Below the pieces are notes generated by a model. The model had not been told where the DNA came from. It did no database searches and saw only the letters and a program-made list of their open reading frames with translations. 40,186 nucleotides of DNA from Candidatus Zixiibacteriota bacterium (GTDB taxonomy: Bacteria; Zixibacteria; MSB-5A5; UM-FILTER-46-8), in NCBI GenBank assembly GCA_026983835.1, contig JALSTH010000070.1:1-40186 (forward strand), given 5' to 3'. This document shows positions 1-40,186 of this stretch, in pieces. The translations under genes and the position numbers were made by a program. Each line of letters starts with the position of its first letter. Position 1 is the first letter of the stretch.

Positions 1-1005
1 AACAAAGATGATGATCCGAAATTGTTCTGGAAGCATTCCTTGGAAACCGGGATAGGAGCACAATTACTTGCCCGCGAGATAAACTATCCCGACCCAGAAG
101 AAGGATTGGTTTCCGGACTTCTACACGATATCGGGATTATGTTCCTGCAAATGGCTTTTCCCGATGAATACAAAAAGGTACGCCAACTAATTAAATCGGG
201 GAAAGATATTATTTCTGCCGAGAACGAGGTTTTTGGTTCCGATCACACCGAAATCGGAGCTTTGATGGCGAAAAAGTGGAATATCCCTCAAAAGTTTATC
301 TACACGATAGAGTATCATCATTTATTGGAGGGACAGAGTTCGCTTGATAGTATTGATTCGCTCGCTTTATTAACCGCCCTATCGAATAATCTTGCTCGAA
401 ACGATATAGAATATGGCCATAATAATCTGGAATACAAGATAATAAACATCAACAAGCTAAGCAATATTCTCGGGATTTCCCGCGAGAAGCTGGATAAATT
501 AAGGTCGCATATTATCGATCAGTTTTTGGTTTCCGCCAGTAATTTCGATATGGATATCGGCGACCCGATGGAATTATTGAGTCAGGCGAATGCCGAGTTA
601 TGTAAGATTTATTTAACGGTGGAGAACCTTTTCCGCGAAAGGCAGGAACTTTCCCGTAAATTATTGATCGAGGAAAGACATTCAGGGGCTGTAGAATCCC
701 TACATATAGCGATGTCCACTCTTGCGCATTACATAAATAATTCCACTATGGCGATTTCAGGTCGTTCTCAAATATTACGGATGCTGAAAGCGGGCAACAA
801 AATAGGTGACCCAGAGGGGAAATTGGCAAAATCCCTCGATGTAATAGACGCCTCAATAGTGAAAATCGGTGCTATCCTTGAAGTATTAAAGGAGATAAGC
901 TCGTTGGAAGATATCCAATTCTTTGAAAATTCGCGGGCTATAAACATCGAGGAACAACTCAAAGAGAGAATTGATGAGAAAATGAAATCGCCTGCCTACG
1001 CCTAA
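1..1005 (+). CDS. HDOD-domain protein with C-terminal HisKA-like helix pair, 5' truncated
   Basis: The frame is open to base 1, so the N-terminus lies outside the window. The visible part opens with an HDOD region (WKHSLETG, then GLLHDIGIM, then EYHH near residues 100-108), a family used in bacterial signalling and often linked to chemotaxis or second-messenger control. After a helical linker, residues ~235-260 read LHIAMSTLAHYINNSTMAI, which resembles the H-box of a histidine-kinase dimerisation domain (compare LAHELNNPL). The protein ends about 75 residues later, so no HATPase domain follows. It may act as a phosphotransfer or dimerisation module, or the resemblance may be structural only. 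The stop lies 10 bp from the end of the convergent methyltransferase gene. The HDOD call is firm; the function is inferred. Confidence 0.8.
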   Translation, partial: NKDDDPKLFWKHSLETGIGAQLLAREINYPDPEEGLVSGLLHDIGIMFLQMAFPDEYKKVRQLIKSGKDIISAENEVFGSDHTEIGALMAKKWNIPQKFIYTIEYHHLLEGQSSLDSIDSLALLTALSNNLARNDIEYGHNNLEYKIININKLSNILGISREKLDKLRSHIIDQFLVSASNFDMDIGDPMELLSQANAELCKIYLTVENLFRERQELSRKLLIEERHSGAVESLHIAMSTLAHYINNSTMAISGRSQILRMLKAGNKIGDPEGKLAKSLDVIDASIVKIGAILEVLKEISSLEDIQFFENSRAINIEEQLKERIDEKMKSPAYA

Positions 1006-1015
1006 TATAGCAAAA

Positions 1016-1924
1016 TTACTTGTCCGGATTTTTTCTCCCAATTATGGAAATTCCTAAAGTAAGCAATTCGTGTTCGCTATAAGCAGACAACTCTTTCCTA
1101 ATCTCATCGCTTAAATACTTAGCGTATTGGTTTGCTTCCTCCTCATAAAATTTAAAATCGTCGAAGTATTTGTTGAAAATCCGTTTATAATCTGCGATAC
1201 GCAAACCATTTAGGTAAACATCGGAAGGGAAAATATTTTTTCGAAGGTGATCCCATGGGGGAACTTTGGTGGTGGTTTCATCTTCGCCGTAAAGGTTATG
1301 ACCGCCGGTCAAACCTGTATAATTGGTTATAATGATAGCGAATATTCCGCCCGGTTTAAGAACACGATTCATATTGGCAACGCATTTATCTACATTCCCC
1401 AAATGTTCAAAAACTCCAACCGAAAAAGCAAAATCGAAAGTATTGTCCGGAAATTGAAGATTTTCCGCATTCATACGGAGTATCGTCGGTTTCCTCCGAA
1501 ATCCTCGCCCATTCAATTTAGCTAATTTACGATAATAACGCTTATCAAAAAGAGCTTTCCTCACAATGGTTTTAACTGTCCTTTTTATCCCTTCGTTTAA
1601 TAATATCCGCCCGATTAAAAGAGGTGACCAGTTTGTAAGAATTGTGCTGATATCGATAGCGATAACATCGTTTTCATCGGCCATAAGCAAGGCTTGCGGA
1701 TACCTTTGACCGCATCCTATATCGAGGACTTTTAACCCTTGATGCCTTAGTTTGTATTTCTCTGAAGCAAGTTGCAATATTTCATTAAAATCGATATAAT
1801 CTCTTTCGGCTTGGAATTCCAGATTAGTATAATACTTCCGAAACAGTTTTTGAACTTCGATTATCGGGGCGAAAGTCCTGTTTAGGATTTTTCTAAAATT
1901 CGTATAGTTTAAAGGCATAATCAC
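1016..1924 (-). CDS. class I SAM-dependent methyltransferase (Methyltransf_11 type)
   Basis: This is a 302-residue cytosolic enzyme. The SAM-binding motif I is LKVLDIGCGQRYP near residues 65-77, followed by the acidic strand end VIAID. DNTFDFAFSVGVFEHL is the post-motif region typical of Methyltransf_11 enzymes, and VLKPGGIFAIIITNY is motif III. The substrate cannot be read from the sequence. The family includes quinone, lipid and sugar methyltransferases, and the long helical inserts around the core suggest a small-molecule or glycan target. The gene is monocistronic, convergent with the HDOD gene and divergent from the HAD gene, with a possible TTGACA -35 element about 55 bp upstream of its start. 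Confidence 0.85.
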   Translation of the reverse strand: MIMPLNYTNFRKILNRTFAPIIEVQKLFRKYYTNLEFQAERDYIDFNEILQLASEKYKLRHQGLKVLDIGCGQRYPQALLMADENDVIAIDISTILTNWSPLLIGRILLNEGIKRTVKTIVRKALFDKRYYRKLAKLNGRGFRRKPTILRMNAENLQFPDNTFDFAFSVGVFEHLGNVDKCVANMNRVLKPGGIFAIIITNYTGLTGGHNLYGEDETTTKVPPWDHLRKNIFPSDVYLNGLRIADYKRIFNKYFDDFKFYEEEANQYAKYLSDEIRKELSAYSEHELLTLGISIIGRKNPDK

Positions 1925-1953
1925 ATTGGATTAATATGGCATAAGTTGTTTTT

Positions 1954-2050
1954 AATTTGCTCTTATTTCACATTGATGTCAACTTAATTAAACTAAAATT
2001 TAGGTTTTAAGATTTTAATGTTGCATAGAATTTACGGATTGTCTTATATT
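1954..2050. promoter_or_regulatory. divergent promoter region between methyltransferase and HAD genes
   Basis: On the plus strand TTGCAT (2021-2026) and TATATT (2045-2050) are 18 bp apart and fit a sigma-70-type promoter. This places the expected transcription start only a few bases before the ATG at 2061. On the minus strand a perfect TTGACA (1982-1977) lies upstream of the methyltransferase gene, with only a weak AT-rich -10 about 17 bp further on. Both assignments come from pattern matching only. Confidence 0.35.
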
Positions 2051-2060
2051 CGTTTTCATT

Positions 2061-2795
2061 ATGATTAATCAGCAACTCTTGAATGATGTATTGGCCAAAG
2101 CCAAACCGATAAAGAAATCCGGTGAAAAGCCATTATCCGTTTTCGACCTCGATGGCACCCTTTTTTATTATACGCTTCGAGTCAGGCATATCCTGCTGGA
2201 TGCATTGAAAGGGAAAGAAAAGCAGTTCCCCGGAGCCGAAACACTGATCGAACATATTCCGCATACAGAATATGAATATGCCGTTACCGATACTCTAAAG
2301 AAATACAATATCAGTATTCCCGGTTTGGCCGAATATCTTTTAAAATTCTGGGAACGATGGTTTTTCGATAATAAATACTTGAAATACGATAAGCCGATCC
2401 CCGGAGCAAATGAGTTTTTGAACCATTTGGCGAATAACGGTATTACTATTGTTTACTTGACCGGACGGGATACCCCGCGAATGGGGGAAGGTACTGTAAA
2501 GAGCCTTAAGGATAACGGGTTTCCTTTGGATAATGATAAAACTGTCCTGATGATGAAACCGAAGTTCGAGGACGATAACTGGGAACATAAGAAAATGCGG
2601 ATGGAGGAAATTAAAAAATTAGGTAGAGTTGCGGCTGCATTTGACAATGAACCGAGCGAAGTCAATATACTCGCTGATAATTTTCCGGACGCCTTAATCG
2701 TTATGGTGGAAAGTCTCCATTCGCCGAACCCCGAAAAACCCCGCGATTCGGTTAGATACATTCGGAATTTTATTGATGGATATATAAAGAAATAA
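2061..2795 (+). CDS. HAD-superfamily hydrolase
   Basis: This 244-residue soluble protein carries the HAD phosphatase signature. Motif I is FDLDGTLF with Asp29 and Asp31, and motif II is VYLTGRD with Thr134. The likely motif III/IV region runs from MMKPKFEDDNW through FDNEPSEVN, where the acidic residues would bind Mg2+. The ~80-residue insert between motifs I and II is mainly helical and probably caps the active site. It hydrolyses a phosphomonoester of unknown identity. No Shine-Dalgarno is visible before the ATG, which follows a TATATT -10-like element by about 10 bases, so the message may be leaderless. The next gene, an OPA-family transporter that could import a phosphorylated substrate, is 141 bp downstream; a functional link is only a suggestion. 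Confidence 0.85.
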   Translation: MINQQLLNDVLAKAKPIKKSGEKPLSVFDLDGTLFYYTLRVRHILLDALKGKEKQFPGAETLIEHIPHTEYEYAVTDTLKKYNISIPGLAEYLLKFWERWFFDNKYLKYDKPIPGANEFLNHLANNGITIVYLTGRDTPRMGEGTVKSLKDNGFPLDNDKTVLMMKPKFEDDNWEHKKMRMEEIKKLGRVAAAFDNEPSEVNILADNFPDALIVMVESLHSPNPEKPRDSVRYIRNFIDGYIKK

Positions 2796-2936
2796 CTATT
2801 TATGGCTTATAAAGCTTATTGGAGCGTAAAGCGGGATTCCTGTATTTGCCAATTGATATTTATGGTTTTATTTCGGGGTTTTGTTTAAGATAGCGAATAA
2901 AAGCGAATTCTAACGCAAAATATTTTAGGAGTAGAT

Positions 2937-4337
2937 ATGGCTGAGCCATTGCCGTTCAAGCATTCCCGAGCATTCCGCATACGGCGGTTTTGGAACTGGT
3001 TTCCAATGGGTTTGTCTTATGCGTTTCTTTATATGGGGCGATATAATCTTACCGTCTCGAAAGTCGCCTTGGGCGATTTAATGAGCAAAGAAGCTTTTGG
3101 GATTATTTTCGCCGCCGGCACAATAACTTATGCCCTCTCATTTTTAATTAACGGACCATTGACGGATCGTATCGGCGGAAAGCGCGGTATGTTGATCGGC
3201 GTAACCGGGGCGGCGTTTGCGAATCTGCTTTTGGGCATATTAACTTTCGGGTTCCGTTCCAAGGGATGGCAGTTCAATCTTGTTTTGGTTTTCTCTATCT
3301 TATACTCTTTGAATATGTATTTCCAAAGCTACGGTGCGGTCTCGATTGTCAAGGTCAACTCCTCCTGGTTCCATGTCCGTGAACGAGGGATATTCGGAGG
3401 TATATTCGGGATATTGATTTCATTGGGCATATATTTCGCTTTTGATTGGGGAGAGAGAATTGTCGAAGCGACGAAAGTTCATATCGAAGCGGGATATCGA
3501 GTCAATTGGATACAAGGTATATTACGAAACATCACCGGAGCGGCGAACTCGAATGTCGATGCGACTTGGTGGGTATTTATAATTCCCGCCATAATCCTGA
3601 TTGTAATGGCTGTTATCGAGATTTTCCTACTTAGGGATAAACCAAGCCAAGCGGGCTTTAAGGATTTTGATACTGCGGACGCTTCCTCCGGCGAAGCGGA
3701 TGAACCGTTCCGTTTAAGTGAAATTCTGAAAAGGATATTAACCAACAAAATAATCCTTACTATCGCTTTTATCGAGTTCTGCACCGGAGTATTACGGAAT
3801 GGGGTTATGCATTGGTACCCGATTTTCGCTTCCGAGGCATTGCACCTACCGGCTGAACATTTTCTCAGAGAGGATTGGGGGCTTTTGCTTATGTTGGCGG
3901 GAATTTTCGGCGGGCTGATAGCGGGGTTTCTTTCTGACAAAGTCTTTGGCTCACGGCGTGGCCCTGTCGCCGGACTGTTTTATGCCGGCTTATTTGCCAG
4001 CACGGTTCTAATGAACTTCTTCCTTTTCTCCAACAATCCATATACTCTCGGAATGATCGTTATTTTTATGTCCTTATGTGTTATCGGTACCCATGGGATG
4101 CTTTCGGGTACTTCGACGATGGATTTCGGCGGGCGTAGGGCAGCAGCTACCGCTGTCGGTTTGATAGACGGTTTCGTTTATTTGGGAACAGGATTCCAAT
4201 CGCTTATGTTGGGGTTTTTGACGACCGCCAATTGGAAATACTGGCCCATATTCCTGGTGCCATTTACGATAATAGGCTTCATTTTGACCTTGACTATATG
4301 GAAGGCATTTCCCAAGCGTAAAAAGGCAGTGAACTGA
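2937..4337 (+). CDS. MFS transporter, organophosphate:phosphate antiporter-like (GlpT/UhpT type)
   Basis: This 466-residue inner-membrane protein has about 12 predicted hydrophobic segments. The N-terminal stretch YAFLYMGRYNLTVS is typical of the OPA family, where the conserved Arg binds phosphate. The MFS loop 2-3 motif appears as PLTDRIGGKRG near residues 73-84, and a second copy, GFLSDKVFGSRRGP, lies in the C-terminal half. Family members exchange glycerol-3-phosphate, hexose-6-phosphate or similar for inorganic phosphate. The exact substrate cannot be assigned. The start is supported by AGGAG about 6 bases upstream. It lies downstream of a HAD phosphatase on the same strand. Confidence 0.85.
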   Translation: MAEPLPFKHSRAFRIRRFWNWFPMGLSYAFLYMGRYNLTVSKVALGDLMSKEAFGIIFAAGTITYALSFLINGPLTDRIGGKRGMLIGVTGAAFANLLLGILTFGFRSKGWQFNLVLVFSILYSLNMYFQSYGAVSIVKVNSSWFHVRERGIFGGIFGILISLGIYFAFDWGERIVEATKVHIEAGYRVNWIQGILRNITGAANSNVDATWWVFIIPAIILIVMAVIEIFLLRDKPSQAGFKDFDTADASSGEADEPFRLSEILKRILTNKIILTIAFIEFCTGVLRNGVMHWYPIFASEALHLPAEHFLREDWGLLLMLAGIFGGLIAGFLSDKVFGSRRGPVAGLFYAGLFASTVLMNFFLFSNNPYTLGMIVIFMSLCVIGTHGMLSGTSTMDFGGRRAAATAVGLIDGFVYLGTGFQSLMLGFLTTANWKYWPIFLVPFTIIGFILTLTIWKAFPKRKKAVN

Positions 4338-4418
4338 TAGGAATCTATATCTGGCGATAAACAGGCAAACTTCGACTAGATAATATTTGTACAATTCAAT
4401 CTTTCAAAGGCAACTGTT

Positions 4419-5063
4419 ATGGAAATAATAAATCCGAGAATCGAAAAATATGCTTTGGGGGTTATTCGGGAAAATGCATCGAATAGACCTTTTAATGATG
4501 TTCTATCTTCTATGGAGGAATATGCCGCTGAGACAGATTTTCCTATAATAGGTCCTCAAATCGGTCTTCTGCTCCGTCAATTGGCATATATCAGCGGCGC
4601 CAAGCGTATTATTGAGATGGGGTCGGGGTTCGGCTATTCGGCTTTCTGGTTCGCCTCTGGGATGAGACACGGCGGTAAAATCATCTGCACCGATAATTCC
4701 GAAGAACATAAAAAGAAGGCTTTGGATTATTTTCGGCAGACCGATTATTTCGATCTGATCGATTATCGAGTAGGCGATGCATTGGAGATACTCAAAGGAT
4801 TCGATGAGCCTTTCGACATTATTCTCAATGACATCGATAAGGAGCGTTATCCGAAGGCGCTGGAGGAGTCGATTAAAAGATTAAGGACCGGAGGCATTCT
4901 TATCACCGATAATATCTTCTGGCATGGGAGGGTGATTGACGATGACCCGGAACCTTCGACAAAGGGCATTTTGGAATTCAATCGGAAATCTTTCGAATCT
5001 GATAAAATTATCTCCTCTATGATACCGATACGGGATGGTTTGGGAATTGCGGTAAAACTATAA
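4419..5063 (+). CDS. O-methyltransferase, family 3 (caffeoyl-CoA OMT-like)
   Basis: This 214-residue SAM-dependent O-methyltransferase has the family-typical N-terminal helix (MEEYAAETDFPIIGPQIG), followed by motif I AKRIIEMGSGFGYSAFWFA, the acidic ICTDNSEEH, and FDIILNDIDKERYP, which holds the metal-binding Asp region. The end, GILITDNIFWHGRV, matches the usual LxxDNxLW..V block. Members are metal-dependent and methylate catechol-like or other hydroxylated small molecules; the bacterial substrate is usually unknown. Length is normal for the family (about 215 residues). Confidence 0.9.
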   Translation: MEIINPRIEKYALGVIRENASNRPFNDVLSSMEEYAAETDFPIIGPQIGLLLRQLAYISGAKRIIEMGSGFGYSAFWFASGMRHGGKIICTDNSEEHKKKALDYFRQTDYFDLIDYRVGDALEILKGFDEPFDIILNDIDKERYPKALEESIKRLRTGGILITDNIFWHGRVIDDDPEPSTKGILEFNRKSFESDKIISSMIPIRDGLGIAVKL

Positions 5064-5118
5064 ACAGTGTTTGGCTTAATATTCCTTATCTTTGCGCAAT
5101 TAGATTTGGAAAAAAGAT

Positions 5119-5146
5119 TTGCTCTTCTGCGGAAAATAAATATATT
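5119..5146 (+). promoter_or_regulatory. candidate promoter of tRNA-Glu
   Basis: TTGCTC (5119-5124) and TATATT (5141-5146) are 16 bp apart, about 25 bp before the tRNA. A TATCTTTG box (5087-5094) that resembles the Bacteroidetes -7 element also lies upstream, but no partner is correctly spaced. Confidence 0.3.
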
Positions 5147-5169
5147 AACACCAAAATTTTAAGTGTAAT

Positions 5170-5242
5170 GGCGCTATCGTCTAGTGGACTAGGACGGGTG
5201 GTTCTCAGCCATCAAACGGGGGTTCGATTCCCCCTAGCGCTA
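5170..5242 (+). tRNA. tRNA-Glu (anticodon CTC)
   Basis: The cloverleaf can be folded by hand. The acceptor arm is GGCGCTA paired to TAGCGCT with a G-U first pair. The D-arm region is TCGTCTAGTGGACTAGGA, the anticodon stem is GGTGG/CCATC around the loop TTCTCAG (anticodon CTC, reading GAG), and the T-arm is GGGGG-TTCGATT-CCCCC. The discriminator is A at 5242. CCA is not encoded, and a T-run follows directly and may serve as terminator. The sequence is close to bacterial tRNA-Glu in the D and T arms. Confidence 0.93.
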
Positions 5243-5319
5243 TTTTTTATTATTCATATATCGATTGTATGCTAGGGATATGGGATCGGATTATGTGCCG
5301 ATCTCTATAAGAGAATTGA

Positions 5320-5526
5320 TTGATAACAATCGGGAATAAAAACAGGCAGAAGCTTCAGCAATCCGAAGAAACCGCAGATATCCCGATTATTATTATAACC
5401 GGTGTTTCAAGTGACCTGAAGAGATTTATCGAACGGGCAAAGAATATAAAATTACCTGCCGCATTTTTGGAAAAGTCGGTGGATAAAGACAACTTGCTAA
5501 ATACAGTAATAAATCTCATCGATTGA
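5320..5526 (+). pseudogene. receiver-domain (response regulator) C-terminal remnant
   Basis: The 68-residue frame starts at a TTG directly after an in-frame stop. It contains only the second half of a CheY-like receiver: TADIPIIIITGVSSDLKR corresponds to strand 4 with the conserved Thr/Ser region, and PAAFLEKSVDKDNLLNTV to strand 5 with the conserved Lys, then helix 5. The phosphoacceptor Asp and the acidic pair are absent. No ribosome binding site is convincing. It is most likely gene debris lying 77 bp downstream of tRNA-Glu, although a short expressed peptide cannot be excluded. Confidence 0.6.
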
Positions 5527-5628
5527 TTGCGTTAATTAAATTATTTACCCCGTCTATATCAATTAATTGTATCTGCGGGGCGTATGTGGGGTGTAATATG
5601 GTGCGATTCAATAAGTTATTGATATGGC

Positions 5629-5656
5629 TTGACGGATGATGTTTTTTTGTTATCTT
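5629..5656 (+). promoter_or_regulatory. candidate promoter for the SGNH-like secreted protein
   Basis: TTGACG (5629-5634) and TATCTT (5651-5656) are 16 bp apart and lie about 65 bp before the ATG at 5720. A small inverted repeat (AACCG ... CGGTT, about 5668-5686) lies in the predicted leader. Pattern match only. Confidence 0.3.
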
Positions 5657-5719
5657 TTGCCAAACCGTCTCAAGAGCGGTTTTATTTTGTCGAAATAACA
5701 GTATGCAAAGGCGGCGTAA

Positions 5720-6910
5720 ATGAAAACGAAAATTTCAATTTTAGCTCTTTTATTTCTTATCTTTTCCTTTGGTCTTTCAAGTGCTGACAGCCTAACTGTT
5801 AACATAATGTTTATCCATCATTCCGTCGGTAGAAATTGGCTGGATCACAGTCTCAGGGAAAGCCTTTCGGGGAAGGGATTTATCGGCGAGGTCAACGAGA
5901 TAACCTATGGTTCGGTTTTGGACCCCGACAATAACCGTCCAGCCTCATTGGGGGATATCCCGGGCGACCTAACCGATATGAATCATTGGATATTATGGTT
6001 TAATGATTACCTCGGGGGGATTAAAACTTTCGGCTCCGAAAGCGGTTTTAACGGAATTATTATGTTCAAGAGTTGTTATCCCAACAGCAATATAGTCGAT
6101 GACGGCGAAGAACCGGGGGACCCGTTCAGTTCCACCCATACGATAGCCAATTATAAGGCGATATACCGCCACCCACAGGGGCGCGGTTATGTTTATTCCC
6201 ACAATGGATACGAATATAAACCTTTGGAGGATATTTTCGCGGAAAATCCTGATTTCCTTTTCATTCCGATTACCTCCCCGCCGCGCCATTATGCGCCGGT
6301 GGATGGGACCGATGACGATCAGGCTCATCGCGCTTATCGGTTCAATGAGTGGTTGAAAAACGATTGGTTGAGCGATTACAATGATGCTCATCCGGGGTTT
6401 GACAATGTAGCGGTTTTTGGCTTATTCGATATCCTCTCTTATGCCGATGATGATTCATCTCATCCCAATCGCTTAAAGGCGGAGTACGGTGGTGAGAGCG
6501 GTGATTCGCATCCGAACGGCACCGCCAACGGAGTTTTAACCGAAATATTCTCCGGCTCCGAGAATAGTTTTATCGATTTGGCATACGAACTGTTTTGCTC
6601 GGGGGAAGATGGAATATCGGATGAAAACTCGGGGATAAATCCGGCTGTAACTCCAATTCTTTTTGAGAATTATCCGAACCCGTTCAACGCTTCCACCATA
6701 ATCGGTTTTTACCTCCCGCATCCTTCTATCGTGCAACTTTCGATTTACAATCTGATAGGTGAGGAGATAGAATGCACGATAGATGAGGAGTTGCAAAGCG
6801 GTTATCATAATATCCGTTGGGATGGTTCCGAAAATCCTTCGGGCATTTATTTTTATGACCTTACCATTGACGGGAATTCTTTCGCAAAACGAATGCTCTT
6901 GATAAAATAA
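5720..6910 (+). CDS. secreted SGNH-hydrolase-like protein with C-terminal sorting domain
   Basis: This 396-residue protein has a signal peptide (residues 1-22, KTKISILALLFLIFSFGL) and an extracellular body that resembles the SGNH fold. IMFIHHSVGRNWL gives a candidate block-I Ser35. SCYPNSN near 118-124 could be block III. SGDSHPN at 260-266 supplies the Asp262-x-His264-Pro arrangement of block V. If this reading is right it could be an esterase or acetyl-hydrolase acting on extracellular glycan; this is inference. The last ~80 residues (ENYPNPFNAST, WDGSENPSGIYFYDL, KRMLLIK) form a type-A sorting domain, as used by type IX secretion. The gene stands alone on the plus strand. Confidence 0.8.
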   Translation: MKTKISILALLFLIFSFGLSSADSLTVNIMFIHHSVGRNWLDHSLRESLSGKGFIGEVNEITYGSVLDPDNNRPASLGDIPGDLTDMNHWILWFNDYLGGIKTFGSESGFNGIIMFKSCYPNSNIVDDGEEPGDPFSSTHTIANYKAIYRHPQGRGYVYSHNGYEYKPLEDIFAENPDFLFIPITSPPRHYAPVDGTDDDQAHRAYRFNEWLKNDWLSDYNDAHPGFDNVAVFGLFDILSYADDDSSHPNRLKAEYGGESGDSHPNGTANGVLTEIFSGSENSFIDLAYELFCSGEDGISDENSGINPAVTPILFENYPNPFNASTIIGFYLPHPSIVQLSIYNLIGEEIECTIDEELQSGYHNIRWDGSENPSGIYFYDLTIDGNSFAKRMLLIK

Positions 6911-7083
6911 CCATTAAGGATTTACAGCCTTATCACATAAAAGAATCTTACCCAATCGAGAATTGGAAGATAATTTTTCAGTGGAATAATTCTCCTTGCG
7001 ATATTATGGGAAAAACCACTATTTTAGGTGGTATTATTAAAATTCACCCTAAAAAAGCCGTAAATCAAAGCGGAGTAACTTAT

Positions 7084-8271
7084 ATGGAAGATATCATCTA
7101 TCTCGACAATGCCGCCACAGCATGGCCCAAACCGGAAAAAGTTTATAGCTTTATGATCGATTTTTACAAAAAGCTGGGGGTAAATCCGGGGCGAAGCGGT
7201 TATGATAAGGCTATCGAAGCAGGTAATATTATTGAAGATCTGCGGAAACGCTTGACAAAATTCTTCGGCGGCGATGAGGATGCCCCCGAAAGGCTTTGTT
7301 TCGGATATAATGCGACAGATGCCCTCAATCTTATTATTCAAGGTTTGCTTTCCGCCGGAGACCATATCGTCACTACGAATGTGGAACATAACTCGGTTAT
7401 CAGGCCCGTAAATCATCTGGTTCGGGATGGAGGCGTGGAGGCGACTTATGTCCCCTTTGACAAACAAGGCTTTGTCGATCCAGATGATATAAAGAAAGCG
7501 ATAAAACCGAATACGAAATTGGTCATTGTCAATCATGGCTCAAATGTTATCGGGACGGTTCAACCGATAAAAGAAATAGGCGCCGTATGTAAGGAGATGG
7601 GTATTATATTCGCTATAGATTCTTCCCAAACCGCAGGCGTAATTCCAATTAATATGAAAGAAATGAATATCGATGTGCTGGCGTTTACCGGGCATAAGGC
7701 ACTAATGGGATCGATGGGTATCGGCGGGATGTACGTGCGCAAAGGTGTCGAAATACGGCAGCAGAGAAGCGGCGGCACCGGTGTCCGCTCGGCATACCCA
7801 TATCAGCTCGAGGAATATCCTTGGCGTATGGAATTCGGCACGCCTAACCTGATGGGGATAGCCGCCTTATGGGCCGGACAGGATTGGCTCGATGAAAACG
7901 GTATCGAGAATATCCATAAAAAAGAGATACGGTTAGCCCAAAGGCTCCTCGATGGTTTTAGAAATATCGAAGGGGTAAAGACCTACTGTGCTGACAGTTT
8001 GGAAAATCATCTCTCCACCCTGACAATAAATATCGAGGGTATCGATGCCGGCAATGTGGGAATAATGTTGGATGTCGATTTTAATATAGCCACCCGTACC
8101 GGGCTTCATTGCGCACCTTTGGTTCATAAGCAGATAGGGACTTTCGATATTCATGGAGGGGTTAGGTTCTCAATCGGACCTTTCAACACTGAGGAGCACA
8201 TCGACACAGCCATCGAAGCCGTTCAGGATATAGCTAAGCGGGCTCCGACAATAGCAAAGCAATCTCGATAA
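7084..8271 (+). CDS. cysteine desulfurase-family aminotransferase class V enzyme
   Basis: This PLP enzyme has 395 residues when started at the ATG at 7084, which is preceded by GGAG seven bases upstream. An upstream in-frame ATG at 7006 would add 26 residues without homology. The N-terminus IIYLDNAATAWPKPE is the family signature. His102 (NVEHNS), Asp179 (AIDSSQ) and the PLP lysine Lys205 (FTGHKAL) are present. Cys343 (TGLHCAPLVH) sits where SufS/CsdA-type enzymes carry the persulfide cysteine. The set fits the subfamily of cysteine desulfurase-like proteins found outside isc/suf operons. The likely reaction is L-cysteine to alanine plus enzyme persulfide; the acceptor is unknown because no Fe-S or thiolation partner is adjacent. 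Confidence 0.87.
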   Translation: MEDIIYLDNAATAWPKPEKVYSFMIDFYKKLGVNPGRSGYDKAIEAGNIIEDLRKRLTKFFGGDEDAPERLCFGYNATDALNLIIQGLLSAGDHIVTTNVEHNSVIRPVNHLVRDGGVEATYVPFDKQGFVDPDDIKKAIKPNTKLVIVNHGSNVIGTVQPIKEIGAVCKEMGIIFAIDSSQTAGVIPINMKEMNIDVLAFTGHKALMGSMGIGGMYVRKGVEIRQQRSGGTGVRSAYPYQLEEYPWRMEFGTPNLMGIAALWAGQDWLDENGIENIHKKEIRLAQRLLDGFRNIEGVKTYCADSLENHLSTLTINIEGIDAGNVGIMLDVDFNIATRTGLHCAPLVHKQIGTFDIHGGVRFSIGPFNTEEHIDTAIEAVQDIAKRAPTIAKQSR

Positions 8272-8280
8272 TGGGTATTT

Positions 8281-9057
8281 CTATTTTCGCTTTTTCCTGT
8301 AATTCGTGATTAAATCTTTAGCTCGAGCGGTTTCGTCCTCATTTGGGAAACTCTTCTCCAATTTTTGATAATAGCGGTTAGCCGTAGTTAAATCCTTCCG
8401 TTTCAAGGATATTTCCACCAACCTAACCATTGCCGCCGGCACTTTCTCCGACTTGCTGAATTTCTTAAGGAGGGTAGTATAAGCTTTGGTGGCGCTGTTA
8501 TAACTTTTTAAGTTGAAATACGATTCCGCAATAAGGAATTGGGCATTATCGGATAGGGTGGTTTTGGGGTTGTTCTTCAAATAGCTTTTGAAACCGGAGA
8601 TGGCGATTTTGTAGTTTCCCTTTATAAAATCCATATAAGCAGTATCATAAACTTTCTTGGAGGATATCTCCACCTTAAGTTGGCCCGAGTCGGCTGATGA
8701 ATTTGTTTTTGCGGATTGAACATTATATTGCGAATTGGGGAGTGTCCCCTCTGATTGGCGCATAGTCAGATCCTCAAGCTTCCCCTCGATTATCTGCATC
8801 CTCTCCGTCAACTGCTCCAAGTTGTAATTCACATCCGCCGATAAAGCCCTCATCAACTTCAGCTGTTCCTGTTGCAATGAATCTCGGACGGCTTCCCTTT
8901 TCCTCGACTCCTCATTATCCTTTTTTAACTTATCCAAATCAGCTATGATAAGATTCACATCCCCACGGGTGGCACAGCTGTTCATTATAAGCAAGGGGGA
9001 AAGGAACAATGCCGCCAAAACCATAAGGCTTGAAAATCTATAAACTTGAGTTTTCAT
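8281..9057 (-). CDS. ybgF: Tol-Pal system protein YbgF/CpoB-like, periplasmic TPR protein
   Basis: This 258-residue exported protein has an N-terminal hydrophobic segment ending in MNSCATRG, compatible with a lipoprotein signal. A coiled-coil stretch (residues ~35-100, rich in Leu, Glu and Lys) follows, then a linker and C-terminal TPR repeats beginning AYMDFIKGNYKIAISGFKSY and including DNAQFLIAESYFNLKSYNSA. This is the coiled-coil plus TPR layout of YbgF/CpoB, which couples peptidoglycan synthesis with outer-membrane constriction. It follows pal by about 90 bp on the same strand, consistent with a Tol-Pal module although tolQRAB are not in the window. Confidence 0.85.
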   Translation of the reverse strand: MKTQVYRFSSLMVLAALFLSPLLIMNSCATRGDVNLIIADLDKLKKDNEESRKREAVRDSLQQEQLKLMRALSADVNYNLEQLTERMQIIEGKLEDLTMRQSEGTLPNSQYNVQSAKTNSSADSGQLKVEISSKKVYDTAYMDFIKGNYKIAISGFKSYLKNNPKTTLSDNAQFLIAESYFNLKSYNSATKAYTTLLKKFSKSEKVPAAMVRLVEISLKRKDLTTANRYYQKLEKSFPNEDETARAKDLITNYRKKRK

Positions 9058-9146
9058 ACAGTATTGCTAAAATTACGCCGTTATCCCTTGGCACTTAACG
9101 GGGGAAGCAAGGGTCTTCGCAGTAGATTAATCAAATATAAAAAGCG

Positions 9147-9677
9147 CTATTGTAAAATCTTAAACTCATCCCGACGGTTTTTCGCCCAAGCTTTTTCATT
9201 ATGTCCCGGATCGATAGGATTTTCTTCGCCGTAGCTTATTATTTCAATCCTATTGGCGCTGATACCTGCCCCGATTAGGAATTTTTTCGCTTCCAAGGCG
9301 CGCTTCTCTCCCAAGGCAAGGTTGTATTGCTCGGTTCCTCTTTCGTCGCAATTCCCCTCGATACGGATATTGACCTCCGGGTTTTCGCGAAGTTTTTCAG
9401 CTATCCGATTCAAAATTCCTCGCGCTTCCGGCTTCAGTTCGTATTTATTGAAATCGAAATAGATATTCTCGAAAACTATCGGTTCTTTTGCTTCTTCTTC
9501 CACCGGTGGTGTTGGTATTTCATTTTCCACTTTGGGCTTCTCTATTGTAACCTGCTCCTCAGGTTGTTCGGCAGGTTTGGGGGGAGTAAGGGTCGGAGAT
9601 TTCTTCCCCCCACAAATCGCCCCAAAACTCAAAACACCGGCGATCATAACTAATAGCAGCAATCTGAGGGTTTTCAT
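9147..9677 (-). CDS. pal: peptidoglycan-associated lipoprotein Pal (OmpA C-terminal domain)
   Basis: The start at 9677 is chosen because GGAGG lies five bases upstream; an adjacent ATG at 9680 is nearly as good. A longer frame reaches 9704 but has no ribosome site. The 176-residue product has a lipoprotein signal (LLLLVMIAGVLSFGAIC), a Pro/Glu-rich spacer, and an OmpA-like peptidoglycan-binding domain with IYFDFNKYELKPEA, RIEGNCDERGTEQYNLALG and AKKFLIGAGISANRIEIIS. These residues match Pal, which tethers the outer membrane to the cell wall. It is first in a two-gene unit with ybgF. The gene indicates a diderm cell. Confidence 0.92.
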   Translation of the reverse strand: MKTLRLLLLVMIAGVLSFGAICGGKKSPTLTPPKPAEQPEEQVTIEKPKVENEIPTPPVEEEAKEPIVFENIYFDFNKYELKPEARGILNRIAEKLRENPEVNIRIEGNCDERGTEQYNLALGEKRALEAKKFLIGAGISANRIEIISYGEENPIDPGHNEKAWAKNRRDEFKILQ

Positions 9678-9723
9678 CATATCCTCCAATTTGATTTTTT
9701 CCAAATTTCCCTTCCAACATCAT

Positions 9724-9752
9724 ATAATATCTATATAATTCTCATTTTGCAA
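9724..9752 (-). promoter_or_regulatory. candidate promoter of pal-ybgF
   Basis: Reading leftward, TTGCAA (9752-9747) and TATTAT (9729-9724) are 17 bp apart, giving a predicted start about 40 bp before the pal ATG. The rest of the 9678-10044 intergenic stretch is AT-rich with a purine-rich tract near 9810-9830 and no other recognisable element. Confidence 0.45.
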
Positions 9753-9970
9753 AACAATTTTATTCTTTATTGGGAAAAGGAAGATAAAAGATATCCCCTC
9801 GTTGGTATATGAGAAGGGAGGGGGAAGGGAGTTTGAAGATTGAATAAGGAAAAACAGGGGATACATTCTCTGTAAACCTAAAAATCGCAATTCCACCAAC
9901 TATAAATCTCCAACAAATCCTTATGCGGATTACAGATTTACCTGCTTAAGATGAGAATTAAAAAATTCCC

Positions 9971-9999
9971 TTGAGAAAGAATAGCATTATATGTAAAAT
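9971..9999 (+). promoter_or_regulatory. candidate promoter of amrS
   Basis: TTGAGA (9971-9976) and TAAAAT (9994-9999) are separated by 17 bp. A further TATAAT lies at 10005-10010 without a partner at good spacing. The predicted leader is 35-40 nt. Confidence 0.4.
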
Positions 10000-10044
10000 G
10001 TATATATAATGAAATAATTATCGTGGGAAAAACATTGGAACATT

Positions 10045-11034
10045 ATGGAAAGACCTGCAAAATATTACGAAATAAAAGAAGGGGGTAAGGTCAAATGCCT
10101 GCTCTGCCCCGTCGGCTGCGTTTTGGAGGAGGGGAAAGAAGGGATATGTTTAGGGCGGCATAACAAGGATGGCAAAATGATGGTCACCAATTACGGTGAG
10201 ACGGTTTCCCTGAACCTCGACCCGATAGAGAAAAAACCCCTGTTTCATTTTTATCCCGGAAGCGTTATACTCTCAACCGGTCCCAACGGCTGTAATATGA
10301 GCTGTAAGAACTGCCAGAATTGGAATATTTCCCAGAGGAAATCCCCAACTATCTATGTTTCCCCCGAAAAGATGGCTTCGCTTTCGATAGCGCAAGGTTC
10401 AATCGGCGTTGCTTATACCTATACCGAACCGTTCATCTGGTTTGAATACCTGTTAGATACGATGCCCCTTGTTCGCGAACAGGGGGGCAAGAATGTTATG
10501 GTCACTAACGGCTATATTATGCCTGAACCTTTGCAGGAACTTCTTCCTTATATCGATGCGATGAATATCGATTTGAAATCGATACAAAACGAATTCTATC
10601 TTAAAATTACCGGTGGGAGGTTAAGGTTTGTGCAGGATACAATTGTAAAATCATTCGAAGCCGGAGTTCATATCGAGATAACAAACCTGTTAATAACAGG
10701 GCTTAACGACTCGCCTGAACAGATCGCCGAATTGGTAAATTGGGTGGCATCAATTTCCCCACATATACCGCTTCATTTCTCCCGCTATTTCCCCACCTAT
10801 AAATTGACAAATCCCCCAACCAGCCTTGAGGTCTTAAAAAGCGCTTACAAAATCGGCAAGGAACGATTGGATTATGTCTATGTTGGGAATATAGATATTT
10901 CGGGGACATCCGATACTGTTTGTCCATCCTGCGGAACATTACTCATCTCCCGCTATGGTTATTCAACCCAAATAGTTGGTTTGGATGAAAGCAGGTGTGC
11001 GAGTTGCGGACAAAAAATTAATATTATTTTATGA
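10045..11034 (+). CDS. amrS: AmmeMemoRadiSam-system radical SAM enzyme
   Basis: This 329-residue radical SAM protein has the cluster motif GCNMSCKNCQNW (Cys83, Cys87, Cys90). It is preceded by an N-terminal Cys-rich element (Cys18, 21, 25 and 35, pattern CLLCPVGCVL...GICLGR) and followed by conserved blocks YTYTEPFIWFEY and MVTNGYI. LHFSRYFPTYKL and the C-terminal double CxxC (CPSCGT ... CASCGQ) complete the family pattern of PflA-like enzymes annotated AmrS. Relatives co-occur with Memo and AMMECR1 domain proteins, which are not in this window. The reaction is still poorly defined. It is convergent with nrdJ, with a 38 bp gap. Confidence 0.9.
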   Translation: MERPAKYYEIKEGGKVKCLLCPVGCVLEEGKEGICLGRHNKDGKMMVTNYGETVSLNLDPIEKKPLFHFYPGSVILSTGPNGCNMSCKNCQNWNISQRKSPTIYVSPEKMASLSIAQGSIGVAYTYTEPFIWFEYLLDTMPLVREQGGKNVMVTNGYIMPEPLQELLPYIDAMNIDLKSIQNEFYLKITGGRLRFVQDTIVKSFEAGVHIEITNLLITGLNDSPEQIAELVNWVASISPHIPLHFSRYFPTYKLTNPPTSLEVLKSAYKIGKERLDYVYVGNIDISGTSDTVCPSCGTLLISRYGYSTQIVGLDESRCASCGQKINIIL

Positions 11035-11072
11035 AAAATTTATCTTACCGCTCCCAGAGATTTATAGGAATT

Positions 11073-13316
11073 TTAGCATTGTGAATAACCGCATCCGGGG
11101 CAGATCACGCAACCGGACACAAACTCCAATTTGGATTGACATTCGGGGCAGACTTCATTTCCGATATCCATATCCGGTTTTGGTTTTTTACCATTTCCGA
11201 AATGATTATGCAGAACTTTTGCAATAGCGTCAGGAATCGATTTTATCAGACCTCCGTTACCATAGACCTGACTCGCTCCGCCGATCCCTCTCAATTGATC
11301 GATGATGTCGTTAACATCTATTCCGGAGCGTAAGGCGAGGGAGATTAATCTGCCGATTGCTTCGGTGTCCGCCATTGTGGAGTGCCCCGATTTGCCGATT
11401 TGAGCGAACACCTCGAAAGGTTTCTCATCGAGCATATTAATAGTTACATACAGATTACCGAAGCTTGTCGTTATTTTTTCGGTTATCCCTTTTAGCACTA
11501 TAGGACGACGTTTTACAGTGCGAACAATTCCTTCCTTGGCGGGTTCTTTTTTCTTTACCGATAACACCTGATTTCGGCGGCATCCATCCCGATAAACGGT
11601 TACCCCCTTGCATCCCAATTTATAAGCTAAAAGATATGCGGCGGCGATATCCTCCCTTGTTGCCGAATTCGGGAGGTTGATGGTTTTCGAGACCGCATTA
11701 TCGGTGTATTTCTGAAATGCCGCTTGCATTCGGATATGCCATTCGGGGGAGATGTCGTGGGAGGTAACGAATATCCGCTTGACATCATCGGGTATATCCT
11801 CAAAATCTTGAATGGATCCTCTCTCGACTAATTTTTGCACGAAATCTTCACTGTAAAATCCCAATTCCTTGGCCTTTTCCTCCAATATCGGATTTAATTC
11901 GGTCAACTTTGTGTTATCCATTACATTGCGTACATATGCAAGAGCAAATGCGGGTTCTATGCCCGAAGAGGTTCCGGCGATGATGCTGATAGTCCCGGTA
12001 GGAGCAATCGTCGTTATGGTGGAATTCCGCAGCCTGACCGCATTCTGTGGATTTTCATTGAATACGGAATCCTTCCAGTTAGGAAACACACCGCGGGTTT
12101 TAGCCAATTCTCGAGATGCACTTTGCCCTTCCTTGCGGATAAATGACATAACATCTTCAGCCAATTCAAGAGCCTGTTCGGAGTTATACGGAATCCCCAA
12201 CCGGAAGAGCATATCAGCCCAGCCCATCACTCCCAAACCTATTTTTCTGTTTTTCTTTGTTTCGATATCGATTTGTGGAAGGGGATATTTGTTCGCCTCG
12301 ATGACATTATCGAGGAAATGGACACTTATCCAAACGGTTCTCTTCAGTTTATCCCAATCGACCTCGTATTTATACATCGATTTTGGATTTGCCGAATCCA
12401 CAACTGCCCGGAGCATTTTAGATAAATTAATCGATCCCAAATTACAACTTTCATACGGGAGGAGGGGCTGTTCTCCACAGGGGTTGGTGCTTTCATACAA
12501 ACCGATCTTTCGCACCGGATTGCCATCGTTCATACGATCGAGGAATATCACCCCCGGTTCGCCGGTTTTCCATGCTTGAGAGACTATTGAGTTGAAAACC
12601 TCTTTGGCATCGAGGCGTAATGGTTTTCCATCCGTAAAAAATAAGTCGTTGGTCTGCGGATCTATTATGGGGAACTCCTCTCCTTTTTCCACAGCTCTCA
12701 TAAAATCATCCGATGCGCAGACGGAGATATTGAAATTTGTTAGCTCGCTTAAGTCCTCTTTGGAGGAGATGAACTCCTTTATATCCGGATGGTCAACGCG
12801 AAGAACTCCCATATTTGCGCCACGGCGGGTGCCTCCCTGCTTAACCGCTTCGGTAGCGGAATTTATTACTTTCATAAAACTGATGGGACCTGAAGCAACG
12901 CCGGAGGTGGTGGCGACTTTTGAATCTTTGGGCCTTAATCTGGAAAACGAAAAACCTGTTCCCCCGCCGGATTTATGAATAAGCGCCGCTGCCTTAACCG
13001 CATCAAAAATAGACTCCATCGAATCCTCGATAGGAATAACAAAGCAAGCGGACAATTGCCCCAATGGTCTGCCTGCATTCATCAGCGTAGGGGAATTGGG
13101 GAGAAACTCCAATGATGCCATCATCTCGAAAAATTGCTCGGCTGTTTTAGCTATCTCATCACTTTCCGCACCATATTTGGCATCGGGCGCCGCTATAAAC
13201 CGGGCGACTCGGTGGAAAAGCTGTTCGGGGCTTTCTATAACATTACCGTTCTCGTCCTTGATGAGATATCTTCTTTCCAAAACTACGATGGAATTCTTAG
13301 TTAGCTCTAAATTCAT
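11073..13316 (-). CDS. nrdJ: adenosylcobalamin-dependent ribonucleoside reductase (class II)
   Basis: This 747-residue enzyme reduces ribonucleotides to deoxyribonucleotides using adenosylcobalamin, so it does not need oxygen. The active-site loop STNPCGEQPLLPYESCNLGS holds Asn278, the thiyl-radical Cys280 and Glu282, with redox cysteine Cys291 and its partner Cys91 in LSACFVIP. Glycine-rich SGGGTGFSFSRLRP and PTGTISIIAGTSSGIEPAFA are further family blocks. The C-terminal tail has four or five cysteines in a zinc-ribbon-like arrangement (CPECQ ... CPGCGYSQC), probably the shuttle for thioredoxin-driven reduction. It is 53 bp downstream of thyX in the same direction, so both steps of oxygen-independent dNTP/dTMP supply are co-transcribed. 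Confidence 0.96.
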   Translation of the reverse strand: MNLELTKNSIVVLERRYLIKDENGNVIESPEQLFHRVARFIAAPDAKYGAESDEIAKTAEQFFEMMASLEFLPNSPTLMNAGRPLGQLSACFVIPIEDSMESIFDAVKAAALIHKSGGGTGFSFSRLRPKDSKVATTSGVASGPISFMKVINSATEAVKQGGTRRGANMGVLRVDHPDIKEFISSKEDLSELTNFNISVCASDDFMRAVEKGEEFPIIDPQTNDLFFTDGKPLRLDAKEVFNSIVSQAWKTGEPGVIFLDRMNDGNPVRKIGLYESTNPCGEQPLLPYESCNLGSINLSKMLRAVVDSANPKSMYKYEVDWDKLKRTVWISVHFLDNVIEANKYPLPQIDIETKKNRKIGLGVMGWADMLFRLGIPYNSEQALELAEDVMSFIRKEGQSASRELAKTRGVFPNWKDSVFNENPQNAVRLRNSTITTIAPTGTISIIAGTSSGIEPAFALAYVRNVMDNTKLTELNPILEEKAKELGFYSEDFVQKLVERGSIQDFEDIPDDVKRIFVTSHDISPEWHIRMQAAFQKYTDNAVSKTINLPNSATREDIAAAYLLAYKLGCKGVTVYRDGCRRNQVLSVKKKEPAKEGIVRTVKRRPIVLKGITEKITTSFGNLYVTINMLDEKPFEVFAQIGKSGHSTMADTEAIGRLISLALRSGIDVNDIIDQLRGIGGASQVYGNGGLIKSIPDAIAKVLHNHFGNGKKPKPDMDIGNEVCPECQSKLEFVSGCVICPGCGYSQC

Positions 13317-13369
13317 AATACTTTTCCCTTTCCACCCCGAATTGAGGTCCTCCTATTATTATAACCATT

Positions 13370-14053
13370 TTATCCTTCATCCTGTGCCGGATATGCTGAC
13401 TCATTTTCATAATCGATAACAAAATCGGAGAAAACTATGGGAGCCTTTTCCTTCATAGTTTCCAACATTTTAAGGCAGATCCTCCTTATTTCCCAGTGCG
13501 CTCTGGGATGACATCTAACAGTGAATATATGCCTTAATTCCCGAAAATTAGCGGTTATTACAATCTCCGATTCGGTTCCACCCGGAAGAATATACCTTGC
13601 ATCCTCTGGAGGAACGCCCGCCGAAAGAAGCTGCTCATACAACTGATAACATTTATCTTGAACTTCCAAAAATGCTTTTTCACCATCTATAAAAGACCCG
13701 TTCGACTTTATTTGCGCCGCTTTGACCGTGTCAGGAATAATACAATGATAATCTTTGGTTTTTTCCCTGCCCGGTTTGTCGGCATAGCATACATAGCGTT
13801 GGCTTTCCTGCGATGGGGACATAAGTCTGTGACGAACCAACTCGTGGGTAAAAACCCGGCTACCGCCTTTTATCCGAAAGGTGGCGACTGCGTGTTCCAG
13901 GACTGAGTGATGACCCTTGCGGATGACCTTTCTTATCAATTCTTTTGCCGAATGGGGGGGATTATAGCGGTGAAAACTGAGATAGCAGGTTCTTGTTGCC
14001 CGCTCTATCACATCCTCAGCATTCGGCGTAATTGACATCAATTCAACTTCCAT
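13370..14053 (-). CDS. thyX: FAD-dependent thymidylate synthase ThyX
   Basis: This 227-residue flavoenzyme makes dTMP from dUMP with methylene-tetrahydrofolate and NADPH. The ThyX motif RHR-x7-S is seen as Arg74-His75-Arg76 to Ser84 in ELVRHRLMSPSQESQRYV. HHSVLEHAVATFRI is the upstream conserved helix, and FRELRHIFTVRCHPRAHWEIR carries the second conserved block. Length fits the family. It is the first gene of the thyX-nrdJ unit. Confidence 0.95.
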   Translation of the reverse strand: MEVELMSITPNAEDVIERATRTCYLSFHRYNPPHSAKELIRKVIRKGHHSVLEHAVATFRIKGGSRVFTHELVRHRLMSPSQESQRYVCYADKPGREKTKDYHCIIPDTVKAAQIKSNGSFIDGEKAFLEVQDKCYQLYEQLLSAGVPPEDARYILPGGTESEIVITANFRELRHIFTVRCHPRAHWEIRRICLKMLETMKEKAPIVFSDFVIDYENESAYPAQDEG

Positions 14054-14110
14054 AAAAACAGACCTTAAATTTTACTCCAAAAAATTTTATTTACGATTTT
14101 ATGACATTTA

Positions 14111-14127
14111 CCCTGTCAGAGGCAGGG
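14111..14127. repeat. small inverted repeat in the thyX leader
   Basis: CCCTG and CAGGG flank a 7-nt spacer close to the predicted transcription start of thyX. It could form a short hairpin in the leader or serve as an operator half-site pair; no known family was recognised. Confidence 0.3.
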
Positions 14128-14130
14128 AAT

Positions 14131-14160
14131 ATTTTAGCAGAAAAACCCCTTTCGGGTCAA
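14131..14160 (-). promoter_or_regulatory. promoter of the thyX-nrdJ operon
   Basis: Reading leftward, TTGACC (14160-14155) and TAAAAT (14136-14131) are 18 bp apart, and the -10 is extended by TGC. This is one of the best sigma-70-like matches in the window. The predicted 5' leader is about 70 nt. Confidence 0.55.
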
Positions 14161-14188
14161 GACATTTTTAGTAATATTTTAATAAAAA

Positions 14189-14235
14189 ACACAACATATT
14201 GAGTAGCAAGGGATTAATACCACAATATAATGTGG
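14189..14235. promoter_or_regulatory. tandem NrdR-box-like palindromes upstream of thyX-nrdJ
   Basis: Two 16-bp sites, ACACAACATATTGAGT (14189-14204) and CCACAATATAATGTGG (14220-14235), match the NrdR box consensus acaCwAtATaTwGtgt at about 14 and 13 of 16 positions. The 15-bp linker makes the centres 31 bp apart, three helical turns, which is the usual spacing of paired NrdR boxes. NrdR represses ribonucleotide reductase operons when dATP is high. The sites lie ~30-75 bp upstream of the best -35 of thyX, farther than usual, but other -35/-10-like elements overlap them. Confidence 0.65.
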
Positions 14236-14474
14236 TGATATAATTCACAAGCACCCATGGAATCCATACTAAAAATTTTAATCTTCTAACCTTATGAATG
14301 ATGGATAATTAGCTACAACAATTATTTTCGACATCTAATTCGGTAAGTGGTTTTATATTGCGGAGATGATTATATATGGTGCTACGAATACCGTAAGCCG
14401 TAGTATCATAATAACATAGTGGTTCCGTTTTTGGGGTAAGGAATCCCAACGCTTCTTGGAGTTTTGCTCTGAAC
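14236..14474. other. intergenic stretch with no recognised gene
   Basis: This is AT-rich at the left and mixed at the right. A 63-residue minus-strand frame (14309-14500) shows no family resemblance, promoter or ribosome site and is not called as a gene. Confidence 0.5.
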
Positions 14475-14765
14475 TTGACTCGCTCCCAGCCGAAGTTCAA
14501 ATCGTATAATCATTTCTTGAATCTACCGGTTTCCTGTTCATTGCCTGAGGAAGAAGCAGCTGAATTCGCTCATATTATTTGGTTTTACTTGCTTTTCAAT
14601 TCTCATCGGCATTCATTGGGGCAAAACGGCGGAGAGGGAGATTCCAAAACCCCATCGGTGCATTTTAGATCCGGCAAGATGGTGTATCTCCCGATGAGGG
14701 AGGAGGGGATTTATTTACGAGAGCAGATAACCGGGTCGGGGGTGTTGAAGCAGGGAATAAGTTGA
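14475..14765 (+). CDS. hypothetical small protein overlapping the Ppx/GppA start
   Basis: This is a 96-residue frame without recognisable domains or membrane segments. The only supporting feature is that its TGA stop overlaps the TTG start of the following phosphatase gene (TTGA), an arrangement seen in translationally coupled genes. The start codon is not preceded by a clear ribosome site, and the composition (several His, Ser and Arg, little periodicity) is weakly protein-like. It may be non-coding leader or gene debris. Confidence 0.2.
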   Translation: MTRSQPKFKSYNHFLNLPVSCSLPEEEAAEFAHIIWFYLLFNSHRHSLGQNGGEGDSKTPSVHFRSGKMVYLPMREEGIYLREQITGSGVLKQGIS

Positions 14766-15673
14766 GAAAAGCAGTAATCGATTTAGGAACAAACAGCATC
14801 CTCCTGACAGTGGCGGAAAAAACCGCAAACGGTATCGGTATTTTATTTGAGGATAAGGAAGAACCTCGATTAGGGAAAAATTTCTCAGCTGGTGGGAAAC
14901 TCGATTTTGATGCGAAGCGGCGGACAATATCAGCCTTGAAACAGCTGTTGCAAAAGGCGAAGGATTTCAATCCCGATGAAATGAGGGCATTTGGCACAAA
15001 AATCCTGCGGGATGCTGTTGATTCCACTGAGTTTCTAAAAACAATCGAGGGAGGGGTAGGGATAAAGGTACGGATTATCAGTGGTGAAGAGGAAGCGGCT
15101 TATGCTTTTCGCGGTGCCTTATGGGGATTGGATATAGACGGCGAATCAGCTATAATAACCGATATCGGCGGCGGTTCAACCGAAATAGCATTTTATGATG
15201 ATAAAGGGGGGTTGAAGCTTATCAGCATACCGATTGGAGCGGTTTCTATTACCGAAAGGTTTATGCCTTCAACCCCGGCCGATAGGAAACAATATGAGCA
15301 AGCCAAGGCTGTAATTGAAAGGGAGATAAGCGGCGGAATGATTAACACGGGGATAAGAAGGAAAAAGCTGATTTTCTCCGGAGGGACAGCGACTGCAGCT
15401 TCTGCGGCAATCCTGAAACTCGATAAATATAATCCTCAATTGGTTCATGGTTCACGCTTCGATTTGGATGAGATAGTTCAGTTCAGCCAAATGATCGATA
15501 ATGCCGATATAAACGAACGGCGGAGGATTTTGTGTCTTGATCCAAAGAGGGCGGATATAATATCCGCAGGTCTTTTGATTTTAGTCTCGGTAATGAAATA
15601 TTTTTCCGCAAAAGAGATGATAGTTTCCAACGGGGGAGTTCGAATCGGTTTCCTGTTGGATTTGTTTAATTGA
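14762..15673 (+). CDS. exopolyphosphatase / pppGpp phosphohydrolase (Ppx/GppA family)
   Basis: The 303-residue product carries the actin-like ATPase blocks of the family. These are the phosphate-1 loop RKAVIDLGTNSILLTVAE at the N-terminus, ISGEEEAAYAFRGAL with the catalytic Glu region, and the phosphate-2 loop AIITDIGGGSTEIAFYD. LIFSGGTATAASAAIL and IVSNGGVRIGFL are the later conserved blocks. Family members remove terminal phosphates from polyphosphate or convert pppGpp to ppGpp; this short ~300-residue form lacks the C-terminal HD region, so only the catalytic domain is present. The start is TTG with AGGGA upstream. It is convergent with lgt, with a 10-bp gap. Confidence 0.88.
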   Translation: MRKAVIDLGTNSILLTVAEKTANGIGILFEDKEEPRLGKNFSAGGKLDFDAKRRTISALKQLLQKAKDFNPDEMRAFGTKILRDAVDSTEFLKTIEGGVGIKVRIISGEEEAAYAFRGALWGLDIDGESAIITDIGGGSTEIAFYDDKGGLKLISIPIGAVSITERFMPSTPADRKQYEQAKAVIEREISGGMINTGIRRKKLIFSGGTATAASAAILKLDKYNPQLVHGSRFDLDEIVQFSQMIDNADINERRRILCLDPKRADIISAGLLILVSVMKYFSAKEMIVSNGGVRIGFLLDLFN

Positions 15674-15683
15674 AGTTGCGTTG

Positions 15684-16493
15684 TTATCTTTTTCGTTTTG
15701 CTATTTTAGGGATAGCGATGAGGGATGCGACCGCAGCCAATAGGATAACGATTGTTATTGCTTGATTATTGGAAAAATCGATGCCTCCGATATTGGTAAA
15801 GACCATCGAAGGTTCGTAATATCTAAAAAAGTCGATCGTAAATCTAAATCCGGAATACAGTGCCAACATCATCAGGAATGTATATCCCCTGAAACGGGGT
15901 TTCCTTTCCAAAAGCAATAAAATCCCAAACATAATAAAACCGGCGGCAGAAGATATTAGCTGGGTCGGATGCAAATCCATTCCGGGAAAATGCCATCCGG
16001 CGGCGCAGGTAGGCGGAAAGACAACCCCCCAGAACCAATTGGTAGGGTCGCCATAGCAACAGCCATTTAGAAAACAGCCGATGCGGGTTATACCCACACC
16101 CAACATAAACGAAGGCGAAAAAGCATCGAGAGTCTCCCAAAGAGGCATTTTCCATATTTTTATGAAAAGCGGAGTTAATATCAGCACCAATACGACACCG
16201 CCCATCATTGAAAGCCCCGCTAAACCGACCTCTCCATTGCTCTGAAAGGGATTGATCGTATCCAAATAATGCCCGCTGAATTCGTTCAAATGGTAGATGA
16301 CATAGAAAAATCTCGAACCGACAGCCGCGGCAATAATTATCACCAAGGATAAATCAATTATTCTTGTTGGTTCGATGTTGAATTTTCGGGCTCGTTTATA
16401 TGCCAACATTATCCCCAAAAGGAATGACAGGGCTAACATTACTCCATAGGATCTAATCGGAATAGAACCGATATTGAAAAGTACAGGATGCAT
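15684..16493 (-). CDS. lgt: prolipoprotein diacylglyceryl transferase Lgt
   Basis: The start at 16493 is preferred: its ATG overlaps the rodA stop (TGATG) and is preceded by GGAGGAG; a longer frame reaches 16508. The 269-residue inner-membrane enzyme moves diacylglycerol from phosphatidylglycerol to the lipobox Cys. About seven hydrophobic segments are visible. Family blocks include IPIRSYGVMLALSFLLG, VGSRFFYVIYH, GLAGLSMMGGV in place of the more common HGGL form, and TRIGCFLNGCCYGDPTN, the Cys-rich variant of the RIGNFINGE loop. It is last in a 13-gene leftward run and would serve lipoproteins such as Pal. Confidence 0.9.
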   Translation of the reverse strand: MHPVLFNIGSIPIRSYGVMLALSFLLGIMLAYKRARKFNIEPTRIIDLSLVIIIAAAVGSRFFYVIYHLNEFSGHYLDTINPFQSNGEVGLAGLSMMGGVVLVLILTPLFIKIWKMPLWETLDAFSPSFMLGVGITRIGCFLNGCCYGDPTNWFWGVVFPPTCAAGWHFPGMDLHPTQLISSAAGFIMFGILLLLERKPRFRGYTFLMMLALYSGFRFTIDFFRYYEPSMVFTNIGGIDFSNNQAITIVILLAAVASLIAIPKIAKRKR

Positions 16494-17713
16494 CAGTAAC
16501 TCCTCCAATCCCTGTTAATAGCAGTTAGTATCCCTACAATAACCCAAAAAGCTATCATCGATGTTCCCCCGTAAGATACGAAAGGAAGCGGGAGTCCGGT
16601 AACCGGCATCAATCCGACAGTCATCCCTATATTCACCAACACCTGAAAGGCAATAATCGCCACAAATCCCCCCGCTACCAATCCAAGAAACCCCTTGCGA
16701 GTTTTAGCGGCTATGGTTATCCCCCTTATTAATAATATAGTAAATAGCAATATGATTATCACCGCACCTAAAAATCCGAACTCCTCGCCGATAACCGAGA
16801 AAATGAAATCGGTATGTTGCGTGGGAAGATAAGCTAATTTCGTTTGAGTCCCCATTCCGATTCCTTTTCCGAACAATCCTCCGGCGCCGATAGCTATTTT
16901 CGATTGTATTATCTGATAACCTGCCCCTCGCGGGTCCCGTCCGGGATCGAGGAAAGTAAGGATGCGCAACTTTTGATAATCGTGCAGCTTATTCCAGAGG
17001 ACAGGCGTCAAAATCCCGAAAAGTATATTAATTATAATCACCCCTACACTTACTTTCAAATCGGTCCTTGCAATCAAAAGGGAAACCACGAGCAAAAAAA
17101 TAAATATCGCCAAGGGGATAGGGTTAAACGCTGCTATCATACTGATGGTGGGTGAAATAAACAAAAACAGGTGAAAAGAATTAAGTCCCGCCCAGTAAAG
17201 CAAAAACATAGTTATAACCCCAAAGACCAACGCCGTTCCCAAATCAGGTTGTTTGACCACCAAACCGAAAGGGATTAGCCCTAAAGCTAAAACCACAATC
17301 ACGCCGGGCGTACTTGGGAATTTCCCTTTGTAATGGGCTAAAAAGCGCGCAATTGCAAATACCAAAGCGATTTTTGCGAACTCCGCCGGTTGAAGATTGA
17401 ATACTCCGATGCTGAACCATCTCATCGCCTTTGCGCCGCCTGCCGTTCCGAACCACAACACCCCGGCAAGCATAATGATCGCGATAAGGTAATAGATATA
17501 GGCGAATATCTCGTGGAATCTCAAAGGTATTACCATCATCGTGAAAAATAATATCAGCCCCATTATCAGCCAGTAAATCTGTTTTACATACATCCCCTTA
17601 TAAAATGCGATTTCGGTATTGAAACCGGTCGAATAAATCCCAATGATGCCTATTACCGATAATAGCAATGCCGGTACAAAGATAAGGGGGTCTATGGAGA
17701 AGATGGATTTCAT
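16493..17713 (-). CDS. rodA: rod-shape SEDS glycosyltransferase RodA
   Basis: This 406-residue polytopic membrane protein of the SEDS family polymerises peptidoglycan glycan strands together with PBP2 during cell elongation. The family blocks are visible: WFSIGVFNLQPAEFAKIALVF, VVKQPDLGTALVF, GKGIGMGTQTKLAYLPTQHTDFIFSVIGEEFGF and TGLPLPFVSYGGTSMIAF. The tandem position after mrdA (21 bp) supports RodA rather than FtsW. Length is typical. The stop overlaps the lgt start by one base. Confidence 0.94.
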   Translation of the reverse strand: MKSIFSIDPLIFVPALLLSVIGIIGIYSTGFNTEIAFYKGMYVKQIYWLIMGLILFFTMMVIPLRFHEIFAYIYYLIAIIMLAGVLWFGTAGGAKAMRWFSIGVFNLQPAEFAKIALVFAIARFLAHYKGKFPSTPGVIVVLALGLIPFGLVVKQPDLGTALVFGVITMFLLYWAGLNSFHLFLFISPTISMIAAFNPIPLAIFIFLLVVSLLIARTDLKVSVGVIIINILFGILTPVLWNKLHDYQKLRILTFLDPGRDPRGAGYQIIQSKIAIGAGGLFGKGIGMGTQTKLAYLPTQHTDFIFSVIGEEFGFLGAVIIILLFTILLIRGITIAAKTRKGFLGLVAGGFVAIIAFQVLVNIGMTVGLMPVTGLPLPFVSYGGTSMIAFWVIVGILTAINRDWRSY

Positions 17714-17734
17714 AAAGCTTTATTCTCGCCCATA

Positions 17735-19516
17735 TTATAAAACTCCGATTGACGACAGATAAGCTTTCACTATCTCACGGGCGATAGGAGCCGCATGTGC
17801 GCTCCCGTGTCCCGCATTTTCAGCAATTATCGCCACCGCAATTTTCGGGTCTTCCACCGGGGCGAAGCAGCAAAACCAAGAATGCTCAAGTCCATGAGGG
17901 TTTTGGGCGGTCCCTGTTTTGCCGGCGACCGTGATGCTTGGTATCCTTGCGGCCGCTCCGGTCCCCGCCGGGTCCTCAACCACAGCCGTAAGGGCTTTGA
18001 CCAAAAAGGAGATCGTCGAAGCGGAAAACGGGAGAGAACGCAAAACTTCGGTTTTAGTTTTGAATATCTCTCCATCGGGAGAAATTATTTTATTGACCAA
18101 TCGGGGTTTATATACGGTTCCTCCATTTGCCAAAGCCGAGTAGAAGACAGCCATTTGAAGCGGCGTAACCAAAAGTTCCCCTTGGCCGATGGCGAGATTT
18201 AGTATCAATAAACGGGACCAATCACCAGCGCCATATTTTCGATCGAGATATTCTCGGGAAGGGGAAAGTCCTGAGCTTTCGCTCGGATAGTCCAAATCGG
18301 TTCTTTCACCGAATCCGCACCCTTTGGAATATTTCGCCCAAACATCCAATCCGATAATCTTTCCGACCTGATAGAAATAAATATCGCAGGATTGAATTAT
18401 CGCTCCCAACATATCTAGCCTGCCATGTCCCGACGGCTTCCAGCACTTGAATATCCTGTTACCGAAGCGCATACTCCCATAACAGGGTTGAAACTTGTCA
18501 TTAATACTAACGGAATCCGATTCCAAAGCCGCCGCCGCAGTTATCGGCTTGAAAATTGAACCGGGGGGGTATGTCCCTACGCAGGCGCGGTTTAGGAGAG
18601 GATGAGTCGTATCGTTCGCCACCGATGCCCACAACTCCTCCGAAATCACTCCCGCAAAAGCGTTGTTATCGAAATTCGGTTTGGAGACAAAGGCTATCAC
18701 TTCTCCGTTTGATGGATCGATGGCAACCGCTGCTCCTCCTATATATCCCGAAAGGAGGCTTTCGGCAACGCATTGGGTTTTCCAATCTATATTAAGGATA
18801 AGTTCGGAACCTACCTGCGGAGGTACACTTTCGCGGTATGGGCTCCTTCCCAATATTTTGCCCGATGCCGCCACTTCCAAATATTCCACACCGTCTCGTC
18901 CTCGCAACACTTTATCGTATTCCTCCTCCAAACCTCCGATACCGATTATGCAACCCGATTTATAAATATTGGGATCCCTCTTCCTCAACTCCGCATCGGA
19001 AATTTCCCCGACATAGCCGAATAAATGGGATCCATATCCATCGGCGGGATACTGACGGGTTATTTCCGTTTGATATATGATGCCCGGTATTTTTTCGGAA
19101 TTTTCTTCGATTTTGCATATAACCCCAAAATCGACACCCCTAACCAACTTGATCGGCTCATAACGATTTCTTATCGGAGCATTAAGTTTTTCCTCCAATA
19201 GTTGTCTGTCCACCCCGATTAAATCAGCCAAATAATCGATGTGCCTGAATTTTGCATCACTCATATAGGGAAGATAAGAGATGGTATAAAGAGCGCGATT
19301 GGTAACCAAAGGTTTTCCATTTCTGTCCTTGATAAAACCACGGGGCGCCGCAATCGGGACCATTCGTATGCTATTATTCTCGGATATCTGACGGTAATAA
19401 GAATGGGAGACCACCTGCAGGGAAAAAAGCCTTCCGGTAAGGATTAGGAATAAAATCAGCAGGGCGATAATAGTGTGCTTTGCCCGAATATCGCTTATTT
19501 TGGAGCGTTTTGCCAT
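17735..19516 (-). CDS. mrdA: penicillin-binding protein 2 (elongasome transpeptidase)
   Basis: The ATG at 19516, preceded by AGGAT and 4 bp after the mreD stop, gives 593 residues; an in-frame TTG at 19552 would overlap mreD. One N-terminal membrane anchor (residues ~15-35) is followed by the PBP dimerisation region (AAPRGFIKDRNGKPL) and the transpeptidase domain. Catalytic motifs are SIFK (Ser320, Lys323) in YPPGSIFKPITA, SCD at 376-378 as the SxN-like motif, and KTG (533-535) in VAGKTGTAQNPHG. It cross-links lateral-wall peptidoglycan with RodA, whose gene is next. The second motif reads Ser-Cys-Asp, as in PBP2 proteins, instead of Ser-x-Asn. Confidence 0.94.
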   Translation of the reverse strand: MAKRSKISDIRAKHTIIALLILFLILTGRLFSLQVVSHSYYRQISENNSIRMVPIAAPRGFIKDRNGKPLVTNRALYTISYLPYMSDAKFRHIDYLADLIGVDRQLLEEKLNAPIRNRYEPIKLVRGVDFGVICKIEENSEKIPGIIYQTEITRQYPADGYGSHLFGYVGEISDAELRKRDPNIYKSGCIIGIGGLEEEYDKVLRGRDGVEYLEVAASGKILGRSPYRESVPPQVGSELILNIDWKTQCVAESLLSGYIGGAAVAIDPSNGEVIAFVSKPNFDNNAFAGVISEELWASVANDTTHPLLNRACVGTYPPGSIFKPITAAAALESDSVSINDKFQPCYGSMRFGNRIFKCWKPSGHGRLDMLGAIIQSCDIYFYQVGKIIGLDVWAKYSKGCGFGERTDLDYPSESSGLSPSREYLDRKYGAGDWSRLLILNLAIGQGELLVTPLQMAVFYSALANGGTVYKPRLVNKIISPDGEIFKTKTEVLRSLPFSASTISFLVKALTAVVEDPAGTGAAARIPSITVAGKTGTAQNPHGLEHSWFCCFAPVEDPKIAVAIIAENAGHGSAHAAPIAREIVKAYLSSIGVL

Positions 19517-19520
19517 AATC

Positions 19521-20006
19521 CTATACCGGAATTCGATCCTGTGGGGCACCAAAGAAAAATTGGCCCACCCACCATATTACCATTGTGTATAAAGCGGAAG
19601 TAATACCATATCTAATTATATAGTAGAACAGACCACCCGGTTCCCCAATATTGGTTATGAGAAAAAACACCCCGCTGAAAAGGAATGCCGCAAACAAGAC
19701 GATGAGGGATTGAGCGATAGGCGAACTCCATTCGAAATGGGTTCTTATGAAGATAATCATATAACCGGTTAGAACATAAAGCAGTGAGCTTAGCCCCAAA
19801 TTCCCCGGTGTAACCGAATCGATTATTATCCCCCAGAAAAAGCCGAAGAATAAAGCCGTACCGATGCCATAATATAAAGCGAGGTAAACAAGAATGGCTA
19901 TTCCTATATCCGGTTTTACGCCGGAGATTGAAATCGATGGGGATACTATTATTTCCCATAATGCCGACAGGAAAAGCCAAAGTAAAACCAACAAAAAGTT
20001 TTTCAT
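19521..20006 (-). CDS. mreD: rod shape-determining protein MreD
   Basis: This is a small (161-residue) integral membrane protein with about five hydrophobic segments and little polar sequence. Family cues are KPDIGIAILVYLALYYGIGTA and FGFFWGIIIDSVTPGNLG, matching the MreD pattern of a GxxxG-rich second helix with a following polar D. Its ATG overlaps the mreC stop (ATGA), showing translational coupling. It links MreC to the RodA-PBP2 complex. Confidence 0.88.
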   Translation of the reverse strand: MKNFLLVLLWLFLSALWEIIVSPSISISGVKPDIGIAILVYLALYYGIGTALFFGFFWGIIIDSVTPGNLGLSSLLYVLTGYMIIFIRTHFEWSSPIAQSLIVLFAAFLFSGVFFLITNIGEPGGLFYYIIRYGITSALYTMVIWWVGQFFFGAPQDRIPV

Positions 20007-20800
20007 TCTTCTTTATTCCCCAGGATGAAAAACCGTTCAAGGCGGTCGAAATCCACAAAGGGTTTGACCACTATCTCGGCGAACAGATATGAAGACGAAC
20101 GAATGTTGATTTCCGTTATTACTCCCAATGGAATTCCCGGCGGAAAAACTCCTCCCAAGCCGGATGATTTCAGCGTATCGCCCACCATAATATTTTCGTG
20201 AGCGGGGACATTATCGAAGATTAAAACTCCGGAAGGGTTTGGCTTGAGGATTCCCTGAACTCTGCTCCGAGTATCCACAGCCGCCACACGGCAGGTCGGA
20301 TCCGTGAGCAATTGGACTTCGGCATAATCATTAAAAACAAACTGAACTCTGCCGACCAATCCCTCATCCGATACCGCTGTCATATCGGGTTTGATTTTTC
20401 CACCGTTTCCAATATTTATTAACACCGAAAAGCGATGGGGGGAATCGGTCTTTTTTATGATTTCGGCAGGTATCAATTTGAAATCATAACTACTTTGGAA
20501 ATCGAGAAACTCGCGAAGCCTTGCGTTTTCCCTTGAGGCATCGCTGTAAAAGGATATTTTAAGCTTAGCGGAAGTCAGCTCGGCTTCCAATTCCCTTGCC
20601 CGTTCCTTGACCTTATATAATCCTTCGAATTTCTCCTTTAGTATTTTTCCCGGAGCATAAAAGATTCTAATCGTAATACCGGCAAAAGATTCTTTATATT
20701 CGATGGGCAGAAATAGAAGCAGGAATGATATAAGCAACAAGGCAATCGGCAGCATTATGGTATTTCTTCTATTAGAGTTACTGTAATAAGACGCTGCCAT
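20003..20800 (-). CDS. mreC: rod shape-determining protein MreC
   Basis: The 265-residue protein has one N-terminal membrane anchor (IMLPIALLLISFLLLFLP), a periplasmic coiled coil (residues ~50-100) and the beta-barrel MreC core with FSVLINIGNGGKIKPDMTAV, GLVGRVQFVFNDYAEVQLLTDP, a second-domain DTLKSSGLGGVFPPGIPLG and VKPFVDFDRLERFFIL. The last block is a strong family signature. It scaffolds the elongasome in the periplasm. No mreB lies upstream in this cluster; the gene before it is a PTS-IIA-like protein, so mreB must be elsewhere if present. Confidence 0.93.
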   Translation of the reverse strand: MAASYYSNSNRRNTIMLPIALLLISFLLLFLPIEYKESFAGITIRIFYAPGKILKEKFEGLYKVKERARELEAELTSAKLKISFYSDASRENARLREFLDFQSSYDFKLIPAEIIKKTDSPHRFSVLINIGNGGKIKPDMTAVSDEGLVGRVQFVFNDYAEVQLLTDPTCRVAAVDTRSRVQGILKPNPSGVLIFDNVPAHENIMVGDTLKSSGLGGVFPPGIPLGVITEINIRSSSYLFAEIVVKPFVDFDRLERFFILGNKEE

Positions 20801-20825
20801 TTTTATTTGTCTATGCTTCCAACGC

Positions 20826-21281
20826 TCATTTGTGGGATTCTAAAACTTCTATTACATCCTCGTAACGCTTGGCCTCTAACAGTTTTTCGCGATTTCCTTC
20901 GCTTTTCATCAGAAATGACAGCTCAGCCATAACATTCAAGTGTGCTCCGATAGCATCCTCCGGAGCCGCAATCAGGAAGAAGAGCTGGACAGGTCTTTTG
21001 TCCATCGCATCGAAATTTATTCCTCCTTTGGATCTGCCGAAAGCAATTACAATCCCCTTGACGGATTTAGTTTTCGCATGAGGAAATGCGACTCCATATC
21101 CAACCCCGGTGGTAACAAGCTCTTCCCGCTCCTTGACGGCCCTTAGAAGTTCTTGAGGATCTTTGACTAATTTCGATTTAGATGCCAATTCGACAAGTTC
21201 GTCGATTACGCTGTCTTTATCCTTCGATTTAAGATCGAACTCAACTAAATCCTCTTCCAGAAATTTTGACAATTTTATCAT
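20826..21281 (-). CDS. PTS IIA-like (PtsN-type) phosphoacceptor protein
   Basis: This 151-residue cytosolic protein of the fructose/mannitol IIA fold carries the phospho-accepting His in GYGVAFPHAKTKSVKG (G..FPHA signature). The N-terminus ISDELVELASKSK-like region, LVTTGVGYG and FLIAAPEDAIGAHLNVMAELS are the usual PtsN blocks. No sugar-permease domain is fused, so it is more likely regulatory (nitrogen PTS type) than a transporter component. It sits between trm112 and mreC with short gaps (28 and 25 bp). Partner EI/NPr genes are not in the window. Confidence 0.88.
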   Translation of the reverse strand: MIKLSKFLEEDLVEFDLKSKDKDSVIDELVELASKSKLVKDPQELLRAVKEREELVTTGVGYGVAFPHAKTKSVKGIVIAFGRSKGGINFDAMDKRPVQLFFLIAAPEDAIGAHLNVMAELSFLMKSEGNREKLLEAKRYEDVIEVLESHK

Positions 21282-21309
21282 TAAAGCCTCGCAATAGAAT
21301 ATCTATGAT

Positions 21310-21492
21310 TTAGAATTTTTCAGCTTCCTCTGTTAGCATTATCGGAATATCATCCTCAATGATGAATTTTAGGCGGCAGGTATTACAAATTAATTTGTCG
21401 CTTTCCTTATCATATTCCAATTTCCCTTTACAATTCGGGCAGGCTAATATTTCGAGCAACTCATCGGATATCATATCCAACTCATCCGTCAT
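21310..21492 (-). CDS. Trm112-family zinc-ribbon protein
   Basis: This 60-residue protein matches the UPF0434/Trm112 pattern: ELLEILACPNCKGKLEYD, then LICNTCRLKFIIEDDIPIML. Cys18 and Cys21 and the later CNTC cysteines form a zinc-ribbon-like set. In other bacteria such proteins are found next to lipid A, glycan or cell-envelope genes; eukaryal Trm112 activates methyltransferases, but the bacterial role is not settled. Its ATG shares one base with the accA stop (TAATG), so translation is probably coupled. A second Met seven residues on could be the start. Confidence 0.85.
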   Translation of the reverse strand: MTDELDMISDELLEILACPNCKGKLEYDKESDKLICNTCRLKFIIEDDIPIMLTEEAEKF

Positions 21493-22451
21493 TAAATTTC
21501 CCTGTAAATCCCTATCTTTCGGTATTTCTCTATCCTTCGTTTCATCAATTCCGAAACCCCTATGGCTTTAAGCTCATTCAAGGCTTTGAGGATATATCCC
21601 CTAACCGCATTAAAGACCGCTTCCGGGTTCCTATGTGCTCCCCCTAACGGTTCCGGGATTATCTCATCCACAACCCCCAATCGCAAAGCATCCTCAGCGG
21701 TAATCTTAAGGGCATCCGCAGCGATTTCATATTTTTCTTGAGGATTCTCCTTCCAAAGGATAGCGGCGCATCCCTCCGGAGATATTACCGAATACCAAGA
21801 ATTCTCCAACATATACACCCTATCGCCTATTCCTATGCCCAGTGCTCCTCCGGAGGCTCCCTCACCGATAACGACCACCACGATAGGAACTTTGAGTCTA
21901 CACATCTCCCGAATATTTCGAGCGATCGCTTCAGCCTGTCCGCGCTCCTCCGCTCCAATACCCGGATAAGCACCAGGAGTATCGATAAAAATCACAATCG
22001 GGAGATTAAATCTATCGGCAAGCGTAAATCCCCGCAGAGCCTTACGATAACCTTCCGGATGGCACATTCCGAAGTTGCGGTATTGCCTTTGTTTGACATC
22101 CCGCCCCTTTTGTTGTCCCACCACCAAAACTTTATTTCCCCCAATATCAGCAAATCCTACCACGATAGCTTTGTCATCGGCATAGCCGCGATCGCCATGG
22201 ATCTCGATAAAATCGGTTGCTATTTTCTCAATATAATCAAGGGTATAGGGTCTGTTGGGATGCCTGGCTATTTTGACTTTTTGCCATCGGGTTAATTCCT
22301 GATATATCTCCCTTTGAAGCTTGTCTAATCTTTTTGTTAAAACGGCTATCTCATTGGATATTTCAAGATTCTCGCTGTCTGCGAATTCTTTCAGTTCGGA
22401 AATCTTTTTTTCGAGTTCAAATATAGGTTTTTCAAAGTCGAGGTAACGCAT
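21492..22451 (-). CDS. accA: acetyl-CoA carboxylase carboxyltransferase subunit alpha
   Basis: This 319-residue carboxyltransferase subunit transfers the carboxyl group from biotin to acetyl-CoA, forming malonyl-CoA for fatty acid synthesis. The N-terminal helical region (YLDFEKPIFELEKKISELKE) is typical, as are HPNRPYTLDYI, FIEIHGDRGYADDKAIVVG, FGMCHPEGYRKALRG, FIDTPGAYPGIGAEERGQ and the late block SWYSVISPEGCAAILWK. The beta subunit accD is not adjacent. Here it lies inside a glycan/cell-shape gene run, 10 bp after the WecA-like gene and overlapping trm112 by one base. Confidence 0.95.
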   Translation of the reverse strand: MRYLDFEKPIFELEKKISELKEFADSENLEISNEIAVLTKRLDKLQREIYQELTRWQKVKIARHPNRPYTLDYIEKIATDFIEIHGDRGYADDKAIVVGFADIGGNKVLVVGQQKGRDVKQRQYRNFGMCHPEGYRKALRGFTLADRFNLPIVIFIDTPGAYPGIGAEERGQAEAIARNIREMCRLKVPIVVVVIGEGASGGALGIGIGDRVYMLENSWYSVISPEGCAAILWKENPQEKYEIAADALKITAEDALRLGVVDEIIPEPLGGAHRNPEAVFNAVRGYILKALNELKAIGVSELMKRRIEKYRKIGIYREI

Positions 22452-22461
22452 ATTTATCGAA

Positions 22462-23496
22462 TTAAAATAATTTTCGGCTCGATTTCAACAAAAGAATGAA
22501 AACCACCAAAATAAAAATCGCCGTAAAACCGACGAGTAATCCTCGGTTGGGTGTCAATATAGCTATTACCATAAAAGAAAACAACATACTCGTCAAATAA
22601 AATATCCAGAGAATCGCATTTTGCGATATTCCGAAATCCAGCAAGATATGGAAAATATGTCGGGTATCGGCTTGATAAACTTTTTTGCCTGTCAGGATTC
22701 TGCGGGTTATGGTAATGAAGGATTCGGATATCGGAACCCCCAAAGCCATTATGGGAACAATCATCGTTACGGTGGCTAAACTTTTGGGCCAAATCACGGA
22801 GATAACTGCGAACATATATCCCAACATCATCGATCCCGTATCCCCCATAAATATCGAAGCGGGCGGATAATTGTATTTCAAAAATCCCGCTGTAACTCCC
22901 ATCAGAGCGCAGGAGATTATTACCGGGAAAGTCGTCTTAAAAATCAATCCGCTGACAAAAAAGGTTGCGGCGACGATAAACCCTACCCCCGTTGCCAGCC
23001 CATCCATACCGTCCAAAAAATTCATTGCATTGATCAAACCGACTATCCAGATAAAAGTAACCGGCATTCCCCAAAGCCCCAAAGAAACAGTCCCTTCAAA
23101 TGGAATTGTCAGTAGTCTTATCTGATAGCCGAAATATATGGTCAATAAGGCTGCTACTGATTGGAAGATTAGTTTTTGCAGAGGAGATAACCCCCTTAAA
23201 TCGTCAATCAAACCGGCTATTAGGAGGACGATCAGCGATAATGTGATGCCGATGAGTTCATAACCGATTTCATCAATGAGCGAGGGATAAAAGAGCAACC
23301 CGGTCCCTCCGGCAGCAATAAAAGAGATGAACATAACTAAACCGCCAAGACGCGGCACGGCTTTTTTATGGATTTTCCTGCCCCCGGGTTGATCAAGGTA
23401 ATTGTGATTATGGCAGAAGCGGATTAACGGCGGAATGAGCAATATCGTGAGATAAAATCCAACCGCAATGATGATTAAATCAGTTACTATTTTCAT
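22462..23496 (-). CDS. polyprenyl-phosphate GlcNAc-1-phosphate transferase (WecA/TagO-like)
   Basis: This 344-residue polytopic membrane enzyme of glycosyltransferase family 4-like PNPT transfers a sugar-1-phosphate onto undecaprenyl phosphate. The N-terminal DQPGGRKIHKKAVPRLGG, the catalytic NAMNFLDGMDGLATG, the Mg-binding MGDTGSMMLGY and the cytosolic TRHIFHILLD (HIFH in place of the MraY pattern) are all present. These point to WecA/TagO rather than MraY. It is the initiator for O-antigen, teichoic-like or glycoprotein glycan. It follows a GT2 gene with a 2-bp gap, inside the long leftward run. Confidence 0.92.
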   Translation of the reverse strand: MKIVTDLIIIAVGFYLTILLIPPLIRFCHNHNYLDQPGGRKIHKKAVPRLGGLVMFISFIAAGGTGLLFYPSLIDEIGYELIGITLSLIVLLIAGLIDDLRGLSPLQKLIFQSVAALLTIYFGYQIRLLTIPFEGTVSLGLWGMPVTFIWIVGLINAMNFLDGMDGLATGVGFIVAATFFVSGLIFKTTFPVIISCALMGVTAGFLKYNYPPASIFMGDTGSMMLGYMFAVISVIWPKSLATVTMIVPIMALGVPISESFITITRRILTGKKVYQADTRHIFHILLDFGISQNAILWIFYLTSMLFSFMVIAILTPNRGLLVGFTAIFILVVFILLLKSSRKLF

Positions 23497-23498
23497 CT

Positions 23499-24344
23499 TT
23501 ACTCTTTTTTAATTATCGAGAAAAAAGTTCTCAATCGTAACAATAAAGATAATATAATGCTTCTAACGATATGGCGCGGGTAATGTTTTCTGTAAAAGCG
23601 GTAAATGCTTTTATTATGCTCGGTTTTAAGGAACTTAATTTCCGCCGATGATCCTTTTCCCCAATCATGATAAACTTTTGCTTTTGGTTGATGATATATC
23701 TTATATCCTGCCTTTCGTAGCATTAAACACAGATCGAAGTCCTCAGCGTACATAAAGTATCTCTCATCGAAACCGCCTATTTCCATAAAAGCGGAACTTC
23801 TAACCATCATAGCTGTGGCGGGAATTACCTCCACCTCGACAAGCTCATCTCTGACAGGCGGGGTGTATATTTTTGAGAATTTGGAAACAAAGGGTATTTT
23901 CGACAGGGGGGAATTTCGCGAAAACAACAGCCTGCTGAAATTCGGCGTCATACGGTAGGAGGTCATCGGCGTGCCATTGGGCGCCAACAATTGTGGGCCG
24001 ACAGCGGCAATACTTTTATTGCTGTTTAATACTTCCGCCAAAACCTTCAAGGCATTCGGTTGGGGTCGCGCATCCGGATTCAGGAAAAGGATATATTCGC
24101 CATGCGATTTACCCGCCCCATAATTGCATCCCGCCCCAAACCCAGTGTTTCGGGGGAGTTTGTAATAATTGAAAGGGGACGAAACGAAAATATCATTTTC
24201 CCGCAGAGGGATGTCAGAAGCATTATCAATCAGTATAAGCTCCCGATTCCCATATAATGAGCGGTTAAGGGCGTCGATGGTCCCCCGAATGGTTTCATCG
24301 CTGTTGTAGAGCACTATGATAACGCTTATTTTTGGTGTGGCCAA
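23499..24344 (-). CDS. glycosyltransferase family 2 (rhamnosyltransferase-like)
   Basis: This 281-residue protein has a GT-A fold. VSVIIVLYNSD-type start appears as ISVIIVLYNSDETIRGTIDA, followed by ELILIDNASD, NTGFGAGCNYGAG and YILFLNPDARPQPNAL, the DxD-like metal site. YFMYAEDFDLCLMLRKAGYKIYH and AKVYHDWGKGSS match the WcaA/RfbN-like group of sugar transferases that add rhamnose or similar sugars in surface polysaccharide. It is preceded by a polyprenol-mannose synthase gene (24 bp gap). Confidence 0.88.
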   Translation of the reverse strand: MATPKISVIIVLYNSDETIRGTIDALNRSLYGNRELILIDNASDIPLRENDIFVSSPFNYYKLPRNTGFGAGCNYGAGKSHGEYILFLNPDARPQPNALKVLAEVLNSNKSIAAVGPQLLAPNGTPMTSYRMTPNFSRLLFSRNSPLSKIPFVSKFSKIYTPPVRDELVEVEVIPATAMMVRSSAFMEIGGFDERYFMYAEDFDLCLMLRKAGYKIYHQPKAKVYHDWGKGSSAEIKFLKTEHNKSIYRFYRKHYPRHIVRSIILSLLLRLRTFFSIIKKE

Positions 24345-24368
24345 AACATCCCAAAATATGAATGGATA

Positions 24369-25103
24369 TTATTTTTTATATAAGCCAAACAATTTTCGCA
24401 GGCGGAGACGCCAGACCATAAAGATAGCTTCACTGATTATTCCCTTGGACATTTTGGATGTTCCCATTTCCCTGTCGTAAAAGATTATTGGAATCTCCTT
24501 GATTCTAAATCCCTTGCACCAAGCGTTAAAACTCATTTCCACCTGAAAAGCATAACCATCGGATTTTATTTGATGGAAATCAATTGCTTCCAAAACCTCT
24601 CGGCGGAAACATTTGAAACCGCCGGTGGCATCTTTAATGGGCATCCCGGTTATTATGCGGGTGTATAAATTGGCGAAATAGCTCAGCAAAAGCCTCATCA
24701 TAGGCCAGTTGATAACATTAACGCCGGTTAGATATCTTGAACCAAGCACCAGATCGTTGTCTTGAATAGCATTCAGGAAGTCAGCGAGGTATTTGGGCTG
24801 ATGGGAGAAATCCGCATCCATCTCGAATACGCAGGTATAGTCCCTCTCCAATGCCCATTTGAAACCGGCGATATATGCCATCCCAAGCCCCTGCTTTTTC
24901 CGGCGGTGCAAAACCTTAATCCTTCCTTCTTTCTCCGCCATCTCATCGGCTAATCTGCCGGTTCCATCGGGGGAATTATCATCCACAATCAAAACCTCGA
25001 TTCTAGGATCTATTTCCAAAATCTGCGGAACGATTATCGGAAGGTTCTCGATTTCATTGTATGTTGGAAGCACTACCAATGGCTTGCCCGCGGGATCGCT
25101 CAA
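24369..25103 (-). CDS. polyprenyl-phosphate mannosyltransferase-like GT2 (DPM1 family)
   Basis: This 244-residue cytosolic GT2 enzyme makes a polyprenyl-phosphate-linked sugar, in relatives mannose or glucose, which serves membrane-bound glycosyltransferases. PLVVLPTYNEIENLPIIVP, VLIVDDNSPDGTGRLAD, GLGMAYIAGFKWAL, EMDADFSHQPKYL and GSRYLTGVNVINWPM match the DPM1 block order, and GYAFQVEMSFNAWCKGFRIKEIPIIF the last one. There is no C-terminal membrane helix, as in single-domain DPM1. The start is TTG with GGAG about 8 bases upstream, 5 bp after yfhO. The pairing suggests a donor for the YfhO-like membrane enzyme. Confidence 0.88.
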   Translation of the reverse strand: MSDPAGKPLVVLPTYNEIENLPIIVPQILEIDPRIEVLIVDDNSPDGTGRLADEMAEKEGRIKVLHRRKKQGLGMAYIAGFKWALERDYTCVFEMDADFSHQPKYLADFLNAIQDNDLVLGSRYLTGVNVINWPMMRLLLSYFANLYTRIITGMPIKDATGGFKCFRREVLEAIDFHQIKSDGYAFQVEMSFNAWCKGFRIKEIPIIFYDREMGTSKMSKGIISEAIFMVWRLRLRKLFGLYKK

Positions 25104-25108
25104 TTCAC

Positions 25109-27505
25109 CTACTCCTTCCTCCGAAACCGCTTAAATAGAAAAAGGATTACCGCCACAAAATATATCAACCAGATGATTTTCGTCGATGCGCTGCTGTAAT
25201 TGTAATATGGCGAATCGAATTCAATATGCACCGTATGTTTTCCCGCTGGAATAGGAACCGCCATAAAATTACCATCGGCCATAAGTATTTCCGAGGGTTT
25301 GCCATCCACCGAAGCCTTCCATGCGGGATAATAATTATCCTGAATCAAAAGCAATCCGGGTTTTTCAGCCTCCGCCTCTATATCGAAATAGTTGATATTA
25401 TTTTTCGTCATTCTCGCCTGAGTGAAACTCAAACTATCTTTTTTTATCGGTATGGATGGGTTTTCATTGAGGATAACCGAATTTCGATAATCGAAATTGT
25501 CACTGTCAACTCTTGCCATAGCCGAATCGGTATCGGCGATTATCTCGTAGTTATAAACGACCCTCGTCCGCGGTAAGGCATATTTGTTCTCATTGATGTA
25601 AAGCTTTCCTACATTATAGACGGCTTGGAACTTCTTGTCGTTTAGGGGAAACGGCGAAGCGAGATATTTGGCATTGAGCAGATCGAAACGCGGTTCATAG
25701 AGGAAATTATAGAACCGCTGCTGGTATTCACGGGTGGTTGCCGCCGAACGGATCCAATTCCAGCGGGCGAATTTATCGTAGCGCTTGAGCTCATTGCCAT
25801 GATAGCCGAAGACCTGCTCGATTCCATACAGAGCCATATAATTTTGATTATTGAAGGTTCCGGGAAAACTTATAACCCTGAAATCACTTTTTTGTTTTTG
25901 GTTTTGGAGGAAGGAAACTTCGGATCCTTTTCGGAAATAGCTTTCGAAAGGAACCGATCGAATAAATTTCGCATCCTCATACCAAAGCTCCACAATCGAA
26001 AGCAATGCAATAACCGCCGCAAGATATGCAAAACTAATCGACTTTTTCGCATAAAGCCTGAAAGTAAAATAAACTATCCAACAGAAAACTGTGATGAGCC
26101 AAAATCCGCCGGCGATGGAAGGTGCCGCCTTAGCCTGCGCATTTATTTTATCCGGGGTGATGTTGGAATAAAGGATGGAATTGTAGAATTTCAGCAACCC
26201 CTCCGGGGAGATGGCGAATAATACGGTTATGGCGGAGATTACGATCGCTACTATCAGTAGCAGTTTTGAAACCGCTTCCTTCACTCCCTTTTCCTTGATG
26301 CTGTCGCTGATATATCTTATTCCGAAAACAGCGAGATAAATAACCGAAAAGACATACAAAAACATTATTGTCGATGGAGCCCGGAAACTCTTGACGCCGG
26401 GGACAATATAATAGAACAATTTGAAAATCGGCGTATGGTCACCCAGCGCATACAAAATAGCAAAAAATCCCAGGGATGCGAAAAAGTGTATATTTCGTTT
26501 GCGGATGTAGATAAGCGCTATCAGGGCAAAGATGAGGGGGATAAACCCGGCATATTCGCTGTTGAGTCTGAAACCGTTCCGTCCCCAATAATCGTTTTCG
26601 CCCCCCGCGTTGACGCCGCAGAACTTTGGATTGATAAGCGAAATCGCCTCTTCGGGATGTAAGGACCAAGAGGAGGCATAATCGTATCCCTTTCCCCCTT
26701 CGGCACGCGGCGAGTACTTGTTTACATACACATATTGAGGAAGTATCTGCACCAAAGAACCTGCTAATCCTATAATAATCCCGACCCCGATTATCGATGC
26801 CACCACCACGATTCTCCTAATCCCCGCTTTTTCCTTGATGAGGATTACTATCCTGAACAATGTATATGCGCCGACGCCCCACATTGCGAAATAAGCCAAT
26901 TGGGGATGGTTGGCTAACACAAGCAGTGAAAAGGACAGCGACCAGAAAAACAGCGAGAGCAGGTTTGCCTTTCGGAAAATTAAATCTATCGCCAACAGCA
27001 ACATCGGGAAAAGCACGCTGACATACATCCGCCCATCGTGTCCGGCATAGACGAGCGAAATCGTAAAACCGTTCAGCAGATATAACAGCCCTCCCCAAAA
27101 ACATATAGTGCGGGAGAAACCTAAATTACGGAAGTAGAAATAGGTGATTATCCCGCCGAAATAGGCGGTCAGTATTAGTTTCCAACCCAACGCTTTATGG
27201 ATGGGCATAATAAATTGGATGAATGATAAAGGGAAAAATGTGTCGCCGTGCATAGCATCGACGAACGGCAGTCCGCCGAAAAGATATGGATTCCAGAGGG
27301 GGATTGTGTGATATTGCTTAAAGAACCCCGCCAAAAACGCCCGAAACATCAACCCAGCTTCAATGGTGTCACTGCCAAAAAGCATTCCTTTGGAGAAAAT
27401 AAATTCGCGAAATAGCAGGATTATTATTATTGCATAAATCGGCGCAAATCCATAACCGAAAAATTTGTCGGTATTCTCAGTTTTATTTCGAGAAACTTTG
27501 GACAT
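25109..27505 (-). CDS. YfhO-family multi-pass membrane protein
   Basis: This is a 798-residue protein with about 12-13 hydrophobic segments in the N-terminal half, a periplasmic region of roughly 250 residues and one C-terminal membrane helix (IIWLIYFVAVILFLF). The block GSDTIEAGLMFRAFLAGFFKQYHTIPLWNPYLFGGLPFVDAM is characteristic of YfhO, and the periplasmic end WKASVDGKPSEILMADGNFMAVPIPAGKH matches the family too. Relatives are implicated in glycosylation of cell-surface polymers (for example teichoic acid). Between the DPM1-like gene and the flippase-like gene, a polyprenyl-sugar-dependent glycosyl transfer role is likely but inferred. Confidence 0.85.
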   Translation of the reverse strand: MSKVSRNKTENTDKFFGYGFAPIYAIIIILLFREFIFSKGMLFGSDTIEAGLMFRAFLAGFFKQYHTIPLWNPYLFGGLPFVDAMHGDTFFPLSFIQFIMPIHKALGWKLILTAYFGGIITYFYFRNLGFSRTICFWGGLLYLLNGFTISLVYAGHDGRMYVSVLFPMLLLAIDLIFRKANLLSLFFWSLSFSLLVLANHPQLAYFAMWGVGAYTLFRIVILIKEKAGIRRIVVVASIIGVGIIIGLAGSLVQILPQYVYVNKYSPRAEGGKGYDYASSWSLHPEEAISLINPKFCGVNAGGENDYWGRNGFRLNSEYAGFIPLIFALIALIYIRKRNIHFFASLGFFAILYALGDHTPIFKLFYYIVPGVKSFRAPSTIMFLYVFSVIYLAVFGIRYISDSIKEKGVKEAVSKLLLIVAIVISAITVLFAISPEGLLKFYNSILYSNITPDKINAQAKAAPSIAGGFWLITVFCWIVYFTFRLYAKKSISFAYLAAVIALLSIVELWYEDAKFIRSVPFESYFRKGSEVSFLQNQKQKSDFRVISFPGTFNNQNYMALYGIEQVFGYHGNELKRYDKFARWNWIRSAATTREYQQRFYNFLYEPRFDLLNAKYLASPFPLNDKKFQAVYNVGKLYINENKYALPRTRVVYNYEIIADTDSAMARVDSDNFDYRNSVILNENPSIPIKKDSLSFTQARMTKNNINYFDIEAEAEKPGLLLIQDNYYPAWKASVDGKPSEILMADGNFMAVPIPAGKHTVHIEFDSPYYNYSSASTKIIWLIYFVAVILFLFKRFRRKE

Positions 27506-27514
27506 AAATATTCC

Positions 27515-28426
27515 TTAATCCTTCGGTGCTTTTCTCGGTTTGATAAACGGCAAACTGACATACATAAGAATTTCGGCGGCACTAAGCCAGACCCTCGATA
27601 GCAAGGCAATGGATATCGCTATCGGCGCGGGAAGCAGGGTTGATAAAGAAGCGGACATAACCCCTTCTCTAACTCCCAACCCTCCCGGTACAAAAAAACT
27701 TAAAAAGCCGATAATATAGGAACTTGCGAAAACAGCGGTCAATGCAAATATCATAAAGAAAGAAGCGTTTGAAATACTCTTAATAAAAAAATAGAAAGCT
27801 AAACCATAAATTGTCCAACATATCATGTGACAAAATAGGTAAATCAGGGCTTTTCTAAAATCAATAGCATCGCATCGTTCGTCAAATTTAAACATTTTGA
27901 ATCCGAAATTTAAGACAGCCGATATTACCGGTGGGTAAATTAAGGCTATCATCATTGGAATACCCAAAATAACTAAAGCGGGAGTCAACCATTCCTTAAA
28001 GTAAATTACCGCGCCGATAACTGTCAACACAAAACCAGCGGATATATTCAGATATTGATATGTTAGTGCGGAAACAATTCCATCGCTTCTACTGATGCCT
28101 TCTTTTTCAACCATTACAATCATTCCTGCAACCGCCCAAACTTTGCCCGGAATATATTTCCCCAAACTCGAAAGGCCCCAGATATAAAATGTTTTCCTCA
28201 AAGATAATCTCTTTCCGCTGAAATATTTAATGGTCGATCTCCAAATTAGGGATAGAAATACGAAATTTATTATAACTAACAAAACAGCGATAGGAAAATA
28301 TTCCCAGTTTATATTCCAATCATATCCCTGAAGAACTGAAAAGTTTCTGTATAATGCCCGCCCGAGAAAAAGTAAAATGACGCAGGCGAGAGTAATTTTT
28401 GTGTACCATTTGTAAAGAAAACGCAT
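27515..28426 (-). CDS. lysylphosphatidylglycerol synthase TM region / UPF0104-like membrane protein
   Basis: This 303-residue membrane protein has about eight hydrophobic segments. GLSSLGKYIPGKVWAVAGMIV and the loop SFFVPGGLGVREGVMSASL are the two signature stretches of the LPG_synthase_TM (AglD/UPF0104) family. Members are flippase-like integral membrane proteins, often near glycosyltransferases. There is no fused catalytic synthetase domain, so the bare membrane part is present. It opens the 13-gene leftward run and overlaps nothing upstream; the region 28427-28763 separates it from a divergent secreted-protein gene. Confidence 0.87.
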   Translation of the reverse strand: MRFLYKWYTKITLACVILLFLGRALYRNFSVLQGYDWNINWEYFPIAVLLVIINFVFLSLIWRSTIKYFSGKRLSLRKTFYIWGLSSLGKYIPGKVWAVAGMIVMVEKEGISRSDGIVSALTYQYLNISAGFVLTVIGAVIYFKEWLTPALVILGIPMMIALIYPPVISAVLNFGFKMFKFDERCDAIDFRKALIYLFCHMICWTIYGLAFYFFIKSISNASFFMIFALTAVFASSYIIGFLSFFVPGGLGVREGVMSASLSTLLPAPIAISIALLSRVWLSAAEILMYVSLPFIKPRKAPKD

Positions 28427-28649
28427 TTGCTCGAAAGGTGAAGGATTCCTGCTATTTTATAGGGTCTTACATTATAATCTATGAAAATTCGAGAATAACA
28501 AATCTTTTGATGATTTAACGATCTTTTGAAAAATACCATTATGCAATTTTTGCAATTTATCGTTATTAATTGGACAGAGCAATCTTTTTTTGGGCTTATG
28601 AAAACATTAATGATTTTATTGTAAAATTTTTAGTCGGATTGGAATTATA

Positions 28650-28678
28650 TTGACATTTTTGAAAAATTGTATTATAAA
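28650..28678 (+). promoter_or_regulatory. promoter of the beta-helix protein gene
   Basis: A perfect TTGACA (28650-28655) and TATAAA (28673-28678) are 17 bp apart, giving a predicted leader of about 80 nt. The remaining 28427-28649 stretch is AT-rich and holds no recognised gene; the leftward run presumably starts in it. The ribosome site AAAGGAG is ideal for the ATG at 28764. Confidence 0.55.
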
Positions 28679-28763
28679 GTAAAGAGAGGATATTTAGATA
28701 TAAAATACTTCAGGATTTTTAATTTTATTATTGCACAATAAATCTTTTTGAAAGGAGATATCT

Positions 28764-30603
28764 ATGGCAAAAAAGGTATTATACTTTGTGTTTGCATTCG
28801 TTGTCTTGTTCAGCCTTTCCGCGTTAGGTGCAATCATTCATATTCCGGGGAATTATTCGACCATACAGGAAGGTATTAACGCTGCGAATTCAGGGGATAC
28901 GGTTTTGGCCAACCCGGGCACATATTCACCTATTAATTTTCTGGGGAAGGCGATAACTGTGATGTCTGCCTCCGGTCCGGATGTTACCGTAATCAACGCC
29001 GGGGGATATAGTTCCGCGGTCACTTTTGATAATGGGGAAACCGAAGAATCTAAATTAATTGGCTTCGGGATAACCGGTTGTAACACTGAAACAAATGGAG
29101 CGATCTATTGCGCTAATTCCGGTCCGTCTATTTTTGGAAATAAAATTTATTCCAACAATGCCGCCGGAATTTATGTCTATGGAGGCTCCGACATATTGAT
29201 CAAGGATAATGATATATTCGATAATGTAAGTTCCAATGTATATGGAAGTGGTATATCCCTTTATTACTGCTCCGCAAGCTCAATAGATGGCAATAACATA
29301 CATCATAATATCTTATCTCTGGAAATTGCCGGTGGTGCTGGTATTGGAGCAATAGGGGGCTACGGATTAAATATATCTGGGAATACTATTACTGAGAACT
29401 TTTCTCATTCCCATGCAGGGGGCATATTTCATTATGAGTGCCATTTTTCATCTATCTGCAATAATTTAGTAAGCGGAAATAGTGGATCATTCCAATGTGG
29501 CGGAATTCATATCTCGGAAAGCTCCAATTGTGACCTTACTAATAATACGGTAAACGCTAATTCCTGTACAGAATATGGTGGAGGGATAACTGTTGGTTAC
29601 TCCGATTTCATTACGGTGAGAAACAACATAATTACTAATAATAGTGGCAGTGCCGGTATTTATGTTCTGGAATCCCGTTCTGTGGAATTACTATATTCCG
29701 ATATCTGGAATAATTATTCCCATAATTATACCAATATAGTTCCCGGCGAAGGTTGTATCGAAGAGGGAGGACCCCTTATTCGTAAATCATCCTCCATTTC
29801 CTTTTTATCTTTCGGAGAGTTCACCCTGTATAGATGCCGGTGATCCGGACCCCCAATATGACGATCCTGATGGGACCAGAAATGATATGGGGGCGTTTTA
29901 TTTTAATCAGGAAGGAGGGGGAAATTGTTCATCAGTGATAGCGATACCAACACATAATCCGGTTATCGTCCCGCGGGGTGGTTCATTCACTTTTGATATA
30001 ACCTTGATAAACAATTGCGATACCTCTTTTACAACCGATGTATGGGGAGCGGTTATTTATTCAAACGGAGGATCTTATGGCCCAACCTTCCTTGTCAATA
30101 ATTACCCTCTTGCGCCTAATGCTGTAATTACATATTCGGGAGCCATTCAAAATGTTCCCGATTACGCTCCCTATGGCGACTATACCTATATAGTTTATAC
30201 TGGGGATTATGATAGCGGGGAGATTGATGATTCCTCTTCCTTTAGCTTTACCGTTTATTCTGACAGAGGAGTCCCAATGGGGATCAATGAATGGCAAGCT
30301 AAGTTGGATTTCGGGGTGGGAACTTCTCAAGCGCTTGTTGGGGATTATGAATTGGCGGAAAACTATCCGAATCCGTTCAATGCACAAACCACGATAAGTT
30401 ATTCCCTGCCCGAGGCGGAGAATATATCGCTGGAGATATATAATCTTGCCGGACAAAAGGTTGCTACTTTGGTCGATGGGTATGAGCAAGCAGGTGAACA
30501 TCGAGCCGTATGGGATGCATCGAATTATTCCAGCGGGATTTACTTTTATAAACTAACCGCAGCCGATAAGATCTTCACCAAAAGAATGACCCTGTTGAAA
30601 TAA
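28764..30603 (+). pseudogene. secreted right-handed beta-helix protein with sorting domain, split by a frameshift
   Basis: Two frames make one gene. The first (to 29843) has a signal peptide and a right-handed parallel beta-helix with start IHIPGNYSTIQEGINAANSGD and NosD-like repeats (GNKIYSNNAAGIYVYG, ISGNTITENFSHSHAGGIF). Shifting by one base near 29766-29771 restores DPLFVNHPPFPFYLSESSP, then CIDAGDPDPQYDD and DMGAFYFNQ, the usual end of a beta-helix unit, in frame with the second part. That part holds a ~110-residue beta domain (VIVPRGGSFTFDI ... YAPYGDYTYIVYTGDYD) and a type-A C-terminal sorting domain (YPNPFNAQTTI, SSGIYFYKL, KRMTLLK). The extra base lies in GAGGGAGGA. It is either a true inactivation, an assembly error, or slippage. 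Confidence 0.75.
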
Positions 30604-30623
30604 TAGAAAGCTTTATAGAATGA

Positions 30624-30656
30624 AAAACGGGTTGGATAATTGTTCCAGCCCGTTTT
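30624..30656 (+). terminator. rho-independent terminator after the beta-helix gene
   Basis: The arms AAAACGGGTTGG and CCAGCCCGTTTT pair with one G-U over a 9-nt loop, and the 3' arm ends in TTTT. The A-rich 5' side would let it work in the minus direction as well, toward the end of the GT4 gene at 30684. Confidence 0.7.
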
Positions 30657-30683
30657 CCTTTTAAGGAAATAGATAATTGTGTT

Positions 30684-31865
30684 TTACCGAACCGAGCGGT
30701 AAATCGTATTGAGTTTTTCGGCGGTCGCCGAGGGGGTGAAATTGTTTAAGACAAAATCCCTTCCCGCTTCAGCAGTTCGCGTGGCGAAGTCCCCATCATC
30801 GAGGAATTTCATAATCGCTTTTGCCAATTCAACTTCATCTTCGGGGGGGACTAATAATCCCGTTTTGCCATCTTTGATTATATCTTTCACTCCGCCGCTG
30901 TCAGCACCTATTATGGCTGTGCCGGATGCCAACGCCTCCACAAAAACCATCCCGAATCCCTCATCAACTGACGGCAGCACAAAAATCTCCGCTCGCTTGT
31001 AGTGCCGAATAACTTCATTGTGCGGCAGCGGACCCAAAAGCTTTATCTTACCGCCTAAACCGAGTTGCCGAATTAAATCCTCAAACCTTTCCCGTTCCGG
31101 ACCGCCACCGATAATATCAACTCGGAAACTATATCCTTTTTCCTTTAATATACCGCAAGCCTTTATCAGATAATCCTGACCTTTTTGGTAATTCAATCTC
31201 CCCACGGAAAGGATGTAGCCCTTTTCCCGTTCTACCTTATCATCAGCGGTTTCTAATTTTTCGGCATCATAAGGCATCGGGAAAACATAGATTTTCATTT
31301 TTTTCATTTCGATGGTATTTGACAATTTATCCTTTAGGAAGTTGGAAACTGTGGTAATTGCCGAAGCCCTTTTGAAAACTTTATCGGCGATTTTCCTCAA
31401 GCCCGGTTTTTTCTCCAAAAGGATGATGTCTGTGCCGTGAGAAGTTAATATCAACCCCCTCCCCGTTAAGATCGAGGCAATCCATCCCGATATTCCCCCG
31501 GGTATCCACCAATGGCAATGGATGATATCTATTCTCTTTGAAATAATAAGCCTGACTGCCGATAATGTCCCAAATAGTATTAGAAAGATGAATTTAATTT
31601 TACCTACCAATGATTTGGCGACTTTTTCCTGCATATCGCCTTCATAAGCAAGGTCTTCCCCTGATTCGAGCCAATACTGGAAGCGGACAATATTTAATTT
31701 ACCGAGTTTTTCGCTATATTTCAGCCCCCTTTGGTGCGGGCATAAAATGTAAAAAGTATGTTGTGTCTCTAACTGACGATAAAGGGTATATAAGAATTGC
31801 CCGGCGGGATCGTCGGGAAACCTCACGAAATTATGGGTAATGACTAATATCCGTTTCCCGGACAA
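30684..31865 (-). CDS. glycosyltransferase family 4 (GT-B fold)
   Basis: This 393-residue GT-B enzyme has the N-terminal donor-free half with GKRILVITHNFVRFPDDPAG and IDIIHCHWWIPGGISGWI, and a C-terminal nucleotide-sugar half with GYILSVGRLNYQKGQDYLIKA, IIGGGPERERFEDLI and FVLPSVDEGFGMVFVEALA, the EGFG..EA catalytic signature. The acceptor is unknown. The start is TTG with GGAG seven bases upstream. It follows a GT2 gene by 15 bp, and the pair probably acts on the same surface glycan. Confidence 0.9.
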   Translation of the reverse strand: MSGKRILVITHNFVRFPDDPAGQFLYTLYRQLETQHTFYILCPHQRGLKYSEKLGKLNIVRFQYWLESGEDLAYEGDMQEKVAKSLVGKIKFIFLILFGTLSAVRLIISKRIDIIHCHWWIPGGISGWIASILTGRGLILTSHGTDIILLEKKPGLRKIADKVFKRASAITTVSNFLKDKLSNTIEMKKMKIYVFPMPYDAEKLETADDKVEREKGYILSVGRLNYQKGQDYLIKACGILKEKGYSFRVDIIGGGPERERFEDLIRQLGLGGKIKLLGPLPHNEVIRHYKRAEIFVLPSVDEGFGMVFVEALASGTAIIGADSGGVKDIIKDGKTGLLVPPEDEVELAKAIMKFLDDGDFATRTAEAGRDFVLNNFTPSATAEKLNTIYRSVR

Positions 31866-31880
31866 TGAGTTTGCTCCAGA

Positions 31881-33215
31881 TTATTTTTGATTATTCCCCT
31901 TCCGAAGCGCCCGCAAATCCTCCAAAACGAGAACCAAAATCTCCGCTAAAAATCCCATCGCAAATAATACTAATCCCGATAAGACAAGGAGTATCACCAA
32001 ATACAAAAGGGGTCTTAAACCTTCGTTAAGCACAAAACGGTAATAAAGGGCTATTAAGCCGACAATTATGCCGGCCAACCCTGAAATAAGTCCCCCCATT
32101 CCAAAAAGAAGCATCGGTTTTTTAAGGAATGTAAGCTGGAATTTTACCGAGATTAAATCAAAGAATCCGGCGAATATCCTTCCGGAGCCGAAATTTGATT
32201 TACCGTAACGGCGCGGGTAAAGTTTTACTTTGACCTCATCCACCGAGAACCCCTTATCGGCAGCCATTACGACCATATAACGATGCCAATCCTTTCGGAA
32301 AGTAATCGCATCCACAACCTCCCGTCGAAAGGCTTTGACCGAGTTCAAATCGTGCACCTTGACTTTGAACAGGAACTTTGACAGCATATTGTAGAAATAG
32401 GAAACAAACCGTTTAGTCCCATAACTCCCCTGTCTCCAACCGCAGACAATATCCGCTCCCTCATCTATCTTTTTAATCATTTTAGGAATATCGTTGGGCA
32501 GGTATTGTAAGTCTGCCGGATAAAATACAAATATTCTCCCCTTAGCATGGGAAAAACCGGTTTCCAAAGCTGCCGTCAAACCCAGATTTGTAGCGTGTCT
32601 GAATGTGCGCAAAAACCCGTATTTTCTCTTGAAATTCTCAAGCACCTTTGCTGTATTATCTGTGGAACCATCATCGACGATGATAACCTCCCCCGTATAA
32701 TCGACTCCCGCAAACATATCCTTAATATGCTCCATTAAAATCGGGAGGCTTTTGGCTTCGTTATGGGCAGGGATGATGATTGATATTTTCGGCGTTGAAG
32801 ATAATCGCCTAGATCTGCCAACAATCTTGCGTTGTTTTGAAACCACCTTTTTACGAGGTTTAGGCTTAATCTCCTCATTCTTCAATAGACGGCGTCTTAT
32901 ATTTCGGGATATTACCTCCCCTTTGACAGATTCTCTCCTCTGAGAGTTTTGTCCTTTTTTCGAACTTTCATCCTTCTCGATTCGGGGTGATTTCTCGGTC
33001 GGAGTAATTGGAGTAGTTTCTATCTTCAGCTGGCGGTCAATATTTTGAGGTTTGTCGTTTTTGGGGACAGCTCTATTATCACCCTCTTTATTGCCGCTAT
33101 TTCCAGCTTTCTGTTGTTCCTCGGATTTTTCCGATTCCTTTGTATGGAGAAGCGGTTTTCTCCTAATTCGTCTCCGTCCGTATTCCAGATTTTCTTCTTG
33201 TTCTTTTTCGTCCAC
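31881..33215 (-). CDS. membrane GT2 glycosyltransferase with long disordered basic N-terminus
   Basis: This 444-residue protein has three parts. Residues 1-141 are highly charged and low-complexity, with Arg clusters (YGRRRIRRKPLL and SRNIRRRLLKNEE) and stretches of Lys, Glu and Gln. Residues ~142-350 are a GT2 domain with ISIIIPAHNEAKSLPI, VIIVDDGSTDNT, NLGLTAALETGFSHA and VFYPADLQYLPNDI (aspartates as in DPM1/ArnC enzymes). Residues ~355-430 hold two membrane helices (LLFGMGGLISGLAGIIVGLIAL and LYLVILLVLSGLVLFAMGFL), as in ArnC-type polyprenyl-phosphate glycosyltransferases. The start is GTG. The tail is unusual for the family and may bind an anionic partner or surface. Confidence 0.85.
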   Translation of the reverse strand: MDEKEQEENLEYGRRRIRRKPLLHTKESEKSEEQQKAGNSGNKEGDNRAVPKNDKPQNIDRQLKIETTPITPTEKSPRIEKDESSKKGQNSQRRESVKGEVISRNIRRRLLKNEEIKPKPRKKVVSKQRKIVGRSRRLSSTPKISIIIPAHNEAKSLPILMEHIKDMFAGVDYTGEVIIVDDGSTDNTAKVLENFKRKYGFLRTFRHATNLGLTAALETGFSHAKGRIFVFYPADLQYLPNDIPKMIKKIDEGADIVCGWRQGSYGTKRFVSYFYNMLSKFLFKVKVHDLNSVKAFRREVVDAITFRKDWHRYMVVMAADKGFSVDEVKVKLYPRRYGKSNFGSGRIFAGFFDLISVKFQLTFLKKPMLLFGMGGLISGLAGIIVGLIALYYRFVLNEGLRPLLYLVILLVLSGLVLFAMGFLAEILVLVLEDLRALRKGNNQK

Positions 33216-33278
33216 CTTTTTACAACCCTTTAATGTAAGACATATTCATTAACATATATTTAGAAATTAATTAAACTT
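33216..33278. other. short AT-rich gap without a gene
   Basis: AT-rich sequence between the GT2 start and the decayed TPR gene. No conserved element was recognised. Confidence 0.4.
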
Positions 33279-33636
33279 TTATTCCTTTAGACTAAATAAT
33301 TCGGGGTGGCTTTTTTGTTTTTCAAGCTGTATTGCGTACTTCATATTCAATTCAGTATAATTCGGCGGCTCTCTAAAAGTCAAGCAATTTACCATATCAA
33401 ATGGAACCCAAGTTGGGTTTATGTTTATAAGAGGCCAATATTCGTTATCTGATTTGCTATTTTAATTTTTTATTGATCTCTTTGAGCTTATCCCGTGCAT
33501 CTTCATATTGCGGGCATAATTCCAATGCTCGTTCATATTCAGCCTTCGCAGAAATTATCGGGGAAATTAGGATATTGGAGGCGAAAGCCACGGCCGCTTC
33601 AAAACAGCTCCATCGGTTGATATTCAGCGATACCAT
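33279..33636 (-). pseudogene. decayed TPR-containing gene (C-terminal part)
   Basis: Two minus-strand frames read as one eroded protein. The upstream frame (33636-33457) ends with AKAEYERALELCPQYEDARD and KLKEINKKLK, a clear TPR helix pair. A stop in the A-rich stretch around 33457-33470 ends it. One frame away the sequence continues as SKSDNEYWPLININPTWVPF, then MVNCLTFREPP and a helical end YAIQLEKQKSHPELFSLKE stopping at 33279. A further in-frame TAA at 33643-33645 separates another protein-like stretch (up to 33858). Neither part has a ribosome site. The full-length gene and its function cannot be named. Confidence 0.5.
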
Positions 33637-33931
33637 CGAGGCTTACCGAAAAGTAGAGGGTATTATTTTATCTATGGCGTCGTTGATCCCCGTGTAGTCA
33701 AACTTCTGGACAGTGCTTGGCATTTCACCAAAGATGCCGGGATGTGGATACGGGGAGATGAACTGGCAGAAAGCCCCGAGAATTTTCAGGGTGAAATTTC
33801 GTGCTGTGCGGGGTTGACACTGCTCTCGATTAAGGCGTTGTTTCCCAAGATGGCGCATAGCGATAACAAGCGCAAAAATGAAACGGACGGATATTTTTTT
33901 ATACTATTTTCCCCCGCATTCCTTTTGAATA
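33637..33931. other. gene-debris region, coding status unresolved
   Basis: Both strands look partly coding. The minus strand continues the TPR-remnant frame upstream of a TAA at 33643-33645, and the plus strand has an open frame from 33571 to 33954 whose first ATG is only at 33742. No family was recognised on either strand. Confidence 0.35.
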
Positions 33932-34618
33932 TTAGTTTCTTTCGACTTTTTTAGGGCCTGCGTAATCCTCATCGTTAAGCGAGGGTTTGGCGTTTATTAT
34001 ATCGTTGCGTATCGACAATATCCTGTCGGGTTCTTTCTTTTTATAGCGCCAACGGTGTCGGTATAAAAATGCGCAATCATGTTTCAACCCCCTTATATCC
34101 TGCCAGCGGATGGACATAATATATTCGCCCTTTCGGGATTCTTTTTCAGGGAGATAATCGCTGAATACGCCGGCTAATGGATTTCCGATCTTTGTGAACC
34201 GTTCTCTGGCTTGATTTCTCTTTTCTATCTTTATATCGGTGATTTTATTAAGAGGGATGGTCGCTAAGCGGCGCTTGAATACTTTGCTTAAAAGAACGAC
34301 TTCTTTATCGCTTATACAAAATGTAATCCGTTTGAAACCGGGCATATTGGGATGGCCGAACATATAGTTGAACTTCTTGAACCTTTTGACAATATCTTGA
34401 TTTCGGCGGAGGTAAAGTTTTGATAAGATTCGAAATGAAGGACTGGAAATTTCCTTAAGGAATTTTAGAAGGGGTTGAAATATTGATTTAACAAAGTGAG
34501 TCGTCCATTTCATAAGCCTCCTATGAGGGGAGTCATCATAAGTTGAGACTTTGACCAAGGTAAGTATTATAATTATCCCAAAAGCCACTAAAAGCAGCTT
34601 TTCCAACAACGAATCCAT
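33932..34618 (-). CDS. hypothetical membrane-anchored protein
   Basis: This 228-residue protein has one N-terminal membrane helix (LLLVAFGIIIILTLVKV, residues ~8-25), then a basic, strongly charged cytosolic or periplasmic region. Residues ~95-165 have alternating strands (FKRITFCISDKEVVLLSK, RRLATIPLNKITDIKIEKR) that look like a PH-like or GRAM-like beta barrel; this is inference from pattern only. The C-terminus is rich in Lys, Arg and Asp. No database family was recognised by eye. It is isolated between the debris region and a divergent sialidase-like gene. Confidence 0.7.
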   Translation of the reverse strand: MDSLLEKLLLVAFGIIIILTLVKVSTYDDSPHRRLMKWTTHFVKSIFQPLLKFLKEISSPSFRILSKLYLRRNQDIVKRFKKFNYMFGHPNMPGFKRITFCISDKEVVLLSKVFKRRLATIPLNKITDIKIEKRNQARERFTKIGNPLAGVFSDYLPEKESRKGEYIMSIRWQDIRGLKHDCAFLYRHRWRYKKKEPDRILSIRNDIINAKPSLNDEDYAGPKKVERN

Positions 34619-34719
34619 ATATTGATTTTAATACCCGGAGCTTGACTTGTCAATTAAACTATAGCCTATCGGTTATGATAATTAATTGAATTTATATTAA
34701 AGGTTCTGAATAAAGCTTC

Positions 34720-34747
34720 TTGACAAACAGGTAATAATTATTAAATT
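34720..34747 (+). promoter_or_regulatory. candidate promoter of the sialidase-like gene
   Basis: TTGACA (34720-34725) and TAAATT (34742-34747) are 16 bp apart. The region 34619-34848 has no gene and is strongly AT-rich. The start at 34849 has a good AAAGGAG ribosome site. Confidence 0.4.
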
Positions 34748-34848
34748 ATTTAATAAAAGGGGATAGAGTAGTTTTAGGTTATTTTTCTTCGCTTTGTGAT
34801 TTGTTAAATAAACCAAAATATTCACCATTCCTCCAAAGGAGAAACAAT

Positions 34849-36888
34849 ATGCGAAAAATTGCAACTCTGATTGTAGCTGTCCTCTTGGCTGTCTTTTTTG
34901 TCCCCTTCGCACAAGGGACAAGATTAGACCTTAAACAATTGGAATCCGTCCCGCACAACTTTTTGACTCCGGACTATTTTCCCCCTCAACCGGCTAAGAC
35001 GATTCCAACCGATGATACCATCAATGTGCGGATTAACTCCGATAATTCTGGCCAAATCCAAAATGAGCAACAAGTCTGCATAAACCCGATAAACCCTAAT
35101 AATGTGGTCGCCGTATGGCGGGATTTCCGTTTGGGTTATCGGCGGGTCGGGCATGCATATTCCTTTGATGGCGGTTTAACCTGGACCGATGAGTTATTCC
35201 CGGTAACCGGTAGGCCTTGGCATTCCGATCCCGGTTTAACCTATGATGTCAATGGAAATTTCTATGCCGTTGTTATCGCTTTTGAGTCCGATCAGTCCTA
35301 TAGCGGGTTTGAGATTTTTAAATCCTCCGATGGCGGCATAACCTGGAGCTATCCGACTATAGGAATTGACGAAGGGGGTTGGGTATTCGAGGATAAAGAA
35401 TTGATGGCTTGTGATCGCGCACCGGATTCCCCCTATCAGGGAAATTTGTATATCGCCTGGACCCGCTTCTATGATACCCAGATAAATGTCATTCGTTCTA
35501 CGGATGGCAATAATTCTTGGTCTCCCCGAACTCGAATTTCCGATGTCGGCGGTGTCCAATGGCCAAATCCTACCGTAGGTGCAGGCGGTGTGGTCTATGT
35601 GGCTTGGGTGGATTATGGCGGTTATATCAAATTGGATAGATCCTTTAACGGAGGAGTTAGTTGGGGAAACGATATTACTATTACCAGTGTTTATTCACCT
35701 GACGATTACATCAATGGCGATATATGGGTATTCTCCTACCCTGCCATCGATGCCGATATAAGCGGCGGGCAGTATCATGGCAACCTCTATGTCGCTTATA
35801 TGGACAAAGCCGGAAGTGACCGCGATATATATTTCCGCCGTTCCACCAATCAGGGACAAACTTGGAGTAGCAGGGTTCGGATCAACGACGATGCTTATAA
35901 TAATGGGCGTGACCAATTCCACCCATGGCTTACTGTTGATGAGAATGGCGTTATAACGGTGATGTTCTATGACAGGCGTAATGATCCGTCAAACCTTCGC
36001 TATGATATTTATATGACTCAATCCTTTGATGCGGGATATACCTGGACTGAAAACCGCAGGGTGACAACCGTCTCCAGCGATCCCTCTACCATTAATCTTT
36101 CAGGATTGATAGGTGAATACAGCGGTGTCGATGTCCGTAATGGTGTCGCCAATTTAGTCTGGACCGATTTCCGTTTGGGGGATCAGGACACTTATGGCGC
36201 TCGCATAGAAACTTATGGCTCGGCTTCCTTGTCCATCAGTATGATACCCGATAACCCGCCGATAGTGGTTCCGGCTGGAGGATCCTTCAATTATACGGGG
36301 ATGCTCACGAATAACGAATCGGAAGCCCAAATAACCGATGTATGGCTGATGTTGGATGTTCCGAACTATGGAATATACGGACCAATTAATGAGATGGACA
36401 ATATACTTGTTCCTCCAAATCAAACCTTAAGCGCATATATGACACAGGATATCCCCGGCTATGCGCCCATAGGAATGTATAATTACATTTCCTATTGCGG
36501 AGATTATCCCTCGAATGTCATTGATTCCGATTATTTTGAATTCGAGGTAGTCCCTTCCTCCGGACAGGGCAACGATTCTTGGGCGGTCGGCGATTGGTTT
36601 GCCAAATCAAACCCCGTGAATCAAACTGCAGCTGGTTTTGTGGATACATATCCAAATCCGTTTAATGCCGAAACGACAATCAAGTATTCGTTGCTTGAGG
36701 ATAGCCCTGTGAGACTTGAGATTTACAATATATTGGGGCGGAAAGTAAGCACCTTGGTAGATGAGGAACAGCCTGCGGGTGTAAAGAGCGTGAATTGGAA
36801 TGCTTCGGATTACTCATCAGGAGTATATTATGCCAAATTAGATATCGGCGAAAAATCCTTTATAAAACGAATGCTTTTACTTAAATAA
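34849..36888 (+). CDS. secreted BNR/Asp-box (sialidase-fold) protein with sorting domain
   Basis: The ATG at 34849 is chosen for its ribosome site (AAAGGAG) and following signal peptide (IATLIVAVLLAVFFVPFAQG); an ATG or TTG at 34801 is less likely. The 679-residue product has six Asp-box repeats: SFDGGLTW (~105), SSDGGITW (~159), STDGNNSW (~217), SFNGGVSW (~264), STNQGQTW (~332) and SFDAGYTW (~392). They form a six-bladed beta-propeller as in exo-sialidase-fold proteins. Catalytic Arg triad residues were not traced, so it may be a binding protein rather than a glycosidase. A ~110-residue domain (~455-566) and a type-A sorting domain (YPNPFNAETTI, SSGVYYAKL, KRMLLLK) follow. Confidence 0.88.
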   Translation: MRKIATLIVAVLLAVFFVPFAQGTRLDLKQLESVPHNFLTPDYFPPQPAKTIPTDDTINVRINSDNSGQIQNEQQVCINPINPNNVVAVWRDFRLGYRRVGHAYSFDGGLTWTDELFPVTGRPWHSDPGLTYDVNGNFYAVVIAFESDQSYSGFEIFKSSDGGITWSYPTIGIDEGGWVFEDKELMACDRAPDSPYQGNLYIAWTRFYDTQINVIRSTDGNNSWSPRTRISDVGGVQWPNPTVGAGGVVYVAWVDYGGYIKLDRSFNGGVSWGNDITITSVYSPDDYINGDIWVFSYPAIDADISGGQYHGNLYVAYMDKAGSDRDIYFRRSTNQGQTWSSRVRINDDAYNNGRDQFHPWLTVDENGVITVMFYDRRNDPSNLRYDIYMTQSFDAGYTWTENRRVTTVSSDPSTINLSGLIGEYSGVDVRNGVANLVWTDFRLGDQDTYGARIETYGSASLSISMIPDNPPIVVPAGGSFNYTGMLTNNESEAQITDVWLMLDVPNYGIYGPINEMDNILVPPNQTLSAYMTQDIPGYAPIGMYNYISYCGDYPSNVIDSDYFEFEVVPSSGQGNDSWAVGDWFAKSNPVNQTAAGFVDTYPNPFNAETTIKYSLLEDSPVRLEIYNILGRKVSTLVDEEQPAGVKSVNWNASDYSSGVYYAKLDIGEKSFIKRMLLLK

Positions 36889-36906
36889 TATTACCCCTTT
36901 AATAAT

Positions 36907-36938
36907 CCCCCCTTCCCCTAAATTGAAGGGAAGGGGGG
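36907..36938. terminator. strong hairpin between convergent genes
   Basis: CCCCCCTTCCC pairs with GGGAAGGGGGG over a 10-nt loop, 19 bp after the sialidase-like stop. A T-tract is weak, but the G+C stem is very stable. It probably ends transcription from the left, and may also limit read-through from the wecG side. Confidence 0.6.
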
Positions 36939-37011
36939 GATTCGCTATTATTATACCGAGTCTCCGTTCCAACTGCCGATATGTTTTTTTCGAGTTTGTT
37001 TTAACTTTAAG

Positions 37012-37051
37012 AAAACCGTTCACTACATCAAATATATACGGTTTTAGTGAA
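37012..37051. repeat. two interleaved inverted repeats
   Basis: AAACCG (within 37013-37018) pairs with CGGTTT (37039-37044), and TTCACTA (37019-37025) pairs with TAGTGAA (37045-37051). The order 5'-a b a' b' allows an H-type pseudoknot with ~13-nt loop. No homolog was recognised; it lies in the 227-bp gap between convergent genes. Confidence 0.35.
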
Positions 37052-37115
37052 TAAGTTTTAGTTATGATTGGTTAACGGAGGCGATGTAATATTGTGCGGA
37101 AGATGGGATTACATT

Positions 37116-37886
37116 TCAAGGCTCTATGCAAGCGCTCTTCGGAAACAGTTTCCATTTTAAAACCCGCCCCATAAAAAGGAAATTCCCGATTATATATCGT
37201 TTCCATAACCTGCGCGGTTCAAGAATCAATCTGTATAGCCATTCGAAGTGGATTTTTTGAATCCAAACGGGAGCCCGCTTTACTCTTCCCGAATGGAAAT
37301 CAAAAAAGGCGCCTAAAGGAATTGCGAGTTTTATATTTAATTTTTGAAAATTTTCCTCTATCCATAAAACCTCTTTCGGTTTGCCAAAGCAGACAATCAA
37401 AACATCAGGATTAGCTTTATTAATTCGCTCAATTATTCTATCGTTTTCTTTGTCGCTGAAATATCCGTGTTGGCAGCCAACAATATTTATACCGGGAATG
37501 CTCCACCTGAAATTCTCGGCAGCTTGTTCCGCTACCCCGGGCTTTGCACCGAGAAAAAACACCTTAAATTTCCGTTCAGCGCACCTTTGCATAAAAGATT
37601 TGCCCAGATTAGATCCCCCTAGATCGGTAAAATGAATACCCTTTAAAATCCGGCCTGCTAATAATACGCCAATACCATCGACGAAGCGCATATTAAAACT
37701 GTTGACAGCTCGCCTATAATTGGGATTATTAAAACCTATGTTTATACAATAGGCGTTAACTATCATCGCTCGCCGAGGCTCAGGATCTAAAACAGCCTTT
37801 TCCAATAGATCGATTCCTTCATCATAGCTACAGTTTAAAAGGCGTACGCCTAAAACCGACACCTCCCTTTCTGTTAATTCATTCAT
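37116..37886 (-). CDS. WecG/TagA/CpsF-family glycosyltransferase
   Basis: The ATG at 37886 has GGTGG six bases upstream; an in-frame GTG at 37895 is also possible. The 256-residue protein matches the GT26 WecG/TagA/CpsF fold: MIVNAYCINIGFNNPNYRRA, FVDGIGVLLAGRILKG, VFFLGAKPGVAEQAAENF, DVLIVCFGKPKEVLWIEENF and GAFFDFHSGRVKRAP. These enzymes add N-acetyl-mannosamine (or related sugar) to GlcNAc-PP-undecaprenol. The gene follows a sugar-transferase gene by 53 bp in the same direction, so initiation and second-sugar steps are paired. Confidence 0.92.
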   Translation of the reverse strand: MNELTEREVSVLGVRLLNCSYDEGIDLLEKAVLDPEPRRAMIVNAYCINIGFNNPNYRRAVNSFNMRFVDGIGVLLAGRILKGIHFTDLGGSNLGKSFMQRCAERKFKVFFLGAKPGVAEQAAENFRWSIPGINIVGCQHGYFSDKENDRIIERINKANPDVLIVCFGKPKEVLWIEENFQKLNIKLAIPLGAFFDFHSGRVKRAPVWIQKIHFEWLYRLILEPRRLWKRYIIGNFLFMGRVLKWKLFPKSACIEP

Positions 37887-37948
37887 TAATTCCACCCTTA
37901 AGGACCAAACCCCAAATTTATATCAGCTTATATCTCTGATTGGTAATT

Positions 37949-38575
37949 CTATTCCCCTGCGCCACCAAATATTCTGGTAATCGTCATTCCGGCCAATCTA
38001 AGATCATTAGTGAGTGATGATTTCTCAATATAATCGATATCCTTTTGAATAATCTCCCTGTCGGTTAGGTCAAATTTTTTGTTGTGTATCTGCCACGGTC
38101 CGGTAACTCCCGGCCTGGCGATAAATCGTGCCTTAAGCAAATTGTGTAACTCCGGATGTAATTGGCGCCATAAATTAAGATGATATTCCTCGACGGGCCT
38201 TGGACCAATCAACGACATATCGCCCTTTAGGACATTGTATAATTGGGGTAATTCATCAAGATAGAATTTGCGTAAAACCGCCCCGAAAGCCGTGATTTTC
38301 TTGGAATGTTCATCTTTCGATACATGAAAGATATTTGAATATTTCGATAATTCCTCCGCCCCTTTCTTATAAGGTTCGGCATCCACCATCGTTCGGAATT
38401 TGTATAATTTGAACGGTTTTTCACCCTTTCCTATCCGCGTATGGGAATAGAAAACGGGATACTTTGGGTATAGCAATTTGTTAAGAATCATAATGGCAAG
38501 AATTAACGGTGAAAGCAATGGGATAATCAGGAGCACAAATGAAAGTTCCAATACCCTCTTAACTTTCGAATCCAA
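37949..38575 (-). CDS. polyprenyl-phosphate sugar-1-phosphate transferase (WbaP/PssY-like)
   Basis: This is a 208-residue monotopic enzyme with an N-terminal re-entrant hydrophobic segment (VLELSFVLLIIPLLSPLIL) and the bacterial sugar transferase core: FYSHTRIGKGEKPFKLYKFR, FGAVLRKFYLDELPQLYNVL, DMSLIGPRPVEEYHL and RPGVTGPWQI. The Asp-Glu dyad in YLDELPQ is catalytic. It loads a sugar-1-phosphate onto undecaprenyl phosphate, parallel to the WecA-like enzyme 14 kb away. The start at the TTG (38575) is uncertain because the frame stays open a further ~40 codons upstream with no ATG or GTG, and the ribosome site is weak. Confidence 0.88.
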   Translation of the reverse strand: MDSKVKRVLELSFVLLIIPLLSPLILAIMILNKLLYPKYPVFYSHTRIGKGEKPFKLYKFRTMVDAEPYKKGAEELSKYSNIFHVSKDEHSKKITAFGAVLRKFYLDELPQLYNVLKGDMSLIGPRPVEEYHLNLWRQLHPELHNLLKARFIARPGVTGPWQIHNKKFDLTDREIIQKDIDYIEKSSLTNDLRLAGMTITRIFGGAGE

Positions 38576-39029
38576 CCATTTAGCTTTCTTTAGATTACCG
38601 GAACCGTAATATACAGATGTTGCAGCTTCAGTGTTATAAATAATGCACCTCCGTCGTTTTATTTTCCCGTTTGAATCGCATATTACTCTCTATTTAATAG
38701 AATAGCTTTAGAGCCTTATTAATTTTTTATTAATATCTCTCTTTCCCATCGCAATTTCTATGCCTTTTTCTGACTATACTTAACTTAATATCACTACACG
38801 AATTAAGAAGAATTCCAAATCTATTGAATAGTAATTATTTTTAATGATAGCAACTAATTTATTAACTTTTGCATAACTTTGCAATGTTATAAATTAAGGA
38901 TAAATTTAATTTATTAAATCAATTGCTGTTTAAAAGAACATGCCCAATTGAGGATAATCTAAATCGGTACAAAACCTCAACCTCTTTTAATGATAAAATA
39001 CATCCTTTTTTAGTTTTGTCAAGTATTTT
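38576..39029. other. AT-rich intergenic region
   Basis: This separates the BMC operon end from the sugar-transferase gene. A possible leftward promoter (TTGCAA 38884-38879, TAAATT 38861-38856, 17 bp apart) is the only element seen. No gene, repeat or RNA was recognised. Confidence 0.35.
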
Positions 39030-39368
39030 TTATCTATATTTAATGTATTTAAGAAATTCCTCAACGCCTGTTTTCCGAGATTTCCCGGCGATTTGAACCC
39101 TCCATAAATCTATCTCATCAATTATTCCGACTACAATGGACCGTATAGGTGCCGAGTTGTCGTTCACCACCTGCCTCGCCGAATTACCCTCATCGACAAC
39201 CAACACGGTTTCGCCGACGCCCGCATCCACCGAGTCAACCGCTATAATGTAATCGATAGGTCTATTGTTTGACGGATTTAATTTATCGATAACCAAAAGC
39301 TTTTTCCCATTGTAGAACGGATGATTAATTGTAGAATATATTTCTCCGACAACCTTCCCGATAATCAA
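39030..39368 (-). CDS. EutN/CcmL-type BMC pentamer protein (second copy)
   Basis: The start is the TTG at 39368, which overlaps the stop of the previous gene (TTGA) and is preceded by GGAGG; a longer frame to 39440 lies inside the upstream gene. The 112-residue product has the EutN_CcmL fold: IIGKVVGEIYSTINHP, KLLVIDKLNP, YIIAVDSVDAGVGETVLVV and VVGIIDEIDL. A ~20-residue C-terminal tail with an amphipathic helix (TGVEEFLKYIKYR) follows. Five such subunits cap the vertices of the polyhedral shell. It is the last gene of the visible BMC operon. Confidence 0.9.
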   Translation of the reverse strand: MIIGKVVGEIYSTINHPFYNGKKLLVIDKLNPSNNRPIDYIIAVDSVDAGVGETVLVVDEGNSARQVVNDNSAPIRSIVVGIIDEIDLWRVQIAGKSRKTGVEEFLKYIKYR

Positions 39369-39649
39369 TCTTTTACCTCCGATGATAAATGCACTCCATC
39401 CACAATCCCGATTATCGTATGATCGACCGGTACAAACCAAGGATCCAATGCTAACGCCGCTTCTCTTCCCCCCTCATAATAGATTATTTCCCCCACCCCC
39501 GCCATTGCCACAGCATCAGCGGCAACCAACGGTTCCCCGTTTGGTTTTCGATTTTTATCCAAAGGTTGGATTATCAAAAACTTCACCCCTTCCAAACCGG
39601 TATATCTGACGCAGGGGACCACGGTCCCGATCACTTTTCCCAATAACAT
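39365..39649 (-). CDS. EutN/CcmL-type BMC pentamer protein (first copy)
   Basis: This 94-residue vertex protein has the standard pattern LLGKVIGTVVPCVRYTGLEG, FLIIQPLD, LVAADAVAMAGVGEIIYYEG and IIGIVDGVHL. It forms pentamers at the corners of BMC shells. It lies 3 bp after the tandem BMC protein gene, with GGGGGAAGG before its ATG. The following EutN paralog shares its stop region, so expression is probably coupled. Confidence 0.93.
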   Translation of the reverse strand: MLLGKVIGTVVPCVRYTGLEGVKFLIIQPLDKNRKPNGEPLVAADAVAMAGVGEIIYYEGGREAALALDPWFVPVDHTIIGIVDGVHLSSEVKD

Positions 39650-39652
39650 AAT

Positions 39653-40186
39653 TTATCCTTCCCCCTTAAGGAAGAAACGGGAAGATATCCCGATTCGAGA
39701 TGCTATCCATTCGTCGATACGGGGAATTATCGTCGTTTTTATTTTGATGTCCTTATCCTTAATTCGTCCGACTCCAATCTCCACCGCAGCCTGCACATTT
39801 TCCACATTCCCGGCGAATATGGTAAAAGATTTTCCACCCAAATCGTCCGCCAACCTGATTTCATTTATTATCACCTCCGCCCCCTTGACCCCACTATCGG
39901 CGGCCTTTATATTTGACGCCACCGTCGATGTTTCAATAACCCCCAAGGCATCAAGTTTATTATTCTTGGTTTTGCCGAAGACCGCATCGAAAACCTGCTT
40001 ATGAACATCGGGGAGAAAAACATCATCCACAAGCGATTCCGAATTAATCCCCAAACCTTCCTTGTATGATTCCTCCACCGAGCCGACATCGCCGCCTATT
40101 AAAACGATATATTTCCCGGGATGGATCGTCCCCGCTTCCAATAGTTTTAAGGACGCCTTTTTCACCATAGCATCGGCTGCGGTTAT
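39653..40186 (-). CDS. tandem BMC-domain shell protein (PduT-like), N-terminus outside window
   Basis: The frame runs off the right edge (ITAADAM at the boundary), so at least the first ~15 residues are missing. Two BMC domains are present: the first with ADAMVKKASLKLLEAG and YIVLIGGDVGSVEES, the second with LDALGVIETSTVASNIKAAD and SFTIFAGNVENVQAAVEIG. The domain order and the ending IIPRIDEWI resemble PduT, a trimeric pseudohexameric shell protein. In PduT the first-domain pore loop is KTICPGK with a Cys that ligates a [4Fe-4S] cluster; here the same place reads GTIHPGK, with His. It starts the visible BMC operon with the two pentamer genes. Confidence 0.92.
   Translation of the reverse strand: MTAADAMVKKASLKLLEAGTIHPGKYIVLIGGDVGSVEESYKEGLGINSESLVDDVFLPDVHKQVFDAVFGKTKNNKLDALGVIETSTVASNIKAADSGVKGAEVIINEIRLADDLGGKSFTIFAGNVENVQAAVEIGVGRIKDKDIKIKTTIIPRIDEWIASRIGISSRFFLKGEG

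Follow-up and report, generated by a model that had tools for sequence, protein, structure and literature searches.

In a genome of the Zixibacteria, a pair of NrdR boxes stands ahead of the thyX-nrdJ operon, and the spacing between this operator and a conserved promoter downstream of it is strictly kept among relatives, which is what is new here. Motif, spacing, location at a ribonucleotide reductase (RNR) operon and presence of nrdR confirm, at the level of sequence, that the pair is a genuine NrdR operator. We consider it likely that dATP-loaded NrdR represses thyX-nrdJ through a helically phased action on the upstream or UP-element DNA. The window, i.e. the whole stretch of 40,186 nucleotides that was analyzed, is contig C70 of a 2.53-Mb assembly that is 94.7% complete. 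The features concerned are the following.

11073..13316, minus strand: nrdJ, adenosylcobalamin-dependent (class II) ribonucleotide reductase, 747 aa (NF006417, 1148 bits; PRK08665/TIGR02504)
13370..14053, minus strand: thyX, FAD-dependent thymidylate synthase, 227 aa (PF02511, E 1.1e-60; TIGR02170, E 1.5e-56)
14131..14136, minus strand: -10 hexamer TAAAAT, an extended -10 with TG two bases before; 18-bp spacing
14155..14160, minus strand: -35 hexamer TTGACC; TTGAC is kept at the same offset in relatives
14161..14188, minus strand: A/T-rich spacer of 28 bp from the proximal box to the -35, in UP-element-like position
14189..14204, minus strand: promoter-proximal NrdR box, ACTCAATATGTTGTGT in the transcribed orientation, 14/16 against the consensus
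14205..14219, minus strand: inter-box linker of 15 bp; centre-to-centre distance 31 bp, or three helical turns
14220..14235, minus strand: promoter-distal NrdR box, CCACATTATATTGTGG in the transcribed orientation, 13/16 against the consensus, kept in relatives
C40:29112-29552 (another contig): nrdR (TIGR00244, E 5.8e-56; PF22811 and PF03477), with an intact Zn ribbon and one ATP-cone

The two 16-bp boxes, ACACAACATATTGAGT at 14189-14204 and CCACAATATAATGTGG at 14220-14235, are near-palindromic and match the NrdR consensus ACACWATATATWGTGT at 14 and 13 of 16 positions, respectively. Their joint score is 27/32, whereas in 100 Markov-shuffled windows the top score for two boxes 15-16 bp apart was 19-23; the two near-consensus sites with a 15-bp linker noted in the preliminary description are thus borne out. 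A linker of 15-16 bp is also the length reported for most bacteria (PMC12051234). Across the whole assembly, the box at 14189-14204 is the sole zero-mismatch match to the search motif, and the other sites found at two or fewer mismatches have no good partner box, with none at 14-17 bp; the next-best single site (C4:6166) lies inside a coding ORF. An Rfam search of the window returned tRNA only and no RNA leader.

Profile searches of both genes upheld the earlier placement of the boxes upstream of thyX and a class II reductase. The genes share the minus strand and are separated by 53 bp. Pfam lists no ATP-cone in NrdJ, and as nrdR accounts for the sole ATP-cone match of the assembly, NrdJ lacks the allosteric cone. 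Neither NrdD nor NrdB had a match in the assembly, where class II is the only reductase class detected.

The genome was also expected to carry nrdR, and an intact copy is present. Its product keeps D15, R17 and RRRR26-29 when compared by eye with NrdR of Streptomyces coelicolor, in which these positions contact DNA (PMC9110341). The gene overlaps by 4 bp a gene of the dCMP/cytidine-deaminase family, whose product, given its inferred substrate, may supply dUMP for ThyX. Read by eye, the gene order at L001:824-1806 is SAM hydroxide adenosyltransferase-like, deaminase-family, nrdR, TatC-like, and it is the same in L055 and L056. With regard to nrdR autoregulation, no box pair was found in the 3.3-kb nrdR locus, most of the DNA ahead of the first gene falling outside this locus. 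Whereas the NrdR of the window genome has one cone, a form of ~252-255 aa, in which two ATP-cones follow the Zn ribbon, is encoded in Zixibacteria families f1 (genus g3), f3 and f17 (L055:1501-2259, L056:1498-2256, L057:1501-2268); a literature search found no paper describing tandem ATP-cones in NrdR.

Conservation of the operator was examined in two rounds. In the first, 18 Zixibacteria contigs were retrieved by thyX alone, the relatives of the window thyX at 60-77% identity being all Zixibacteria. There, thyX adjoins nrdJ in 16 of the 18 (L027 has ~2.8 kb inserted between them) and paired boxes occur in 13 of 18, the upstream DNA of L025 being masked. The second round covered 133 genomes of the phylum and 50 readable thyX genes of the clade, from which three were left out as unscorable: G098 because of masking, and G026 and G027 because nrdJ was not matched at E 1e-60. 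Boxes are present in 42 of the 47 scorable thyX-nrdJ operons, so that conservation ahead of thyX-nrdJ, on which the preliminary description depended, holds. Nearly all relatives have a linker of 15 or 16 bp. Several families (f9, f13) have a weak distal box that matches at about 9-11/16. Among the distant thyX genes examined (from WOR-3, Aminicenantes, Planctomycetes and other groups), none has boxes upstream or an adjoining nrdJ. In the large family f6, which mostly has nrdR, most of the sampled nrdJ genes (L148-L161) have no clear upstream NrdR boxes.

The presence of the boxes follows that of nrdR. The five box-less operons (5/47) belong to G141 and to four genomes of family f16, and nrdR is detectable in none of these, while it was found in 37 of the 42 box-bearing genomes, the other five being 74-83% complete. 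This co-occurrence has a Fisher p of 1.6e-4 with kinship ignored, and comes down to about two losses that are independent of each other. At the same place in G141, a decayed site can still be made out by eye. As the operons lacking boxes come from genomes lacking detectable nrdR, this comparative evidence ties the DNA site to the NrdR protein.

In order to search independently of thyX, we used a pattern consisting of the box core, 29-31 bp and TTGAC, with the reversed pattern as a control. Matches were obtained in 49 of 133 genomes, against one match for the control, and 27 of the 30 matches with loci are ahead of thyX or nrdJ. The other three look like chance and have no good second box. Four genomes in which no intact clade thyX was found keep the same spacing ahead of nrdJ (28 bp in G085, 29 bp in G146, 18 bp in G020 and G021), and for this reason the box-promoter geometry may predate the thyX linkage. 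Separately, in G098 (G098:C1:1727982-1728372, L073; 1276150, L110) the thyX promoter occurs a second time, together with a box and no more than ~27 thyX codons, in addition to a full thyX elsewhere; this reflects duplication or an assembly effect.

The boxes lie between divergent genes and, being near-palindromic, could in principle serve the plus-strand Ppx/GppA-like gene that begins at 14762 rather than thyX-nrdJ. We regard this as very improbable: the start of that gene is more than 500 bp away, the profile search shows no deoxynucleotide role for it, and the boxes of relatives are upstream of thyX or nrdJ with their spacing fixed to the promoter on the thyX side.

This spacing varies little. 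The distance from the end of the proximal box to the -35 is 28 bp in 34 operons, 29 bp in 4 and 27 bp in 2, and a shorter gap of 17 or 18 bp, one helical turn less, is found in 2 more. Between the -35 and the thyX start, by contrast, there are anywhere from 57 to 432 bp; the fixed element is therefore the stretch from box to promoter. We scanned for promoters relative to the boxes, initially in 14 operons and then in 40. At the fixed offset the promoter scores above 6 in 40/40 operons, with a mean of 10.2, and at other offsets this occurs in at most 7% of operons. With a thyX transcription start predicted at about 14124, the operator would occupy about -65 to -111 and so lie beyond the core elements of the single conserved sigma70-type promoter, unlike the E. 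coli sites examined and the majority of cases described. A short terminator-like hairpin, GACCCGAAAGGGGTT, followed by a T-rich run is found between the thyX -35 and -10 (14144-14158, minus strand) and is probably due to chance.

Two options had been proposed in the preliminary description, unusually distal boxes or an additional promoter inside them. The former is the better supported: a conserved promoter is found 28 bp past the proximal box, whereas none inside the boxes is conserved. A stronger version of the second option, in which the main promoter is located within the boxes (e.g. with its -35 in the linker), NrdR blocks it sterically and the downstream TTGAC promoter is secondary, deserved attention because overlap between NrdR boxes and the polymerase site is frequent (PMC9110341) and because E. 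coli nrdH and nrdD carry a -10-like sequence inside box 2. Fair promoter-like matches do occur near the boxes in L016, L023, L028 and L029. However, none is conserved at a fixed offset: in or near the boxes, the best mean score over the 40 operons is 2.5, with 5% above 6, versus 10.2 and 100% downstream. Nor would a secondary promoter require strict spacing from the boxes, and this arrangement is unlikely. The NrdR boxes do not overlap the RNA polymerase site, given that 28 bp separate the proximal box from the sole conserved -35 downstream of it; their membership among NrdR operators stands despite this because published exceptions exist (PMC12051234).

The DNA between the operator and the promoter has a distinct composition. 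In the alignment of relatives, the spacer is 83% A/T versus 62% upstream of the boxes, and its A/T maxima repeat about every 10 bp. UP elements, which bind the alpha C-terminal domain of RNA polymerase and raise promoter activity, are A/T-rich tracts found at about -38 to -59, and the phased A/T tracts of the spacer are located at this position. Box-less promoters also retain the A/T-rich UP-like sequence, for which reason it may serve basal promoter strength rather than being an NrdR device.

With the proximal box near -72 or -62, NrdR might instead activate thyX-nrdJ by touching the alpha C-terminal domain in the manner of a class I activator. The centre of that box is at about -72.5 with the 28-bp spacer or -62.5 with the 18-bp spacer, and class I CRP positions are similar. 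NrdR of Pseudomonas aeruginosa has been reported as an activator of topA (PMC4409342), but deletion of nrdR generally raises RNR expression in the bacteria studied (PMC9110341), and genomes devoid of both boxes and nrdR keep the same kind of promoter without the operator. As known NrdR binds DNA at high dATP, activation would moreover amount to positive feedback, and we judge it highly unlikely.

Repression thus remains the preferred reading, with binding and repression at thyX-nrdJ predicted from the arrangement of sites and a dATP response expected by analogy with NrdR of S. coelicolor and E. coli. At high dATP, the NrdR tetramer would occupy both boxes and lower transcription from the promoter at 14160-14131, so that thyX and nrdJ would be turned down together. 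The repression of RNR genes by NrdR is usually explained by a direct block of the polymerase site (PMC9110341). Here, repression is most likely exerted via the upstream DNA, because the operator is in fixed phase with the core promoter but outside it, and abuts the A/T-rich stretch. From about -65 to -111, NrdR cannot cover the -35 and -10. The geometry suggests an action against RNA polymerase: bound NrdR may bend or wrap the upstream DNA or trap it in a curved state, or alternatively may block the alpha C-terminal domain from the A/T-rich stretch. dATP-loaded NrdR binds DNA as a tetramer and bends it sharply (PMC9110341). More tentatively, and with less confidence than for repression itself, we propose that NrdR, acting outside the core promoter by controlling the alpha C-terminal domain contact or DNA wrapping, could be the sole transcriptional dATP sensor of a thyX-nrdJ operon with a cone-less reductase.

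An operator in fixed phase 28 (or 18) bp upstream of the -35 suggests a route for NrdR other than promoter blocking, and the phased spacing makes this idea directly testable. It is natural to suppose that dTMP synthesis and ribonucleotide reduction are controlled in concert, with one dATP sensor setting the two together. No paper linking an NrdR box to thyX was found in literature searches, nor one on NrdR in Zixibacteria or on NrdR together with thymidylate synthase, regulon and dATP; this is not proof of novelty.

Among known systems, the Zixibacteria operator resembles those of E. coli nrdHIEF and nrdDG, which also consist of two 16-bp boxes with a 15-bp linker ahead of RNR operons (PMC12176259). 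However, the proximal box (box 2) of E. coli nrdH and nrdD overlaps the -10-like sequence, whereas the Zixibacteria boxes end 28 bp before the -35, and thyX is the first gene of the operon, unlike in the E. coli operons. As in S. coelicolor nrdRJ, for which the bound tetramer has been solved structurally (PMC9110341), an NrdR pair is found at a class II reductase. In S. coelicolor, nrdR is part of the nrdJ operon, whereas the window genome has it on another contig behind the dCMP-deaminase-like gene; likewise, a direct block of promoter or polymerase access has been proposed there (PMC9110341), whereas the Zixibacteria operator is upstream of the promoter. The placement is not wholly new, because the boxes of Streptococcus pneumoniae nrdHEF and the distal pair of Listeria nrdAB are also wholly upstream of the -35/-10 or of the pair at the polymerase site (PMC12051234). 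The Streptococcus linkers are 24-26 bp long, in contrast with 15-16 bp in Zixibacteria, and in Listeria a further pair overlaps the polymerase site, whereas Zixibacteria have one pair and a conserved gap of 27-29 or 17-18 bp to the -35. The Zixibacteria case is set apart from known NrdR systems by its strict phased spacing, its single upstream pair and thyX as the first gene.
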